Below the pieces are notes generated by a model. The model saw only the letters and a list, made by a program, of their open reading frames with translations. It had not been told where the DNA came from and did no database searches. A stretch of 64,000 nt of DNA. Source: Oligoflexales bacterium (GTDB taxonomy: Bacteria > Bdellovibrionota_B > Oligoflexia > Oligoflexales > RGVZ01). The translations under genes and the position numbers were made by a program. Shown in pieces: positions 1 through 64,000 of the stretch. Where the stretch lies: contig CANLUT010000001.1 of NCBI GenBank assembly GCA_947494335.1, positions 985,649 through 1,049,648 of the forward strand. The letters run 5' to 3'. Every line of letters begins with the position of its first letter. The first letter of the stretch is position 1.

Positions 1-142
1 CGTAGGTCGCGAGCTATAGTTGAGGGTAAAACTCATATGGTTAATTGCCACTATTTTCGAGGTTGGCAAATTAAGTGACGTTCAAAAAAATTTCCTTTGA
101 TGAATATAAGCCTCGCAGGTTTTGAAAGAAAGTACGAAGAAA
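1..142. other. AT-rich region upstream of the TolC-like gene
   Basis: No complete gene is visible here. One plus-strand frame closes at 17-19 after residues VGREL, and another closes at 76-78. Either could be the tail of a gene lying left of the window, such as the periplasmic adaptor that normally precedes an RND pump, but the fragment is too short to assign. The rest is AT-rich leader to the gene beginning at 143. Confidence 0.4.
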
Positions 143-1570
143 ATGAAAAATTCAAGATTTTTGCTGCGCGTTGTACTCCTTTGTTCACTTTTCGGTGCTG
201 TAGAGGTAAGTGCACTTGAAAAAATTGATTTTGATGCAATTTTAAGGTCCGAAAACGTTGAGATAAAATCTCTTTACGAACGCAAAGAAGCTCTCAAAAA
301 TTCTAAGGAAGAAGCTGAACTACTATACGGCTGGCAATTGATCGGAGAGATTAGCAACCGAAATGACAGGTCTCCTTCCCAAGATCCAAGCTTTAACTAT
401 CAATCCCGCAACAACTTGAATTCCCAAATTGGATTACAAAAAAACTTTAGTTTTGGACTCCAAACCTCTGTCTTGATAAATGCGACTCAAACAGCAATCA
501 AAGGGCAACAACTAGGAACTGGCAACATTAATTCGACTCAGTGGACGACCCAGCCGTCCTTCGAATTAAAACTGCCGTTGTTGGCAGGGGCGTGGGGTAA
601 AAAGATTCAGGCCGAGTACCGAGCTTTAGTTTTGAGGAAGTCAATTGAGTATTTGAGTTCAGAAATTGAATACGAAAACAAGACAAACGCTGCAAAAGTT
701 TTCTTTTGGTCTAGTGTACTCCAGAAGGGCTTAGTTGACTCAAAAAAGCAAACGTATGAAAGAATCGCTAGTCTCTACAAAATTATTTCGAAGAAAAGAG
801 CGCAAAATCTTGAAGGAACGTCAAATTTTTTACAGGCTAAGTCCGCTATCGAACAAACAGAGTTAGATCTCAAAGAATCAGAGTTGAGTCTGAATCAGTT
901 CGAAAGACTTCTCAAGCTTGCAATCAATAAATCATATGATTTTAGTTTTCAAAAATACGACTTTAAAAAATTTGGGAAAGTTAAAAAAGCTGATTTTGTT
1001 AACAAAATTACTGCGAATGAAAAGATTCTTATTCTTAGTGAAGACCTACAAAATACTTTGACAGTGTCAACAACTGAAGATTATCGCCCAAAATTGGATC
1101 TATTTGCATCACATGCACTCAATGGGGTTGATGCAGAATGGACTGACTCTTTGAGTGAAGTGGCAAAGAACAAACAGCCTATAACCGTCATTGGATTGAG
1201 ATGGGCAGTGCCTCTTGATCAGAAGTTAGTCCGCCGTGCCCAAGATCGACAGGCAGCCCTTGCCAATATCTCGAAAGCCAAAATGTCCTATTACGAGAAT
1301 GAGCAGAAAGAGACATTGATTGATAATATCGTCATGCAGCAGAATCAATTAGTCGATATGTTAAGCCTCAATTTAAGGTTAGTTCAGACTCAAAAAGACA
1401 AGCTAGAGAACGAACGGAACCTTTTGAATCAAGGCAGATCTACAATTTACCAGGTGTTGCAATTTGAGCTTGATTTGGCAAGAGCGGATTCAATGAAGTT
1501 TAGGTCGGCATTAGAGTTAGAGAAGATTCAGCAACAGCTTGAACAATATAGGTACTCAATTCATGAATAG
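143..1570 (+). CDS. TolC-like outer membrane efflux protein
   Basis: 475 aa. A basic N-terminus (MKNSRFLLR) and hydrophobic stretch form a Sec signal peptide, with likely cleavage after VSA. The rest is long, polar, alpha-helical sequence rich in Lys, Glu, Gln and Asn, typical of the TolC/OEP family. These proteins form a trimeric outer-membrane barrel with a periplasmic helical tunnel and serve as the exit duct of tripartite pumps. A TTG at 122 is in frame, but the ATG at 143 places the signal peptide correctly. The stop overlaps the start of the RND pump gene (ATG 1563, stop 1568-1570), so the two are translationally coupled. No adaptor (MFP) gene is in the window; it would be expected just to the left. 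The gene looks AT-rich compared with most of the window. Confidence 0.85.
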   Translation: MKNSRFLLRVVLLCSLFGAVEVSALEKIDFDAILRSENVEIKSLYERKEALKNSKEEAELLYGWQLIGEISNRNDRSPSQDPSFNYQSRNNLNSQIGLQKNFSFGLQTSVLINATQTAIKGQQLGTGNINSTQWTTQPSFELKLPLLAGAWGKKIQAEYRALVLRKSIEYLSSEIEYENKTNAAKVFFWSSVLQKGLVDSKKQTYERIASLYKIISKKRAQNLEGTSNFLQAKSAIEQTELDLKESELSLNQFERLLKLAINKSYDFSFQKYDFKKFGKVKKADFVNKITANEKILILSEDLQNTLTVSTTEDYRPKLDLFASHALNGVDAEWTDSLSEVAKNKQPITVIGLRWAVPLDQKLVRRAQDRQAALANISKAKMSYYENEQKETLIDNIVMQQNQLVDMLSLNLRLVQTQKDKLENERNLLNQGRSTIYQVLQFELDLARADSMKFRSALELEKIQQQLEQYRYSIHE

Positions 1571-4500
1571 AATTTTTACGTTCTTTGTTGATAACTGGAA
1601 ATTTTCAATCCTTACCACGTTGTTTGTTCTTATCATAGGCAGTCTCAGTTTCACTCTCTTGCAAAGAGAGTCGTTTCCTCCTGTGAATTTTGCGGTTGTT
1701 GTTGTCACCACAGTTTTTCCAGGGGCGTCGCCTGAGGAAGTGCAAGACAAGGTGACGCAAGTCGTAGAGGATGAGTTGAGGGCTATCGCCGGCATCAAAG
1801 ATGTAAAGTCGGTATCTCAAAGTAATTTGAGCTCAATCACTATTAGAGTTGATATTGATGGTGCTGAGTCCGGTAAAGTCGTGTCAGATATCCAGAAGGC
1901 GGTGCAAAGGGCGTCTTCAAAGTTGCCAGATGAAGTGACAGAAGAGCCACTTGTTACAGAGATAAATGCGCGAGAAATTCCAGTTCTGGAATTTGCGATT
2001 ACAGGTGACAATAACGATAGAAAGCGTGATCTGCTTGCAGACAAATTAAAAGCCGAAATTGAAGATGTAAAAGGAATTTCGTCTGTTAGCTTGAGCGCCT
2101 ATCAAGACCGTGAGCTTCAAGTTCTGCTGAATCAAGGTAAATTGAAGCAATTTGGAATTGGATTGGACGAAGTTTTTAGAGCGCTAAGTCAGCAGATAAA
2201 AAATATTCCATCAGGCTACATTGATAATAAAGAAACAAAAACGCTTGTTAGAGTCTTCGGGAAAAAAATCAAAACAGAAGATTTAGAGAATGTCGTTGTT
2301 CGCTCAAATGATGCTGGTGCCAATATTAGTATTAAGGATATTGGTCAGGTAAAAGATGCGAGCAAAAAACCGACGGTTATAGCGAGAGTCAATGGTGAAG
2401 AGGCGACTATCGTTACGATTACGAAGAAAGCGGACGCTGATGCATTAAAGACGTTGGATGCGGCCGCGGTGCGCATAGATGCATTTAAGCAAGGGTTGGA
2501 CAAGGCGTACAGTCTTGTTGTTTTTAATGATGAAGGTGCTCGAATTAAAAATCGATTGGAGATTGTTTCTTATAACGCGATTTCGGGGATGGCGATTGTT
2601 CTTCTCGTTCTATTCATTCTGTTGCCTGGCAAAGTGGGTTTTTTTAGTAGTTTAAGTCTCCCCATTTGTGCCGTTGCAACAATAGGGGTGTTAGTTTTTT
2701 TTGGTGCTAATTTCAACATTATTACGATGATTGCATTAGTGATATGCCTTGGCAATTTAGTTGATAACTCTGTAGTAATTTCCGAAAACTATATTGATTT
2801 AGTTGAAAGTGGAATGGAGCCAAAGTTGGCAGCTATAAAGTCTGCAAAACAGTTTTGGGTCCCTTTCACGGCATCGACGATTACTATTATTGCCGCTTTC
2901 TTGCCTATGTTAGTAACCAAAGGTGTGATGGGTCAGTTTATTAAATGGATACCAATCACAATCACTGCGGCGTTAACTATTAGTTTGGTCGAATCCTTAA
3001 CTCTTTTACCTGCCAGGCTTCAATTTTTGAAGACACGCCCAAAGGCGCAGTCAAAAGCTGGCTGGTTTGAAGTGATAGAGAATATGTTTGGAAAGTTGAT
3101 TGGCAAGACCTTACAGCATAAATATCTAACTCTATTTTTGCTCTCGTGCCTTGTTGCGTCAGGAATCCTTGTAACAGCTTTTTTGAATAGATTTGAGCTC
3201 TTTCCTGCAAATGGAGTGGAGTACTACATAGGGCGCGTTGAAGTAAATGCGGAAAGCAGTATTTACAATACTGATAGAATTGTGTCTTTGCTATCTAAGT
3301 CGGTTTCCGAAACGCTTGATAAAGATGTACTTCTAGCTATTGTTGGCCGCTCCGGTGTCTCTCAAACGGATCCAGCGGACCCTAAAGCTAAGGTGGGCGA
3401 TAATGTTGGCATGATCTTGATTGCTATCAAGCCAGATAAAGCACCTGATTTAAATATTCAAAAGACTCTTGAGAGCTTAAAAGCTATTCCAAGTCCTTTA
3501 GGTGTAACTAAGCTTAGTTTTGAGCCTCTTGAAGGCGGTCCGCCAATTGGCAAACCACTGACCGTGACTTTGCGGTCTGATAACTATCAGCAACTTAGTG
3601 GTGCTCGCGATTCGATCGTCGAAGATCTCAAACAACTGAAAGGTGTGTTTAATTTAGAAGACGATGAGCAATCTACCGGTAGAGAGTTTTTATTTATCGC
3701 GGATGAAGAGTCGAGAGCATTTTCTGGCACGAGTGTCGATGCAATCGGTCTAAATCTGCGCACAGCCCTGGAGGGTTCAACTGCAGCGCGTCTAAGTGAA
3801 TTTGGGAAAGAGTTCGACCTCGTAGTCAGCTTTGATCAAAAAAGCCGAGATGATATACAAGATTTGAAGAAGATCGAATTGCTGACTTCTCGAGGTAACG
3901 TCATTCCATTGACCTCGCTCGGAAAGTTTAACGAAGTAGATGCTCCTAAAGCGATTAAAAACTTTGACTTTAAGCAATCGATAACAATTACAGCCGATGT
4001 TGATAATATTTTCGCCAATTCACAAAGCGTGAACGTCGCAGCAAGAGATTCTTTTCAGAAGGTTACAAGCAAATATCCTTTAGTGAGTGCAGTGTTTGGT
4101 GGTGAAGAAGAAAGTACAAATGAGTCGCTACAATCACTAGGGATTGCTTTGTTGTTGGCGTTATTTGGTATCTTCGCGACCTTGGTTTTTACGTTTGGTA
4201 GCTTTTCGAACTCATTTCTAGTTCTTTCAACCATTCCTTTGGGGCTAGTAGGCGTTTTTTACTCTTTTACTCTGATCCAACGACCGCTCAGTTTTTTGGC
4301 TTTCATTGGAGTTGTTGGGCTAACAGGAGTCGTTATTAACTCCGCGATTATCCTCGTAGACTACATCAGAGAGTTGCAGGCTGAGAACAAGTTTGGGACT
4401 ATGAAGGAACTGCTTGTGTTTGCTTCACGCAAAAGGCTTCGCGCAGTTTTAGCGACGGGGCTTACGACGGTCGTTGGACTGCTTCCTTCAGCTTTAGGTT

Positions 4501-4652
4501 TGGGAGGATACGATGCGATCCTTGTAGATATAACTCTAGCTCTATCTTGGGGGATGATCATTGGAACGCTATTGTCTTTGATCTGGATACCAGTTGGGTT
4601 TTTAATAATTAACGATTTTAAAAACTATTGGTTTAAGAAAAGTCCAACTTAA
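1563..4652 (+). CDS. RND family efflux pump inner-membrane permease (AcrB/HAE1-like)
   Basis: 1029 aa, the usual length for a proton-driven RND exporter. It has an N-terminal TM helix, a large periplasmic porter domain, TM2-6, a second periplasmic domain and TM7-12. The N-terminal PGASPEEV motif is typical of the family. TM4 carries LVDNSVVISEN, matching the proton-relay region; as in many HAE1 relatives the second Asp of AcrB is Asn here. The ATG at 1563 is chosen over the TTG at 1539 because it begins MNRIFTFFVDNWK at the membrane entry and overlaps the upstream stop. Substrate cannot be told from sequence; drugs, lipids or metals are all possible for this family. It probably works with the preceding TolC-like protein and an adaptor outside the window. 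Confidence 0.92.
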   Translation: MNRIFTFFVDNWKFSILTTLFVLIIGSLSFTLLQRESFPPVNFAVVVVTTVFPGASPEEVQDKVTQVVEDELRAIAGIKDVKSVSQSNLSSITIRVDIDGAESGKVVSDIQKAVQRASSKLPDEVTEEPLVTEINAREIPVLEFAITGDNNDRKRDLLADKLKAEIEDVKGISSVSLSAYQDRELQVLLNQGKLKQFGIGLDEVFRALSQQIKNIPSGYIDNKETKTLVRVFGKKIKTEDLENVVVRSNDAGANISIKDIGQVKDASKKPTVIARVNGEEATIVTITKKADADALKTLDAAAVRIDAFKQGLDKAYSLVVFNDEGARIKNRLEIVSYNAISGMAIVLLVLFILLPGKVGFFSSLSLPICAVATIGVLVFFGANFNIITMIALVICLGNLVDNSVVISENYIDLVESGMEPKLAAIKSAKQFWVPFTASTITIIAAFLPMLVTKGVMGQFIKWIPITITAALTISLVESLTLLPARLQFLKTRPKAQSKAGWFEVIENMFGKLIGKTLQHKYLTLFLLSCLVASGILVTAFLNRFELFPANGVEYYIGRVEVNAESSIYNTDRIVSLLSKSVSETLDKDVLLAIVGRSGVSQTDPADPKAKVGDNVGMILIAIKPDKAPDLNIQKTLESLKAIPSPLGVTKLSFEPLEGGPPIGKPLTVTLRSDNYQQLSGARDSIVEDLKQLKGVFNLEDDEQSTGREFLFIADEESRAFSGTSVDAIGLNLRTALEGSTAARLSEFGKEFDLVVSFDQKSRDDIQDLKKIELLTSRGNVIPLTSLGKFNEVDAPKAIKNFDFKQSITITADVDNIFANSQSVNVAARDSFQKVTSKYPLVSAVFGGEEESTNESLQSLGIALLLALFGIFATLVFTFGSFSNSFLVLSTIPLGLVGVFYSFTLIQRPLSFLAFIGVVGLTGVVINSAIILVDYIRELQAENKFGTMKELLVFASRKRLRAVLATGLTTVVGLLPSALGLGGYDAILVDITLALSWGMIIGTLLSLIWIPVGFLIINDFKNYWFKKSPT

Positions 4653-4871
4653 CAACCGTTTTCATTTACGGCATCTTTCGAGCGCCTAACGATGAAGATT
4701 AAAGCTTCCTATCGATATTGAATCCTGGGATTCTCCATCAGTTATTATCCCGAGATAAGCCAAAAAATTGGTCGCCATTCCTCGAAACTGCAAGTCAGGT
4801 GTAGTCGTCCGTACCCTCCAACCCCTTGACGGGAAAAGGTCCGACGAACGTGTGTTACTGGTCTAAAAAAA
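4653..4871. other. Gene-free gap between RND operon and tRNA-Cys
   Basis: About 220 bases with no convincing reading frame. Apparent frames running into 4872-4946 are translations of the antisense of the tRNA. There is a small GAATCC/GGATTC inverted repeat near 4720-4735 without a T-run. No integrase remnant is seen. Confidence 0.5.
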
Positions 4872-4946
4872 TGGAGGCGCCGACCGGATTCGAACCGGTG
4901 TGAAAACGATTTGCAATCGTTTGCGTAGCCACTCCGCCACAGCGCC
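4872..4946 (-). tRNA. tRNA-Cys (GCA)
   Basis: The minus strand folds as a standard cloverleaf. The 7-bp acceptor stem (GGCGCTG with CGGCGCC) has one G-U pair. The anticodon stem AACGA/TCGTT encloses the loop TTGCAAA, giving anticodon GCA. The T arm contains GGTTCGAATCC. The discriminator base is T, as expected for cysteine tRNA, and CCA is encoded. A run of seven T follows the CCA on the transcribed strand and may end transcription. Confidence 0.97.
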
Positions 4947-4957
4947 AAGGAACAGGA

Positions 4958-4986
4958 AGTAAAACAAAAGCAAGGAGGTTTGACAA
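4958..4986 (-). promoter_or_regulatory. Candidate promoter for tRNA-Cys
   Basis: On the minus strand TTGTCA (4981-4986) and TTTACT (4958-4963) are separated by 17 bases and lie 11 bases before the tRNA 5' end. The -35-like hexamer is part of one arm of the terminator hairpin at 4974-5004. Pattern match by eye only. Confidence 0.35.
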
Positions 4987-5004
4987 CTTAAATGTCAAAC
5001 CTCC
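4974..5004 (-). terminator. Rho-independent terminator after the pentapeptide-repeat gene
   Basis: A perfect 11-bp stem (GGAGGTTTGAC at 4974-4984 with GTCAAACCTCC at 4994-5004) and 9-base loop are followed on the minus strand by a T-rich stretch (TTGCTTTTGTTTTAC). It sits 8 bases past the stop of the gene at 5012-5413. Confidence 0.8.
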
Positions 5005-5011
5005 GGTGGAA

Positions 5012-5413
5012 TTAGTGCTGACCAACCTTACAGCCGGTCTCCACGGACGCCATGATGTCATCGCGAGGGATTAGCTCAGTAGGCAGGTGTGCACGACGCA
5101 AATTTGCTTTGAAAAGAATGGCTCCACGAAGTTTTGCGTAGTCAAGATCTGCATCTTCAAGGCTCGCATTCGTAAAGTTAGCGCCCTCGAGATTGGCATT
5201 CCATAAAGACGCACCGTTTAACACTGCGTTCGTAAAGTTTGCATCTTTGAGATTGCTGTAGCTAAGGTTGGCACCGCTCAGGTCGCAGCCGGTGAAATCA
5301 ATCTTCATAAGATTGGCTTTACGGATGTCAGTATCCTTGAAGTCCTTGGCGCCTTCCGCCAGCCATTCCATCACTTCTTTTCGCGTAAGCGTGATTGATT
5401 TGTCTTTTGCCAT
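5012..5413 (-). CDS. Pentapeptide-repeat protein
   Basis: 133 aa. Residues about 30-110 are tandem pentapeptide repeats of the A(D/N)LXX type (DLSGANLSYSNLKDANF and so on), which fold as a right-handed quadrilateral beta-helix. A short N-terminal helix (TRKEVMEWLAEGAKDF) precedes the repeats. There is no signal peptide, so it is probably cytoplasmic. Family members range from DNA-mimic gyrase protectors to proteins of unknown role, and nothing here separates these. It has a good ribosome site (AAAAAGGAAG before ATG 5413) and its own terminator. It lies downstream of gapA on the same strand. Confidence 0.85.
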   Translation of the reverse strand: MAKDKSITLTRKEVMEWLAEGAKDFKDTDIRKANLMKIDFTGCDLSGANLSYSNLKDANFTNAVLNGASLWNANLEGANFTNASLEDADLDYAKLRGAILFKANLRRAHLPTELIPRDDIMASVETGCKVGQH

Positions 5414-5436
5414 GTCAGTGCTTCCTTTTTATTTTG

Positions 5437-5458
5437 AGGGATCAGCCGGCTGCTCCCT
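5437..5458 (-). repeat. Intercistronic hairpin between gapA and the pentapeptide gene
   Basis: AGGGA (5437-5441) pairs with TCCCT (5454-5458) around the palindrome CAGCCGGCTG (5443-5452). It lacks a T-run on either strand, so it is more likely an mRNA-stability or partial-termination element than a full terminator. Confidence 0.45.
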
Positions 5459-5483
5459 GATGCCGATCCAAAACTCTTTTAAA

Positions 5484-6488
5484 TTACTTCGCCATTAACC
5501 GGGCAATGTCTAGCATGCGCCAGCTAAAGCCTGTCTCGTTATCGTACCAGGAAAGAATTTTAACCATGTTTCCGTCCATGACTTTGGTGGAGTCACCGTC
5601 AATGAAGCTGGAGTGGTTGTCGCCATTGAAGTCAACGGATACCAAAGGTAAGTCGGTGTAACCCAGTACGCCTTTGAGCGGGCCATTAGCAGCATCCTTG
5701 AGTAGCTTATTGACGTCTTCTTTGGTCGTTGCTTTTGAAACCTCAAAGGTTACGTCGACCAACGAGACGTTTGGTGTTGGAACGCGCACAGCTAGGCCGT
5801 CCAGCTTGCCTTTAAGTTCTGGAATGACCAAGCCAATGGCTTTAGCGGCTCCTGTGGATGTCGGAATCATCGACAGCGCAGCAGCTCTGGCGCGGCGCAA
5901 ATCCTTGTGGGGCAGGTCAAGAGTGTTTTGGTCGTTTGTGTAGCTGTGGACGGTGGTCATCAAGCCACGTTTGACGCCCAGAGCTTCGTGAATAACCTTT
6001 GTGAAAGGTGCGAGGCAGTTTGTCGTGCAGCTAGCATTGGACACAATTTTATGGACTTTCGGGTCTAGTTTGGTGTGATTGACGCCGTATACCACCGTGA
6101 TGTCTTCATCCGTGGCTGGGGCAGAAATCAGCACAGCTCGGGCACCAGCTTTTGTGTGTCCTTCGGCGTCGGCTTTTTTGGTGAATATACCAGTGCACTC
6201 AAACACAATGTCGATATTTTTATCTTTCCAAGGAAGTTCTGGAACGGCTTTGATTTTCGATACGCTGATTTTTTTACCGTTAACAGTCAGGCTTGTTTCG
6301 TCATGAGTGACGTCGGCATTCAGTACGCCGTGAACGGAGTCATACTTCAACAAGTGGGCCAACGTTTTGGTATCGGTTAGGTCATTAATGTGGACGATTT
6401 CAATGTCTTTATTGCGTGGATCAAGAGCGGCACGAAATACAGAACGACCAATGCGACCAAAACCGTTAATACCGATGCGAATAGCCAT
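5484..6488 (-). CDS. gapA: Glyceraldehyde-3-phosphate dehydrogenase (NAD-dependent, type I)
   Basis: 334 aa, normal family length. It catalyses oxidative phosphorylation of glyceraldehyde 3-phosphate to 1,3-bisphosphoglycerate in glycolysis. The N-terminal Rossmann motif is GINGFGRIGR (residues 6-15). The catalytic Cys154 lies in SNASCTTNCLAP and the partner His181 in TTVHSYT. The reading frame can be extended upstream to 6557, but MAIRIGINGFGRIGR at ATG 6488 is the conserved start and has GGAG 10-12 bases before it. It is on the same strand as the threonine aldolase gene, 91 bases upstream, and is followed by the pentapeptide-repeat gene. Confidence 0.97.
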   Translation of the reverse strand: MAIRIGINGFGRIGRSVFRAALDPRNKDIEIVHINDLTDTKTLAHLLKYDSVHGVLNADVTHDETSLTVNGKKISVSKIKAVPELPWKDKNIDIVFECTGIFTKKADAEGHTKAGARAVLISAPATDEDITVVYGVNHTKLDPKVHKIVSNASCTTNCLAPFTKVIHEALGVKRGLMTTVHSYTNDQNTLDLPHKDLRRARAAALSMIPTSTGAAKAIGLVIPELKGKLDGLAVRVPTPNVSLVDVTFEVSKATTKEDVNKLLKDAANGPLKGVLGYTDLPLVSVDFNGDNHSSFIDGDSTKVMDGNMVKILSWYDNETGFSWRMLDIARLMAK

Positions 6489-6579
6489 GTTAGACAACTC
6501 CAAATGTTGGGCAACAATACGGATCCCGTTTATAGTCAAAATAGCAAATAATGACAATAGTTAGGGGCTTATGGATGGT

Positions 6580-7614
6580 TCAGGACTTCAATGCGCGGCG
6601 CAGGGCGATGAGAGTTGTGCCGATGTCTCGGTCGTCAATGTGGAGGTGAGTGACGAACCGTAGCTTGCCATGGCCAAGGTGATTGACCAAAATTCCTTCC
6701 GATTTAAGGGCTTCCGCGGTTTTTTCACCATTAGAAACCCTGAAATATAAGATATTTGTCCAAATTTGAGGCAGATCTGTGGAGACTGGGTAACCAGACT
6801 CTTCAAGCTCCTTGATGCCATCAAACAGCATTTTAATGCGATGGTGATCCTCGGCTAGTCGCTCTCGATTATGGATTAAAGCGTACTCGGCCCCGGCGGC
6901 TAGATAGCCGATCTGCCGCATACCGCCCCCCCAGCGTTTTCTGATCTTGCGAGCGCGCTGAATTAGTTCTCTGCCTCCAATTAGCATGCTGCCAACCGGC
7001 GCGCCTAATCCTTTGCTAAAACAAACTGAGACGGTATCAAATCCGGTTGTAAGTTCCTTGATATCGCAACCAAGCGCTACGGCTGCATTCCAAAGCCTTG
7101 CGCCGTCGCAGTGCAGAAGAAGATGATGATGGCGTGCTCTTTGTTGAATCCGCTTTAGATCTTTAGGTGCAATAACTTTTCCGGAGCCTCGGTTATGGGA
7201 GTTTTCAATAACGAGGAGCTTGGTTGAAGCATAGTGCATCCATTCAGGTTTTACATGCGCATCAATGGAGGCATCAGATAGCGAGTCAGCAAAAGGTATG
7301 AGGTCAAACTGGACGCCACTTTGCGCTGCCGCAGCTCCTGCTTCATATAAAAAAACGTGGCTGTCTTCTTCGGCTAGCACCGAGTCTCCGTGCCGCGTTT
7401 GCAAGTTGATGGCGATCTGATTAGCCATAGTTCCAGAGGGTGTGAATAGACCAGCCTCGTTCCCTAATAGCTCGGCAACGCGTTCTTCCAAGCGATTGAC
7501 GGTGGGATCTTCAGCATAAACATCATCGCCAACTTCGGCTTTAAGCATGTAAGCGAGCATCTCTGGCGTCGGTTTCGTGACCGTGTCAGAGCGTAGATCT
7601 ATGGTTTTCAGCAT
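6580..7614 (-). CDS. ltaE: Low-specificity L-threonine aldolase
   Basis: 344 aa PLP enzyme of the aspartate-aminotransferase fold. It cleaves L-threonine or L-allo-threonine to glycine and acetaldehyde. The family N-terminus is [18 protein letters not shown]-binding features include GTMANQ (61-66), [10 protein letters not shown] (168-177) and the Schiff-base lysine K201 in [12 protein letters not shown]. The gene starts 5 bases after the stop of the membrane-protein gene at 7620-8327, so the two are probably cotranscribed. Confidence 0.93.
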
Positions 7615-7619
7615 GACAA

Positions 7620-8327
7620 TTATTTTTCCGGACGAGAAGGGTCGTGGTTTGGGGCGTCGAAGGTTGGGAACGGAATAATGTTACTTCCAGGAACACGCGG
7701 CTCATGGTTTTTAGCGGTTGCGCCTTGACGCTGCGACGAACTGTGCAGTGTTGGTTTCTTCCGCGGTGGGGATGGAGGTGTTGCAGGAGTCTCATTTGAT
7801 TTCACGTAGAGGGTTGCCAGTCCGCTGCCGTCCAGTAGACGTCCCGCAGCAAGTCCCGCACGAACAAGGTGAGCAGTTTTTGCGTCTAGGCGAGCTAGTT
7901 CCGGGAGTCGATCACAATCGAGGCATTTTTTTGCTCGCAAGACGACAAGCATTGCGTCGTCAATGTGCCCACTATGAAGATAAGCGCGGATCAGTAGTGT
8001 GTAGAAATCTTCGAGTACTATTCGGATTGTTCGAGACTTCTGATTTTTTCCGAAAGCGGTTTCGACGCGCGTCACTAAAAACTCAAGCTGGAAGACTGCA
8101 GCATCAAAATTTCCAAGGCGCCAATCGATGGCTGCACGAACAAATCGACTGAGGAGGCCCTGGGGGCTAAGAACCCAGACGTACCAAAAGATATTTCCAA
8201 AGTAGAGTGTCCCACGCAAAATGCCAAGCGGCCCGAGGAGAAGGCCCCAAATTACAAGAAGACCTGCGCCGACAATATCATTGAGCGCGATAAGGAAATT
8301 GCGTGTTGAGTGGGCCTTTGTGTTCAT
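7620..8327 (-). CDS. Predicted membrane protein of unknown function with helical-repeat domain
   Basis: 235 aa; not recognised. Residues about 12-55 form one or two hydrophobic segments ([15 protein letters not shown], then NIFWYVWVL). Residues 60-170 are alpha-helical and look like degenerate TPR-type repeats ([31 protein letters not shown]). The C-terminal 50 residues are Pro/Ser-rich and probably disordered. The 5-base gap to ltaE suggests a shared mRNA, but no functional link to threonine metabolism is evident. Confidence 0.7.
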
Positions 8328-8461
8328 AGGACGAAGGTATACCGTAGATGACCACCTTCGGGCAAGCCAGACTGTTCCCAGAGATTTCAGCGTGTTAAGT
8401 TACAGCAAAGGTGAACTTGATGCAGGTCAAGGGCTTTGGCGTAATTCATAAGCATAACTAA

Positions 8462-9214
8462 TCAACAGCCGGTTTTGCTCATGTAGTTTTTGAGCTGCTC
8501 TTCCTGATTGGCCCCCGGGCACTGACCGATCGCCGATTGAATGGTGGTTATCTGCGATGCCGCAGCCTGGTCCACAGTTGAAGATGAGGATCCGCCGCCG
8601 AATGCCTCTGCGGCACTCGCTAGTTGTGAAATGATCGTCGATGCATCATTGCTTGTCATACCGAGGATTTCTGCGGGCGTGATAATGCCGTCGCCATCTA
8701 GATCGTATTTTTTTGTTCGCAGTGTCAATGATGCCGTCTGGTACATGGCAATTTTCAATGTGTCTGCATTGGTACGGACAGCGGCGGGAATGGTAACCAT
8801 CAAGCTCACTGCTGTATCGACATCGGCAATGTTTGCATCTGTCGCATCTGGCATCACAGAAAAGAGAGATGTTACGCCATTGGACGACGAGTTTGACATG
8901 GATGTAGAAGAAGAGTTTGAAGCCATCTTCTGAGCCAAGGTGAGAGCGTCAATTCCGCCTCGCTCAGCGTATGCGAGAGCCAGTATTGAAATGTATTGAT
9001 AGTTGTCCGGATCACGTTGCAGAGCTTTGGTCAAAATATTGATGGCCTTGTTTGGATTGCCTTCCTCGAGCGCAACAGTCGCATCTTCAGCAGGATCGCT
9101 CTCTTCATAGGTGTCGAAAGGGTTTGCCCCGCAGGTGGAAATCACCCAAATGAGTGAAGCCAGTGTAAAGTGTCTGAAGGGTGATTTTAGTGATTTGCTG
9201 CAATTTGCTTTCAT
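8462..9214 (-). CDS. Secreted lipoprotein-like TPR protein with an EF-hand/dockerin-type motif
   Basis: 250 aa. The N-terminal signal (SLIWVISTCG) puts a Cys at the cleavage region; the sequence before it (ISTC) is not a perfect lipobox, so lipidation is possible but unproven. Residues 45-85 resemble a TPR unit (ALEEGNPNKAINILTKALQRDPDNYQY, cited in part). Near residue 175 is DLDGDGIITPAEI, which has the DxDGDGxIxxxE spacing of a calcium-binding EF-hand or dockerin loop. Low-complexity Ser/Asn stretches flank it. A strong GGAGGG ribosome site precedes ATG 9214. It lies 15 bases downstream of the TraF-like barrel gene and is probably its operon partner. Confidence 0.72.
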   Translation of the reverse strand: MKANCSKSLKSPFRHFTLASLIWVISTCGANPFDTYEESDPAEDATVALEEGNPNKAINILTKALQRDPDNYQYISILALAYAERGGIDALTLAQKMASNSSSTSMSNSSSNGVTSLFSVMPDATDANIADVDTAVSLMVTIPAAVRTNADTLKIAMYQTASLTLRTKKYDLDGDGIITPAEILGMTSNDASTIISQLASAAEAFGGGSSSSTVDQAAASQITTIQSAIGQCPGANQEEQLKNYMSKTGC

Positions 9215-9229
9215 AATGCCCTCCCTAAA

Positions 9230-10336
9230 TTAGAAGCCAGCCGTGATTCGGAAAAATAGACGTTTATCTGGCCTAACACCGACGCGCTCATCCATCTCTT
9301 GGATGTATATTCCGCCATCGAGGCGGAATGCGTACAGATCAATATAGAGACCACCGCTGGTCCACCCGCCAGACAACCCGGTCGTGACACCGACAAAGTC
9401 TTTCACGCTAAGCTCTGCCCCAAGGTGAAGTTTCTTTAAAAAGCTGATGCCGAGCACGTTGGTGGCGTCCCAGTATTCTCCAAGTAATCGAAAGCGACTC
9501 ACTTTGGTTCCAGGTTCGATGGCTGCGCCGAGATTGACGACTTGTTTCAGTCTGGAGGGTGCTGCTGTATCTTCTGACATTGAGCTGAAGGCAGTGCCGC
9601 CAAGATTATTGATGGTCGCTCCCAATGAAGCGCCTAAGCGACCGGGTATCTTGTACATGATCCCCAAGTCGGCACTTGATCCGAGTCCTTGGCGAAGCAG
9701 ATCGTCACTTTGCATATTGTTTAGATTTTCACTGTCAGTGATGTTCGCGGCGAATGATGCCTCGCCGCGATGCATGTATTTAAAGCTGGCGCCGACCAAA
9801 AGTTTCTGACTCATAAAGTCTTGTGCCAAGCCAAAGACAACGCCATTACTGGTAATCAGTCTTGCCTTCACGCCCTCGAGCCCACCAGCTTCCGGTGATT
9901 TATGAACAAGGATGTCGGTTGTTTGGCCATTGAAAACTCCAATCGATGCTCGCCGTAGAATGAGAGCAGTGAGATTATAGAATCCAATGTGCTCATTTTT
10001 ACCAACACGCTTGCGCAGTGCCGCCGGTATATCAGCATTTTCAGCCTGAAGTTCTTTAACAAGGTTTCTCGCATCGTCGCTAAGCTCGATGGTTGGACTG
10101 ATCAATATGAGGCGTTTATAGATTCCTTTTCCGAGAGCTAGACCTGCAGGATTGTACATCAGTGCCTGTTCGTTATCGGCAATCGCAAGGCCTGTGTCGG
10201 CGCGCCCGAGGTAATATGCATCACGATAAATTCGTTGATCGTCCTCAGCATTTAATGTCGAGGAAAACATCAATAATGCGAAAGTGATATGCGCGTTTTT
10301 CCGAATGACGCCAATAAGATTACATCGACGCGACAT
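9230..10336 (-). CDS. Outer membrane beta-barrel protein, TraF/FadL/PorV-like
   Basis: 368 aa. A signal peptide ends near SSTLNAEDD. Then comes YYLGRADTGLAIADNEQALMYNPAGLA (cited in part), the hallmark start of FadL/TraF/PorV-like barrels, where repeated Asn-Pro-Ala-Gly marks the N-terminal hatch. Alternating strands follow, with the C-terminus ending in Phe (ITAGF), the usual outer-membrane assembly signal. ATG 10336 is preferred over TTG 10351 because GGAGG lies 7 bases before it. Roles in the wider family include hydrophobic substrate uptake and secretion; the specific role is unknown. It is cotranscribed with the lipoprotein gene downstream. Confidence 0.8.
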   Translation of the reverse strand: MSRRCNLIGVIRKNAHITFALLMFSSTLNAEDDQRIYRDAYYLGRADTGLAIADNEQALMYNPAGLALGKGIYKRLILISPTIELSDDARNLVKELQAENADIPAALRKRVGKNEHIGFYNLTALILRRASIGVFNGQTTDILVHKSPEAGGLEGVKARLITSNGVVFGLAQDFMSQKLLVGASFKYMHRGEASFAANITDSENLNNMQSDDLLRQGLGSSADLGIMYKIPGRLGASLGATINNLGGTAFSSMSEDTAAPSRLKQVVNLGAAIEPGTKVSRFRLLGEYWDATNVLGISFLKKLHLGAELSVKDFVGVTTGLSGGWTSGGLYIDLYAFRLDGGIYIQEMDERVGVRPDKRLFFRITAGF

Positions 10337-10765
10337 CCCGTATTCCTCCAAGAGTTATGTGGGAGGTATCGGTAATTTGCCAAAAATGATGAGTTGTTTT
10401 AACGACGCGTGCGCAGGGTAAAAAGAAAGCGGGGCCGGTTGTTGCCGGCCCCGATTGCTTTGTCGCCTAAGGTGAAATTTGGTTTTGGTAGATACGTAAG
10501 AATTTGACAGAACTTGTAGAAAAAACAGTGTCCCAATTAAGGGGAAAGGTTTCAAAAAAATGCAGCGACAAAGCTCAGTAGTTGAAACTGATCGATGGTT
10601 TAGCTGTACTCACTAAGGTGGTCAATGCGAATCCACAGGCCGGCTGGCCAGTTAATAAAGTTTTTTAGGCAGCCATTATTCATGGAATTACAGAGGTTTA
10701 AGCTAACCCTTTAAAAGGCGTGCGTATTTTGCCGTTTTTACCAGAAGGTGGAATAGGTGAGGTCT
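10337..10765. other. Gene-poor 430-base intergenic region
   Basis: The region contains the hairpin at 10430-10453 and otherwise only reading frames under about 20 codons or shadow frames. It separates the minus-strand barrel operon from the plus-strand gene at 10766, so promoters for both are expected here, but I cannot place either with confidence. TTGACA occurs at 10504 on the plus strand without a good -10. Confidence 0.5.
10430..10453 (-). terminator. Strong GC hairpin, minus-strand terminator or leader attenuator
   Basis: GGGGCCGG (10431-10438) pairs with CCGGCCCC (10445-10452), extended by a C-G pair, with a 6-base loop. On the minus strand it is followed by GCTTTCTTTTTAC; on the plus strand there is no T-run. 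No annotated minus-strand gene ends here. It may therefore stop an unseen RNA or act in the leader of the gene starting at 10336. Confidence 0.55.
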
Positions 10766-11401
10766 ATGTCAGAGACAAAAGACGCTTCATTGCGGCAATT
10801 AGGAGAGGTCTTAAACGCCCTCGATCGTTGTTTCCTTGTCGGTGGATCCCCGGGGGTGAAGCTGGCTGCGGGTCTTGCTTTTGAGCTTCTAACCGGCCGT
10901 GGCCTTGGTGGTAGGCCCTTGCCCGCCCGGAGCAGATCAAGGGTTTCATTCGCAGTAAGTGTCACGATTCTTGCGCCTTCGATGGATAAGGTTCTTTTAA
11001 ATCGCTCGCGTCGCGGGTCCCTTTTGCCCCGCATCAATCTTCAGGACTCAGCTCACTCAGTTTACCTGGAAGCCAAGCGATTATCGCGAGAGTCGAGTGG
11101 TGATGATGCCGCAGAGTTGGCGTTGCTTGGGCGCCCGTTGGCAGTCGAGTTGTGGGATGATGACCCAGAGCATTTGGTCGTTTGTCTTAACTTCCTGGCG
11201 ATTTCAAGAACTGAGGGTGGCGATGCTCCACAAACCTCGGCAAACTGGACCTACGTCGACCTTGATCAGCTGGACTTAAACCGCATGGATCCGCGGGAGT
11301 GTTTGGCCGTCAGCGAGATGCTCAGCATTATGGGTTTTGCAAACCCTTATGACCTGTCTGAAGATGAAAAAACGCCGCTCGACATTCATCCGGCGGCGTG
11401 A
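10766..11401 (+). CDS. Uncharacterised acidic C-terminal protein
   Basis: 211 aa; family not recognised. The N-terminal half is helical and basic in the middle (residues 45-60), and the last 90 residues are acidic and Leu-rich (ELWDDDPEHLVVCLNFLAI; LDQLDLNRMDPRECLAVSEM). No signal peptide or TM segment is visible, so it is probably cytoplasmic. ATG 10766 has AGGTGAGG close by; GTG 10757 is an alternative with AAGGTGG before it. Its last codons lie over the terminator hairpin of the convergent desaturase gene. A 99-aa minus-strand frame overlaps the first third, but it is rich in Arg/Pro and looks like a shadow. Confidence 0.6.
   Translation: MSETKDASLRQLGEVLNALDRCFLVGGSPGVKLAAGLAFELLTGRGLGGRPLPARSRSRVSFAVSVTILAPSMDKVLLNRSRRGSLLPRINLQDSAHSVYLEAKRLSRESSGDDAAELALLGRPLAVELWDDDPEHLVVCLNFLAISRTEGGDAPQTSANWTYVDLDQLDLNRMDPRECLAVSEMLSIMGFANPYDLSEDEKTPLDIHPAA
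11372..11399 (-). terminator. Terminator of the desaturase gene, inside the convergent gene's 3' end
   Basis: ACGCCGC (11372-11378) pairs with GCGGCGT (11393-11399). On the minus strand the stem is followed by TTTTTTC. It lies 26 bases past the desaturase stop and within the last codons of the plus-strand gene at 10766-11401. Confidence 0.75.
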
Positions 11402-11424
11402 ATCATAACTACAAAGATTTTAGA

Positions 11425-12324
11425 TTACGCCTCAAGCGGCAGCGGTTCAAATTCCGGAGACTTACTTGTCTCTTGGTCTTTGATGGACTTAAGCTTTGTT
11501 ACGAGACCCATGGATTTCAGTAGGCGGATGACCATCATGGTGACATCGATTTCCCACCATTTGTGTCCAGCCTCGGCCACATGCTGATGAGCATGGTGAT
11601 TGTTGTGCCATCCCTCGCCAAAGGTGATTAGAGCCACCCACCACGTGTTCCGTGACAGGTCATCGATCTCATAATTTCTGTACCCAAAGAAATGTGTCGC
11701 GCTGTTGACGCACCAGGTCGCATGGTACACCAGGACCATGCGCATGCAGACACCCCAGAGAACCATACCGATGCCCCCAATGGCAAAAAGCATCAAAGCA
11801 AGTAGTGCTTGCGGGATCAGTTGGCCAGCAGTTGTGTCAAGCCAAAGGTAATATGGATCATTATGAATATCGCGGGCAAATCTCCGCTGACGGGTCTCAT
11901 TGTCAAACTGGTCGCGATTTCTGAATGTCCAGCCAATGTGACAATAGAAAAATCCACGTCTTGAATTGTGCGGGTCCATTTCAGTGTCAGGGTGTGAATG
12001 GTGCATGCGGTGATGAGCACACCATTTCGTAGGGCTTCCTTCCATGGCAAGGGCGCCGCATGTTGTTAAAATTCGCTCAAGCCATTTGGGAACCGCAAAG
12101 GATCTGTGGGCTAGCAACCGGTGGTAGGTCAGGGTTATGCCAAGACAGCCGGTGACAAAGTACAAAATTGCTGCCGCAGTGACGTTTTGCCAATTTACAT
12201 AAAAAAGTGATGCGATCGCACCGATATGCATCGCACTCACCCATGCGGTGCTTTGCCAATTTAGGGATCCCGGCGGTATCCGATCAAAATGTTTTGCTGG
12301 TTTATTAGCTGTTTTCTGTGACAT
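11425..12324 (-). CDS. Acyl-CoA/acyl-lipid delta-9-type fatty acid desaturase
   Basis: 299 aa integral membrane di-iron desaturase, which introduces a cis double bond into a saturated acyl chain and so adjusts membrane fluidity. All three histidine boxes are present: HRLLAH (68-73), HHRMHH (104-109) and HNNHH (240-244). Four hydrophobic segments are arranged as in stearoyl-CoA desaturases. There is no C-terminal cytochrome b5 domain, as in most bacterial forms, so an external electron donor is needed. AAAGGAGGT before ATG 12324 is a very strong ribosome site. It lies 168 bases downstream of the helicase gene, probably with its own promoter. Confidence 0.93.
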   Translation of the reverse strand: MSQKTANKPAKHFDRIPPGSLNWQSTAWVSAMHIGAIASLFYVNWQNVTAAAILYFVTGCLGITLTYHRLLAHRSFAVPKWLERILTTCGALAMEGSPTKWCAHHRMHHSHPDTEMDPHNSRRGFFYCHIGWTFRNRDQFDNETRQRRFARDIHNDPYYLWLDTTAGQLIPQALLALMLFAIGGIGMVLWGVCMRMVLVYHATWCVNSATHFFGYRNYEIDDLSRNTWWVALITFGEGWHNNHHAHQHVAEAGHKWWEIDVTMMVIRLLKSMGLVTKLKSIKDQETSKSPEFEPLPLEA

Positions 12325-12391
12325 GGGACCTCCTTTAAGAGTCCAAACCGTAATCCCCTCAAATTCATAGATGGATTGTCGGAGAAAACCA

Positions 12392-12416
12392 GTGCATGCA
12401 CGAGTAAAACAATTGT
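12392..12416. promoter_or_regulatory. Paired short palindromes upstream of the desaturase
   Basis: GTGCATGCAC (12392-12401) and ACAATTGT (12409-12416) lie 68-92 bases before the desaturase start. They could be an operator for a fatty-acid-responsive regulator, but they match no operator I know. Short palindromes also occur by chance. Confidence 0.2.
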
Positions 12417-12492
12417 AAAACGGCCTAAAGCCTTTGCCCTGATTGGGTTAATGAGGCGAGTCCTTAGACTTTGAAGGCAGAGTAATTGAAGC

Positions 12493-14958
12493 TTATAAAG
12501 TCAAATCAAGCGGGCTGCGTAGGAGTTCTCGACGCAGGGCATGGGCGGCATCCTTGTATCCAGGAATTGCTGAAAGAGACTGCAAATAGGTTCCAACCCG
12601 GTACATAAGGCCCATGAGGTCACCAACGCCAAAATATTCGGTTGTGCCGTCCTTAACAATCGACTGCCAATCGGCTCCTGAAGCCCACTGCCGTATAACC
12701 CAACCTGCGTTAGGATTAAATTCTTTGATCTGATGCCAAGTCCTGCGCCCAAATGGCAGATCATAAACTTCTGGGAAGAGCTCTACCGGGTAGAACGATT
12801 CTAATTCCTCCTCGAGTTTAGCAGCATCAAACGGAAATTTATAATTTGAACCACAGCCTGGTTCTTTGAATCTTGGAAGACACAGTGCAGCCATCAGCTC
12901 CGCTACTTGAATCATTTTTTCGGGTGTAATCATGTCGCGGACAATCATGCTTGAAAGCAGTAATCCGCCACTTTGAGGAAAGTATTTGGCAATTGAGCCC
13001 AATCTTGTCAGTGTCTCATCATGATCGATGCAGCCGAGCTTGTGCAAATGCAGATGCATTGCGGATAGTTTTGCTTGTGCGCGAAAGTCAAGATAACCGT
13101 GGCACACAGGTCGAAAGCTACACTCTTGGCAGGCTGTCTGGCTGGTTGGGAGATCCGACTCCATGTTCGCCTTAAAACGCGCGTATTCTGCGGCGGGACT
13201 CTGGCAGGGAATTGATGATGATGCCAGCTTGTTCTCAACATCTGGACGACGGATCAGTCTCAGGTCGGTCTTGCGATGCTGATACTTGAGAAAGCTGCGG
13301 CCGTAAATACTCTCAATGGTATTGAGGTTAAGGCCGCGTCCAATGAGTCCTAGGAGCGTTGTGGGATCCGTGCGCAGGCGAGAATTGCATGGTTCACGTT
13401 TAGCTCCAGCCTGGCGTGAGTACGCTTCAATATTAGGCCAAAGTGAAAAGCCGATGACGTCTTTCCCCCGTCGTCCTGCTCGACCCAACATTTGTAGTAT
13501 TTCACCCTCTGCGTACGGTGTCATGCCCCCTTCGCCAGGGCGTTGGTAGTCGGCAATCAAAGCACTTCTCACGCTGAAGTTTATGCCAAGAGATAGGCCC
13601 ATAGTGGCGCAGCAAAAGCGCAATAGGCCGTCTTTTACGAGGCGCTCTACAGCGATTCTGGCAGCAGGTGCGAGCCCCGAATGGTGAAATGCAACACCGT
13701 AAGTCTGCATCATCCGCCGCAGAGCGGGCTTAATAAACGTTAAGGCTCCAACGTCCTTATGGGCCGCCTGCAAGACGGCGCCAATCTTCTCAGCTTGTTC
13801 AGCGGACAGTGGGGGAAGTGCCCGCTCAATCTGCTGCGCGAGAGACTCGCAATCAAAACGCTTGCCGCAGTATATGATGCAAGGTGTTAGTTCGAGATCA
13901 ATCAGCGAGGGTAACCTGTTAACCAGATCTTGGTGGCGAAGAGGTAGCTCTTTGTGGGTCGGATTCAAGTTACGAAATGCATCTTTTGGAATGTTATCCT
14001 CGGTCAACCAATGGCCACCATAGTAAACTAGATTGGTTAGGGGCACAGGCCGATGCTCGGTACGCACCATCGTACAACGCTTTTTGCCTTGAGTTGATAT
14101 CCAGTCTGCAAAGTCTTCAGCGTTCGCAACTGAAGCACTGAGTAGCAGGACCTGGCAGGATGGCGGCGTTAAAATAAGAGCCTCTTCCCACGCGCTGCCA
14201 CGTCCCTCATCTTGAAGGTAGTGATACTCATCAAAAACAACTAATGTCCGGCCTAAATCTGGTTCAATACCAAGTAGGGAGTTGCGATAACTTTCCAGGG
14301 TGGCCACAACGATAGGCGCATCAAGGTTTTCTTTGATATCACCTGTAGCAATACCAACTTTTTCATGACCAAACATGGCGCGTAGTTCGCGAACTTTGTC
14401 GTTTGACAAAGATTTTACCGGAGTCGTGTAGGCCGCTCTGAATGTTGGTTCATCAATGTTCATAGCAAAGAAAACTTCGACCGCTCGGGTCTTACCGGCC
14501 GTTGTGGGTGCATCCACCACGACGCTTTCACCAGAGCGTAAAAGGTCAAATACTTGCTGTTGCCATACATCCAATGGGAGTGACCGTGGGTCGGGTCTTG
14601 CGGTCCCTAGATTATTATTGGCGCGTAACTCTTCCCCTGCAGATAGCCACTGTCGGATCGACTGGCGGCTACCTTCAATAGCCTCCTGAGGCACTTGTTT
14701 AGTCTGCGAGCTACGCTGGTCTCCGGGACGTCCAGGCTTTCCCGGGGATCCCCAAGGACCTGTGAAATGAGGTTTGTGACGCGGAGGAGGCAGGCCTTTA
14801 CGGTGATGGTGTGACCTGCTGGAATCAGGGCTGTCTTTTTGACGCCCTTGATGATCGCTGGAACTATTTGCGTCGCCCTCACGAGTTTGGCTGTGCTTGC
14901 CAGATTTTTTCTTTCCAGATTTGGAATATTTTCGCGGGCCAAATCCCTGACGGCTCAT
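12493..14958 (-). CDS. SKI2-like DExH superfamily II RNA/DNA helicase
   Basis: 821 aa. Residues 1-125 are basic, Ser/Pro/Gly-rich and predicted disordered. Walker A is APTTAGKT (150-157), motif Ia is YTTPVKSLSNDK, and Walker B is DEYH (243-246), the Ski2/Mtr4 type. LLSASVAN follows as motif III, and motif VI is GRAGRRG. The C-terminal half contains a CQECSFRPVC cluster around residue 610, a possible metal site. Ski2-like proteins unwind RNA using ATP and in eukaryotes feed the exosome; bacterial homologues are poorly studied. ATG 14958 lies just beyond the terminator of glnN, so the gene is separately transcribed. Confidence 0.85.
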   Translation of the reverse strand: MSRQGFGPRKYSKSGKKKSGKHSQTREGDANSSSDHQGRQKDSPDSSRSHHHRKGLPPPRHKPHFTGPWGSPGKPGRPGDQRSSQTKQVPQEAIEGSRQSIRQWLSAGEELRANNNLGTARPDPRSLPLDVWQQQVFDLLRSGESVVVDAPTTAGKTRAVEVFFAMNIDEPTFRAAYTTPVKSLSNDKVRELRAMFGHEKVGIATGDIKENLDAPIVVATLESYRNSLLGIEPDLGRTLVVFDEYHYLQDEGRGSAWEEALILTPPSCQVLLLSASVANAEDFADWISTQGKKRCTMVRTEHRPVPLTNLVYYGGHWLTEDNIPKDAFRNLNPTHKELPLRHQDLVNRLPSLIDLELTPCIIYCGKRFDCESLAQQIERALPPLSAEQAEKIGAVLQAAHKDVGALTFIKPALRRMMQTYGVAFHHSGLAPAARIAVERLVKDGLLRFCCATMGLSLGINFSVRSALIADYQRPGEGGMTPYAEGEILQMLGRAGRRGKDVIGFSLWPNIEAYSRQAGAKREPCNSRLRTDPTTLLGLIGRGLNLNTIESIYGRSFLKYQHRKTDLRLIRRPDVENKLASSSIPCQSPAAEYARFKANMESDLPTSQTACQECSFRPVCHGYLDFRAQAKLSAMHLHLHKLGCIDHDETLTRLGSIAKYFPQSGGLLLSSMIVRDMITPEKMIQVAELMAALCLPRFKEPGCGSNYKFPFDAAKLEEELESFYPVELFPEVYDLPFGRRTWHQIKEFNPNAGWVIRQWASGADWQSIVKDGTTEYFGVGDLMGLMYRVGTYLQSLSAIPGYKDAAHALRRELLRSPLDLTL

Positions 14959-15023
14959 GAGTAGGCGGGTTCCTTCCGTGGTTACTATAATAGGGTAACG
15001 TTGAATCCGGTAAAGCGAAAGAA

Positions 15024-15056
15024 AAAACGGCTGCTCCGATAAGGAACAGCCGTTTT
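15024..15056 (-). terminator. Rho-independent terminator of glnN
   Basis: AAAACGGCTG (15024-15033) pairs with CAGCCGTTTT (15047-15056). The minus strand ends in TTTTTTC. It lies 13 bases past the glnN stop. Confidence 0.85.
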
Positions 15057-15069
15057 AATTGATGCGACA

Positions 15070-17277
15070 TCACATCACGTACAAGATTTCCCGGTACTTC
15101 GGCAGAGACCATAATTGATCATCAACCAGAAGTTCAAGCTCATCACTGACCTTACGAACTTCTTCCATAAGTGGCATGCCCTCGGATGCAATCTTATTCG
15201 CAAGCTTTGGCTCATCATGAATTGCAGAGCACTGATCAACAAATCCACCAAGCTTGTCTTTTGCGGTTGCAATCTTGGCCGTAAGATCACTTGCATGACG
15301 AAGTTGCTTTTCGATCTCTGAAGGGACTGATCCCAAAGCTGTTTTTAGGCTAGCGGCAGATTGAGCCAGAATTCTCGTGTGAGCGACGGCTGCGGGAAAA
15401 ACCTCGTTAGAGAGCATTTCCTGTAAGGTTTCGAGCTCAATCATCCTGACTTTGATGTAGCGCTCCAGTTTGACGTTGTACCGTGCCTCAACCTCTTCTC
15501 CGCGGTGTACGCCCAACGCAGAAAGCATCGACTTATTTTTTGTTTCTTTGATGGCAGCGAGTGCATCAGGCGTTGTACGGATATTCGGCAAGCCACGCTT
15601 TTCAGCCTCTTTATGCCATTCCTCACTGTATCCATTACCCTCGAAGCACACGCGCTTGTGTTCATTTAGCGTATCGACAATCAATTTCAGAATGTCATCT
15701 TGAGTTGGACGGGGCGTGGCCTTCTTTAGCTGTTCGTTCATCTCGCTCAGGGTCCTGGCAACCGCTGCATTCAGGTAAGTGAGTGATGGCGAAATCGAGG
15801 CCGATGCGCCCACGGCTCGGAACTCAAACTTGTTGCCAGTAAACGCGAACGGTGACGTACGATTGCGATCTGTGTTGTCGCGAGCAATGACAGGGACTCG
15901 CGCGAGGTCAAGGTTGATGTTGCGAGCGCGATCGGAAAGGTTACCTCCGCCTGCGGTTGTCAGTTTTTGAACGACCTCGGTCAGCGTGTCACCCAAAAAG
16001 CAGCTAATGATAGCAGGTGGGGCTTCGTTGGCCCCGAGGCGGAAGTCGTTGCCAGCAGAGGCAATACTCATGCGGAGCAGTGTAGCGTACTCGTTTACAG
16101 CCTTGATGGTGCCGGCCAGGAACCATAGGAAACGAATGTTGTCCATAGGGTTGTCGCCTGGCTCCAAAAGGTTGTGACCATGGTTGTCGGCTAGAGACCA
16201 GTTCACATGCTTGCCGCTACCGTTGATGCCTGCATATGGTTTCTCATGAAATAAGACTTGCAGTTGATGACGGCGAGCCACAGTTCTGAGAACTTCGAGA
16301 ACTAATTGGTTGTGGTCGGCGGCAATATTAGCGTTTTCGTAAATGGGTGCGATCTCACATTGGCTTGGCGCAACTTCGTTGTGCCGCGTCTTGCATGGCA
16401 CACCGAGTTTATAAAGTTCGTACTCAGCTTCCATCATGAAAGACAAAATACGCGGCTTGATTGATCCAAAATAATGGTCTTCAAGTTGTTGGCCACGCGG
16501 TGGGTTACGGCCAAGCAAGGTTCTTCCGGCCAGGAGTAGATCAGGTCTTAGGTTAAACAGGGCTTCATCGCAGACAAAGTATTCCTGCTCTGGGCCGGCA
16601 CTGGCCATGACGTATTTTGCATCGTGGCCCAACAGCTTTAATGAATCGGTGGCTGCTTTGTTTAGCGCCGAAAGCGAGCGTAGAAGAGGGGTTTTTTCGT
16701 CGAGCGCTTCACCGTTATAGGAGATAAACAAACTGGGAATGCACAATGTCAGGCCGTTTTCACTGGCCATGAGAAACATGGGCGAACTGGCGTCCCATGC
16801 TGTGTATCCGCGCGCTTCAAATGTCGCCCTCATGCCGCCGGAGGGGAAGCTGCTGGCGTCCGGTTCGGACTGAATCAGTTCTTTACCGGTAAAGCGTTCA
16901 ATCGGGTTGCCTTTTTTGTCAAAACTAAAAAACGCATCGTGCTTTTCTGCGGTTGCGCCAGTCTGCGGCTGAAACCAGTGACAATAGTGCGTTGCGCCTC
17001 GGGAAAGAGCCCACTCGCGAACAGCCTCTGCGACCTTGTTAGCAAGATCAAGAGTTAGAGGTCGGTCGCTGGTTGCAAATTCCTTTAAAACTGCAATGTC
17101 TGCAGCAGGAAGTTTCTTTTCCATCATTTCAAAGCCAAAGGTATTGCAGCCGAAATATTCACTGGCTTTTAGGCCGTCTTCATGTGGGCGCGAGAATGTT
17201 TTGGTGAAAACTCTTGGGGCACGCGCTCCTGCTGTTCTGACCGCATCAAACCGTGCTGAAGCCCTGTTGGTCGTCAT
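15070..17277 (-). CDS. glnN: Glutamine synthetase type III
   Basis: 735 aa, the length of GSIII rather than GSI (about 470). It makes glutamine from glutamate, ammonia and ATP. GSIII signatures are present: CNTFGFEMM near the N-terminus, KTRHNEVAPSQCEIAPIYE (glutamate site), INGSGKHVNWSL, and DRNRTSPFAFTGNKFEFRA (ATP and substrate residues). I choose ATG 17277 because AGGAG lies 5 bases before it; an in-frame ATG at 17349 would add 24 unconserved residues. The gene is monocistronic with its own terminator. It is common in Bacteroidetes, cyanobacteria and some delta-proteobacteria-like lineages. No P-II gene is nearby. Confidence 0.95.
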   Translation of the reverse strand: MTTNRASARFDAVRTAGARAPRVFTKTFSRPHEDGLKASEYFGCNTFGFEMMEKKLPAADIAVLKEFATSDRPLTLDLANKVAEAVREWALSRGATHYCHWFQPQTGATAEKHDAFFSFDKKGNPIERFTGKELIQSEPDASSFPSGGMRATFEARGYTAWDASSPMFLMASENGLTLCIPSLFISYNGEALDEKTPLLRSLSALNKAATDSLKLLGHDAKYVMASAGPEQEYFVCDEALFNLRPDLLLAGRTLLGRNPPRGQQLEDHYFGSIKPRILSFMMEAEYELYKLGVPCKTRHNEVAPSQCEIAPIYENANIAADHNQLVLEVLRTVARRHQLQVLFHEKPYAGINGSGKHVNWSLADNHGHNLLEPGDNPMDNIRFLWFLAGTIKAVNEYATLLRMSIASAGNDFRLGANEAPPAIISCFLGDTLTEVVQKLTTAGGGNLSDRARNINLDLARVPVIARDNTDRNRTSPFAFTGNKFEFRAVGASASISPSLTYLNAAVARTLSEMNEQLKKATPRPTQDDILKLIVDTLNEHKRVCFEGNGYSEEWHKEAEKRGLPNIRTTPDALAAIKETKNKSMLSALGVHRGEEVEARYNVKLERYIKVRMIELETLQEMLSNEVFPAAVAHTRILAQSAASLKTALGSVPSEIEKQLRHASDLTAKIATAKDKLGGFVDQCSAIHDEPKLANKIASEGMPLMEEVRKVSDELELLVDDQLWSLPKYREILYVM

Positions 17278-17435
17278 GGCAAACTCCTGATCATGAATGT
17301 TTGAGAAGCCGGATGCTCTGGCCTGAGCAAGGTCGGCAATGAGAGACATAAACTCTCATTGGAATTGTTTTATAGCTGTTTTGCACAAGGGTGGGCAAGA
17401 ACAAAGCTATGAAATTTTTGGTAAAAAAACCAACT

Positions 17436-18074
17436 TTAGGGTGCTTTTGCCTTAACGCAGTCTTCAACTTGTTGGCGAAGTTCGTCCAAAGAGCAGTTAG
17501 TATCCAGGACCAGCGATGCTTTGCGGGTTTTTTCGGTTTGGGGCATTTGGGCTGCTATAAGTTTGAGCGCTTCGGTTTTGCTGAGTTTTGAGCGATCACA
17601 CAGCCGCGACAATTGGATGTCCTCTGGGCACGATGTGACCCACAGCTCCCTGAAAAGTTGGTCCCGTCCCGTCTCAAAAATCAACGCCGCCTCATAGAAA
17701 AAATACTTTTTTGTTTGGTGAAGATTCAAATCCTCAACAATTTTTTTGAGTGAGCGATGGATAGCAGGGTGAATAATACCCTCGAGAGCCTTCCGCTGAC
17801 CCGGATCATCCATGACGAGTGTCCGAACTGTGGCGCGATCAAGCTGACCGTCTTTGGTCACTATGTTCCGACCAAAATGCTGTATTAACTCTGACAGTGC
17901 GTAGGACCCCGGCTTCACAACATCTCTTGCGAGTTGATCAGCATCAATAACGGTTTTGCCGAGGTCCCTTAATATTTGTGCCACTGTGGATTTTCCTGTG
18001 GCAACACCACCAGTCAATCCAATGCACTGTGCTTTAAGTACTTTTTTAAATTCATCTTCAGACAGTCCATTCAC
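17436..18074 (-). CDS. coaE: Dephospho-CoA kinase
   Basis: 212 aa P-loop kinase that phosphorylates the 3'-OH of dephospho-CoA ribose, the last step of coenzyme A synthesis. Walker A is GGVATGKST (residues 22-30), followed by the family motif DADQLARDVV (substrate side). It starts with GTG at 18074, 3 bases after the stop of the PEGA/TPR gene, with GGGAG 9 bases upstream. It therefore appears to be the last gene of the kinase operon. The N-terminus has a 15-residue extension before the usual IGLTGG start. Confidence 0.93.
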   Translation of the reverse strand: MNGLSEDEFKKVLKAQCIGLTGGVATGKSTVAQILRDLGKTVIDADQLARDVVKPGSYALSELIQHFGRNIVTKDGQLDRATVRTLVMDDPGQRKALEGIIHPAIHRSLKKIVEDLNLHQTKKYFFYEAALIFETGRDQLFRELWVTSCPEDIQLSRLCDRSKLSKTEALKLIAAQMPQTEKTRKASLVLDTNCSLDELRQQVEDCVKAKAP

Positions 18075-18077
18075 GGT

Positions 18078-19961
18078 TTATAGCTCCCAAGATAGCCCGA
18101 GCACCAGAGAGTGACCTAATTTGTCTTTGTTCTGAATCGTTGTAGGAGCGTAACCAAACATAAAATTGATGTCACTAGATTCACTGACCTCGTGAGGAAG
18201 CAACAGAGCGTAGGTTCCAAGCGGTGCTTTGTCGAGATCAAGATTGTAGGAATTAATGATACGTGGTCTACCACGTCTTTTCTTGCCTTTCTTACTTTTA
18301 CCGGACGAGGCTGGATCACTTACAAATGCGTCAATGACGCCGACAACGTAGAGGCCTCCAAATGATGCCATGGAAAGACTTGCGTTCTGCTTGGCTTTTG
18401 CAATCACGTCTTTGCCTTGTTTTTCTTTTTGCGCGGTCTCCTCATCGTAAGCTTCCTGATCAGCTGGATCGATATTTTCACGCTCTGCCTGGCGTTCGGC
18501 CAAAATGGTGTTGACTTTCGTGGTATAGGAGGCAGCTGCATCAGAGTTTGATTTGTACATGAAAAGTGCTGCCGCTTCGCCGCCAAGGAAAACAAGTCCC
18601 TTGAATGCGCTACCTTTGCAGAACTGCCCAGCACCAAATGGCAGAATTTTGATAAATGCGCTGCAGTCATCTGAAGATGACTTCACTTTCTTTGCGCTGC
18701 GACTCGACATCGAGGTCGAAGGCAGTCGAGGTGGCGGAGGCATTCCGCTTCCAGATGGTTCTTTTGGCAACACAGGTTCCACAATTGGCTGGGCAGCTGC
18801 CATGGGGTCTTCCGGTGGAGGGCCAAGATAACCTCCATATGGATCGGCCACTGGCGGCGCTGCGTAAGGCTGGTAGACCGAGGGTGGTGGTGCTGGCGGT
18901 GCGTACGCATAAGGATTTGGCGGCGGCGCCATGTATCCACCGTAAGGTGAGGGCGGCGGATAAGATGGGTAGGCCGGGTAAGCAGGAGGTGCGTACATGG
19001 GCTGCGGTTGATACATCGGTGGTTGAGCGTACATTTGAGGAGGTTGATACATCGGCATAGCAGGCATCACGGGTTGAACTGGCGCTGGTGGTGGTGTCAC
19101 CATCTGCGGAGCAGTAACTGAAGGCATTGAGGGCTGCATAGGTAGCGGCGGATTAAATTCTGCCATAATTGGCTCGTCGCCAAATAGGCTGTCTTTAGAT
19201 GACTTTTTACCAACTGCTTGGGCATTACCCCCTGCCACAGGGTTAGGAAGAGGTATGGATGGTGTCTTGTTTTGTACCACAGGCTTCGGTTGTGGTTTGG
19301 GTTTTGGCTGAATTTTTTCAAGGTTGATTTTGACGACGCTCGTTTTGTTCTTCTCTAGTCTTACAGAGTTTCGAGCGGAGCGATGCCCAGGCGCTGCAAC
19401 CTCGATCACAACTGTTCCTGGATCGACATCAATTTCGTCACCTGCTGATCCATGGGCAATACCATCAATCCTTACAGAAGAATTCGGCGCATTTGAAAGA
19501 ACTTTGAGAATGGTGCGGTTTGACGGCTTCTTCGATACGGCAGCACCACGACTTCCAGCCTGCGGATTGGTACCAGCTTGAGTTGATGATGCTTTGACCG
19601 CATTAAAAAATGGAATGACTGATTCATCAACAACTTCATTGTCTTTTAGCTTGATCGCAGGGTTTGTTATCTTGGCTTTCTGAAAGGATGCTACTGCCGC
19701 GTTTTTATTGCCTGTCATGAATTGGGCTACACCGAGATACTTGTAAGTTTCGGCCAATTCGGGGCGGGTCTTCGCCTTTTTGAGAGCAGCCTTCAGCTGG
19801 GCTTCAGCGCCTTTAGCGTTATTTCTCATAAGAAGCTGCTGACCTGGTTTCCACGCCTGCGCCAAAGCGGTGTTTGTTAGCGTCGCCAAGAATACGGTAA
19901 GTGTGAAAATAATACGAGCCTTTGCCGCAAGCTTTTGCAGTCCTGGTTGTATTATGTTCAT
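18078..19961 (-). CDS. Envelope protein with TPR, PEGA domain and Pro/Tyr-rich linker
   Basis: 627 aa. The order is: signal peptide ending near ALAQA; TPR-like helices (about 40-120); a PEGA domain (about 150-215: SVRIDGIAHG, VVIEVAAPGHRSA); then about 180 residues of Pro, Met, Tyr and Gln repeats (MYQPPQMYAQPP-type). The C-terminal part carries FGAGQFCKGSAFKGLVFLGGE, shown in part, with hydrophobic segments resembling the DUF5683-type domain. It sits 44 bases downstream of the Ser/Thr kinase, which also carries a PEGA domain, and may be its substrate or envelope partner. ATG 19961 is chosen over TTG 19973; neither has a clear ribosome site. Confidence 0.75.
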   Translation of the reverse strand: MNIIQPGLQKLAAKARIIFTLTVFLATLTNTALAQAWKPGQQLLMRNNAKGAEAQLKAALKKAKTRPELAETYKYLGVAQFMTGNKNAAVASFQKAKITNPAIKLKDNEVVDESVIPFFNAVKASSTQAGTNPQAGSRGAAVSKKPSNRTILKVLSNAPNSSVRIDGIAHGSAGDEIDVDPGTVVIEVAAPGHRSARNSVRLEKNKTSVVKINLEKIQPKPKPQPKPVVQNKTPSIPLPNPVAGGNAQAVGKKSSKDSLFGDEPIMAEFNPPLPMQPSMPSVTAPQMVTPPPAPVQPVMPAMPMYQPPQMYAQPPMYQPQPMYAPPAYPAYPSYPPPSPYGGYMAPPPNPYAYAPPAPPPSVYQPYAAPPVADPYGGYLGPPPEDPMAAAQPIVEPVLPKEPSGSGMPPPPRLPSTSMSSRSAKKVKSSSDDCSAFIKILPFGAGQFCKGSAFKGLVFLGGEAAALFMYKSNSDAAASYTTKVNTILAERQAERENIDPADQEAYDEETAQKEKQGKDVIAKAKQNASLSMASFGGLYVVGVIDAFVSDPASSGKSKKGKKRRGRPRIINSYNLDLDKAPLGTYALLLPHEVSESSDINFMFGYAPTTIQNKDKLGHSLVLGLSWEL

Positions 19962-20005
19962 CAAGCTAGTCAAACTATTGATCCTCTATCGATACATGTT
20001 TAAAG

Positions 20006-22543
20006 CTATTCTTCCTTTGTGTTTGGATTCGTCTTGCTCTCCTTGAACTCCACGCTGAATGTTAATTGCTGAGCAGCGCCGGATAGGTCGATTCTCCGTC
20101 GCCGCGTGTCGCCGTTGTGCCGCATCATGACCTCGTAAATCCCCCGATCAAGACTTACTGTTTGTTGATTCTGCGAGAGAGTCAGTGTTTGTGTAGCGCG
20201 TGTTTCAATATTTTTAATAGTGACATCTGCGGGTGTCAGATTGGTGGCCAGGGTGAGGCGGTAGGCTCCGGATTTGCTCTGCTGGCTGTCACTGCGCTGC
20301 ATTTGGTATGGACCAAATTTCTGACGAGCGCCTGCTGTGATATTGATGATTTCCGTCTTGACGGTGTATCCTGCCCGTTTCAACTCAATTTTACGATTTC
20401 CTGAAGCGACCTCAATCCAGTTACTGGATGTTCCAAGGTCGTTGGTTGTTCCATGGCGACGCCCATCTATATATAGTTCTGCTGCCGGCATGCTGGAGAC
20501 TGTCAACTGCGCTTTTGCGGCTATTTGAGGTTGTACAATTGCTGACTTTTGTTGGCTAACATCGATGGCGGTACGCAAACTTGCTGAACTTATACCATCA
20601 TCAGTTTTTTCCTCGATCGTCGCCGGGTATGGCTTGAGCGATACCGGTGGAATCGCGACCATGGAGCTTGGGTTAACCGGCGCGGTATTTATTAGCGGAG
20701 TCTTGCCTACGGCGTTGGTGTTGACTTGCTTGATCTCAGGAGTACCTTTTTGGTTTTTTGGACGCTCTGCTTTTGACCCGGCCAGTTTTTTGTCTTTTGA
20801 GGTGTTTTTAATTCGTTCGTCGCCTGAGGTTGAGCTATTCGACACTGGAGAATTAGATTCTTTGATATCTTTTTGAGGAGTACTTGCAATAGCCGGTGGG
20901 GTCTGTGAGGCATCAACTAATGGTTTTGTTGAAGTCAAGATATCACTCTTCTTGCTATCGACTCGATTAGCTATATTTTTTCTGAGATCGTTTGCACTAG
21001 TTTTTTCTTTTTTGTTCTTCACAATCTGGTTAGAAAAGTTTTTGAAATGAATATTTGCATTGCGACTGGTTCCAAACCAAAGGATACCGGCAGCAATCAG
21101 CAGGAGAACGGCTGCTACGAATTTTCCGAAGCCATTGGATGATTGTCCATAATCATAATCATCACGGACCACATAACGGACTTTAGGTGCTTTTCTTGGA
21201 GCAGCAGGAACGATGCGCGAGACGGGTTTCATGTCACGACGCTTTTGTGGTGGAATCTGTTGCTGATATTGCATCTGTGACATAGGCCTCTGAGGAGCCT
21301 TTGCACTCGATTTTACATGATGCTGTTGTGGGACTTGAGTGAGCCTTTGCTGGTGCCTTCGTTCAGGCAGGTGCGCAGCAATAAAGTCAGGATTGTGGTG
21401 GCGCTTGGTAAGCTGAGGCACTGTGCGTGGAGGTAACAAATGATCCCGTCTGGTTGACCCCTGAGGTAGATTTGTTCCACTGATATCCGGACGCGGAATA
21501 GGTGAGCTTATAGCCTCTTGATTCCATTTCTTGACAGAGTTTTTCGACGGAGATTCAGATGTGATAGCTGTCTTCGGATGGCTGGTGTCTGGATTAATAA
21601 GAACGGTTGGAGCCGCTTTGTACTCTGTAACTCGCAAAATCTTTGCCAGGCGATCTCCGTAGGCCTTTGGATCCTTGAAACACCTTTCAAGTTCTTGCAA
21701 GCTACTCTCAAGCCCCATGGCCGAAAGCAATTGGTCAAGGATGACTCCAACCTCGTCGATTGATTGAGGTCGATTTTCTGGTAGAAGCTCCATGCACTTG
21801 ACGATGCATTGATCTATGTCTTGTGGAATTCCAGCCATCACAAATCGAGGATGCGCAAAGCCACCTCCAATGATTTTCATCGCGATATCAGCTGTCGAAG
21901 ATCCGGTGTATGGGAGTTTACCAGTTACCAGCTCATAGAACAGGACTCCTAAACTGTAGACATCACTGCGATGATCAACGTCTTTGCCGCGAATCTGCTC
22001 TGGCGACATGTAACTTGGCGAACCCATGAACATTCCAGTTTGCGTCATGCTGGTGATGCGCTGAATTTTTGCAATGCCAAAGTCCATCAATTTCACACCG
22101 CCATGATGCGTAATCATGACGTTTTCAGGCTTTACATCACGATGGACAACGCCATGCTCATGAGCGGTGTGGAGGGCGCGGCAGATCTCGCGTACGATAG
22201 AGGCTGCGATAACAGGGTGCAGCCATCCGTTTGGTGTTGTTTCCAAAATTTGCGCAAGATTTCTTCCGTGAATCAATTCAGTTACGATCCAAAGTTGCTT
22301 GGAGTCTTCTCCTGAGAAGTCAAAAATTTTCAGAATGTTAGGGTGATCAAATGCAGAAATGGCGCGTGCTTCATGCTGAAATCGAACCCGAATTTCATCG
22401 TGATTCTCATAGCGCTCTTTGAGAATTTTAATGGCAACATCGCGGCCGAGCTTTTCGTCAACCGCAACGTGAATAACCGCCATTCCGCCTTCGCCAATTT
22501 TGCGAAGGACGCGATAACGGTGGCCGATGAGTTCTCCACTCAT
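20006..22543 (-). CDS. Hanks-type Ser/Thr protein kinase with TM helix and C-terminal PEGA domain
   Basis: 845 aa. The N-terminal kinase domain (9-275) is complete: Gly loop GEGGMA (17-22), VAIK lysine K39, HRDVKPEN (134-141), DFG (154-156), and SPSYMSPEQ in the activation segment. A long Pro/Gln/His-rich linker follows. A single TM helix (FVAAVLLLIAAGILWF, near 475) comes next, then a Lys/Ser-rich periplasmic stalk and a PEGA domain (AELYIDGRRHGTT; IELKRAGY) near 690-760, ending with a second beta-rich repeat. It is a membrane-spanning signalling kinase whose extracytoplasmic domains probably bind envelope components. ATG 22543 is chosen, with GGGAG about 10 bases upstream. It is first in an operon with the PEGA/TPR gene and coaE. 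Confidence 0.92.
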   Translation of the reverse strand: MSGELIGHRYRVLRKIGEGGMAVIHVAVDEKLGRDVAIKILKERYENHDEIRVRFQHEARAISAFDHPNILKIFDFSGEDSKQLWIVTELIHGRNLAQILETTPNGWLHPVIAASIVREICRALHTAHEHGVVHRDVKPENVMITHHGGVKLMDFGIAKIQRITSMTQTGMFMGSPSYMSPEQIRGKDVDHRSDVYSLGVLFYELVTGKLPYTGSSTADIAMKIIGGGFAHPRFVMAGIPQDIDQCIVKCMELLPENRPQSIDEVGVILDQLLSAMGLESSLQELERCFKDPKAYGDRLAKILRVTEYKAAPTVLINPDTSHPKTAITSESPSKNSVKKWNQEAISSPIPRPDISGTNLPQGSTRRDHLLPPRTVPQLTKRHHNPDFIAAHLPERRHQQRLTQVPQQHHVKSSAKAPQRPMSQMQYQQQIPPQKRRDMKPVSRIVPAAPRKAPKVRYVVRDDYDYGQSSNGFGKFVAAVLLLIAAGILWFGTSRNANIHFKNFSNQIVKNKKEKTSANDLRKNIANRVDSKKSDILTSTKPLVDASQTPPAIASTPQKDIKESNSPVSNSSTSGDERIKNTSKDKKLAGSKAERPKNQKGTPEIKQVNTNAVGKTPLINTAPVNPSSMVAIPPVSLKPYPATIEEKTDDGISSASLRTAIDVSQQKSAIVQPQIAAKAQLTVSSMPAAELYIDGRRHGTTNDLGTSSNWIEVASGNRKIELKRAGYTVKTEIINITAGARQKFGPYQMQRSDSQQSKSGAYRLTLATNLTPADVTIKNIETRATQTLTLSQNQQTVSLDRGIYEVMMRHNGDTRRRRIDLSGAAQQLTFSVEFKESKTNPNTKEE

Positions 22544-22638
22544 GCCGATAGTACTCCCATCGAATTCCAAAAACGTGAATATTCGGGAGTTGTATCGGCA
22601 GATTTTTAGCTAAACATTAATGAGAGTTGCCCATGAAT

Positions 22639-22680
22639 AACGCCCCCGGAGCGCGCTTACAGGGGCCGGTAGAGGGCGTT
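22639..22680. terminator. Possible hairpin between the kinase and 5'-nucleotidase genes
   Basis: AACGCCC (22639-22645) pairs with GGGCGTT (22674-22680) and there are internal GC pairings. The T-tail is short on both strands. It lies past the stop of the nucleotidase gene (22732) on the minus strand, so it may be its terminator. Confidence 0.4.
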
Positions 22681-22731
22681 TGCTGCAACCAGTTAAAATT
22701 TAAATGTTAAAGACAATTTCTTGGGCGCACG

Positions 22732-24189
22732 TCAAGGGTCATGTGGCAAAATGTCATGAAAGCTCGAAAACCGCTTTTGAGGACTATAAAAACGCAGATT
22801 ACTCACGCGGCTGGTGTAAACGCAGGCAAAGCCCTCAACTTGGTAAGCGAATCGACTGCGTTCAAGTCCAACTTTCATTAACTCGCCCCAGGTTTCGTGA
22901 AGCGAGCTTTCCTTGCGTCCAAGCAGGTCTTTGATCTCGTTATCAAGCTGATCTAAAATTGGCGCTTTACCAGAAATTTTAGCCGCGTACTTGTCACGTT
23001 CTTTTTCCAAATGGTGGGCCTTTTTGGCGTCACCCTCCCTGCCTGCGATCTGGATATGTCTTTTGATCGACATCAGCTTGGAACGGATGATTTGAATTTC
23101 CTCGTCCAAAGCCTCCCGCTCGTTGGTTTTTTGCTGAATATGCTGAAAGATAGGTTTTAACTCAGCTAGTTTTTCAAGCTCGTGCTCAAGTTCCTCTACA
23201 ACAAGCAGAGTTCTCCAGTTTAGTTTTCCTTTTGATTGCATAATGTCGCCAAATATATGGTCACCCACATATAAAATCTCATCGCCGCGGTATTTAGTTA
23301 GTTTCTGAAATAAACCTGCATTGCCTCCCTGGTAAACTCTTTTGGGAAGTAAATTTGCAGAATGAGACTTTAAAAGCCCGCTTTCCGTCATCACTTCCAG
23401 AAACGGCTGGCTGCCGGTGAAAAACCCAGGCTTCCCCGATGAAACAATTGTGACGTCAAAATAATCACGCCACGACGGAAACTCATCGTGCTCCTGATCC
23501 AGGATGTAGCTCATCATGCGATTGGTGTATTCCCAGCCGGAGTTTGTAAGCAAAAAAAGTGATTTTCCACCGTCGATCAATCGAGTGAGTGCTGTTGATA
23601 AATATTTGTCTTTGCGGATGAAGCGTCCGGGGTCTGCCATGACCACGTTTTTGATGCTGCCATCAGCGTGACTGAGATCTATAAACCGACGCAAATCTCC
23701 GTATACATCACGGTAAGTTTTGCTGATTTTTTTCGGATTGCGATCCATGTAGTCGACGATCTCAACAAAAAGCTGAACCTCGCTGAGAGCGAAGAAGGTG
23801 TCTACGCTCAGAAATTCCTGTGCTTTGAAAGATTCACTATTGTAGAGACGGTGACGCGTTTCCTTGTCAAGAGGAGTGGTTCCGTGAAATGCAGTCTTAA
23901 CGTATTTATGCCCGTCAACCTTCAGGAGGTTTCCGCGTTCCATATCGACGAGTAAGCCGCGAATCAGAAAATTTGGCTTGAATTCAAGGTCCGCAAGTTC
24001 CTCCGGGTATCCGGCTTCAATGAATTTCTTTAGTGTTTCCCTGAATGCCAACGATTCAAAAGCTTCGCGGTTGTACATCACAAGGGTGTGATCCATGTCA
24101 AAACCAATGGCTTTGATCCGCTCCATATTCAGCGCGCGGTTAACGTACATGCGTTGCCATTTTTCTAATTTGCTGTATGGACTGGCCAA
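22732..24189 (-). CDS. HAD-family 5'-nucleotidase (IMP/GMP-specific type)
   Basis: 485 aa, PF05761-like. The HAD nucleophile motif DMDHTLVMY lies near residue 30, with FLLTNSGWEYTN (motif II Thr/Ser) and VGDHIFGDIMQSK (motif III acidic pair). The C-terminus has a Lys/Glu-rich coiled-coil insert (about 345-430) and ends in YSPQKRFSSFHDILPHD. Family members dephosphorylate IMP, GMP or dGMP to nucleosides. That would fit the purine genes and nucleoside importer further along, but there is no operon link. It is cytoplasmic, without a signal peptide. Confidence 0.87.
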   Translation of the reverse strand: MASPYSKLEKWQRMYVNRALNMERIKAIGFDMDHTLVMYNREAFESLAFRETLKKFIEAGYPEELADLEFKPNFLIRGLLVDMERGNLLKVDGHKYVKTAFHGTTPLDKETRHRLYNSESFKAQEFLSVDTFFALSEVQLFVEIVDYMDRNPKKISKTYRDVYGDLRRFIDLSHADGSIKNVVMADPGRFIRKDKYLSTALTRLIDGGKSLFLLTNSGWEYTNRMMSYILDQEHDEFPSWRDYFDVTIVSSGKPGFFTGSQPFLEVMTESGLLKSHSANLLPKRVYQGGNAGLFQKLTKYRGDEILYVGDHIFGDIMQSKGKLNWRTLLVVEELEHELEKLAELKPIFQHIQQKTNEREALDEEIQIIRSKLMSIKRHIQIAGREGDAKKAHHLEKERDKYAAKISGKAPILDQLDNEIKDLLGRKESSLHETWGELMKVGLERSRFAYQVEGFACVYTSRVSNLRFYSPQKRFSSFHDILPHDP

Positions 24190-24225
24190 AGAAATTCCTC
24201 GTAATTGATCGGGAGAAAAAAGTTT

Positions 24226-24831
24226 CTATTTTTTTGGGGCCGTTAAGAATTTTACGCCCACTTGAACTTTTAACTTTCCTTTTAGATCCATGAATTTTCT
24301 GTTGTAGACCACTTCTCCATTCAGTGTGGTCCAATGCTTGCCATCAATGGCAACACTTATGTTCGAGAGAACAGATCCCGGTGCAAACGGCTTTGTTGTC
24401 CGATTGATGCGCAGGGATAAACCAGAGGCCGACATATCCATCAACTGCCGGCGCAGCTTGGTTTTTCCGTCATACGGGTTTATGATCTCCGCGATGACGT
24501 TTTCGTCCGGCGTGAACATGAAACGCTCCGACTGGCGTGTCTCCTCGATGAGAGAGTTTTCCTGGATTTCAAACGCCATGGATACGCCACGTGGATGGAC
24601 GTCGGTGGACTGAAATCTAAGCATTTTACACTGCAAAAAAAATTTTTCGCCCTTTGCGAATCGGCTGATGAATTCTGGTTTAACCATATTTTCAAGGACG
24701 ACCGTGTTCCCATCAATTTCTTTGATGATAGTCTGAAATGCGATATCAAGCCCGCTGCTGCTGATTAAAACTGGAGTTTTCGAGCGCTTGCAGTCATTGA
24801 GCACTACTGGAACATCCTGATTTTGAATCAC
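24226..24831 (-). CDS. PilZ-domain protein (predicted c-di-GMP receptor)
   Basis: 201 aa. The N-terminal beta-rich half (1-95) resembles the YcgR-N/PilZN fold. The C-terminal PilZ domain has both nucleotide motifs: R99QSER103 (RxxxR) and D132MSASG137 (D/N-x-S-x-x-G). Such proteins bind cyclic di-GMP and switch partner proteins controlling motility or exopolysaccharide. Its start codon overlaps the stop of the TPR-barrel gene (24828-24831, ATGA), giving tight translational coupling. It has no signal peptide, so it works in the cytoplasm while its operon partner is in the outer membrane. Confidence 0.9.
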   Translation of the reverse strand: MIQNQDVPVVLNDCKRSKTPVLISSSGLDIAFQTIIKEIDGNTVVLENMVKPEFISRFAKGEKFFLQCKMLRFQSTDVHPRGVSMAFEIQENSLIEETRQSERFMFTPDENVIAEIINPYDGKTKLRRQLMDMSASGLSLRINRTTKPFAPGSVLSNISVAIDGKHWTTLNGEVVYNRKFMDLKGKLKVQVGVKFLTAPKK

Positions 24832-26588
24832 TGTTCGGCGTCCTTTGTAAATGCTGCATCAGCAAATCTTTCGGTCATGCGTGACACCCGTTTTGTACCC
24901 GGAAATGCCCAGATGGCACTGAACCAAATGGTATTTTTGCTCCCGGAATAAACTTTGAGGTTGCTACTATTTTCAACCATCGTGTAGGTGCCCTCAAAGC
25001 GCGTATTGGTACTTTTGTTATAATATAAGCCAATTTGGATCATGTTGCCAGTGTCAGACCGTGGGCAAGATGCAGGTGTCCCCTCGTTTGTGTTGGGTAC
25101 TAAAGCTCCGCATCCTCCAGTTTTGATGTGAGGGAGCTTGTAATCATCTTGATAAAAGCCAACCAGAGCAGACGCTCCGATGCCTTTATAAATGTTATAG
25201 TCGGCGGATGCTATGCCGCCGCGCCGCGTGTAGTCCAGCCAGTAGTCGTTGTAAATAAACTCATATTGAAAAATATCGAAGCTAGTCTCTAGTCTTTGTG
25301 CTGGATAGTCCATGGCGTGCGTAAAAGCGACGCTAACGGCAGGGTCACCGTTGTTTCCCAATAGGTCATGGGTTTTATTGCTGTGTTCGGGGCTCTGATT
25401 ATGTATTTCTTTTCTTAAATAGAGGGAAAACATTGAGCGCATAGTTGGCGACCATGACCATCCGACCCAAGGCAAAAGCAACTGCGTATCTGTTTGCGAT
25501 GTTACAACTTTGAGGGATGACTCGTCTGGGCTTGGAAAAAAACTTGATCCTAGTCTCTGAAACTCAAGTCTACCATATGCGCCCACGAATAAGTTGTCAG
25601 TTATCTGCCGGCGCACATCGCCAAAGAACTGGTGGCTTCGTTCGAGCATGTCGCCACGCAGCGGGAAATAATCAAGGCTTAGGCCTTCTTCAAACCACGA
25701 CAAAATACCGTTTATATCCATCAGCCATTGCTGCTTATACGTGTAGCCGGCAAATGACGTCGCGCCTTTCTGGCGCATTGGACCGATACCAATGGATGCG
25801 TTGACTGTCATTGCGGTATCGGTGACAGGTGGCCTGACAAGTGTGCCGGAACCATCTTCCGTCCGTATCGGCTCGTAGCCAGTTGTCTCGATGTTGAGGC
25901 CTCCGACCTGAACCCTCCAGAAATGTGGCACTTTAAAAAGCGACCACGGATGATACTTAAATATTGTCAACTCTGGATCCGGGCGCTCAAATCCTGAGAT
26001 GTCGTCTCTGGTTTTGTTTTCAGACATTGATTTCAATAGGTCTTTAACGTTCTGCGCCTCGGGACCTCGCGGGAACTTTTGCGCATAAGTTGTCAGCCAT
26101 TGTCTTGCTTTGGCGTCATCCGCGGCACGGTAGTGCGCTACCGCCAGTTCATACGTCGCCTTGGCTCCGTATTCGTCCGGCCAATTCGCAGCAAACTCCC
26201 AGTAGCGAATAGCCTCTTTCTCCGCCCCGAGAACTGCGATGCACATGCCTTGGTAAAAATAGTTAAATGACTTGTCGGGAGATTGGCGTTGAATACGCTG
26301 CAGGGTTTGCAGAGCTAGCTTAACCTGTCCTGAATGATAGTAGGCGGCGGCCAGCTGATTCCAGGCGCGGTAGTCCGCAGGGAACGAGCGCAGGTGTTTT
26401 CGGTAGAAGGGAATAGCCCTGTCCCAGTTTCCCTTTGCGAATTCCCCTTGAGCGGTCGCATAGAGGTTTTGCGGCATCCCAGGCTTAGATTGTGGAGCGT
26501 TTGGCGCGCTTTTTGCGTCATTGTGCCAGGGTGACGTAACCATTAGCATGATAAAAAGAAACCCTTTTATCCATCGGCAGGTCAGCAT
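24828..26588 (-). CDS. TPR-domain outer membrane beta-barrel protein
   Basis: 586 aa. Signal peptide (RWIKGFLFIMLMVTS, cleavage near KSA), then about four TPR units (45-190; ANGDFxKAxxFY-type helices such as KGNWDRAIPFYRKHL and GQVKLALQTLQRI). From about 215 to the end is an aromatic-rich, alternating beta pattern typical of a large outer-membrane barrel (SFAGYTYKQQWLMDI; TRFEGTYTMVE; IWFSAIWAF). This order resembles the exopolysaccharide exporters PgaA and BcsC, though I see no direct sequence signature of either. It overlaps the downstream PilZ gene by 4 bases. ATG 26588 has GAGGGG 6 bases before it and shares CATG with the start of the opposite gene. Confidence 0.75.
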   Translation of the reverse strand: MLTCRWIKGFLFIMLMVTSPWHNDAKSAPNAPQSKPGMPQNLYATAQGEFAKGNWDRAIPFYRKHLRSFPADYRAWNQLAAAYYHSGQVKLALQTLQRIQRQSPDKSFNYFYQGMCIAVLGAEKEAIRYWEFAANWPDEYGAKATYELAVAHYRAADDAKARQWLTTYAQKFPRGPEAQNVKDLLKSMSENKTRDDISGFERPDPELTIFKYHPWSLFKVPHFWRVQVGGLNIETTGYEPIRTEDGSGTLVRPPVTDTAMTVNASIGIGPMRQKGATSFAGYTYKQQWLMDINGILSWFEEGLSLDYFPLRGDMLERSHQFFGDVRRQITDNLFVGAYGRLEFQRLGSSFFPSPDESSLKVVTSQTDTQLLLPWVGWSWSPTMRSMFSLYLRKEIHNQSPEHSNKTHDLLGNNGDPAVSVAFTHAMDYPAQRLETSFDIFQYEFIYNDYWLDYTRRGGIASADYNIYKGIGASALVGFYQDDYKLPHIKTGGCGALVPNTNEGTPASCPRSDTGNMIQIGLYYNKSTNTRFEGTYTMVENSSNLKVYSGSKNTIWFSAIWAFPGTKRVSRMTERFADAAFTKDAEQ

Positions 26589-27483
26589 GAGCGCCCCTCA
26601 TTTAAAGACTGGAGACGGCTCTCGCGGCAAGCGAGAATCAGCTTGCGTGGGAATTCATTTGTCGGGGCCCAATGCCAAGAAATCAGCACTCGTAGTCCTC
26701 GTTAACAGTCAGGAAGGTTCTCAGTTTTTATCATTATATGAAAAGATTGGCTCAGTTGGCAGTTTATTTTCTGACGAGCGCATTATTGATATTTTGAAAC
26801 TGGTTCCGTCGCTGGACGCGGTCTTCGTGGACTGCCCGATTTCTGAGCCGCCTTGCGTCAATTGTGAGCGGCCCGTTTGCCCTGGAGTTGTGCGATGTGA
26901 GGACGTAGCTGTCGGTATGATGATGGCTATCGAACAAAAACGCGGACGCAAAGGCGGCCACAAGCTTCGCCCACTTAATCCGCAAAATCTGAGGCTTTGG
27001 GATGCTATGTACGGTCGGGGAGGAGAGTTTGGAAAAATGGAGCCGACCTACAGCGCAAATTTGGCTCCGCTCGTGGTGAGAGCCAAAACCTTACAGCGCC
27101 GACTGCGTATGGATTTGCCGAAAATTGATCTGCGGGAAACCCATGTGCCATTTCTCTTGAAACAATTGGAAGTGACGTTCGATAGACCTGGGTGGTCGAC
27201 AAACTATCGTAACTTTGAAGCGGGGTTTGAGACTCGCTGCGAGGTTCTCTCTGAGATTGCGGCCAAGAGAACGGCGAAAGTGATGCCCAAGCTCAACATC
27301 AATTTGACCGAAGATGCCATTGATTCTGTGGCAGCCAGTGTGGAGTCGTTTCATGCGTTTATGGCGGCAGCCATGGCCCATTGGTCTCAAATTGGCTTAG
27401 CTAGAGATCGCACGCCCTATTTTCAAGAAAATTTGGGCTGGGTCGACCTACTCAAAGCCGAGGCGGCGCAGATTAATCCTTAA
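26587..27483 (+). CDS. DUF429-like predicted RNase H-fold protein
   Basis: 298 aa. The N-terminus has the beta-strand pattern of an RNase H-like fold (CVGIHLSGPNAKKSALVVL, then DAVFVDCPISEPP). DUF429 proteins show a similar VD-x-P element. A Cys cluster (CVNCERPVCPGVVRC, residues about 96-110) could bind zinc. The C-terminal helix DSVAASVESFHAFMAAAMAHW matches the last helix of such folds. The assignment is by pattern only. ATG 26587 overlaps the divergent start at 26588; an in-frame ATG at 26548 lacks a ribosome site. Its stop overlaps the stop of the convergent aminotransferase gene. Confidence 0.55.
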   Translation: MSAPHLKTGDGSRGKRESACVGIHLSGPNAKKSALVVLVNSQEGSQFLSLYEKIGSVGSLFSDERIIDILKLVPSLDAVFVDCPISEPPCVNCERPVCPGVVRCEDVAVGMMMAIEQKRGRKGGHKLRPLNPQNLRLWDAMYGRGGEFGKMEPTYSANLAPLVVRAKTLQRRLRMDLPKIDLRETHVPFLLKQLEVTFDRPGWSTNYRNFEAGFETRCEVLSEIAAKRTAKVMPKLNINLTEDAIDSVAASVESFHAFMAAAMAHWSQIGLARDRTPYFQENLGWVDLLKAEAAQINP

Positions 27484-28643
27484 ACTTTGCTCCCAAGGTT
27501 GCGCAGTCCAGCGCGCAGCGTTTCCAAATCCTTACAGAACGCAAAGCGAACATAGTTTTGTCGTTGAGCAACGATTTCTGGATTTTCAAAGAAAACGCTC
27601 GTGGGGATGACGGCAACCTTTTTGGTCTCCGTTAACCAGAGTGCAAATTCGGTATCTCTGAGATTGGACATATGACTGTAGTCGGCGACTACAAAGTATG
27701 TCCCTTCCGGTTTGCGAAATTTAAATCCCAATTCCGCCAATCCGTTACATAGCGTGTCTCTGCGCAATAGGTAGTCCTTGCGAAGCTCGTCGTAATACTG
27801 ATCCGGAAGCTCCAAAGCAGCGCAAATACCTGCTTGAAGCGGAGTGGCACTGCAAAAAACTGTAAACTGATGAACCGCGCGCAGCTCCTTCGTCAGCTCC
27901 GGAGAAGCGAACGTGTAGCCAATTTTCCACCCTGTGAGGCTAAATGTCTTTGCAGAACTTGAGATGACGACCGTACGGTCGCGCATGCCTTCAAGTGTCG
28001 ACATTCGTGTAAACGATTTTCCGTCATAGACGAGCTCTTCATAGACTTCGTCAGTTATGACGAGCAGGTCGTGCTCTTTTGAAAAGTCTGCAATGATCTG
28101 CATCTCCTGGCGTGAAAAGACTCTCCCTGTGGGATTATGAGGAGTATTCACCAAGATGGCCTTAGTCCTTGGTGTTAAGGCGCTGTCCAAATCCTTGCGC
28201 TCAAATGTCCAATCCGGTGCTTTCAATTGGACCTCAACCAATTTTGCTCCTGTTGAGAAGGCGCCTGCTGGATAACAGTCGAAGAACGGAGCAAACGTTA
28301 TTACCTCGTCGCCTGCTCTTAAGAAGGCCTGAAATGCGCAAAACAAGGCTTCGGTGGCACCCGAGTAAACGGTGATTTCATGTTCGGGGGAGTAGACGAT
28401 GCCCGACGCCTTCTTTATGCGTTGACTCAGAAGCTCCCGTAGTTTTGGAAGTCCAGTTGACGGGGCATACTGGTTGAAATCTCCCTTTATAGCCGCCATA
28501 GCGGCTTCTTTAATTTCATTAGGGCCATCGAAATTTGGAAAGCCCTGTGCGAGATTCACGGCCCCGTAGCGATTGGCAGCCTGAGTCATGAGGGAAAATA
28601 TGGAGGTCCCAAAACGACTCCAGTGAGATGTAATGCGAGGCAT
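27480..28643 (-). CDS. Class I/II PLP aminotransferase (methionine/kynurenine type)
   Basis: 387 aa fold-type I aminotransferase. Visible features are NLAQGFPNFDGP at the N-terminus, NTPHNPTGRVF (Asn binding PLP O3'), DEVYEELVYDG, the Schiff-base lysine in SSSAKTFSLTGWKIGY, and a C-terminal RFAFCK Arg for the substrate carboxylate. It is closest in pattern to YbdL/kynurenine-oxoglutarate transaminases, which accept methionine and aromatic amino acids. ATG 28643 has AAGGA 6 bases upstream; the frame is open to 28670. Convergent with the DUF429-like gene. Confidence 0.88.
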   Translation of the reverse strand: MPRITSHWSRFGTSIFSLMTQAANRYGAVNLAQGFPNFDGPNEIKEAAMAAIKGDFNQYAPSTGLPKLRELLSQRIKKASGIVYSPEHEITVYSGATEALFCAFQAFLRAGDEVITFAPFFDCYPAGAFSTGAKLVEVQLKAPDWTFERKDLDSALTPRTKAILVNTPHNPTGRVFSRQEMQIIADFSKEHDLLVITDEVYEELVYDGKSFTRMSTLEGMRDRTVVISSSAKTFSLTGWKIGYTFASPELTKELRAVHQFTVFCSATPLQAGICAALELPDQYYDELRKDYLLRRDTLCNGLAELGFKFRKPEGTYFVVADYSHMSNLRDTEFALWLTETKKVAVIPTSVFFENPEIVAQRQNYVRFAFCKDLETLRAGLRNLGSKV

Positions 28644-28810
28644 ATTTGATCCTTCTTGGGTTTTTACCAAATTTCAAATGAAGCTCTGAGGGTATACCTG
28701 ATAACAGCGACCGAATCCAAATGGTAAAACCATAGAATTGTTTTTTAAAGGTTCCCCAGGAAAGTCCGATAGATGCGATGGATAATGGGTTGAAAATGAG
28801 GGGGATTTTT

Positions 28811-29536
28811 ATGCGTATTAGGATGGCTGGAGCCACCGACATCGGTCGCAAGCGAAAAGCCAATCAAGACAGCATATTTTATGATGAATCACACGGATTA
28901 GGAGTTGTTGCTGATGGAATCGGCGGACGACGTGGGGGAGAGGTGGCATCATCCATTGCCGTAAACTCCATGAAGCGAGTCTTTCTTGGAACAGAAAGCA
29001 TCCGGCACGGCGAGGTTAACAGCTTTTTGGTCCGCGCCATTGATGAGCTAAATTCCGATATTATTGCCCGTGGGCAGATGGAACCTGACATTGCGGGGAT
29101 GGGAACAACAGTGAACTGCTTGGTTTTTGTTGGTGATCGACTGCATCTAGCCCATGTGGGCGATAGTCGCACCTACATGTACTATGGTGGTCACTTGTTC
29201 CAGTTAACCATTGACCACAATGTGGGCACATTTTCATCCAAAGGCTGGTTAAATCCGGATCAAGTCCAACCGGGCGCCAAAGACGAGGCCTTAGTAAAGG
29301 CATTGGGTCTCTCACCGAATTGTGAAGCTGATATTTATGAAGTCGCGCTGAAGCCAGGGCAGATCTTTTTGAGCTGTTCTGATGGCTTAAGCGGGATGCT
29401 TCCAGACAATGAAATTGCAAATATCATCCGGAAAAACTACTCGAAATTTGACGCGATACCGCAGTTATTGATTGCAGCCGCCAACGAGGCCGGTGGGCGA
29501 GATAATATTACTGTGCTGCTGAGCGAGGTTAGATGA
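28811..29536 (+). CDS. PP2C-family Ser/Thr protein phosphatase
   Basis: 241 aa, the size of bacterial Stp/PstP catalytic domains. Metal-binding and family motifs are complete: NQDS (19-21), VVADGIGGRRGGE (D35/G36), GMGTTV, LAHVGDSRTYMY, SCSDGLSGML and GGRDNITVLL near the C-terminus. It removes phosphate from Ser/Thr in a Mn/Mg-dependent way and is the natural counterpart of Hanks kinases such as the one at 20006-22543. ATG 28811 has GAGGGGGA upstream. Its stop overlaps the start of the next gene (ATGA at 29533), so the two are coupled. Confidence 0.93.
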   Translation: MRIRMAGATDIGRKRKANQDSIFYDESHGLGVVADGIGGRRGGEVASSIAVNSMKRVFLGTESIRHGEVNSFLVRAIDELNSDIIARGQMEPDIAGMGTTVNCLVFVGDRLHLAHVGDSRTYMYYGGHLFQLTIDHNVGTFSSKGWLNPDQVQPGAKDEALVKALGLSPNCEADIYEVALKPGQIFLSCSDGLSGMLPDNEIANIIRKNYSKFDAIPQLLIAAANEAGGRDNITVLLSEVR

Positions 29537-30906
29537 CTATGACTTTGGAGCGATATTACCTCGTGCGACGTGATCACCGGGAGTTTATCGGCCCGATGGG
29601 AGTCGACGAGTTTCAACAACGGCTGGAGCTCATGGAGTTTGGGCTCCAAGACGAAGTGTCAGGACACTGTGGTCCATGGGTCGTGCTCGATCACAAAGAA
29701 GATTTGACCAAGCACTATCCGCAAATTGTTGCAGTGTTGGGTGATTCCTTATCATTGTCTTGGCGCGAGGCTACCGGCCATGCCCGTGTGATTTCCAAGC
29801 AGGACTCCAGACGCGAGCGCAGAAAGCCTAAGCCGCAGAAGCGAATAGATCCTTCAGATCATAAAGGATTTAATGAATTCATAAAGGAACAAAAACGGAA
29901 ATCCCAGAGAATGCGCGTCGCAGCCATTACAATTGTTGTGAGTGCTATTGCTATCGCAGGCTTCATGGTTACCCGCAAAGACGAGATTCCGTCTTCGGCG
30001 GAATATGCATCGCTCATGACAAAGTCTGATCCGAGTGAGTTTCTGAATTTGATGGGATTAAAGGTCATTCCGTATCCACAAAAATATTTGAAGACGCCAA
30101 AGCATCAGGCGCAATGGCTGCCCTTGTTCAGGATGTATGCGTTTTACACGACGGGAGCCATTGACGGCGTTCCGCAAAAGCTTCTAAGGGGGGATCAACC
30201 ATCGACAGCACCAGTCGATTGCAGTGTCGAGAATTGGAAGCAGCGTTGGCGTGAAAGTTCATCGCAAACGATTCAATTTATTCAGGGCAAAGCATTGCCG
30301 AGGAATCAATGGACCAAAATTCTTTCCCTGGACCCTAATTGGGTCCGCAGGCGGGCTGCCAAAGGCTGGGCCAAGCCTAGAAATTATTTTGAGGGATGTC
30401 TCATGACCGCATCGCTGGCGATAAAATCGCTGGGCACTGATCCCGGGATGGCGGCAGATGCAAAGGACGGCGTTTCACCAGAGATTTTTGAGATGGTCAG
30501 TCGAAGGCTGCAGCAGCAATTAGAAATGATTTCTGATGGGCGCGTATCTACGGTTTTCGATAAAGGGAATCTTTTGGGCGTGATGTCTTGCTTGGAGTCC
30601 GCAGGAACGCTTCAAGAGCTTGAGCAATGTCGTGTTACGTCCGAGTTAGCCTTGAAACCAGTGATTGATGAAAAGAGTGCTTTGGGACTTCTGCGCCTTG
30701 CTGTCATGCAGCAGGCGGGCGCGCTTGATCCGAAAGTGGCAGCGTTGCTCGCAGGATCGGTGTCGAAAATCGACGTTGAAGATCAGATGAGCCGACTGGA
30801 TATGACTCCCGAATATCGTTTAGTGACCTATCTAAGCACTGGGAACGCGGTTGATCAGTCGCTTAGCAAGGTCGATCAGGAATTCAAGGACATTAAATTC
30901 AGATAG
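29533..30906 (+). CDS. Single-pass membrane protein with N-terminal GYF-2-like domain
   Basis: 457 aa; the overall family is not recognised. Residues 6-60 (RYYLVRRDHREFIGPMGVDEF onward, shown in part) fit the GYF_2 pattern of a Tyr, a GP motif and a Trp-Val near the end (GPWVVLDH). A basic linker (RRERRKPKPQKR) and a TM helix (AAITIVVSAIAIAGFMV, about 132-149) follow. About 300 residues of extracytoplasmic helical sequence with several Cys (pairs possible) end the protein. The topology puts the GYF-like domain in the cytoplasm with the PP2C phosphatase encoded just upstream, a plausible interaction partner. Confidence 0.65.
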   Translation: MTMTLERYYLVRRDHREFIGPMGVDEFQQRLELMEFGLQDEVSGHCGPWVVLDHKEDLTKHYPQIVAVLGDSLSLSWREATGHARVISKQDSRRERRKPKPQKRIDPSDHKGFNEFIKEQKRKSQRMRVAAITIVVSAIAIAGFMVTRKDEIPSSAEYASLMTKSDPSEFLNLMGLKVIPYPQKYLKTPKHQAQWLPLFRMYAFYTTGAIDGVPQKLLRGDQPSTAPVDCSVENWKQRWRESSSQTIQFIQGKALPRNQWTKILSLDPNWVRRRAAKGWAKPRNYFEGCLMTASLAIKSLGTDPGMAADAKDGVSPEIFEMVSRRLQQQLEMISDGRVSTVFDKGNLLGVMSCLESAGTLQELEQCRVTSELALKPVIDEKSALGLLRLAVMQQAGALDPKVAALLAGSVSKIDVEDQMSRLDMTPEYRLVTYLSTGNAVDQSLSKVDQEFKDIKFR

Positions 30907-30930
30907 AGAACAAATGAATCCATAGTTTTT

Positions 30931-30947
30931 GGAATCAGGACGATTCC
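30931..30947 (+). repeat. Small intercistronic hairpin
   Basis: GGAATC (30931-30936) pairs with GATTCC (30942-30947). It abuts GGAG, the only ribosome-site candidate for the ATG at 30964. It might affect translation of the TPR-barrel gene or be chance. Confidence 0.25.
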
Positions 30948-30963
30948 GGAGTGAAACGCCAGG

Positions 30964-32889
30964 ATGGCCAGACGTAACCTCAGAATTGAAGTGCTAGCAC
31001 GGTCTTGTTCCGTGATGCTGTTGCTTCAACTGTGTTTTGCGGATGCGGCTCTTGCTCAACGCGCGCGTTCCCAAACAACCAAGCCTTCCGCACAATCTGC
31101 GAAACAGCAAAACCCCTCACCTCCGACCAATATCCAGCGTCAAGCACAGATCCAACAAAAAAATAGAAAACTTAATGGTGGTGAGCTGTACTCAAAAGCG
31201 CGCGAATTTTTCGCGGCTGGTCGTTACGCTGAGGCTATCAGGTATGCTGCCGCAGCACAGCGACGGACTCGGCAGTCAAAATTACCGACCGTGCTGGTAG
31301 CGCAGAGTTACTATCGATTGGGTAAGTTCAAGCGAGCTGCGAAATTGTTTTTGATGGTGCCGACCAGTGAGATTCCGAAAGAGGCTGCGGTTGATTACCT
31401 GTTAACCATGTTTTCCGCCCGAAGATACCGGGAGGTGATTCGAGGTTATTCCCTCATACCCGATAACCATCCTTATAAGGATGTTGCGAAGTTTTACACT
31501 GGCGTATCGTTTGCGCAGTTTAGGCTGTACCAGAAGGCTCAGTATTTTCTGCGAAATGCGCGCAAACTGCCGCCATCTCTCATCTCCCAAAAGCGAGCAT
31601 TCCTGAGCGAGATTGATACCGTCTTGGACCGCGAGCGCGGGGTTGCTTTAGATCAAGGGCAGGCGGGGACTCCTTTTTATTTTTACTCGGTGCCGAGTGC
31701 TCCTCCGCCACCACAAGTGCCTGAGCCTATTCTTCCCGGTACACCAGGAAAACCAGCGCCTGCGCCGAAGCCTGCACCACCCGTCGGTCCGTCGACATCA
31801 TATCTTGCTAAAATTGGTTTTGATTTTTCGCAAAAATCGACATTTAGCGATTACAATGGATTTAGAGAAGAGCGTTCCGAAAGCCGCACTCCGGGAGCAT
31901 CGGCGCTACTTGGTCTCAAGTATCTTGGTTCACCGCGCCCCTTTGGGGCGCAACCTGCCCTTGATCTAGCAATCAATCCTGGGTACAGCCACTCGGAAAG
32001 TGTCAAGTCTTCAAGTAGTCTAGTGGCTAATGAAAATGATCCTGACACTATTCAAAATATTGTCACTAAAAGCGAGTCATCGTCCTATACCGCAAGCAAT
32101 ACCTACGGCATTACAGGGCTGTATCCCGTAAGTGACCCAGTTGATGTGAGTGCAAGCTATACGGTCAGTGATTCTTACGCCAAGGCGAACCCAAAGAATC
32201 TGTCATCCTCCGCCACGGCGGCCTTGAAACTGGCAGTCGAATTGGAGCTTTTCAAGTTTGATCTCGGTTTTGACAGCATTGCAAACACATCGAAGGCGTC
32301 TAGCGCAACAAACAGAACAAACTCACTCATCAAGGTTAATGCAACGAGGAATGGAGAGAACTCTACAACGAGCTTGAGTCTATCCAAGCTTGATATGGGA
32401 AAGCCTGAACTTGAAAGTGACGGCGTAAAATCAACAACGACGGCGCAGCTGTCATGGCTTCGTAACTTTGATGATATTGCATTAGGACTATCCGCTCGTA
32501 AGATTGATAAGGTCCGTCTTCCCGGGAAGGCGAAAGGTGTTGCCCTGAGCGAGTTATCTGGAAAGATAGAGGGTTCATATAACCTTAGTGTTGGCGTCTC
32601 AGCGGTCGGCAGCGCTTCTTACACTCAAATTAGCAACCTTCCCGTGATCAAGGGCAAAGGCGAAGCGGCGGAGGCTCCTGAGGAAGCGATGGCTAGTGGC
32701 TCAGCGCTTAAGTACACGGCGAGTTTGAAAGTTGCGCCTGCTAGCTTCGTTTCTCTGAGTGCATCCTATGAATACACTGACCGGCAGCTAACTATAGGGG
32801 AAGAGCTCCTCAAGAAGAGGATGTTGCTCGATAATTGGAGCCTGCAAAATGTAACGTCAATCGGCATCAGTGCTAGCTACAGTTTCTAA
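30964..32889 (+). CDS. TPR-domain outer membrane beta-barrel protein (second copy of this architecture)
   Basis: 641 aa. Signal peptide ending near ALAQ, a Gln/Ser/Pro-rich stretch, TPR-like repeats (about 70-220: AREFFAAGRYAEAIRYAAAA; SYYRLGKFKRAAKLF), and a Pro-rich hinge (APPPPQVPEPILPGTPGKP). A beta-rich C-terminal domain (270-641) has alternating Ser/Thr/Tyr strands and ends in SYSF, an outer-membrane assembly-type C-terminus. The order matches the protein at 24828-26588, although the sequences are not obviously alike. It follows the PP2C and GYF-like genes by 57 bases and is likely in the same operon. Substrate or partner unknown. Confidence 0.72.
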   Translation: MARRNLRIEVLARSCSVMLLLQLCFADAALAQRARSQTTKPSAQSAKQQNPSPPTNIQRQAQIQQKNRKLNGGELYSKAREFFAAGRYAEAIRYAAAAQRRTRQSKLPTVLVAQSYYRLGKFKRAAKLFLMVPTSEIPKEAAVDYLLTMFSARRYREVIRGYSLIPDNHPYKDVAKFYTGVSFAQFRLYQKAQYFLRNARKLPPSLISQKRAFLSEIDTVLDRERGVALDQGQAGTPFYFYSVPSAPPPPQVPEPILPGTPGKPAPAPKPAPPVGPSTSYLAKIGFDFSQKSTFSDYNGFREERSESRTPGASALLGLKYLGSPRPFGAQPALDLAINPGYSHSESVKSSSSLVANENDPDTIQNIVTKSESSSYTASNTYGITGLYPVSDPVDVSASYTVSDSYAKANPKNLSSSATAALKLAVELELFKFDLGFDSIANTSKASSATNRTNSLIKVNATRNGENSTTSLSLSKLDMGKPELESDGVKSTTTAQLSWLRNFDDIALGLSARKIDKVRLPGKAKGVALSELSGKIEGSYNLSVGVSAVGSASYTQISNLPVIKGKGEAAEAPEEAMASGSALKYTASLKVAPASFVSLSASYEYTDRQLTIGEELLKKRMLLDNWSLQNVTSIGISASYSF

Positions 32890-33019
32890 GTCCAATGCCA
32901 CATCAGGGCGAGGCGGGGGGCGTTATAACCTTGAGGTTTCATTTTTTTTGAGGTTTTAACCTTGATGCCTTACAATACTAAGTAATTTTGGTTTGTTAAC
33001 CTGCGCAGGGGTGGGCTCC

Positions 33020-34072
33020 ATGTTTTATTGGCTTGGGTCGGCATTAGAGACAGTCTGGGGTCCGTTTCGTTTGCTCTCGTCTCATTTTTTTCTCGGGGGC
33101 CTGGGATTTGTAATGTCTGGTCTTTTTACCTGGAAGTATTTGCCAAGGTTGGCTGAGAAGTACTGCCCACGCGATCGCGGACGAGCCCATGCAGTTGAAG
33201 CGGCCAAATCCCAGGGCAAACCAACTGGTGCCGGCATCGTATTTATTCCTTTGTTCCTTCTGATACAGCTCTTGGTTCTGCCATTATCTTGGGAGGTCTT
33301 GGGCATTTTGTTCCTGACGTTAGCAGCCTGTGTTTTCGGATTTCTTGATGATAACGCCAGTGATGCCTGGGGCGAATACATCAAGGGCGCAATCGACCTT
33401 GTCATTGGCGTGGCAGCAGCTCTATTGATTTGCCAGCTGAATCCGGTCGAGATTTGGTTGCCATTCACGAAAAAGGGGCTATCCCTTGATCCGCTGATTT
33501 ATGTTCCTCTGGCAGTTGTCTGGATTTGGGTGGCGATCAATGCCACTAACTGTACCGATGGTGTTGATGGACTGAGTGGCACCTTGAGCAGTATGGCGTT
33601 TCTCAGTCTGGGCGGTCTTTTGTACTTTGTCCTTGGTCATGTCGAGATGAGTAGCTATCTGCTGGTTCCGCACTACAACGACGGCGCCACCTATGGCATT
33701 CTCGCCTTATCCATGGCTGGAACCTTAGCAGGATACTTGTGGCACAATGCTCACCCGAGTTCACTATTGATGGGGGATGCGGGTTCCAGGGCTATGGGTT
33801 TTCTTTTGGGCGTGCTCGTTCTTAAGTGTGGAAATCCTTTTCTGGGGCTCATTGTAGCGGGCGTGCTTCTTGTAAATGGTGGAACAGGTCTCGTTAAAGT
33901 TGCTCTGCTGAGGTTTTTTAAGATTTCGATTTTTAAAGACATTCGTTTTCCGCTTCACGATCACGTTCGAAAAAACATGAACTGGAGCACCCCTCAGGTG
34001 CTGGTGCGCTTTAGTTTGATTCAGTTGTCATTAACGTTGACACTGATGGTGCTTTTGCTCAAGTTGCGTTGA
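33020..34072 (+). CDS. mraY: Phospho-N-acetylmuramoyl-pentapeptide transferase (MraY), or close relative
   Basis: 350 aa with about ten TM helices. It transfers phospho-MurNAc-pentapeptide to undecaprenyl phosphate, making lipid I. Superfamily motifs are present: FGFLDDN (Asp pair), NATNCTDGVDGL, MGDAGSRAMG, and a C-terminal FPLHDHVRK where MraY has PLHHHxE. The next residues (WSTPQVLVRF) parallel the MraY C-terminus (P-x-VIVRF), favouring MraY over WecA/GT4 enzymes. The HDH triplet is unusual. It is outside any division/cell wall cluster, between a TPR-barrel gene and pilT. ATG 33020 has AGGGGTGG 5 bases upstream; GTG 33011 is possible. Confidence 0.8.
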   Translation: MFYWLGSALETVWGPFRLLSSHFFLGGLGFVMSGLFTWKYLPRLAEKYCPRDRGRAHAVEAAKSQGKPTGAGIVFIPLFLLIQLLVLPLSWEVLGILFLTLAACVFGFLDDNASDAWGEYIKGAIDLVIGVAAALLICQLNPVEIWLPFTKKGLSLDPLIYVPLAVVWIWVAINATNCTDGVDGLSGTLSSMAFLSLGGLLYFVLGHVEMSSYLLVPHYNDGATYGILALSMAGTLAGYLWHNAHPSSLLMGDAGSRAMGFLLGVLVLKCGNPFLGLIVAGVLLVNGGTGLVKVALLRFFKISIFKDIRFPLHDHVRKNMNWSTPQVLVRFSLIQLSLTLTLMVLLLKLR

Positions 34073-34120
34073 AAGTCACATTCTCAAGGCGTCTTTGTCA
34101 CAGCACGGGGAAATAAGGAC

Positions 34121-35185
34121 ATGCAGATCGATCAAATTTTGACAGCAGCCGTGCGGGGTGGAGCATCGGATGTTGTTTTGAAGACAGGTAGCGTTCCACG
34201 CTTTCGATTTCGCGGAGAGTTGCTGGCGCCAGAAAATGGCAAGACAATCACTCCTGAGTTAATGATGATGTGGCTTCAACAAATGCTACCTGGAGATAAG
34301 CTTGATATTCGCCGCGAAAAAGATTTTGCCTATCAATCTGCCGAGGGTCATCGTTTCCGGATAAATGTCTTTTTGCAACGAGGCGTCCCTGCCATCGTTG
34401 CGCGAGTTGTTCTTGGTCACATCAGAACTATTGAGGAACTTCAGCTACCGCCAGTGATTAAAGCGATCACCCAGGAGCGCCGAGGCTTGGTTTTAGTGAC
34501 CGGAGCTACAGGCAGCGGCAAAAGCACGACTATGGCGGCTATGATTGATCGCATTAACCGCGACCGTGCAGCACACATTATTACAATCGAAGATCCAATC
34601 GAGTATCTTTTGCGTGATGAATTATCAGTGATTGAGCAGCGAGAGGTAGGGTCAGATACGGAGTCTTTTTCAAATGCGCTGCGGGCTGCTATGCGACAAA
34701 ACCCAGATGTTATCATGGTTGGAGAATTACGTGATCGCGAGACTGTTGAGACAGCGCTGCGGGCTGCAGAAACAGGGCACCTCGTGATTTCAACTCTGCA
34801 TACGTCGGATGCCGTGGAGTCGCTTACCCGAATCAGTGGAATGTTTAAGGCCGAGGAAGCCAAAAACGTAAGGATGTCTCTGGCTTCATCCCTAAAGGCG
34901 GTGGTTAGTCAGCGCCTTGTCCCCAGGGCCGACGGTAAAAGTATGATAGCAACTGTCGAGGTGTTAATGGGGACTTCCACCGTCCGTGAGCAGATCCGGG
35001 ACGCAACTGATTTTACAGGACTACGCCAATTGATCCGCGATGGGCGAGACGTCTATGGGATGCAATCCTTTGACGACTCACTGGCCACCCTTGTAACAAG
35101 CGGGATGGTGGGTCGGGAAGATGCACTCAAATACGCTTCCAGCAAATCCGAGCTTGAATTGAGGTTGGCAGGTGTTGGACAATAA
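34121..35185 (+). CDS. pilT: Type IV pilus retraction ATPase PilT
   Basis: 354 aa hexameric secretion-type ATPase. It powers pilus retraction (twitching) at the inner-membrane base. Motifs: N-terminal GGASDVVLKTGSVP, Walker A GATGSGKST (128-136), Asp box IITIEDPIEYL, Walker B IMVGELRDRETVETAL, His box GHLVISTLHTSDAVE, and a C-terminal region close to PilT's AIR-type helix. Normal length. No other pilus genes are adjacent, so it is a detached pilT. The first gene upstream is mraY and the next downstream is a small secreted protein. Confidence 0.93.
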   Translation: MQIDQILTAAVRGGASDVVLKTGSVPRFRFRGELLAPENGKTITPELMMMWLQQMLPGDKLDIRREKDFAYQSAEGHRFRINVFLQRGVPAIVARVVLGHIRTIEELQLPPVIKAITQERRGLVLVTGATGSGKSTTMAAMIDRINRDRAAHIITIEDPIEYLLRDELSVIEQREVGSDTESFSNALRAAMRQNPDVIMVGELRDRETVETALRAAETGHLVISTLHTSDAVESLTRISGMFKAEEAKNVRMSLASSLKAVVSQRLVPRADGKSMIATVEVLMGTSTVREQIRDATDFTGLRQLIRDGRDVYGMQSFDDSLATLVTSGMVGREDALKYASSKSELELRLAGVGQ

Positions 35186-35231
35186 TCCGTAGAGAAATTC
35201 TGAAATTTTGGACTTGTGACGGAGGTGCCTG

Positions 35232-35648
35232 ATGTCCCGTTTTTACGGTATCATTTTGTTTTTGATGTCAGGCGCATCATGGGCTAGCAGTTTTTCAATC
35301 GAGCAAATGCCAATTGGCGCTGAAGTCACTGTTCCGCCCACTGCCAAGACCGTTGTACCTATGGGATCAAGAGTAAAATTGACCAGTACTGACAATCCTC
35401 AAACAATTCGTATTGTGCCGGTGGGGAATGGTTCCGTGTTTCCTGCGCCGATTAAACTGGCCATTTTTGACGCCCATCAAGACCGCGTCAAGTATGTCGA
35501 AGTGGCTCCCAATGCACCGTTTCTATACAGCTTCAAAGGTTTATCGACGATTTCCATTCAGCCCTCTCTAGTGAAGGGCGGTAGTGATGCCTTCAAAAGC
35601 ATTCGTATGGAGATTGAAAGTGACAAGGCCGTAACGGTCGCCCGTTAA
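35232..35648 (+). CDS. Small secreted protein of unknown function
   Basis: 138 aa; not recognised. A signal peptide (MSRFYGIILFLMSGASWAS) is followed by a beta-rich sequence with no Cys. GGAGGTGCCTG precedes ATG 35232. It lies 46 bases after pilT in the same direction and may share its mRNA, which would hint at a periplasmic role near pili; this is only positional. Confidence 0.7.
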   Translation: MSRFYGIILFLMSGASWASSFSIEQMPIGAEVTVPPTAKTVVPMGSRVKLTSTDNPQTIRIVPVGNGSVFPAPIKLAIFDAHQDRVKYVEVAPNAPFLYSFKGLSTISIQPSLVKGGSDAFKSIRMEIESDKAVTVAR

Positions 35649-35733
35649 ATTTTACTGGTAGTCGACGTTGGGTTCTGGCATTTTAGGAGTTCCTAAATTG
35701 CCGTATTCTCTGTTTTTTTGAGGATTTGACCGT

Positions 35734-36720
35734 ATGCTTTACAGACTCCTGATTTCTTGCCTTGGTTTTGCGATTTCAATGCAGGCTATAGCTGGAGAAT
35801 TCAACGTCGCACTTATTTTGGATAAGGCTGGAAAAGACGATCAAAGCTTTAACGCCTCCGCCTACAGGGGAATCCAAAGGGCCGAAAAGGAACTTGGAAT
35901 TAAGTTCAAAACGATAGAGGTGAAAGATGCGGCTTCGTCAGAGAGCATGCTGAGAGCACTTGCTGGGAAAAAGTACGATCTGATGATTGCCGTGGGCTTT
36001 AGCCACGCAGGTGCGGTGAAAAAAGTTGCGCCATCCTTTGCCCAGAAGCGCTTTGTCATTATTGACAGTGAGGTTAAAGAGCCAAATGTCACCTCGGTGA
36101 TGTTTGCCGAGCACGAGGGAGCCTATCTGGTTGGCGCAATGGCCGCTATGGCATCCAAGAAAGCCAGCGTCGGTTTCATTGGAGGTATGGATATCCCGCT
36201 GATTCGGCGTTTTGCTATGGGATACGAAGCAGGGGTTCGTGCTGTGGCTCCCAAGGCAAAAGTACAAGTTGCCTATATCGGGGTCACCGGAGACGCGTTT
36301 AGTAATCCTCCTAAAGCTAAAGAGTTGGCCTTGTTACAAAACGCGCAAGGTGCTGATGTGATTTTTCATGCAGCTGGGGCCTCTGGCGCAGGTCTTTTTG
36401 ATGCGGCTGAGGATAAGAAGTTTTTTGCCATTGGTGTCGACAGTAATCAGAACGGTGTAAAGCCAGGCAGAGTGCTGACCAGTATGGTGAAGGCGGTTGA
36501 TGTGGCCGTGTATGAGTCGATTAAAGCTGCCAAAAACCAGCAGCTGCCTGGTGGGACAACCGTGAATCACGGATTTGCAACTGGTGGAATCGATATGGCT
36601 ATTGATGCAAACAATAAGAGTTTGCTAACGCCAGAAATGCTTAAAAAAGCCAACGAGATCAAAGCTGGAATCACCTCGGGTAAGATCAAAGTTCCTGACT
36701 ACTATGTCCTAAAAAAATAG
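35734..36720 (+). CDS. BMP-family nucleoside ABC transporter substrate-binding protein
   Basis: 328 aa periplasmic binding protein of the Bmp/PnrA family, which captures purine nucleosides. Signal peptide MLYRLLISCLGFAISMQAIA; no lipobox Cys after the hydrophobic stretch, so it is soluble in the periplasm, unlike the lipoproteins of Gram-positives and spirochaetes. Typical features are DDQSFNASAYRGIQRAEKEL, a GxSHA loop (VGFSHAGAV), SVMFAEHEGAYLVGAMAA, VGFIGGMDIPLIRRF and FAIGVDSNQNGV. It is followed at once by the ATPase and two permeases of the same importer. Confidence 0.92.
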   Translation: MLYRLLISCLGFAISMQAIAGEFNVALILDKAGKDDQSFNASAYRGIQRAEKELGIKFKTIEVKDAASSESMLRALAGKKYDLMIAVGFSHAGAVKKVAPSFAQKRFVIIDSEVKEPNVTSVMFAEHEGAYLVGAMAAMASKKASVGFIGGMDIPLIRRFAMGYEAGVRAVAPKAKVQVAYIGVTGDAFSNPPKAKELALLQNAQGADVIFHAAGASGAGLFDAAEDKKFFAIGVDSNQNGVKPGRVLTSMVKAVDVAVYESIKAAKNQQLPGGTTVNHGFATGGIDMAIDANNKSLLTPEMLKKANEIKAGITSGKIKVPDYYVLKK

Positions 36721-36730
36721 TTTTATCTGG

Positions 36731-38317
36731 ATGGCGTCCTTGGCTTCTGTCTTGATCGAATTTTCCCATGTGACAAAAAAATACGGCTCTTTGCTGGCTA
36801 ATGACGATCTGTGCTTTTCGGTGAACAAGGGTGAAATCCACGCTCTCATCGGAGAAAACGGAGCAGGCAAATCGACGGCTATGAAGCTGTTGTTTGGCCT
36901 AGAGACTCTCACCAGCGGAGTTATCAAAGTAAACGGATCATCGCAGTCGTGGATGTCTCCAAGGGGGGCAATGGCTTCTGGGTTGGGCATGGTTCATCAG
37001 CATTTTATGCTATCTCCGGTTCATTCCGCACTGGATAACGTCATACTTGGTCAGGAGCAGCTCAAGGGTCATCGGAGTCAAATACGTCTTTTTAAAAGTC
37101 TTCGTTTTATTGATCGCAAATCAATTTTGCGTGAACTCCAGGAACTGTCTTCTTCAGTAGGTTTTCGGATTCCCTGGCAGGAGCCAGTCGAAAATTTACC
37201 CGTGGGAATACAACAGCAACTTGAAATTGCCAAATTGCTCTATGCCGGTGTGGAGGTCATGATCTTTGATGAACCGACAGCTGTTTTGTCGCCAGAAGAG
37301 ACAGAGACATTCCTGAAGATGATCCGCAACCTGAATCAGACGGGTCGCACGATCATCATAATTACCCATAAACTTCGCGAGGTGAAATCAATTGCTGATC
37401 GCGTGACTGTTTTGCGACGGGGGAAGTCCGTGTGTACGGTGGAATGTAGTGATGTCACCGTGCAGGATATGGCTGACTTGATGGTTGGTCGGCATGTGCA
37501 TCTCGGTGAGTTGAAGCGCTCAGAAAAATCTCCGGGTGATGAGCTGCTTTACATCGAGCATTTGACAGTCGAGGGTCTCGGAAGTCGGCCCACCCTTACG
37601 GATGTAAGCCTTTCCGTCAAAGAGGGCCAAGTGGTTGGCATTGCCGGGGTCGAGGGAAGTGGTCAGTCCGAGCTTTTTGACGCAGTCTTAAATCCTGGTC
37701 GTGTATTACGTCCAAGTGGCATGAATTCTGTCATTCGTGTTCTTGGTCAGGATGGACGAAGTCTTGACCGGAAGCTTATTAGACAACAAGCAATTGCTGT
37801 TGTGCCTGCCGATCGACTGCGCGAGGCGGTTTTGCCGGAAGAGACTCTACTCGAGAATGAACTTTTAGGACATGATCATGAATTTGCGGCTAAAGCCCTA
37901 TCGGGCTATCAGTGGATCGACCGGAAAAAGGCTAGGGAGCGACTGGTTGGCGAGCTAAAGACGTTCGACGTTCGTCCTCCAGATCCAGACGCGAGGCTAG
38001 GTGGATTTTCCGGCGGTAATCAACAGAAATTTGTCATGGCGCGTGAATTGTCACGTAATCCGAAGCTTATTCTTTGTTCTCAACCCACCAGAGGCGTGGA
38101 TGTTGGGGCAATTGAACAGATTCATGGGGAACTGTTAAATCGCCGTGACAAGGGAGCTGGAATCTTGCTCATCTCGTCGCAGCTGGATGAGCTAATGGCT
38201 CTGAGTGACGTCATTCACGTCATGTATTCAGGTAAGATTGTGGCCACGTTTAATCGTCAGGATTTTTCTGAGCATGCGATTGGTTTGGCTATGGGTGGCG
38301 GGGGCAAGCCTTCATGA
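36731..38317 (+). CDS. Nucleoside ABC importer ATP-binding protein (double ABC domain)
   Basis: 528 aa with two ABC modules, as in NupA/YufO and sugar-type importers. First: Walker A GENGAGKST (about residues 37-45), the signature region LPVGIQQQLEIAKLL, and Walker B VMIFDEPTAVLSPEE. Second: a degenerate Walker A GVEGSGQSE without the Lys (usual in this family), signature FSGGNQQKFVMAREL, and SQPTRGVDVGAIE. It drives uptake through the two permeases that follow. Starts 10 bases after the binding-protein gene and overlaps the first permease by 4 bases. Confidence 0.93.
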   Translation: MASLASVLIEFSHVTKKYGSLLANDDLCFSVNKGEIHALIGENGAGKSTAMKLLFGLETLTSGVIKVNGSSQSWMSPRGAMASGLGMVHQHFMLSPVHSALDNVILGQEQLKGHRSQIRLFKSLRFIDRKSILRELQELSSSVGFRIPWQEPVENLPVGIQQQLEIAKLLYAGVEVMIFDEPTAVLSPEETETFLKMIRNLNQTGRTIIIITHKLREVKSIADRVTVLRRGKSVCTVECSDVTVQDMADLMVGRHVHLGELKRSEKSPGDELLYIEHLTVEGLGSRPTLTDVSLSVKEGQVVGIAGVEGSGQSELFDAVLNPGRVLRPSGMNSVIRVLGQDGRSLDRKLIRQQAIAVVPADRLREAVLPEETLLENELLGHDHEFAAKALSGYQWIDRKKARERLVGELKTFDVRPPDPDARLGGFSGGNQQKFVMARELSRNPKLILCSQPTRGVDVGAIEQIHGELLNRRDKGAGILLISSQLDELMALSDVIHVMYSGKIVATFNRQDFSEHAIGLAMGGGGKPS

Positions 38318-39360
38318 TGCAACAACTATCCAAGTTAAAACCATTTTTAGTGAGTATCATGGGCCTGGCCTTGGGGCTTTTAGCTGGTAGTCTTGTGGCA
38401 GCCTTTGCGGGGGAAAACCCCCTCGATGTGCTGATGATTATGGTGAAAGGCGCATTTGGTACCCTGCACGATCAGGGTATGGTGATCTATTTTGCCTCGA
38501 TTCTTATCGCTACCGGTCTTGCTGTGGCCATCCCGTTTCAAGCCGGCGTTTTTAACATTGGTGCCGAAGGACAAACACTGATCGGAGCAATGGCTTGCGC
38601 CTTAGCCGCCTTGCATTTGCCACAGGATTTACCAGCTTTCGTCGCGGTGACAGTCAGCATATTAGCAGCAGTCCTTGCTGCGGGAGTTTGGGGTGGAATT
38701 GCGGGTGCCATTCGTGCATTTCGCGGGGGACACGAAGTCATCGGCAGTATCATGTTGAATTTTATCGCGGCTGGTTTGACCGGTTGGTTAGTGGTCGGAA
38801 CCTTTCAAACCAGCGATAGTCAGAACCCTGAGACAGCCGCCATCGCCGAGCAATGGCGACTCGGGAGATTTCCTGCATTTGATGGCGCGCCTGCGACAGT
38901 TGCTATTTTGATATCACTAATGGCTGCTGTAATCTTTTGGATTGTCATCGAAAAGACCCGACCTGGGTTTCGCTTGAAGGCCGTTCGTCAGTCTCCAGAC
39001 GCCGCTCAAGTTGCCGGCTATAGTGTTGCGTGGACAAGATTTTGGGCGTTCTTCGCCGGCAGTGCAGCCTGCGGGCTTGCCGCTGCAGCCATGGTCTTGG
39101 GAGAGGCTGGACGATTTCGTATGGAGATGAGTGAAGGATTTGGATTTTTGGGAATTCCTGTAGCACTTCTCGGGCGAGGAAGACCAGTTGGGGTTGTGTT
39201 TGCCGCATTTTTATTTGCAGCACTCCATCATGGGGCGAGTGCTCTCGATATCGAGGCAACAAAAGTGACACGTGATTTGGCCCAGGTGATTGCCGCAGTA
39301 GTTGTAATTTTTGTGGTCGCTCAAGCAAGATTCAAGAGTGCCAATGGAGAAAGACGTTGA
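38314..39360 (+). CDS. Nucleoside ABC importer permease 1 (NupB/YufP-like)
   Basis: 348 aa, about ten TM helices. Family sequence features: FQAGVFNIGAEGQTLIGAMA near residue 75 and GFRLKAVRQSPDAAQVAGYS, the cytoplasmic coupling (EAA-like) loop. GFGFLGIPVALLGRGRPVGV follows in the C-terminal half. Overlaps the ATPase gene by 4 bases and the second permease gene by one base, showing strict coupling in the importer operon. Confidence 0.92.
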   Translation: MMQQLSKLKPFLVSIMGLALGLLAGSLVAAFAGENPLDVLMIMVKGAFGTLHDQGMVIYFASILIATGLAVAIPFQAGVFNIGAEGQTLIGAMACALAALHLPQDLPAFVAVTVSILAAVLAAGVWGGIAGAIRAFRGGHEVIGSIMLNFIAAGLTGWLVVGTFQTSDSQNPETAAIAEQWRLGRFPAFDGAPATVAILISLMAAVIFWIVIEKTRPGFRLKAVRQSPDAAQVAGYSVAWTRFWAFFAGSAACGLAAAAMVLGEAGRFRMEMSEGFGFLGIPVALLGRGRPVGVVFAAFLFAALHHGASALDIEATKVTRDLAQVIAAVVVIFVVAQARFKSANGERR

Positions 39361-40235
39361 TGGATTCTCTCAGTCTTATCGAACTTTTCCTATCTGCATT
39401 ACGGTTTGCTGCACCATTAATTCTCGCTGCGGTTGCGGGTTTATACTCGGAGCGAAGTGGTGTGATTCAAATTGCGTTAGAGGGCTTTATGCTTTTTGGC
39501 GCGTTCGTTGGTGCAACCTCAGCGCATATTCTGGGGGACGGCGTGGCCGGATTATTTATGGCATCAGGCTTCGGGATGATAGTCGGAATGTTTTACGGGG
39601 TTTTGGTTTTGAAGCTGAAAGCAGATCAAATCGTTGCTGGAACGGCTATAAATATGCTCGCATGGGGCGGAATACCGGTCGTTAGTAAAATGCTTTTTGA
39701 TGTAACCTCCAACACTCCGGCATTGGAGGCTTCTGAAAGACTTCCCAATTGGGTGCCCATCGTCGTTGCGTTGACAGTCGTGGCCGTGACCTATGTACTT
39801 ATTCAAAAAACCTCCTTTGGACTATGGCTAACGGTGGCTGGTGAAAAGCCCGAAGCATTGCGCGCTGCCGGAGTCAGTCCGGCTGGCGTTCGCTGGATAG
39901 CTTTGATGATCTCTGGTGGAGTTGCTGCATTGGGGGGCGCGTTGCTGTCCATATCGCTGGCTTCAAGCTATACGCGCAACATGACGGCTGGCCGAGGTTT
40001 TATGGCTTTGGCGGCGTTGATCTTGGGTAAATGGAAGCCGATCCCGGCCTGTATTGCGTGTTTACTATTCGGGGTGTGTGAAGTCGCGCAGTTGAAGTTG
40101 CAGGGCGTTATGATCCCAGGATTTGGCGTCGTGCCAGTGCAATTGGTGCAGATCTTACCATATGCCATCACGATGTTCCTGCTGGCCGGAGTTGTTGGCG
40201 AAAGTCGAGCACCTGCAAAATTAGGACAGAGCTAA
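39360..40235 (+). CDS. Nucleoside ABC importer permease 2 (NupC/YufQ-like)
   Basis: 291 aa, about nine TM helices. Features include LYSERSGVIQIALEGFMLFGAF (in part), the second-permease version of the same motif, and GLWLTVAGEKPEALRAAGVSP as the coupling loop. RGFMALAALILGKWKPIPA follows. The ATG at 39360 overlaps the preceding TGA (TGATG). Last gene of the importer operon; converges on the outer membrane protein gene at 40271. Confidence 0.92.
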   Translation: MDSLSLIELFLSALRFAAPLILAAVAGLYSERSGVIQIALEGFMLFGAFVGATSAHILGDGVAGLFMASGFGMIVGMFYGVLVLKLKADQIVAGTAINMLAWGGIPVVSKMLFDVTSNTPALEASERLPNWVPIVVALTVVAVTYVLIQKTSFGLWLTVAGEKPEALRAAGVSPAGVRWIALMISGGVAALGGALLSISLASSYTRNMTAGRGFMALAALILGKWKPIPACIACLLFGVCEVAQLKLQGVMIPGFGVVPVQLVQILPYAITMFLLAGVVGESRAPAKLGQS

Positions 40236-40270
40236 TTCCGACGTAGTGTTCGCGTTACTGGCGAGATCGA

Positions 40271-41452
40271 TTAGAAGAGCTTTGCGAAATAGATAACCTG
40301 CGAATTTCCGTTGCCGTTATATGAATCCGATGCGTCCTCGTTCGCAATCGTGACTTTCGTTGATGAAAAGCCTAGATTTAGTCCTAACAAACTGTTGGGA
40401 CTGATCATGTAGGATCCGGTCAATCCGATGGCAAAACTGGAAATCTGTGCGTTCAGAGCGTTGGATTCACTCTTTGTCTTGGAGTTTGAGGATCCATTCA
40501 ATCCATAGTGATACTCTCCAAATAGACCGCCACGAATTTTGTCGTTGATTCGAAACTGGGGTGAGCCGTGAAAAACGGCCGAAAATTGTGTTATCTCGTA
40601 ATCTATCTTAACCCCAGCGGTTGTGCCCGAGGATGTTAAGCTTTGATATTCAGCACCTGCCCCGGCAGCGAAAATAAATGATTTTGATGCATGAATATCA
40701 TGAGTGGCTACAATGCCAGCAGAATAGCCTGAGTCATTACGGTTGACCTCACCAAGGCTAAGTGCACTTCTACCGAAACGGTAAAATATAGTTGTTGTCC
40801 CTTGCTTCAGTCTGCGGCTAATGGCTGCGATGCTTCGCCCTGCAGTTTGAGTGTGGGGAAACGAGACGACGGTGCCAGCCGGGAGTTTGTCAATCTCCCC
40901 TGTGACTTTAAACCATATTCCTGTTTTACGGTACTCAATGGCTGAGGCCGGCATGGCTAAAAGCGTTTCCTCAATCTGTATTTCAATTGGGCTATTCAAT
41001 GAAAACACGGGCTGAAACCGCTCATCCAATTTAATAAAAATATTTTCGCCAGAGACTGATCCCACAGTTCCGCTGACGATCGTGGATCGCGCTTGACCGC
41101 TGTTAAGCCAGATTGGATCGTGTGTGATAAGGAGCTCGTCACCTTGCTTTAAATTTGTGATGGGCATTTTTGGTCGCAAATAGACGTTACCGTCAGATTC
41201 TATTTTGACAGTACCAGTCGTTTTTAATTGTCCTTCGATTACAATGAAAACAACATCGCCAGATGAAAACTTTTCTTCTTCAATCAGAGAGACCAGAAAC
41301 AGAGTCCCGGCAACGTTTGTGCGCTTGATGGTTGCTGCTTTTGCGCTTAGCGGAAGGCAAACCGTTGTCGCGAAAATGCAGAGGAATGCCAGAGTGGATA
41401 GGAGCTTGTTTCTAATTTTCGAAGATTCTTTCGTGTCCATAGACGTAACCAT
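40271..41452 (-). CDS. Predicted outer membrane protein with N-terminal beta domain
   Basis: 393 aa; not recognised. Signal peptide (LLSTLAFLCIFATTVCLPLSAKAA). Residues 40-190 are beta-rich and look like two or three SH3-like or barrel-sandwich repeats (SSGDVVFIVIEGQLKTTGTV; LKQGDELLI; KLPAGTVVSF). Residues 215-393 show alternating strands of a small (8-strand) barrel ending in YFAKLF, with C-terminal Phe. It may combine a periplasmic domain with a membrane barrel. ATG 41452 is used; ATG 41440 is an alternative. Confidence 0.65.
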   Translation of the reverse strand: MVTSMDTKESSKIRNKLLSTLAFLCIFATTVCLPLSAKAATIKRTNVAGTLFLVSLIEEEKFSSGDVVFIVIEGQLKTTGTVKIESDGNVYLRPKMPITNLKQGDELLITHDPIWLNSGQARSTIVSGTVGSVSGENIFIKLDERFQPVFSLNSPIEIQIEETLLAMPASAIEYRKTGIWFKVTGEIDKLPAGTVVSFPHTQTAGRSIAAISRRLKQGTTTIFYRFGRSALSLGEVNRNDSGYSAGIVATHDIHASKSFIFAAGAGAEYQSLTSSGTTAGVKIDYEITQFSAVFHGSPQFRINDKIRGGLFGEYHYGLNGSSNSKTKSESNALNAQISSFAIGLTGSYMISPNSLLGLNLGFSSTKVTIANEDASDSYNGNGNSQVIYFAKLF

Positions 41453-41539
41453 CCTAGAGTTGTAACTGACAGAGATGATTCGGATTGAGTCATAAAAAAC
41501 TTAAAATTTGACGTAGTTCTCTTAGCAATCGATATACAG

Positions 41540-41576
41540 AAATCCCCCCAGATCTAGAGTCAATCTGGGGGGATTT
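41540..41576. terminator. Strong terminator after purA
   Basis: A perfect 14-bp stem, AAATCCCCCCAGAT (41540-41553) with ATCTGGGGGGATTT (41563-41576), and a 9-base loop. It lies 32 bases past the purA stop. T-rich tails are short on both strands, but the stem carries A/T ends so it may work in both directions. Confidence 0.8.
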
Positions 41577-41608
41577 TAGTATTTAGAAAAACAAACAAAA
41601 GATTGAAA

Positions 41609-42868
41609 TTAGGAAAGCATTTCATCGCGTCCGGGGCCGGTGCCTACCCAAAGAATTCGGGTTCCCGTGTAACGCTCGATCGCCGCTAGATACTGCCTGG
41701 CATTATTTGGCAAATCACTTATTTTGCCAGATTTTGGAGTCTCATCTTTCCATCCTGGCAGAGTTACATAGACAGGTTCACATTTTTCAAGAACTTCCGC
41801 GTCCCAGGGAAAGTCGTCAATCTCGCCAAGCTCGGGGTGCTTATACTTGATACAAATCTTTAGCTCGGAAAATCCAGATAAAATGTCCATCTTGTTGATG
41901 ATGACGCCGTCAAAGCCATTGACCGCTGCGCTATAGCGAAATGCGACGGCATCAAACCAACCACATCGCCTTGGTCGGCCTGTTGTTGCTCCAAACTCAT
42001 GTCCTCGTTTTGCTATTTCGGCGCCAATTTGATCGTTAAGTTCTGTGGGAAAAGGTCCGCTGCCAACTCTCGTGACATAGGCCTTGGCGATACCGTAAAC
42101 CTGGCTTATCGATTTTGGCGAAAGTCCAATGCTACTGCAAGCGCCAGCTGCTGCAGTGCTGCTGGATGTTACGAATGGATATGTGCCGTGGTCTAAGTCA
42201 AGCAGAGTCCCTTGAGCTCCCTCCAACAGAAGTCGCTTACCCTCGGTGATTGCCTTTCTTAGTTTTGTTTCAACATCACACACAAATGGTCTGATGCTTT
42301 TTGCTGCGTTGTGAAACTCATCCCAGGCAGTTTTGTTGGCATCATATTGGGTCTTAAACTCAGCGTCTGACTCCATCATGTCGCGCACCCAGGCGAGTCT
42401 TGCATCATCGCGCACATAGTGCCCCATTCGAAGTCCAGTGCGGCTTGCCTTTTCCGAGTAAGTTGGGCCGATTCCCCGTTTGGTCGTACCGATCGGGTTT
42501 GCAGTCTTGGCCTCACGGGCTCCGTCGAGGTGGATGTGCCAAGGTGTAATCACGTGAGCTCTAGCGCTGATCCACAGATTATCGGGTGTAATTTCAACGG
42601 TGCTCTGCATTTTTGAGATTTCACCGACGAGGCCGACGGGATGAATGACAACGCCTGCTGCCATTGCAGATACGAGTCCTTTTTGGAAAACCCCGCTCGG
42701 AATCTGGTGAAGCACATATTTCGTTCCGTTAATCCAGATGGTGTGTCCGGCGTTGTTGCCGCCTTGGTAGCGAGCAACGACATCAGCCTTTTCTGCAAGG
42801 ACATCGACCCACTTACCTTTTCCTTCGTCACCCCATTGGGCGCCAACGACCACTGTTACCTGGCTCAT
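41609..42868 (-). CDS. purA: Adenylosuccinate synthetase
   Basis: 419 aa. GTP-dependent joining of IMP and aspartate to adenylosuccinate, the first committed step to AMP. N-terminal VVVGAQWGDEGKGKWVD is the P-loop (QWGDEGKGK), followed by GGNNAGHT. TKRGIGPTYSEKASR (IMP site), EGAQGTLLDLDHGTYPFVTSS and TTGRPRRCGWFDAV complete the family set. ATG 42868 (MSQVTVVVGAQWG) is used; the frame is open to 42904. It diverges from purB, the enzyme for the next step, across a 334-base gap. Confidence 0.97.
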   Translation of the reverse strand: MSQVTVVVGAQWGDEGKGKWVDVLAEKADVVARYQGGNNAGHTIWINGTKYVLHQIPSGVFQKGLVSAMAAGVVIHPVGLVGEISKMQSTVEITPDNLWISARAHVITPWHIHLDGAREAKTANPIGTTKRGIGPTYSEKASRTGLRMGHYVRDDARLAWVRDMMESDAEFKTQYDANKTAWDEFHNAAKSIRPFVCDVETKLRKAITEGKRLLLEGAQGTLLDLDHGTYPFVTSSSTAAAGACSSIGLSPKSISQVYGIAKAYVTRVGSGPFPTELNDQIGAEIAKRGHEFGATTGRPRRCGWFDAVAFRYSAAVNGFDGVIINKMDILSGFSELKICIKYKHPELGEIDDFPWDAEVLEKCEPVYVTLPGWKDETPKSGKISDLPNNARQYLAAIERYTGTRILWVGTGPGRDEMLS

Positions 42869-43202
42869 GGTTATTAGTCCTTTCAGCTGAAGTTTCGCGA
42901 TCAACTTTAGGTTTAAATGTCTGGCCCTGATATTTCAAGGCGTTCCGCAGTCTATGGACGGAAATTTTTAATCTCTTAACGCGTGGATGGTCTGCATAGA
43001 TCTATAGAATACTGTTTAAAAGATTAAATTCTTATAAAAAAGAACAATGGCATCGCAAACATTAAAAAATATTAAAATTTCACTCGAGTGCCTTGGTGTT
43101 TTTTACTATTGTTGGACCTCAAACAGTCGAAAGCTCAACCTAGGTCAGACAAGCTCACTAGAGATCATCGTCTGTGTCGTTGGTTGAGGGGGAGAAAAAA
43201 GC
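42869..43202. promoter_or_regulatory. Shared regulatory region between divergent purA and purB
   Basis: 334 bases, AT-rich, with no frame longer than about 20 codons. On the minus strand TTGCGA (43053-43058) and TATAAG (43031-43036) are spaced by 16 bases and could be the purA promoter. A purB promoter is not obvious. No purine riboswitch fold or known PurR box was recognised. Confidence 0.4.
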
Positions 43203-44588
43203 GTGTCGATCGACCCCGTTTATGCCATTTCTGCTTTGGATGGGCGCTATGCAGATCAGCTGGAAGATGCTCGCCACATAGTTTCCGAGGGGGCTCTGAT
43301 TCGCTACCGTCTCATGGTAGAGGCATCCTGGTTACTGCATATGGCAGAGATGACGCCCGCCTTATTCACAGTTAATGAATCTTCCAGAAAGTTACTGTCT
43401 GAAATTGCGTCCGGGCGCGTAAACTCAGAGGCGGTGCGAGCCGTCAAAGACCTTGAAAAGAAAACCAATCATGACGTGAAGGCGGTCGAGTACTGGCTGC
43501 GTGAGCAGCTGGCGCTCTGTGATGCGTCAAATGCCGTGCTATCGCATGTTCACTTCTCTTGTACCAGTGAAGATATCAATAACATTGCTTATGCACTTAT
43601 GCTTCGCGACCTTCGTGAGGTGATATGCAAACCATGGATGACAAAGATTCAAACCTCCTTGCAGTCGATGGCGCTTCAGCTGAAGGATCAGCCCATGCTG
43701 TCTAGAACTCATGGACAGACTGCTTCGCCAACAACCATGGGCAAGGAGTTGATGGTCACCGTTTGGCGGCTAAAGAGGCAGCAGGGAGCATTAGCGCGTC
43801 AGGAGCTCTTAGCTAAATTTAACGGAGCAGTCGGGAATTTTAATGCGCATTTAGCTGCCTGCCCGGATGTTGACTGGGTCGCCGTTAGCCAAGACTTTGT
43901 AACCCGCCGTTTAGGCCTTGCTTGGAACCCCTTGACGACTCAAATCGAGAGCCATGACTCCTACGTCGAGTTCATGGCGATCATCAAACATTTTAACACC
44001 ATTCTCGTAGACTTCTGCCGGGACATATGGGGCTATATTTCTCTTGGGTACTTTGCTCAAAAAGCCGTTGCTGGTGAGGTTGGTTCGTCAACTATGCCGC
44101 ATAAGGTTAATCCCATTTATTTTGAAAATGCTGAAGGTAATCTCGGTGTCGCATCAAGTTTGTTTGCACATTTTGCTGACAAGTTGCCCATTAGTCGGTG
44201 GCAAAGAGACCTGTCTGATTCGACCGTGCTGCGCGTCACGGGTACCGCAGTTGGGCACTCTCTCCTTGCGTGGAAAAGCTTGTTGAAAGGCCTTGACCGT
44301 GTAGCGGCCAACCCTGAGAGAATGCTTAGTGACCTAAAGGGTGCTTGGGAAGTTTTAGGTGAGCCGGTGCAAACCGTGATGCGAACACATGGGGTTGTGG
44401 ATGCTTATGAGCGCTTGAAAGCATCTACTCGGGGCGCACCTATCGTGACGCGGGAGATGATTCACTCGGCCATTGATTCGTGCAACGAAATCCCAGAAAG
44501 TGAAAAAAAACGAATGAAAACTTGGACGCCCGAAACTTATATCGGACTTGCAAGTCAGCTGTGCACTCAATTTTCAAATCCAAGTTGA
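43203..44588 (+). CDS. purB: Adenylosuccinate lyase
   Basis: 461 aa, fumarase/aspartase superfamily; the longer E. coli-like type. Cleaves adenylosuccinate to AMP and SAICAR to AICAR, releasing fumarate. N-terminal YAISALDGRYADQL; NHDVKAVEYWLRE; HFSCTSEDINNIAYAL; SRTHGQTASPTTMGKE (catalytic His); signature GSSTMPHKVNPIYFENAEGN with the flexible catalytic Ser loop. GTG start at 43203 with a strong GAGGGGGAG ribosome site. Followed by lpxD after 35 bases. Confidence 0.97.
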   Translation: MSIDPVYAISALDGRYADQLEDARHIVSEGALIRYRLMVEASWLLHMAEMTPALFTVNESSRKLLSEIASGRVNSEAVRAVKDLEKKTNHDVKAVEYWLREQLALCDASNAVLSHVHFSCTSEDINNIAYALMLRDLREVICKPWMTKIQTSLQSMALQLKDQPMLSRTHGQTASPTTMGKELMVTVWRLKRQQGALARQELLAKFNGAVGNFNAHLAACPDVDWVAVSQDFVTRRLGLAWNPLTTQIESHDSYVEFMAIIKHFNTILVDFCRDIWGYISLGYFAQKAVAGEVGSSTMPHKVNPIYFENAEGNLGVASSLFAHFADKLPISRWQRDLSDSTVLRVTGTAVGHSLLAWKSLLKGLDRVAANPERMLSDLKGAWEVLGEPVQTVMRTHGVVDAYERLKASTRGAPIVTREMIHSAIDSCNEIPESEKKRMKTWTPETYIGLASQLCTQFSNPS

Positions 44589-44623
44589 GTTTGCAGATTT
44601 AAAGACGAAAGGATGCTAGTTTT

Positions 44624-45652
44624 GTGTCGAAAACATTGACTTTGATGACATTGGCAAAAAATCTAGGTGGTTTGGTTCATCGTCCGGACGGCTCCGTCGA
44701 CGACGTAGTGATCTCAGGGATTGCGCCGGTTGATAAAGCATCGGGCAACGAGATTACGTTTTTAATTAATCCGGAATATATGAAGTTTGCGCCCTCGACA
44801 AAAGCGGGTGCCGTGATCGTTGGTAGCGTGATCCCGGATTGTTCGCGACCGCAATTGGTCCATGAAAATCCCTACTGGGCATTTGCAACAACCTTTCAGA
44901 TGTTTGCGCCTATTCGCGCGGAGTCTGGGACCATTGATTCTCGCGCTTTCGTTGCCACTGATGCCAAGATCGGAGCAAATACTACGATTTATGCAGGCGC
45001 ATATATAAGCGAGGGCTGTGTTGTTGGCGATAATACAGTTATATTTCCCGGTGTCTTTTTGGGGCGACATGTAACGGTTGGAGATGCCTGCGTCATTCGT
45101 GCAAACGTTGTTGTTGAAGACGGTTGCAGTATTGGAAATCGCGTTTTAATTCACGCGAATACGACGATCGGCGCAGACGGCTTTGGGTTTGCTCCCGGTG
45201 CTAACAGTATTGCGAAGATCCCTCAGGTGGGCATCGTCCGTATTCAAGACGATGTTGAAATTGGTGCGGGTACAACCATTGACCGCGCAGCAATGGGCGA
45301 GACATTGATCAGCAAAGGTTGTAAGCTGGATAGCAGCGTTCATGTAGCTCACAATGTTAAGCTGGGTGCCCATTCCATGATGTGTGGAGGGGCGTTCATC
45401 GGAGGCAGTGCCAAAATTGGCGAGTGGTGCGTCCTGGCAGGATCCACAAGCGTCAGTAACCACGTGGAGTTAGGCGACCGTGTGACAATTGGCGCGTTGG
45501 CCGGCGTGACCAAGTCGCTGAAGGAGCCAGGCGAATATATGGGTTTTCCTGCAGTTCCGGCTGGGCAATGGCGGCGAGAAGTAGCAGCTGTCAGGCGTCT
45601 GCAAAAGCTTGACGAAAGAGTTCGTAACCTAGAGGAAAAACTGGGAAAATGA
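44624..45652 (+). CDS. lpxD: UDP-3-O-(acyl)glucosamine N-acyltransferase
   Basis: 342 aa. Third step of lipid A synthesis: transfers a 3-hydroxyacyl group from ACP to the glucosamine amine. N-terminal uridine-binding domain (EITFLINPEYMKF), left-handed beta-helix of hexapeptide repeats (about 100-290) and a C-terminal helical extension (RRLQKLDERVRNLEEKL). The catalytic His lies in VHVAHNV (His243) and GADGFGFAP binds acyl-ACP/UDP. GTG start at 44624. It shows that the host makes LPS. Unusually, it is not beside fabZ/lpxA/bamA but follows purB. Confidence 0.95.
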   Translation: MSKTLTLMTLAKNLGGLVHRPDGSVDDVVISGIAPVDKASGNEITFLINPEYMKFAPSTKAGAVIVGSVIPDCSRPQLVHENPYWAFATTFQMFAPIRAESGTIDSRAFVATDAKIGANTTIYAGAYISEGCVVGDNTVIFPGVFLGRHVTVGDACVIRANVVVEDGCSIGNRVLIHANTTIGADGFGFAPGANSIAKIPQVGIVRIQDDVEIGAGTTIDRAAMGETLISKGCKLDSSVHVAHNVKLGAHSMMCGGAFIGGSAKIGEWCVLAGSTSVSNHVELGDRVTIGALAGVTKSLKEPGEYMGFPAVPAGQWRREVAAVRRLQKLDERVRNLEEKLGK

Positions 45653-45739
45653 CCTGAAGTTTACTCGTGTCGAATGATTAAAGAAGAATTCTGTTTGGCC
45701 GATAAGCTAGGGATGGGTGGTCAGGCGCTAGGAGCAATG

Positions 45740-46654
45740 ATGCTAAGCAACAAGTCTATGAAATCTTTGATGGCACTCGTTAGCGGGCTCAGCTTTTTGG
45801 GTCTGTCCTGCGCTGCGATTGCTAAAAATAATCAGCCTGATGAAAAGCCGCCTCGCATAGCCTCCGCAAGTGCCATTGTTGTTTCAGTTCCCGTCGGCCA
45901 AGTCCTATTTGAGAAACAGGCTGATGACGTTCGCCCTGTGGCCAGCCTTTCAAAACTGATGAGTGCCATTGTGTTTATGGAGCAATGTCGTCACGTCGAT
46001 TTAGATGCGCTTCACCAGATGTCTCCGGAAAATAGGATGCTCGCAAAGGGAGGGGACAGAAGTCGGTTAACCACGAACTGGAGCTACTCAAATCGAGATC
46101 TGTTAAAGGCGGCATTGATGCGCAGCGATAACCGCGCGATGCCGGCTTTGATGCAGTCGTGCGGGATGATTCTTCAAGAATTTGCTATGCATATGAATCG
46201 TAAAGCCATCGAGTTAGGTCTGAAAAATACGAGTTTTACAGAACCTAACGGTCTATCAAAGTATAATGTCTCGACAGCTCGCGAGTTCACAAAAGTGATT
46301 TTGGAAGCGTCACGATTTGAAGTCTTAAACCAGATCATGCAGACAAAAAAAGATGTGATCACAGGCTACAAAAACGGTCGGGCTCAACGGTTTCAGCTAG
46401 GTAATACCGATATTTTAATTGGCAGGAAGGGTGTGGACGTTATCGGTGCAAAGACCGGATATACGGATATTGCTCGTTACTGCTTCACAGTTCTTAACCG
46501 CCTTGTTGATAATTCTGCCGTGGCGATGGTCTTTTTGGGAGCTGAAGGGCGCAATACCCGCTTTGGAGACTTCTCCCGGGTCCACAAATGGCTGACAGAC
46601 CGAGTCGGGAAGTATTTTGCCGAAGAGGGTCGCACTCCAAGCGATGGGACCTAA
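45740..46654 (+). CDS. D-alanyl-D-alanine carboxypeptidase/endopeptidase (low-molecular-weight PBP)
   Basis: 304 aa, serine DD-peptidase of the S11 family. Signal peptide (SLMALVSGLSFLGLSCAAIA). Active-site motifs: S69LSK72 (SxxK), S129DN131 (SxN) and K238TG240. The shorter C-terminus without a PBP5-like domain is closer to PbpG/PBP7 endopeptidases than to DacA. It trims or cuts peptidoglycan stem peptides in the periplasm. ATG 45740 has GGAG 5 bases upstream; the frame is open to 45674, but that adds a poor N-terminus. Confidence 0.9.
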   Translation: MLSNKSMKSLMALVSGLSFLGLSCAAIAKNNQPDEKPPRIASASAIVVSVPVGQVLFEKQADDVRPVASLSKLMSAIVFMEQCRHVDLDALHQMSPENRMLAKGGDRSRLTTNWSYSNRDLLKAALMRSDNRAMPALMQSCGMILQEFAMHMNRKAIELGLKNTSFTEPNGLSKYNVSTAREFTKVILEASRFEVLNQIMQTKKDVITGYKNGRAQRFQLGNTDILIGRKGVDVIGAKTGYTDIARYCFTVLNRLVDNSAVAMVFLGAEGRNTRFGDFSRVHKWLTDRVGKYFAEEGRTPSDGT

Positions 46655-46768
46655 GGGGTCTTTTCAACCTTGCCGATCTTTTTAATGACTGGCTATTGTA
46701 TCCGCCTGGGTATATATAGTTATAGATCTATTGGTAATTACTAACATCTTCGGGGAACATTGCCAGCT

Positions 46769-47734
46769 ATGGGACCGATATCAAAATTTATTGAACATCA
46801 TTATCGCCATTTTAACGCAGCCGCTATGCGCGATGCAGCGCGTGCATATAATGCGCATATAGCATCTGGTCAAAAGATGATGGTCACACTTGCAGGCGCC
46901 ATGAGCACGGCCGAGCTAGGATTAAGCCTTGCTGAAATGATTCGTCAAGACAAGGTGCATGCGATTTCATGTACAGGCGCTAACCTCGAAGAAGACATCT
47001 ACAATCTGATTGCCCACGAATTTTATGAGCGCGTTCCGAATTACCGAAATTTGAGTGATGAGGCTGAACAAGCGCTGCTTGATCGTCACCTCAACCGCGT
47101 GACCGATACTTGTATCCCCGAGGGCGAAGCGATCCGTCGCCTTGAAGGCGCAATCATGCAGGTTTGGCAGGAAGCCTCTGATAAGGGCGAAAGCTACTTT
47201 CCCCATGAGTATATGTATCAAATCATCCGGCGCGGGTTACTGAAGCAGTACTATCAAATTGATCCAAAGAACTCTTGGCTTGTCGCGGCTTGTGAGAAAA
47301 ATATTCCGATTATTGTTCCAGGATGGGAAGACTCAACGACTGGTAACATCTTCGCGGGCCGTGTCATGGAAGGGAAAGTTAAACGATCTGCGCTAAAGAG
47401 CGGAATCGATTACATGATCTTTCTGTGTGATTACTACATTAAAAATTGCGGTAACACCGGCATTGGATTTTTCCAGATTGGCGGCGGTATCGCCGGTGAT
47501 TTCCCTATCTGTGTGGTTCCTATGATCGAGCAGGATATGGAGAAGGATGTTCCGAAATGGAGTTACTTTTGCCAAATCAGCGATTCGACGACTAGCTACG
47601 GCAGTTATTCTGGCGCTGTCCCCAATGAGAAAATCACGTGGGGCAAACTCTCGATCAATACGCCGCGCTTTATCGTAGAGTCGGACGCCTCAATTGTGGC
47701 GCCGTTGATGTTTGCCTATATTTTGGGATGGTAA
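46769..47734 (+). CDS. Deoxyhypusine-synthase-like protein
   Basis: 321 aa NAD/spermidine-binding fold of the DHS family. The catalytic lysine of DHS (in SWGKI of eukaryotes) is matched by TWGKL, K293, and the preceding GSYSGAVPNE parallels GSDSGARPDE. GGGIAGDFPI and SCTGANLEEDI match the NAD-site glycines and loop. Bacteria have no eIF5A, so protein hypusination is not its role; related bacterial enzymes have been linked to homospermidine formation. ATG 46769 is used; TTG 46760 is open. Followed by a strong terminator, so it is probably monocistronic. Confidence 0.88.
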   Translation: MGPISKFIEHHYRHFNAAAMRDAARAYNAHIASGQKMMVTLAGAMSTAELGLSLAEMIRQDKVHAISCTGANLEEDIYNLIAHEFYERVPNYRNLSDEAEQALLDRHLNRVTDTCIPEGEAIRRLEGAIMQVWQEASDKGESYFPHEYMYQIIRRGLLKQYYQIDPKNSWLVAACEKNIPIIVPGWEDSTTGNIFAGRVMEGKVKRSALKSGIDYMIFLCDYYIKNCGNTGIGFFQIGGGIAGDFPICVVPMIEQDMEKDVPKWSYFCQISDSTTSYGSYSGAVPNEKITWGKLSINTPRFIVESDASIVAPLMFAYILGW

Positions 47735-47740
47735 ATGAGC

Positions 47741-47758
47741 AAAATCCACGTGGATTTT
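47741..47758. repeat. 18-bp perfect palindrome after the DHS-like gene
   Basis: AAAATCCACGTGGATTTT begins 6 bases past the stop. It could be a weak hairpin with a 4-base loop or a dimeric regulator site for the OPT gene 74 bases downstream. No T-run follows. Confidence 0.4.
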
Positions 47759-47781
47759 GGTTTGTCTCATGATACCAATGG

Positions 47782-47807
47782 GGGCTCAATTGAGCCCTCA
47801 TTTTTTT
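47782..47807 (+). terminator. Rho-independent terminator of the DHS-like gene
   Basis: GGGCTCAATTGAGCCC (47782-47797) is a self-complementary stem, followed by TCA and seven T. It lies about 50 bases after the stop and 25 bases before the next gene. Confidence 0.75.
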
Positions 47808-47831
47808 GTCTGCAGTTAGGGAGTTCCCAGC

Positions 47832-49676
47832 ATGCATATGTCGAGATCAGGTCGCGATCATGGTTCTGTTGCTCATCAGTCAGAACTTGATTGGTATCAC
47901 AACGTTTACCAGGGCGATCGGACGCCGCAATTAACGGTGCGAGCGGTTGTGATGGGGTCGCTGCTCGGTGGGTTTATGTCGCTTTCAAACCTTTATGTCG
48001 GTTTGAAAACTGGTTGGGGTCTTGGGGTTGCCATTACGTCATGTATTCTATCGTTTGCGATTTGGAAAGCCTTGCACACTCTTCTCCCAGGTATTTTCAA
48101 AACGGAAATGAGTATTCTTGAAAACAACTGTATGCAGTCGACGGCTTCATCTGCCGGATATTCGACGGGCGGAACAATGGTCTCTGCTATCGCGGCTTAT
48201 TTGATGGTGACGGGCAGTCATATGCCATGGCCTGTGCTAGGTATGTGGACACTATTCCTTGCCGCACTTGGCGTGTTTATGGCGATCCCTTTAAAACGCC
48301 AAATGATCAATATTGAACAGCTGAAGTTTCCGAGTGGAATTGCGGCAGCAGAGACTTTGAAGAGTCTGCACGCCAAAGGAAGCGAGGCAAGTCGGAAGGC
48401 AAAAGCTTTAGGAGTGTCAGGCGCGATCGGTGCTCTTGTTGCATGGCTTCGCGATGCTGGACGGCCGTTTGCCATTCCAGGACACCTTGATATTCCGGGA
48501 GTACTCCGCGGGTTTCCTTTGTCCAAGTGGACGATCAGCTTTGAAATGAGCACGATCATGATTGCCGCCGGCTCCATCATTGGCTGGCGTGTAGCTTGGT
48601 CCCTCATGCTGGGAGCCTGTTTCAATTATCTCGTTCTTGCTCCGTGGATGGTTGAGCTGGGGGCTATTGATTCCGCAAAGCTTGGTTACCGGGCCATTGT
48701 GGGCTGGAGCACCTGGGCCGGCGCGAGCTTGATGGTGACAAGTGGTTTAACGGCGTTTGCCATGCAGTGGCGAACGGTTTTGCGTGCGTTTTCAGGTCTA
48801 ACAAAGATCTTTTCAGGGACTTCATCCGCTAGTGAAGATCCGCTGAGTGCTGTGGAAGTTCCGGCTCACTGGTTCGCTATCGGTACATTGTTGTCCGGAG
48901 CGGGCTGTGTCTGGATTCTCTATACTTATTTTGACACAAGCGTTTGGATGGGGTGTCTTGCCGTTGCACTGACCTTCTTCCTCGGCATTGTTGCTTGCCG
49001 TGCCACGGGCGAATCCGACGTCACGCCCATTGGCGCGATGGGTAAAGTGACACAGCTATCATTTGGAGCGCTGGCTCCTGCGAATGTCTCTGCAAACCTG
49101 ATGACGGCTGCCGTCACTGCTGGAGCCGCAGGATCTTCTGCGGATCTTTTGACTGACTTGAAGAGTGGGTACTTGCTGGGCGCTAATCCTCGTCGCCAAT
49201 TCATCGCGCAGTTTTTAGGGATCTTTGCTGGAACTCTCGTCGTAGTTCCGGCGTTCTATTTGTTAGTACCTGATGCGGCCTCACTTGGAACAGATCAATG
49301 GCCTGCACCCGCAGCGCAAAGCTGGAAGGCTGTTGCAGACTTGCTGGCCAAAGGCGTGAATGCTCTTCACCCGACTGCGCAAGTAGGCATTTTGGTAGGT
49401 GGTATTGTCGGGATATTGCTTCCATTGACTGAAGCGTATACGCCGCCCAAAGTGAAGCGTTTTGTGCCATCAGCAACTGGTATTGGTCTATCCATGGTCA
49501 TACCGTTTTTTAACTCCCTTGGCATGTTTATCGGAGCACTCATAGCTCTAGGTTTGGAGAAATTTAAGCCAAAGGTTGCCAGTGACTATATCGTTCCTGT
49601 TGCTTCGGGAATAATTGCTGGTGAATCGATCATGGGAATTGTTGTCGCTTTGTTGACGGCGCTTAAGGTTCTCTAA
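47832..49676 (+). CDS. OPT-family oligopeptide transporter
   Basis: 614 aa inner-membrane transporter with about 14-16 TM helices. PF03169 features: QLTVRAVVMGSLLGGFMSLSN (in part), YVGLKTGWGLGVAI, SILENNCMQSTASSAGY, FPSGIAAAETLKSLH. ADLLTDLKSGYLLGANPRRQF and PLTEAYTPPKVKRFVPSATG follow later. Members import peptides or metal-siderophore complexes with protons; substrate unknown here. ATG 47832 has GGGAG 8 bases upstream. The stop directly abuts the start of the PAN-domain gene. Confidence 0.93.
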   Translation: MHMSRSGRDHGSVAHQSELDWYHNVYQGDRTPQLTVRAVVMGSLLGGFMSLSNLYVGLKTGWGLGVAITSCILSFAIWKALHTLLPGIFKTEMSILENNCMQSTASSAGYSTGGTMVSAIAAYLMVTGSHMPWPVLGMWTLFLAALGVFMAIPLKRQMINIEQLKFPSGIAAAETLKSLHAKGSEASRKAKALGVSGAIGALVAWLRDAGRPFAIPGHLDIPGVLRGFPLSKWTISFEMSTIMIAAGSIIGWRVAWSLMLGACFNYLVLAPWMVELGAIDSAKLGYRAIVGWSTWAGASLMVTSGLTAFAMQWRTVLRAFSGLTKIFSGTSSASEDPLSAVEVPAHWFAIGTLLSGAGCVWILYTYFDTSVWMGCLAVALTFFLGIVACRATGESDVTPIGAMGKVTQLSFGALAPANVSANLMTAAVTAGAAGSSADLLTDLKSGYLLGANPRRQFIAQFLGIFAGTLVVVPAFYLLVPDAASLGTDQWPAPAAQSWKAVADLLAKGVNALHPTAQVGILVGGIVGILLPLTEAYTPPKVKRFVPSATGIGLSMVIPFFNSLGMFIGALIALGLEKFKPKVASDYIVPVASGIIAGESIMGIVVALLTALKVL

Positions 49677-50207
49677 ATGGACTTGATGACAATGCGATGC
49701 CTTAAATGTTTGTTCAGTTTGGGCCTTGCCGTTGTGTCTACGCAGAGTAGAGGGTCTGAGCTTGTTAAAAATGTTAGTATCCAGGCTGATTGCGATATCA
49801 CAGGCCCTGATTTGAAAAGCTTCAAGTCAGTGAGTGCTGAAGACTGTGCTCGAAGTTGTCTTGATTTTTCTGAATGCCGCGGTTGGTCCCATATTTCTGG
49901 TTGGAATCGATGTTTTTTGAAAAAATCCGTCAAATTAAAAACCAATGTACGTATGTACGCTGGCCAGGTTGATCGATCAGGAAAAACTGCGAAGCTCGCA
50001 ATTGAAGGCTGGCGGAAAGACGACTCGGGAAAAGATTTTAAACGAGTTGCACCCATACAGAGCCCAGATAACTGTAAAAATGCTTGCCTTGATGAAGCTC
50101 AATGCAAAGCGTTTGTCTTCATAGAAGGCTATAGCGTTTGCTGGCTTAAGAAGACAACTGGTCGCTTTGCCGATAAAGTTTTTTCCTGTGGACTTCCGAC
50201 CCAGTAG
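49677..50207 (+). CDS. Secreted protein with two PAN/Apple-like domains
   Basis: 176 aa. A signal peptide (CLKCLFSLGLAVVSTQSRG) is followed by two similar halves of about 70 residues, each with the pattern C-x-x-x-C and SxxDC...CLDxxxCxxxxxxxxxxxCxLKK (SAEDCARSCLDFSECRGW; SPDNCKNACLDEAQCKAF). This is the PAN-1/Apple fold, a disulfide-stabilised module that binds carbohydrate or protein. It begins directly after the OPT transporter stop. Confidence 0.8.
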   Translation: MDLMTMRCLKCLFSLGLAVVSTQSRGSELVKNVSIQADCDITGPDLKSFKSVSAEDCARSCLDFSECRGWSHISGWNRCFLKKSVKLKTNVRMYAGQVDRSGKTAKLAIEGWRKDDSGKDFKRVAPIQSPDNCKNACLDEAQCKAFVFIEGYSVCWLKKTTGRFADKVFSCGLPTQ

Positions 50208-50370
50208 ATTAGTCCTGAAGTGTCGTGATTGTTTATTGCCCGCCAAGTTGTCAGATTGTTTTTGGTTATTCTACCCATCCTGAGATCTAATTTGCAGTTT
50301 TTCCCCCAGTGAAAACTTGTTGTCTTCGAAGTCGCCTTCATGGATTGTCGACATGATGGGGGTGACGGTA

Positions 50371-51267
50371 ATGCTAGGTCAAAGATTTTTCTTGCGCATA
50401 TTGATGGTGATTCTCGCTGCCTTGATTTTTTGGCTTATCAGACCGATTGAAAGCAGTGCTTTTGATGAGGGCCAGCGAGAAATAATATACGGCATAACGA
50501 GTGGCAACGGATACGCGACGAGTGACTTGTTGGCAGCCATTAAACCTCTCTCAAAGCCAGTCTGGACCCGGATTGTTTTTGATGAGGGGGTATCGGCAGA
50601 AGACTACGAGGCATCTACGCAAGCGATTCATGTCATTAGTCCCGTCATGGGACTGGTCGCCGATAGCTCTACCATGAAGTCGTACTCTGTCAGTGAGCAT
50701 CGTCAGCGCTACAAATCTTATTTAGACAAACTATCAGGCTTCGTTGATCTATGGGAGATCGGTAACGAGGTAAATGGTTCTTGGACGGGCTCCACTGCGG
50801 AGGTTGTACTCAAGATCACGGATGCATTTAATCTCGCAAAATCGCGTCATCAAAAGACAGCTCTGACACTCTATTTTAATACACCATGTGATCCACACTC
50901 GGACCGGGAGATGTTTACATGGGCAAAAGATAATATTGAGAGCCCGATGAAAGATGAGCTTGATTACGTTTGGATCTCTTACTACGAAGATGACTGTCCT
51001 GGACCAGATCCGGATTGGAACGATGTATTTAAAAAACTGGGGGAGATCTTCCCCAAGTCAAAGTTAGGCTTTGGTGAGGTAGGCACAAATATCGCAGACC
51101 GCAAAGCGCGGGTTCTCAATCAATACTATTCATTAAGTCAACCCGGCAGGATCACCCACCCACGTTTTATGGGCGGGTATTTCTATTGGTACTTTTTTGA
51201 GGATATGGTGCCCGAGACAAAGCCGCTCTGGTCGGTGTTCAATAATCTGCTAAAATCGCTGCCCTAA
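50371..51267 (+). CDS. Secreted clan GH-A glycoside hydrolase-like protein
   Basis: 298 aa. The N-terminal hydrophobic segment (FFLRILMVILAALIFWLI) is a signal peptide or anchor. A TIM-barrel pattern follows, with WEIGNEVNGSW holding the likely acid/base Glu133 (the N-E pair of clan GH-A) and LGFGEVGTN holding the likely nucleophile Glu236. TRIVFDEG and YVWISYYEDDC fit the other barrel strands. The exact GH family and sugar are not clear. ATG 50371 has GGGGGTGA upstream; in-frame ATGs at 50353 and 50356 are possible. Follows the PAN-domain gene, so both may act on the same extracellular material. Confidence 0.72.
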   Translation: MLGQRFFLRILMVILAALIFWLIRPIESSAFDEGQREIIYGITSGNGYATSDLLAAIKPLSKPVWTRIVFDEGVSAEDYEASTQAIHVISPVMGLVADSSTMKSYSVSEHRQRYKSYLDKLSGFVDLWEIGNEVNGSWTGSTAEVVLKITDAFNLAKSRHQKTALTLYFNTPCDPHSDREMFTWAKDNIESPMKDELDYVWISYYEDDCPGPDPDWNDVFKKLGEIFPKSKLGFGEVGTNIADRKARVLNQYYSLSQPGRITHPRFMGGYFYWYFFEDMVPETKPLWSVFNNLLKSLP

Positions 51268-51272
51268 AGTTA

Positions 51273-52508
51273 TCAGTTTTCTTCGAGATCGTGCTCAGGG
51301 CTTTTGACTCTGAGGAGATCTCCCACTTCAAGTGGCGTATCTAATGTCATCAGGTAGTCGTATCCAGGCTTGGTGTCAGGCTGCGCTTGGTTATTGGTAG
51401 GATTAGCTAAATCAAGGGCCTGAACTTTAATTTTTGTAGTGACGCCTGGCCGCACCGCTTCAATTTCTTGTCCTAAGACAAACTTGTTACGAGCAGTTAC
51501 CAAGTAGTGGCCTGGGCTGATGACGTCTTTTACAACGCCAGCCAAGACGTGGTTTTCATCGCTTTTACCGTCAAGACGCTGGGCATGGCGGTCCAGCTTC
51601 CCAAAGAAAAATCCTGTCGTGTAGCCGCGGTGGCGGTAGGTTTCAAGCTCTTCGATCCAATTTGGATCAACGGTGAACTGACCGGTTTTGTATTGATCGA
51701 CTGCGGCTCGGTAAACATTCGTGGTCGTGGCTCCGTATAGGATCCCGCGGTTTCGACCTTCAATTTTCAATCCGGAAACGCCAGCCTCGATGATTTTATC
51801 AAGGAAGTCGATCGTGCAGAGGTCTTTGGAATTGTACATGTAGTTTCCAGTCTCATCTTCGTAGACCGGGTAGTAGACGCCAGGGCGCTTTTCTTCGACG
51901 AGCGCATATTTCCAGCGACAGCTGTTGGCACACATGCCGTGATTGGAGTCCCGCTGTGTCATGTAGCTCGACATCGTACAACGTCCCGAATAGGTCATGC
52001 ACATGGCGCCGTGAACGAATACTTCAAGTTCCAGTTCTGGGACTTTGTCTTTAATCGCTTTGATCTCATCAAGGCCAAGCTCTCGTGCCAAGACAACGCG
52101 CTTTGCACCCATTTGATGAAACGTTTTTGCTGTCATCCAGTTTGCAGTGCTCGCCTGCGTGGATACATGGATTGGCAAGTTTGAGTGTTCTTTGACAAGT
52201 GACATGATGCCGATGTCGGCGACAATAACCGCGTCAACTTTGATGCTCTCAAGAAACTTAATAAAGTTAGGCAGACCCTTGACGTCGCGATTGTGAGCAA
52301 TGATGTTGAGGGTCACGTAGACGCGTTTTCCAAGAGAGTGCGCGTATTGAACGCCTTCGCCGAGTGTCTCCATCGAGAAGTTTGCTGAACCAGCGCGTAA
52401 GTTAAATGCTTTTCCACCGAGATAAGCGGCATCAGCACCGTAACGCAGAACAGTTTTTAGTTTTTCAAGGTTGCCCGCTGGGGCTAGAAGCTCGATGCCG
52501 TGATTCAT
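51273..52508 (-). CDS. Peptidase U32-family protein (tRNA hydroxylation TrhP/YegQ type)
   Basis: 411 aa. Family start ELLAPAGNLEKLKTVLRYGADAAYLGG (in part) and the U32 Cys signature: C170, C177, C193 and C197 in HGAMCMTYSGRCTMS and MCANSCRW, probably an Fe-S or metal site. The C-terminal beta domain (RLDGKSDENHVLAGVVKDV) matches YegQ-like proteins. Despite the name, family members such as TrhP and RlhA work in RNA hydroxylation using prephenate pathways. The gene converges on the glycoside hydrolase gene with 5 bases between stops. Confidence 0.88.
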   Translation of the reverse strand: MNHGIELLAPAGNLEKLKTVLRYGADAAYLGGKAFNLRAGSANFSMETLGEGVQYAHSLGKRVYVTLNIIAHNRDVKGLPNFIKFLESIKVDAVIVADIGIMSLVKEHSNLPIHVSTQASTANWMTAKTFHQMGAKRVVLARELGLDEIKAIKDKVPELELEVFVHGAMCMTYSGRCTMSSYMTQRDSNHGMCANSCRWKYALVEEKRPGVYYPVYEDETGNYMYNSKDLCTIDFLDKIIEAGVSGLKIEGRNRGILYGATTTNVYRAAVDQYKTGQFTVDPNWIEELETYRHRGYTTGFFFGKLDRHAQRLDGKSDENHVLAGVVKDVISPGHYLVTARNKFVLGQEIEAVRPGVTTKIKVQALDLANPTNNQAQPDTKPGYDYLMTLDTPLEVGDLLRVKSPEHDLEEN

Positions 52509-52541
52509 CGGGGAAATCTCCGTAAGTTCATTGAGTTGCAG

Positions 52542-52570
52542 GGTATACAGTGTGGCGAATATTTGTGCAA
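52542..52570 (-). promoter_or_regulatory. Candidate sigma70-type promoter for the U32 gene
   Basis: On the minus strand TTGCAC (52565-52570) and TATACC (52542-52547) are separated by 17 bases, about 34 bases before the start codon. Confidence 0.5.
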
Positions 52571-52590
52571 CCGTCTTGCGCGCCTTGAGC

Positions 52591-52670
52591 TATAATGAAT
52601 GTAAAAACAGCATGTTATAACAAAAACCCCAGTCGGGAGGGTTGACAAAATATCAAAGAGATCCAAAAAT
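52591..52670 (+). promoter_or_regulatory. Candidate promoter elements for the Gld-like ABC operon
   Basis: A perfect TATAAT at 52591-52596 lacks a good -35. TTGACA at 52642-52647 is perfect, but 17 bases later only AAAAAT is found. Either could serve the operon starting at 52720. Confidence 0.3.
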
Positions 52671-52719
52671 TTTATTTTGAGTCAATCATCCGGCGCGTTT
52701 ATGTCACAAGGAGGCGATC

Positions 52720-53667
52720 ATGATTAGCGTTTCCGGTCTGGTACGGGACTTTGGCGGGTTCCGCGCCGTCAAAGGGATAAGCTTTGAAGTCCCTAAAGGC
52801 CAAATTTTGGGTTTTTTGGGTCCGAATGGTGCTGGCAAGTCCACCACAATGAAGATGCTAACCTGCTTCATTGAGCCCACAAGTGGCACGGCCACAGTTG
52901 GTGGCAAGGATATCATCAAAGACTCCATCGCAGTCAGAAAGCAAATCGGCTACTTGCCGGAGAGCGCCCCCTCTTATGGTGAGATGACTGTAGTTGAATT
53001 TCTTAGTTTTGTTGCAGAAGTTCGCGGGATGTTTGGCGCGTCAGCATTGAAAGCTGCCGAAGCTATGCGAGAAACTTGTGATTTGGGAGCTGTATGGGAT
53101 CAACCGATCGAAACTTTATCGAAAGGTTACCGTCAGCGTGTTGGCTTTGCGCAGGCGCTCATCCACGACCCTCCTGTGCTTATTTTGGATGAGCCAACTG
53201 ATGGGCTGGATCCAAATCAAAAGCATGAAGTCCGCAAACTGATCAAAAGCATGGCCAATAATAAAACCATTATCCTCTCCACTCACATTCTCGAAGAAGT
53301 TGATGCGATTTGTGAACGTGCAGTGATCATTGCCAATGGATCTATTGTGGCTGATGCAACGCCAGGGGCTCTGCGTGAACGTAGCCGCTTCCACAACGCA
53401 GTCACCATGAAGGTAGCTCCAAGTGATCTTGAAAAAGCCCAAGCGATGCTCTCAGGCATCGGTGGGATCGGCAATGTTGAGGTGTTAGGCGGTGACCGCT
53501 CGACAATCAGAGTGTTCCCGAAAAAGGGTGAATCCATCGCATTGAAGATTTCAGAGCTTTCTAAGCAGCGAAATCTTGGCATCGAAGAGTTGCAGGTGGA
53601 GCAGGGTCGTCTGGATGAGGTGTTTCGATCGGTCACCAAGTCTGAAGTTAAGGCATCCAAGGATTGA
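52720..53667 (+). CDS. ABC transporter ATP-binding protein (GldA-like)
   Basis: 315 aa. Walker A GPNGAGKST (about residues 38-46), Q-loop GYLPESAPSYGEM, signature LSKGYRQRVGFAQALIHDP, Walker B VLILDEPTDGLDPNQ, and the H-loop STHILEEVD. A C-terminal regulatory region (VTMKVAPSDLEKAQ) follows. It belongs to the DRA/gliding-type ABC-2 exporter ATPases. GGAGG precedes ATG 52720. It is first of four coupled genes (ATPase, permease, GldG-like, DUF4340). Confidence 0.9.
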   Translation: MISVSGLVRDFGGFRAVKGISFEVPKGQILGFLGPNGAGKSTTMKMLTCFIEPTSGTATVGGKDIIKDSIAVRKQIGYLPESAPSYGEMTVVEFLSFVAEVRGMFGASALKAAEAMRETCDLGAVWDQPIETLSKGYRQRVGFAQALIHDPPVLILDEPTDGLDPNQKHEVRKLIKSMANNKTIILSTHILEEVDAICERAVIIANGSIVADATPGALRERSRFHNAVTMKVAPSDLEKAQAMLSGIGGIGNVEVLGGDRSTIRVFPKKGESIALKISELSKQRNLGIEELQVEQGRLDEVFRSVTKSEVKASKD

Positions 53668-53678
53668 GGGAGGATACC

Positions 53679-54413
53679 GTGGAAAATTTTGTACCGCTGT
53701 TTAGGCGAGAGTTTTTAGGATATTTCAGATCTCCAGTTGCTTACGTGTTTATAGTTATATTTCTTTTGGCATCTGTTGGGTGCACATTCTTTCTAGGTGG
53801 GTTGTTTGAAAGTGATCAGGCCTCGCTTGATCCGTTTTTTAACTACTTGCCATGGCTTTTTCTTGTGTTCGTACCGGCAGTTGGTATGCGTCTTTGGGCC
53901 GAGGAGCGGCGAAGTGGGACGATCGAAATTCTATTTACGCTTCCCGTGACCATGACCGAGGCTGTGCTTTCGAAATTTCTGGCAGGCTGGGCGTTTCTTG
54001 CAGTGGCGCTTTTTCTGACATTTCCACTTTGGTTGACCGTTAATTATCTTGGTAACCCTGACAATGGAGTGATTTTTGCTGGCTATGTCGGTTCTTTGTT
54101 GATGGCGGGAGCCTACCTGTCGGTTTCTTGCTTTACGTCATCGCTTTCGAAAAACCAGGTCATCAGTTTCGTTCTCGGAGTGGTGATCTGCTTTGTTCTG
54201 GTTTTGCTCGGATGGGGCGTGTTCACAGACCTGATGGCTAGCATCTTTCCGGCATGGTTGATCGATGTTGTCGCCGACGCTGGATTTATTACGCATTTTC
54301 AGTCTATCAGCCGAGGCCTTCTGGATAGCCGCGACATTATTTATTTCATTTCCGCCATCACAGTAGGATTGGCTCTCAATACGATGACATTAAATGCCCG
54401 TAAGGCAAGCTAA
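53679..54413 (+). CDS. ABC-2 type permease (GldF-like)
   Basis: 244 aa, six TM helices. Conserved ABC-2 elements: FRREFLGYFRSPVAYVFIV at the N-terminus and MRLWAEERRSGTIEILFTLPV, the family's cytoplasmic loop. Initiation is taken at GTG 53679 with GGGAGG 6 bases upstream; the frame is open to TTG 53664. It forms the membrane part of the exporter with the GldG-like protein that follows after 12 bases. Confidence 0.88.
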   Translation: MENFVPLFRREFLGYFRSPVAYVFIVIFLLASVGCTFFLGGLFESDQASLDPFFNYLPWLFLVFVPAVGMRLWAEERRSGTIEILFTLPVTMTEAVLSKFLAGWAFLAVALFLTFPLWLTVNYLGNPDNGVIFAGYVGSLLMAGAYLSVSCFTSSLSKNQVISFVLGVVICFVLVLLGWGVFTDLMASIFPAWLIDVVADAGFITHFQSISRGLLDSRDIIYFISAITVGLALNTMTLNARKAS

Positions 54414-54425
54414 AGGGGGAGTAAG

Positions 54426-56309
54426 ATGAATCGATTTAAGCAATTTACATCAACCGCCTCTGGCGTTGTTGTTTTGATCCTGGCTATTGTCAGTCTTAAT
54501 TTTATAGCCTCGAAAATTAACTTTCGTTTTGATTTGACCCAAGACAAGGTGTTCAGTCTGAGCGACGGCACGAGAAGCCTCATTGGTAAATTGGACCGCG
54601 ATGTTACGATTAAGCTCTTTTTTTCTCGTTCATTAAAAGAATTACCAGTGCCAGTTAAGACCTATGCAACGCGCGTAGAAGAGATTTTGCAGGAGTATAA
54701 AGCGGCAAGTAAGGGGCGTATTTCGATTGAAGTGATCGACCCTAAGCCGGATACAGACGATGAAGAATGGGCGCAAAAGTATGGAATCACCGGCGTGCGA
54801 TTGCCTAAGGGTGACCAGATGTTTTTTGGTCTGGTATTTTTGATTGGCACTCAAGAAATGGCCATTCCCTATCTCGATCCTCGCCGGGAGGAGTTTCTCG
54901 AGTATGACATTGCTGAAGCGCTCATGAGCAAGGTTAAGAAAGACAGCGTTGCTGTCGGAGTTATGAGCTCGCTCACGGTCATCGGTAGCCCCAGCCCTGT
55001 GATGGGACCCCAGGGCCCCATCGATGAAACATGGGCTGTCGTGAATGATCTGAGACGCAATTTCCAGGTGAGCAAAGTTGAAGCTGACGCAAAAGAAATT
55101 CCATCTAGCCTCAAGGTGTTGATTGTTCTGCACCCCAAAGAGCTTCCAGAGCCTACTCTTTACGCGATTGATCAGTTTGTGATGAATGGCGGTAAGTTGA
55201 TCGTCGGCGTTGATCCCATGTCGCGTACTGATTTGCAGCTTAATGCTAATGCGCAGAAGGTACCAGGCCAGACGCCAAAGATAGGCAGTGACCTGGAAAA
55301 ATTGTTAGCGGCATGGGATGTGGAGTACGACAAGAATGTTCTTGTTGGTGACCAGTCTCTTGCTACGCAGATCAACGCTGGTGGACAGATGATTCGCTAT
55401 CCGTTTTTTATGACGATCAACGAAAGCCTTTTGTCTCGGCAGTCTGTCATAACCGGGAAACTGAAGTCGATGTTAATTGCCGAGGGTGGTACAGTCTCTC
55501 ATAAAGCAGGCGCAACCTCGAAATTTGAACCTTTGATCCAGTTGTCAAAAGATAGCGGGACCGCCAGTGCGGCGTCGGCTTTGTACACAAATCCGATCGA
55601 TCTCTCTCGCTCATTAAAACCTGATGGTAAAGACCGATATTTGGCTGCAGCGGTGACCGGTCGGTTTAAGTCAGCGTTCTCGGCGGGAGCCCCTTCCGGC
55701 GTCTTTGGTGGAGCCAAACATAAGCCAGAAGCCGACGCAGATAACACCGTGGTCGTAATTGCCGATGTGGATTTGTTTTATGATCAGAATGCCGTGGATA
55801 AGTTTCGATTTGGCCCTCAGATCATGATTCGTCCGCGCAATGATAACTTAAACTTCTTGGTGAATGCCGTCGATTATCTGGGCGGTAGCGAAGATTTGAT
55901 TGCTATTCGGTCTAAGGGCCGCATCGCGCGTCCTTTCACCCGTGTGGCGGAGATTCAAAAAGAGGCACAAAAGCGTTGGCAGGCAGAAGAAGAAGCGTTG
56001 ACCCAGCAGATCAACGATTTGCAGAGGAAGCTGAACGAGATGCAAGCACAGCGCACCGATGGTAATCGTTTTGCCTTGAATGCGCAGCAGCAGGCAGAAA
56101 TTTCAAAGTTCCGTGAGGATGAACGACGTGTTAAGAAACAGCGTCGCGAGGTCCGTAAAAATCTCCGTGATGACATTGAGCAGCTGGGCAGGCGGCTGAT
56201 AGCGGTGAATATGCTATTTGTGCCCATAGCTGCAACTGGGCTAGGAGTGTCTGTATTTTATCGCCGCTCCCGTCGCTATCATTTAACTAAGAAGGGGGAT
56301 CGTAAATGA
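54426..56309 (+). CDS. GldG-like ABC transporter auxiliary protein
   Basis: 627 aa. N-terminal TM (VVVLILAIVSLNFIA) then a large periplasmic domain starting FDLTQDKVFSLSDGTRSL (PF09822-like), related to IFT52/GldG. VITIKLFFSRSL and the GVMSSL.. VLIVLHPKELPEPTLYAIDQFV stretch (cited in part) are the glutamine-amidotransferase-like core. A Lys/Gln/Arg-rich coiled coil (ALTQQINDLQRKLNEMQAQ) precedes the C-terminal TM (MLFVPIAATGLGVSVFY). In Flavobacterium, GldA/F/G are needed for gliding; elsewhere the role is unknown. Overlaps the next gene by 4 bases. Confidence 0.88.
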   Translation: MNRFKQFTSTASGVVVLILAIVSLNFIASKINFRFDLTQDKVFSLSDGTRSLIGKLDRDVTIKLFFSRSLKELPVPVKTYATRVEEILQEYKAASKGRISIEVIDPKPDTDDEEWAQKYGITGVRLPKGDQMFFGLVFLIGTQEMAIPYLDPRREEFLEYDIAEALMSKVKKDSVAVGVMSSLTVIGSPSPVMGPQGPIDETWAVVNDLRRNFQVSKVEADAKEIPSSLKVLIVLHPKELPEPTLYAIDQFVMNGGKLIVGVDPMSRTDLQLNANAQKVPGQTPKIGSDLEKLLAAWDVEYDKNVLVGDQSLATQINAGGQMIRYPFFMTINESLLSRQSVITGKLKSMLIAEGGTVSHKAGATSKFEPLIQLSKDSGTASAASALYTNPIDLSRSLKPDGKDRYLAAAVTGRFKSAFSAGAPSGVFGGAKHKPEADADNTVVVIADVDLFYDQNAVDKFRFGPQIMIRPRNDNLNFLVNAVDYLGGSEDLIAIRSKGRIARPFTRVAEIQKEAQKRWQAEEEALTQQINDLQRKLNEMQAQRTDGNRFALNAQQQAEISKFREDERRVKKQRREVRKNLRDDIEQLGRRLIAVNMLFVPIAATGLGVSVFYRRSRRYHLTKKGDRK

Positions 56310-57313
56310 ATAAGAAGATTCTTCTAGGCACAGCTGCTCTAATTTTTGTGGCTGCAGCGCTATCGTTTTCGGACAAGCTGGCAAATAGACGTGACGAGCG
56401 AATTGGTAAGCCGATGGCCACCATCTCTTCGATCGTAGGCACGGATTCTATCCGCATTGCCAAAGGTGACAAAGAGCTACTACTAGTTACAGATAAAGAT
56501 AGTGTTTGGCGGTTGGGATCAGACTCCGGTTTTCCAGCAGACGCGGCGAAAGTCAGTCGGCTCATTGATGACCTGACCAGGTCAGATGTTCAGATGTTAG
56601 TTTCTGATGCGAAAGAGCCTGCAGAGTCATTTGGCTTGGCCACCGCCACCGAGGTGACGCTGCGCAAGTCAGGCTCTGATGTTATAAGTTTTAAGCTTGC
56701 AGGCCAACGTGACCGTGGTGGTCTGTATATTGCGTTTGGCCGTGATCATCGTGTTTATCTCATTAATCAGCCCTTGGATGTTGTACCTGAGGAGTCTTCA
56801 TGGGAGCTGAAGCGGCTCCTCAATGTGTCAGCTAATCAAATTCAAAGGCTTGAGTTTAAGCCTGATGCGGCAAGCGGAAAGAAAGCTGTCGTTCTTCTTC
56901 GTAACAAGGCTGAAGACGCTGTTAAAATTGAGACGTTACCAACGGGTGCGAAAGAGTCGTCTCAGACTAGAACCCATGAGGGCATCCTGTCTGCAGTTGA
57001 TTATACAAAGCGTGAAGCGGGCTCATCGCCAGATGCCCAAAAAGCAATGGCTAAACCCTCAATGCTAATGGCGACGTTGTTTGATGGACGCAGCTTTGAA
57101 GTTAAGGTTGGGTCAACAGGGGGTGCCTCCAAACGCTACTTTATCTCGATAGTGGCAAAATCTGGCCAGCAAACCCCTTCTAAGGAAGCACAGGAGATCG
57201 ATTGGATCAATTCAGTCATGCAAAGTCAGACTTTTGAGGTGTCTTCCATGGTTGCAGAACGCTTCCTTAAGGGCTTAGATGACATGGTTGAGAAAAAAGG
57301 ATCAAAGAGCTGA
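56306..57313 (+). CDS. DUF4340-domain protein
   Basis: 335 aa. An N-terminal TM anchor (ILLGTAALIFVAAALSF) is followed by repeated beta-alpha units typical of DUF4340: SIRIAKGDKELLLVTDKDSVWRL (in part), FGLATATEVTLRKSG and YIAFGRDHRVYLI. DUF4340 proteins often follow gldG-like genes and are thought to be an accessory periplasmic component; function unknown. ATG 56306 overlaps the GldG-like stop. Converges on the S51 peptidase gene. Confidence 0.85.
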   Translation: MNKKILLGTAALIFVAAALSFSDKLANRRDERIGKPMATISSIVGTDSIRIAKGDKELLLVTDKDSVWRLGSDSGFPADAAKVSRLIDDLTRSDVQMLVSDAKEPAESFGLATATEVTLRKSGSDVISFKLAGQRDRGGLYIAFGRDHRVYLINQPLDVVPEESSWELKRLLNVSANQIQRLEFKPDAASGKKAVVLLRNKAEDAVKIETLPTGAKESSQTRTHEGILSAVDYTKREAGSSPDAQKAMAKPSMLMATLFDGRSFEVKVGSTGGASKRYFISIVAKSGQQTPSKEAQEIDWINSVMQSQTFEVSSMVAERFLKGLDDMVEKKGSKS

Positions 57314-57331
57314 CGTAAAGAGTCCATGGTT

Positions 57332-57991
57332 CTATATCTTAAACTCTTTGCCACTCACATAGCCCCAGATATTGCCAAAAAAGCTGACTCGCCGATTTTC
57401 AACAGTGATGCCGGCGCCGTCACTGACGGCGTAGATGGGGTATTTCAATTTAAGACTCTGTTTTTTGAGTTCTCTTATGTATTCGGGTTCATGGGTGAAG
57501 TGGGGGAAGAATTCGAACTGGACCAGTCCTAGCGCGTCGAAATTGCGAAGTCCCACAGCGTTTTCGTCACGATCGAATTTTGGGAAGCTGGCACAGTTTA
57601 TGGTTGGCGTCATGATGATAGAGCCTGCAGAAAGTCCAGCTAACACACCGCCCCGTGCGACGAATTGCATTAACAGACGATCAAAGTGATTTCTGCGGAT
57701 CGATTTCAAGAAATAATACGTGTTGCCGCCGCTTAGATAGATCATGTCGGCTGTTTTTACAATTTTTTCGGCATCCCGGAGTGAATACGGCCGGTCTATA
57801 TTGAACTGAAGAATATTTTTTACACCGTATTCGGCGTAGGTCTCTTTGACATACTCATATTCAAAGTCGGGGACATGATTAGCAGAGGGAATAAAGACGA
57901 TTCGTGGATTTTTCTTGCCGGTCATTCGCATGGCGGCAGCGTCGATAGGTGCATTGGCCTCCGCGTAACCACTGTAGAGTACCAGTTTCAT
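57332..57991 (-). CDS. Peptidase E-like (S51 family) protein
   Basis: 219 aa with the class I glutamine-amidotransferase-like fold. The nucleophile elbow is GLSAGSIIM (Ser in SAGS), with YLSGGNTYYFLK before it and FEFFPHFTHEP (His) after. Peptidase E cleaves Asp-X dipeptides; related proteins degrade cyanophycin. The exact substrate is not clear. It starts 6 bases after the SelO-like gene on the minus strand and is likely cotranscribed with it. Confidence 0.85.
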   Translation of the reverse strand: MKLVLYSGYAEANAPIDAAAMRMTGKKNPRIVFIPSANHVPDFEYEYVKETYAEYGVKNILQFNIDRPYSLRDAEKIVKTADMIYLSGGNTYYFLKSIRRNHFDRLLMQFVARGGVLAGLSAGSIIMTPTINCASFPKFDRDENAVGLRNFDALGLVQFEFFPHFTHEPEYIRELKKQSLKLKYPIYAVSDGAGITVENRRVSFFGNIWGYVSGKEFKI

Positions 57992-57997
57992 GAATGA

Positions 57998-59854
57998 TCA
58001 GAGTCCGTGACGCATTTCATAGACGACGCGGCCAAGTGCTTTCAATATAGTCTCTGGTTTGCCAGAGAGCTTTTTCTGTGGGATGGTGGAGCGAACCACT
58101 CCTTTAATTTTTACCTCAGGGACTCTCACCTGGTCATTGATAAAGTTTGCGATAACGTCAAACAAGTCTTTGCGCTCAAGCTTTTTGCGCACTTTGATGA
58201 GGCGATCTCCCACATTACAGATCGCGTCACCTGTAATCCTGTCGCTGCGGTTTGTGATCGCAGAGCGGGCGGCCATGCGGCCCACAAGATTTTCACGATG
58301 GGATTCAGTTAATTTTGCGCAGGACTCGATCAAATCCATGTAACTATGTTGGAATCGCTCAGACCATATACGACGCACCAGAGTTGGGCGGGCATCGTTG
58401 CTTCCGCAGTAAGTTGACGCAATATGTGTCATAAATGTTTTTGTCGGCATAAGCTTCCATGTGGTGCTCAAGTGTGCAGGAAGCTCTCGTAGGATGTCAC
58501 GCATCGAATAGAGTGCGTCTTTAGTAATGCCGTCAGCCACTCGGTAGTGCTGTTTTTGTTTGGTTTTACGCTCCCACCAACGGAACAGGCGCTCAAAATG
58601 AGTGACCTGACGAGAGCGTTTTGCTAGTAGCATTTCGGCCTCGTGCTTACTAAATCCCGTTTTTTCCAGGAGCATACGACGTCTGGCCTGGGTAAATGTC
58701 AAATCAAAGCGCCTGACTTCAGGGTGATTACGGAATCGATTGATTTCGATTTTTTTGCCGGTGTTCAAGAAATGCTCTATCTGAGCAAAAGTTTGTACGA
58801 TGTAACGCGCTTGAGCTCGTTGTTCGGGTAAGCTAGTGGACCAGCGCTCGACATCGTCAAATTTGTACTCGTGGTGATAGAGACCAAATTGACGAATTGA
58901 GCCGTAGTCGATAATGCCGCCGTTGGCGAGTACATTGTCACCGTCCCACGCAAGCCAGCAGAAAATGTATTCGTTTTCAAAACGAGCAGCCATTTCCCCA
59001 AATGTATTACTGATTTGAGCGAGTAGTCGCTTGTAGCGGTTTTCACCCTTGGTCAGAGGTTTCCAATCTCCATTTTCAATCTCTCGATTGATAAAAAAGT
59101 CCACCGCGGCCCTAAGGCGTTGAAGGTTCCCTTGTTTTAGGTGATTAAAGAAATGACTCGGCCTTAATAGGTTCGTTCCGGCACGAACGTTAATACTCAA
59201 ATTGCCGGGGAATTCGATCACACATAAAATACGTTCAGTGGGTGTCCCATTCTTATGCATGATTTCAGAAAAAATGGCTCCCGTCACACCATCGTCCAAA
59301 TCGCTATAACCGCAGCCATAGCTGACACTAGGATCACCAGTTTGGAAGAATTTTTTGAAGATATGAGTCGCTGGACTTAGGCATGTTGCGCCTGTTCCGC
59401 AGCTTGTAATATCCCAAGTCTTGCCATTTCCGCGCCAAACACCATTCCACAGGCTTCGTCCATCGCCGCTGGTTATGCCCGTTTTGCCGGGATGCTGGAG
59501 TTGAAGATACCTTGTTGCCATGTAGTGGTAAGGCTTGATTTCGTTTTGGGGAATTTTAACGCCGTTAATCAAGTCGTATTCGTTGATAATTTGAATCGCG
59601 AACGTTTCGAGTACCTGTGCTTCTAATTGCGGATTGATTACGTGCGGGTGATCGAACGAAAGAAGTCCCATTTCTTTTGCTAGGTCGAAGTTGAACCAAG
59701 CGATTTTTCCATTCTTACGCTGGCGTGCTCGATAGAGTACATGAGATCCTGGGACCTCCGTTTGCCAGGGGTGACGTCCATCAATGGTTGCAAAACCAGA
59801 GTAATCGTAGGTCGTGCGACTTAAATCCCTCGCGCTTTGATGGCGAACCGTCAT
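57998..59854 (-). CDS. Divergent SelO-like (YdiU/UPF0061) protein
   Basis: 618 aa; SelO proteins are pseudokinase-fold enzymes that move AMP onto proteins. Aligned by eye, GITSGDGRS matches QLGDGRA and FSEIMHKNGTPTERIL matches CSEAMHxLGIPTTRxL. RAGTNLLRPSHFFNHLKQGN matches the RxxPSHIRFGHFE block, and D306N307-x8-D316YG (WDGDNVLANGGIIDYG) matches TDNMSILGLTIDYG with identical spacing. The expected nucleotide Lys (LKGAG) is Cys152 here (SCGTG), and the paired Glu of IREFL is not evident. It may be inactive or use another geometry. No signal peptide. Distant homology, so the family call is good but activity is open. Confidence 0.7.
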   Translation of the reverse strand: MTVRHQSARDLSRTTYDYSGFATIDGRHPWQTEVPGSHVLYRARQRKNGKIAWFNFDLAKEMGLLSFDHPHVINPQLEAQVLETFAIQIINEYDLINGVKIPQNEIKPYHYMATRYLQLQHPGKTGITSGDGRSLWNGVWRGNGKTWDITSCGTGATCLSPATHIFKKFFQTGDPSVSYGCGYSDLDDGVTGAIFSEIMHKNGTPTERILCVIEFPGNLSINVRAGTNLLRPSHFFNHLKQGNLQRLRAAVDFFINREIENGDWKPLTKGENRYKRLLAQISNTFGEMAARFENEYIFCWLAWDGDNVLANGGIIDYGSIRQFGLYHHEYKFDDVERWSTSLPEQRAQARYIVQTFAQIEHFLNTGKKIEINRFRNHPEVRRFDLTFTQARRRMLLEKTGFSKHEAEMLLAKRSRQVTHFERLFRWWERKTKQKQHYRVADGITKDALYSMRDILRELPAHLSTTWKLMPTKTFMTHIASTYCGSNDARPTLVRRIWSERFQHSYMDLIESCAKLTESHRENLVGRMAARSAITNRSDRITGDAICNVGDRLIKVRKKLERKDLFDVIANFINDQVRVPEVKIKGVVRSTIPQKKLSGKPETILKALGRVVYEMRHGL

Positions 59855-59959
59855 TTTCAGGGCACCTCCTCATTGTTCATCTTTGTCACTATTCGGATGA
59901 AGGCTGTAAGACTTTAGCCTTTATGGGGGGTTGCAGGGGTTTGTGGACATAGGTAAAAA
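59855..59959. other. Gap between divergent SelO-like gene and small membrane peptide gene
   Basis: 105 bases. A GAGGTGCCCTG ribosome site for the SelO-like gene is on the minus strand. The plus strand has ATGGGGGGTTGCAGGGG and a G-rich run. No clear promoter was assigned for either direction. Confidence 0.35.
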
Positions 59960-60139
59960 ATGACCAAGATCATGGAAGGCTTGTTGCTCAATATTTACAG
60001 GCTTTTGTGTGAATTTTTAAGGCAGCATGGTCATGATATTTTATTTGTTCGCGGTTGCGTGTTAGCGTCAATTTTGGGTTCAATAGCGGGGATATGGTCG
60101 CTATTGTCGCTGACCTGGCTTGTTTACTGGAAACCATAG
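59960..60139 (+). CDS. Small membrane protein, 59 aa (unlisted short ORF)
   Basis: ATG at 59960 with AGG 6 bases upstream (aggtaaaaaatg) and stop TAG at 60137-60139. The peptide begins MTKIMEGLLLNIYRLL, with a polar stretch (CEFLRQHGHD) and a hydrophobic helix near residues 34-57 (LASILGSIAGIWSLLSL then WLVYW), ending KP. It is a convincing single-pass membrane peptide, below the usual ORF length cut-off. It ends 17 bases before the OsmC start, so the two may be cotranscribed. Function unknown. Confidence 0.55.
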   Translation: MTKIMEGLLLNIYRLLCEFLRQHGHDILFVRGCVLASILGSIAGIWSLLSLTWLVYWKP

Positions 60140-60156
60140 AAGGTAGGAGAGACGTT

Positions 60157-60570
60157 ATGGGCGTTAAGATATCGGGAGAGTATCTGGGAGGTCTCGCCAT
60201 GGAGATGACGCACGAGTTGTCTTCAACCAAGTTATCAACGGATCCTCCGCTAGACAATGGCGGCGAAGGAAAAAGTTTTTCTCCAACGGACTTGGTAGCA
60301 ACGGCCCTTGGATCGTGCATGATGAGTGTCATGGCGATCCATGCCCGTAAACATAAAATTAGTCTATATGGTATGGCATGCCACGTTGAAAAGCATATGA
60401 GCCAAGATTTGCCTAGGCGCATCAGCGCACTTGATGTTGTGATCACCATGCCAAAGCATCTTGCGGAATCTCAGCGTCATGAGCTTGAAGCAATTGCTAA
60501 CGGATGTCCTGTCATTCAAAGTATCAGCCCCGCTATTACGTTAAATAAAAAGTATCTATATGAGGCGTGA
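60157..60570 (+). CDS. OsmC-family peroxiredoxin-like protein
   Basis: 137 aa, the OsmC/YhfA size. It has the two conserved cysteines: GSCMMSVMAIHARK (N-terminal Cys at about 61) and NGCPVIQSI (C-terminal). These form the peroxidatic pair that reduces organic hydroperoxides. The conserved Arg/Glu side (SPTDLVATALGSC) is also present. ATG 60157 has TAGGAGAG upstream; TTG 60055 would add 34 residues unlike the family. The stop at 60568-60570 lies 2 bases before the CoA-transferase start. Confidence 0.87.
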   Translation: MGVKISGEYLGGLAMEMTHELSSTKLSTDPPLDNGGEGKSFSPTDLVATALGSCMMSVMAIHARKHKISLYGMACHVEKHMSQDLPRRISALDVVITMPKHLAESQRHELEAIANGCPVIQSISPAITLNKKYLYEA

Positions 60571-60572
60571 CT

Positions 60573-61862
60573 ATGATTAAGGCTGCGGCTCGCGTTGGCT
60601 CACTCGAACAAGCTTTTGCACTGATTTCGTCGGGATCTACGGTTGTCACGGCAATGGCTGCAGCTGAACCACAGCTGTTCTGGTCGAATTTTCATACCCA
60701 CGCCACAGATCATCGAGATTTGCGGGTGTTCTGTGCCAATCCCAGTCGCCCTTGGCCATGTATCGCTGATGATTCGATGCGAGAGCATGTGGAATTTATT
60801 GTCATGTTCATGACTGGTGCCATTCGCAAGCTTCAGGGAAGAGGTTTTGTTCATTACATGCCCCAGCATCTGTCTCGGTGGGCTCAGAACCTCAAAGAAC
60901 GGACTGGCGGGATTGATCTGTTCTGGGGGTCATGTTCTCCACCCGACAAGCGCGGATTTGTAAGCTTGGGTACCTCCAATTGTTATGAGTCTGAGGTTTT
61001 GCGTGCGGCGCGTCACGTTGTTCTTGAGGTCAATCCAGCAATGCCGCCCACGTTTGGTGGTACAGAGGTTGCTCTCGACGAGGTCGACCTGCTAGTTGAG
61101 TCAGATCATCCATTGCCTGAGGTTGCACCAGCCGCCTTTGGCGCGCTTGAGGAAAAAATAGCCTCTTTTGTGGTTGATCTCATTCCCGATGGCGCCACAT
61201 TGCAGCTCGGTATCGGAGGCATTCCCAATGCGGTTGGCAAGCACCTTAAAGATAAAAAAAATCTTGGCGTACACACAGAAATGATCAATGACGCGTTTAT
61301 GGACCTTTATATGAACGGGGTGATTACTGGACGCGAGAAAACTATATGGCCCAGAAAAATTGTCGGTGCTTTTGCCTACGGGAGTCGTGCGCTTTATGAT
61401 TTTGTGAAAGAAAATCCAATTGTCGAAATTCATCCGGCATCTGTTATTAATGACCCCTACCGGATTGGCCGTAATCACAAGATGATTTCACTTAACGCTG
61501 CTGTCGAAGTTGATTTGACGGGGCAGGTTTGCAGTGAGTCTGTCGGTCATGTTGAATTGAGCGGCGTTGGCGGTGCTTTTGATACTCACGTAGGGGCTCA
61601 GAGAAGCAATGGCGGTCGCGGGATCATTGCTTTGGCATCAACGATGAAAAATGGGACGCGCAGTAAAATTGTCAGCACCCTGCAACCCGGAGCCAAAGTG
61701 AGTATATCGCGTAACGATATCGATACGATTGTTACCGAACACGGGGTCGCCCAGCTCAAGGGCAAAACTGTACCAGAACGTATCAAGCAAATGATTCAAA
61801 TCGCACATCCTCAGTTCAGGGAAAGCCTTCTGCAGGAAGCGCGTCAATTATCATACATTTAA
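60573..61862 (+). CDS. Acetyl-CoA hydrolase/4-hydroxybutyrate CoA-transferase family protein
   Basis: 429 aa. Family motifs: SCSPPDKRGFVSLGTSNCYE, LQLGIGGIPNAVGKHL (CoA-binding), and GVHTEMINDAFMDLYMNGVI where the Glu is the covalent CoA thioester carrier. SESVGHVELSGVGGAFDTHV and SKIVSTLQPGAKVSISRNDID follow. It transfers CoA between acids such as acetate, butyrate or 4-hydroxybutyrate, but the natural acid is not clear. Starts directly after OsmC in the same operon. Confidence 0.9.
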   Translation: MIKAAARVGSLEQAFALISSGSTVVTAMAAAEPQLFWSNFHTHATDHRDLRVFCANPSRPWPCIADDSMREHVEFIVMFMTGAIRKLQGRGFVHYMPQHLSRWAQNLKERTGGIDLFWGSCSPPDKRGFVSLGTSNCYESEVLRAARHVVLEVNPAMPPTFGGTEVALDEVDLLVESDHPLPEVAPAAFGALEEKIASFVVDLIPDGATLQLGIGGIPNAVGKHLKDKKNLGVHTEMINDAFMDLYMNGVITGREKTIWPRKIVGAFAYGSRALYDFVKENPIVEIHPASVINDPYRIGRNHKMISLNAAVEVDLTGQVCSESVGHVELSGVGGAFDTHVGAQRSNGGRGIIALASTMKNGTRSKIVSTLQPGAKVSISRNDIDTIVTEHGVAQLKGKTVPERIKQMIQIAHPQFRESLLQEARQLSYI

Positions 61863-61869
61863 TTCGCGG

Positions 61870-62613
61870 CTAGTCTTTCAACGCTTTGACAGCGGTTTCT
61901 ACCAAAGACTCAATTGAGTGCATCGGGGCAACAACTATCCTATCAAAATGCCCCTCGGCAAATGACGCTGTTGTTTGTCCGATGCAGCAAGCTGTCAGTT
62001 CCTGGCGAAGACGATTTTCTGAAGGGTTTAGCGACCGCGCGAACCCGTCGATCGCTGACGGACTTGCAAAGCAAACGATACCCTCAAGAGATTGAATGTA
62101 TCGTTCAATGTCATCATCATCAGGCATTTTTCCATGTGGAAGATGCAGGGCTTTCTCCGTGGCATAGACCGCCAATGGCTCAACATGAATGTCGTAGCGA
62201 CTGAGATGGCCAGCGATGTCAAAGCTTGGTTCCTTTGAACATGGCCAGGCAACGTCTGTTCCCGGTCTCAGATTTTGCGCCATCCACTCAGTTATTTGTT
62301 CTGCATTTGTAACACCCGTTGGTACTTCGGCATTGATTTTAAACGCCTTCAAAGCCTCCTTGGTTCCGGGGCCAACGGCTAAAACGCCCTCGCTGGAACG
62401 CATTAGATTAAACAGGGCTGGATGGCGAGCTGCGTATCGTACCGCGTTACCGCTGGTGAATATAAAAATTTGGGGTTTTCGTTTCGGAAATTTTACGGTC
62501 AATCCTGTCATGGCAATGCACGGCAGGTGCAGCACGTCGACATCCGTGGCATCCAGGATCGGTTTGTCATGATCCCAATCGTCGGCAGACCTTGTCCAGA
62601 TCAATAGCGCCAT
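61870..62613 (-). CDS. hemD: Uroporphyrinogen-III synthase
   Basis: 247 aa, two-domain Rossmann-like fold. It inverts ring D and closes hydroxymethylbilane to uroporphyrinogen III. Recognisable parts are FIFTSGNAVRYAA (domain hinge), LAVGPGTKEAL, VEPLAVYAT, FASPSAIDGFA and CCIGQTTASFAEGH. Divergence is normal for HemD. ATG 62613 is used; TTG 62619 is open. It is the third gene of the hemA-hemC-hemD series, 79 bases after hemC. Confidence 0.85.
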   Translation of the reverse strand: MALLIWTRSADDWDHDKPILDATDVDVLHLPCIAMTGLTVKFPKRKPQIFIFTSGNAVRYAARHPALFNLMRSSEGVLAVGPGTKEALKAFKINAEVPTGVTNAEQITEWMAQNLRPGTDVAWPCSKEPSFDIAGHLSRYDIHVEPLAVYATEKALHLPHGKMPDDDDIERYIQSLEGIVCFASPSAIDGFARSLNPSENRLRQELTACCIGQTTASFAEGHFDRIVVAPMHSIESLVETAVKALKD

Positions 62614-62692
62614 GGGCAATTAGCTCCATACCATCGACTACTCGTTTTATCATTTGCGCAACACTTCATTATGCAACGGTCCTCATTAACCT

Positions 62693-63712
62693 TCAAATCC
62701 GATCTTTAAGACCCAGAGATGCAAGAACATCGTTTGCGCCATTTTTACGCAGACCTTCAATCAATGTGTCTTCTGCTACCTTGGCTAGATTCGTTGTGGT
62801 TGTCGAGATCCTGCACTCTGCTCTAGCCAAGGAGGCACCATCTGCTGCTAACACAATTGCGCGGGCCATTAGAAATGGCTGCGCCCCTGCGCCCATTGTT
62901 ACAAGGCATCCGAATGGCATGGTACAATCTCCCCCAAGCCGCGCTAACACTGAACGTTCAATATCAACAGCAAGCCTCGTGTGGGCGCATTGCAGTTTCG
63001 ACACAATAGTAAGGGCAGGGCCATCAGCTAGGGTTTCGATCGCCAAGGCGCCCTGTCCCGCGCAGGGGATAAACCAGGATGGGTCTAATCGAAACGCGGG
63101 TAGGGACGTCAGCCCGAGGCGTTCCAAGGATGCCTCGGCCAGAATAATGCCATCCCATGTGATCTCGGATTCAAGTTTCTTTAATCTTGTATCCACGTTG
63201 CCGCGGATAGGAATCGTTTTGATTTCTGGACAATCTGCTTTCAAAATAGCTTGCCGACGTAAGCTCGAGGTCGCAAGCGTCAGAGGGCCTAGCGTTCGCA
63301 GGGTTTGTGCATTAAAAACTTGCCTGTGGGCTAATCCATGTTTTTCGGCAATCCCAGAGCGAAAAACTATAACATCTGCGGACTCATTGCGCTTCAAAAC
63401 TGCAGCGAGGGAAAAACCTGAGGGTATTTTGGCTGGCATATCCTTTAGGCTGTGCACGGCAAGGTGTGCAGCACCTTTGCTCATAGCTTCTTCAAGTTCC
63501 TTGATAAAAAGCCCTTTACCACCGATCTCATGTAAAAAACGATCTTGAACAATATCACCGGTGGTTTTCCAAGTTTGAATGCTGACGTCCGCACCTAACT
63601 TACGGACGAGCTCAGCAACGTAATTGGCCTGCCAGAGTGCCAGCGTGCTTCCTCTTGATGCCAAGATGAGGGATTGCCTGATTTGCTCGACGGATTGAGT
63701 GGACTGGGTCAT
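62693..63712 (-). CDS. hemC: Porphobilinogen deaminase (hydroxymethylbilane synthase)
   Basis: 339 aa. Joins four porphobilinogens into hydroxymethylbilane. N-terminal ILASRGSTLALWQA, FIKELEEAM, VHSLKDMPAKIP with the catalytic Asp91, and SSLRRQA for substrate binding. GDCTMPFG carries Cys263, which holds the dipyrromethane cofactor. ATG 63712 overlaps the hemA stop by 4 bases (ATGA), so they are translated together. Confidence 0.95.
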   Translation of the reverse strand: MTQSTQSVEQIRQSLILASRGSTLALWQANYVAELVRKLGADVSIQTWKTTGDIVQDRFLHEIGGKGLFIKELEEAMSKGAAHLAVHSLKDMPAKIPSGFSLAAVLKRNESADVIVFRSGIAEKHGLAHRQVFNAQTLRTLGPLTLATSSLRRQAILKADCPEIKTIPIRGNVDTRLKKLESEITWDGIILAEASLERLGLTSLPAFRLDPSWFIPCAGQGALAIETLADGPALTIVSKLQCAHTRLAVDIERSVLARLGGDCTMPFGCLVTMGAGAQPFLMARAIVLAADGASLARAECRISTTTTNLAKVAEDTLIEGLRKNGANDVLASLGLKDRI

Positions 63713-64000
63713 GGACGGATGTCCTTGCCAAAGATAGACTGAAGCGCTTGGCTGATGTCTCGAGCTTCCTCTGGTGAGGCCTTTTTTAAAGATTGCGCGA
63801 TATCACCCGTAACTCGCGAGGAGACCGCTTCCACGAAGCCCTCTATGGCTTCCCGCTGCTTATCGGAGAGGTTGGCAAAAATATCTTTGCTAAAGGTTTT
63901 TGCAGCCTCGCGAGTGATGAGGTCACTCATGTAGCGAGCCGAATCGGAAATAACGGGAGCCACTTCTCGATGGGTTAACCACTCTGCGAAAGACTCCACA
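63709..64000 (-). CDS. hemA: Glutamyl-tRNA reductase, C-terminal part (runs off the window)
   Basis: About 96 residues are visible; the rest lies to the right of the window. The visible part (FAEWLTHREVAPVISDSARYM in part, then LSDKQREAIEGFVEAVSSRV) matches the C-terminal dimerisation helix of GluTR: a F-x-x-W-x...V-x-P-x-I start and a helical bundle. The frame is open at the edge; a GTG at 63999 is not a real start. With hemC and hemD it forms the early C5 haem pathway. Confidence 0.75.
   Translation of the reverse strand, partial: VESFAEWLTHREVAPVISDSARYMSDLITREAAKTFSKDIFANLSDKQREAIEGFVEAVSSRVTGDIAQSLKKASPEEARDISQALQSIFGKDIRP

Follow-up and report, generated by a model that had tools for sequence, protein, structure and literature searches.

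Does a PilZ gene that starts inside the stop codon of a gene for a TPR and beta-barrel protein belong to a polysaccharide exporter, to some other c-di-GMP-linked envelope system, or to an operon whose products have little to do with one another? This question is raised by the window studied here, that is, the whole stretch of 64,000 nucleotides that was analysed. A sequence-only reading had placed the start of the PilZ gene (PZ) inside the stop of the TPR and beta-barrel gene (BAR), and both open reading frames were recovered in this arrangement on the minus strand. Together with a third gene (NT5) and their neighbours, they occupy the following positions.

18078-19973, minus strand: TPR/PEGA/DUF5683 protein, an order-level neighbour
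20006-22570, minus strand: Ser/Thr protein kinase with a PEGA domain, the usual next gene in the order and outside the core in the sister order
22732-24189, minus strand: NT5, cytosolic IMP/GMP-type 5'-nucleotidase (PF05761), 36 nt after PZ
24226-24831, minus strand: PZ, open reading frame with a GTG start at 24831; YcgR-like PilZ protein of 201 aa with two domains and intact R99xxxR103 and D132xS134xxG137
24828-26588, minus strand: BAR, open reading frame with a TGA stop; 586 aa, with a signal peptide (about 1-28), a TPR arm (42-189), a predicted barrel (222-562) and a C-terminal helical tail (566-585)
26587-27483, plus strand: divergent gene of about 300 aa without a Pfam match; likely ATG at 26587-26589, the open reading frame formally opening at 26521
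28778-29536, plus strand: PP2C phosphatase, a divergent order-level neighbour

The GTG start codon of PZ and the TGA stop codon of BAR share four bases (GTGA), and the sequence AAAGGA is located about 9 nt upstream of the PZ GTG. The same four-base overlap occurs in the same genus and in one other family; elsewhere small gaps or different overlaps are found, so that the earlier description of the two genes as translationally fused is too strong, whereas the overlap itself stands. Scans for sigma-70 promoters and for terminators around these presumably co-transcribed genes gave scores no better than those of shuffled sequences.

PZ matched the PilZ family (PF07238) with E=7e-7 and 30 bits, as compared to a gathering score of 22.5, and its N-terminal half gave a weak YcgR/PilZN match (E=0.04); in the PDB, no sequence match was obtained at E<=1. 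The structure model of PZ, for which 5 sequences were used, was of poor quality, with a mean pLDDT of 54, and served for the fold search alone, where Foldseek with this low-confidence query matched MrkH, PP4397, YcgR and VCA0042 over both halves of the protein. The residues R99, R103, D132, S134 and G137 are invariant across 29 aligned PZ homologues and are kept in the sister order too, so that at the level of the motifs the earlier assignment as a c-di-GMP receptor is borne out, and we infer that PZ binds c-di-GMP. In f7 (L121, L122), a reduced family in which FliG was not detected, the Asp of the second motif is replaced by Ser (SxSxxG), and in G004 the PZ gene is split into two frames. Four GGDEF domains are encoded in the bacterium's own genome, indicating that c-di-GMP is probably produced there. 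As PZ lacks a signal peptide, it must be cytoplasmic.

BAR starts with an apparent signal peptide, which is followed by TPR helices in residues 42-189 (Pfam TPR_19, E=1e-12). The large barrel that had been read from the sequence reappeared in an AlphaFold2 model built from five homologues, in which residues 222-562 form 14 long strands; confidence in this model is moderate, given a mean pLDDT of 64 and a pTM of 0.45. In the model, the strands are arranged as 7 hairpins with long loops alternating with turns of 2-4 residues, as would be expected of an up-and-down outer-membrane barrel whose two ends both face the periplasm, and BAR is accordingly predicted to sit in the outer membrane with a periplasmic TPR arm. 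Cys493 and Cys508, invariant in 28 aligned homologues, both fall within one long predicted surface loop (485-510), so that a disulphide likely closes this loop. Also, a conserved helical tail of 20 residues follows the last strand. When the model was used as a query for Foldseek, the best E value was obtained for BcsC, which likewise combines TPRs with a barrel and ranks first for that reason; OmpG and CymA, both of which are 14-stranded, were matched with TMt 0.61 and 0.55, respectively. No barrel match for the BAR barrel was found in Pfam or NCBIfam. The TPR arm is absent in relatives from families f12 and f11 that keep the barrel, and in f12 a proline-rich stretch takes its place. In G028 (L125), a diverged barrel-like open reading frame of 442 aa, missed by the profile and with the LIPW motif kept, is located directly before NT5.

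For NT5 the assignment is clear, with a full-length match to PF05761 of 488 bits and the cytosolic IMP-GMP specific 5'-nucleotidase (PDB 2bde/4g63) as the closest solved structure (E=1e-79). Its HAD motifs (DxDxT, TNS and GDHxxGD) are intact in most copies checked, and the lack of a signal peptide indicates a cytosolic protein.

In order to see how widely this arrangement occurs, gene order was computed across the phylum-level group, which comprised 56-58 genomes. A public genome collection contributed four named relatives; these metagenome assemblies carry the labels Oligoflexales, Pseudobacteriovorax or Bdellovibrio, from which we infer the class and order names. PZ was found in 40 genomes, and BAR is located directly before it in 39 of these (a contig break occurs in G017), the exception being G037, where BAR is missing. 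Clearly, this adjacency is far beyond chance, and the pairing is ancient and real; it extends over most of one order and part of another, in agreement with the deep conservation that had been asked of a genuine pair. PZ also adjoins NT5 in all 37 genomes that carry both, so that the two-gene system proposed earlier holds as a pair and fails as a strict twosome, the nucleotidase gene being the usual third member. In sister family f12, which belongs to another order, BAR, PZ and NT5 stand together while every flanking gene is different (L112-L114, L130), and the triad is therefore the core, with the other neighbours, CoaE among them, conserved at the level of the order only.

The members of the triad can nevertheless come apart. 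BAR and PZ are absent together, which speaks for the pair, from all 8 genomes of genus g25 of f12, 7 of which have NT5. In family f11, BAR-NT5 occurs without PZ in G022, G031 and G042 and PZ-NT5 without BAR in G037, indicating that neither BAR nor PZ strictly needs the other, and families f4 and f7 keep the BAR-PZ pair and lack NT5. The correlation between BAR and PZ distances beyond shared ancestry was weak (partial r 0.29). The linkage of NT5 suggests a guanine-nucleotide theme, in which c-di-GMP would be sensed and GMP/IMP broken down; NT5 may also be a housekeeping enzyme, since it is found alone as well.

The surroundings of the triad have features of their own. BAR on the minus strand and the divergent gene on the plus strand have overlapping start codons in the sequence CATG (26586-26589), so that neither gene has a conventional upstream region, and overlaps or very short gaps between the two recur in relatives. 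The divergent gene of about 300 aa adjoins BAR in most of the order and carries the motifs GIHLSGPNAxK, VFVDCP and PPCVxC. The PEGA-containing kinase followed by the TPR/PEGA/DUF5683 gene (18078-22570) faces the PP2C gene (28778-29536), the triad being enclosed by this conserved kinase-phosphatase locus. Downstream of PP2C and of a 457-aa protein without a Pfam match, a second exported TPR and beta-rich protein, possibly a barrel, is encoded at 30964-32889, a position conserved in many relatives.

PilZ control of synthase-dependent polysaccharide systems is established, and BAR might be a reduced exporter of the PgaA/BcsC kind that is activated by PZ upon binding of c-di-GMP and whose synthase is encoded elsewhere. 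The order of TPRs and barrel and the first rank of BcsC in the Foldseek search would be in agreement with such an exporter. However, the kinship with PgaA and BcsC that had been suggested from the sequence was lost on closer comparison: the barrel part of BAR aligned with neither of the E. coli proteins (hhalign E 0.06 for PgaA and 0.33 for BcsC), the sole significant match being one of generic TPRs with TPRs, and the TPR arm is dispensable in relatives that retain the barrel. Also, the BAR model has, at moderate confidence, 14 strands, as compared to 16 in the barrels of PgaA (PMC8406197) and BcsC (PMC11379886). As stated earlier for the pair, no synthase was found in the conserved neighbourhood of the triad; BcsB was detected in none of 58 genomes, with E. 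coli serving as positive control, and PgaC did not exceed the cut-off in any of the 58. Two f7 genomes carrying the pair gave no match to a GT2 model that matched in 14 of 14 control genomes, although f7 genomes are 82-85% complete and have lost the Asp of the PilZ motif. The BAR-PZ unit does not belong to the known polysaccharide exporters, and an exporter in a loose sense is the most that is possible, a reading that we consider quite unlikely.

DUF560 proteins have been described as a TPR domain plus a 14-strand barrel (PMC8406197), an architecture which the BAR model fits at a similar protein size, and BAR may work like a Slam-type or type XI-like translocon, moving surface lipoproteins or proteins outward while the TPR arm handles the putative cargo. 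Yet PF04575 did not match BAR at E<=1, none of the genes beside it was recognised as coding for a conserved lipoprotein cargo, and in our judgement a translocon of this type is improbable. We think equally little of a nucleotide or nucleoside porin for purine salvage, in which NT5 would process GMP/IMP and PZ would read the guanine-nucleotide signal state. The similarity of NT5 to the IMP-GMP specific nucleotidase, the adjacency of BAR and NT5 that outlasts the loss of PZ in f11, and the resemblance of the barrel to the OmpG and CymA porins all argue for it; on the other hand, NT5 is cytosolic and occurs in many genomes without BAR, and NT5 is missing from f4 and f7, which do have BAR. With its two-domain YcgR-like fold, PZ could also be a true YcgR, braking the flagellum, whose gene is simply co-transcribed with that of an unrelated porin. 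However, the pair is kept in genomes with no FliG_C match (G015, G019, G021) or with weak ones (G011, G012), and genus g25 has FliG yet no PZ; as the pair persists where FliG is undetected, a flagellar brake is very unlikely. Finally, PZ might gate or switch the TPR-barrel through an inner-membrane link while NT5 controls the local guanine pool, which would make the unit a c-di-GMP-controlled outer-membrane translocon or channel without a synthase; we regard this proposal, too, as unlikely.

The explanation that we prefer, and to which we give an even chance of being right, is a lineage-specific envelope operon in which a porin or surface-anchor/translocon is co-expressed with a c-di-GMP receptor as a lifestyle module. 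BAR would be a 14-stranded outer-membrane barrel acting as a porin or as a surface anchor or translocon, and its TPR arm, periplasmic and present in most species, would dock a periplasmic partner. PZ would be a cytoplasmic c-di-GMP receptor that tunes the lifestyle programme shared with BAR to changes in c-di-GMP, and NT5 a cytoplasmic GMP/IMP nucleotidase in the same unit. Because a cytoplasmic PZ and a BAR in the outer membrane are in separate compartments and cannot touch, PZ is proposed to act via a cytoplasmic or inner-membrane partner encoded elsewhere. Any functional coupling of PZ to BAR would then consist either of an inner-membrane link encoded elsewhere or of mere co-expression within a lifestyle programme; we favour the latter, with our confidence about evenly divided.

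PilZ receptor, outer-membrane barrel and 5'-nucleotidase are each of a known kind. For the fixed BAR-PZ-NT5 combination and for the barrel family, no description was found in the literature searched, the coverage of which was incomplete, and as no curated Pfam or NCBIfam barrel model covers the BAR barrel, it represents a new family to be characterised. A PilZ receptor whose gene is linked to that of an outer-membrane barrel, with no polymer synthase alongside, departs from the familiar synthase-linked c-di-GMP systems. Since the pairing reaches so deep, across most of one order and part of another, it offers a good starting point for studying the link between c-di-GMP and the cell surface in little-studied relatives of predatory bacteria.

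When compared to known systems, BAR shares with BcsC and PgaA a TPR arm followed by a C-terminal outer-membrane barrel, with a c-di-GMP protein nearby, and differs from them by its 14 strands, by a single short TPR arm, which is lost in relatives, by the lack of profile similarity in the barrel and by a unit without a synthase. With Slam/DUF560/type XI proteins it has in common the short TPR domain and the 14-strand barrel, from which it is set apart by the missing PF04575 match and cargo lipoprotein neighbour. OmpG and CymA, which are monomeric 14-stranded porins, are alike in the predicted barrel fold; in contrast, BAR shows no sequence relation to them and adds the TPR arm, the Cys loop and the C-terminal helical tail. 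NT5 is a clear member of the cytosolic IMP-GMP 5'-nucleotidases (PF05761) and differs from them in its genomic linkage to the PilZ and barrel genes. Similarly, PZ resembles YcgR, MrkH, PP4397 and VCA0042 in combining an N-terminal domain with a PilZ domain that carries RxxxR and DxSxxG, whereas, unlike YcgR-type proteins, it also occurs in genomes without detected FliG and has an outer-membrane barrel and a nucleotidase as its fixed partners.
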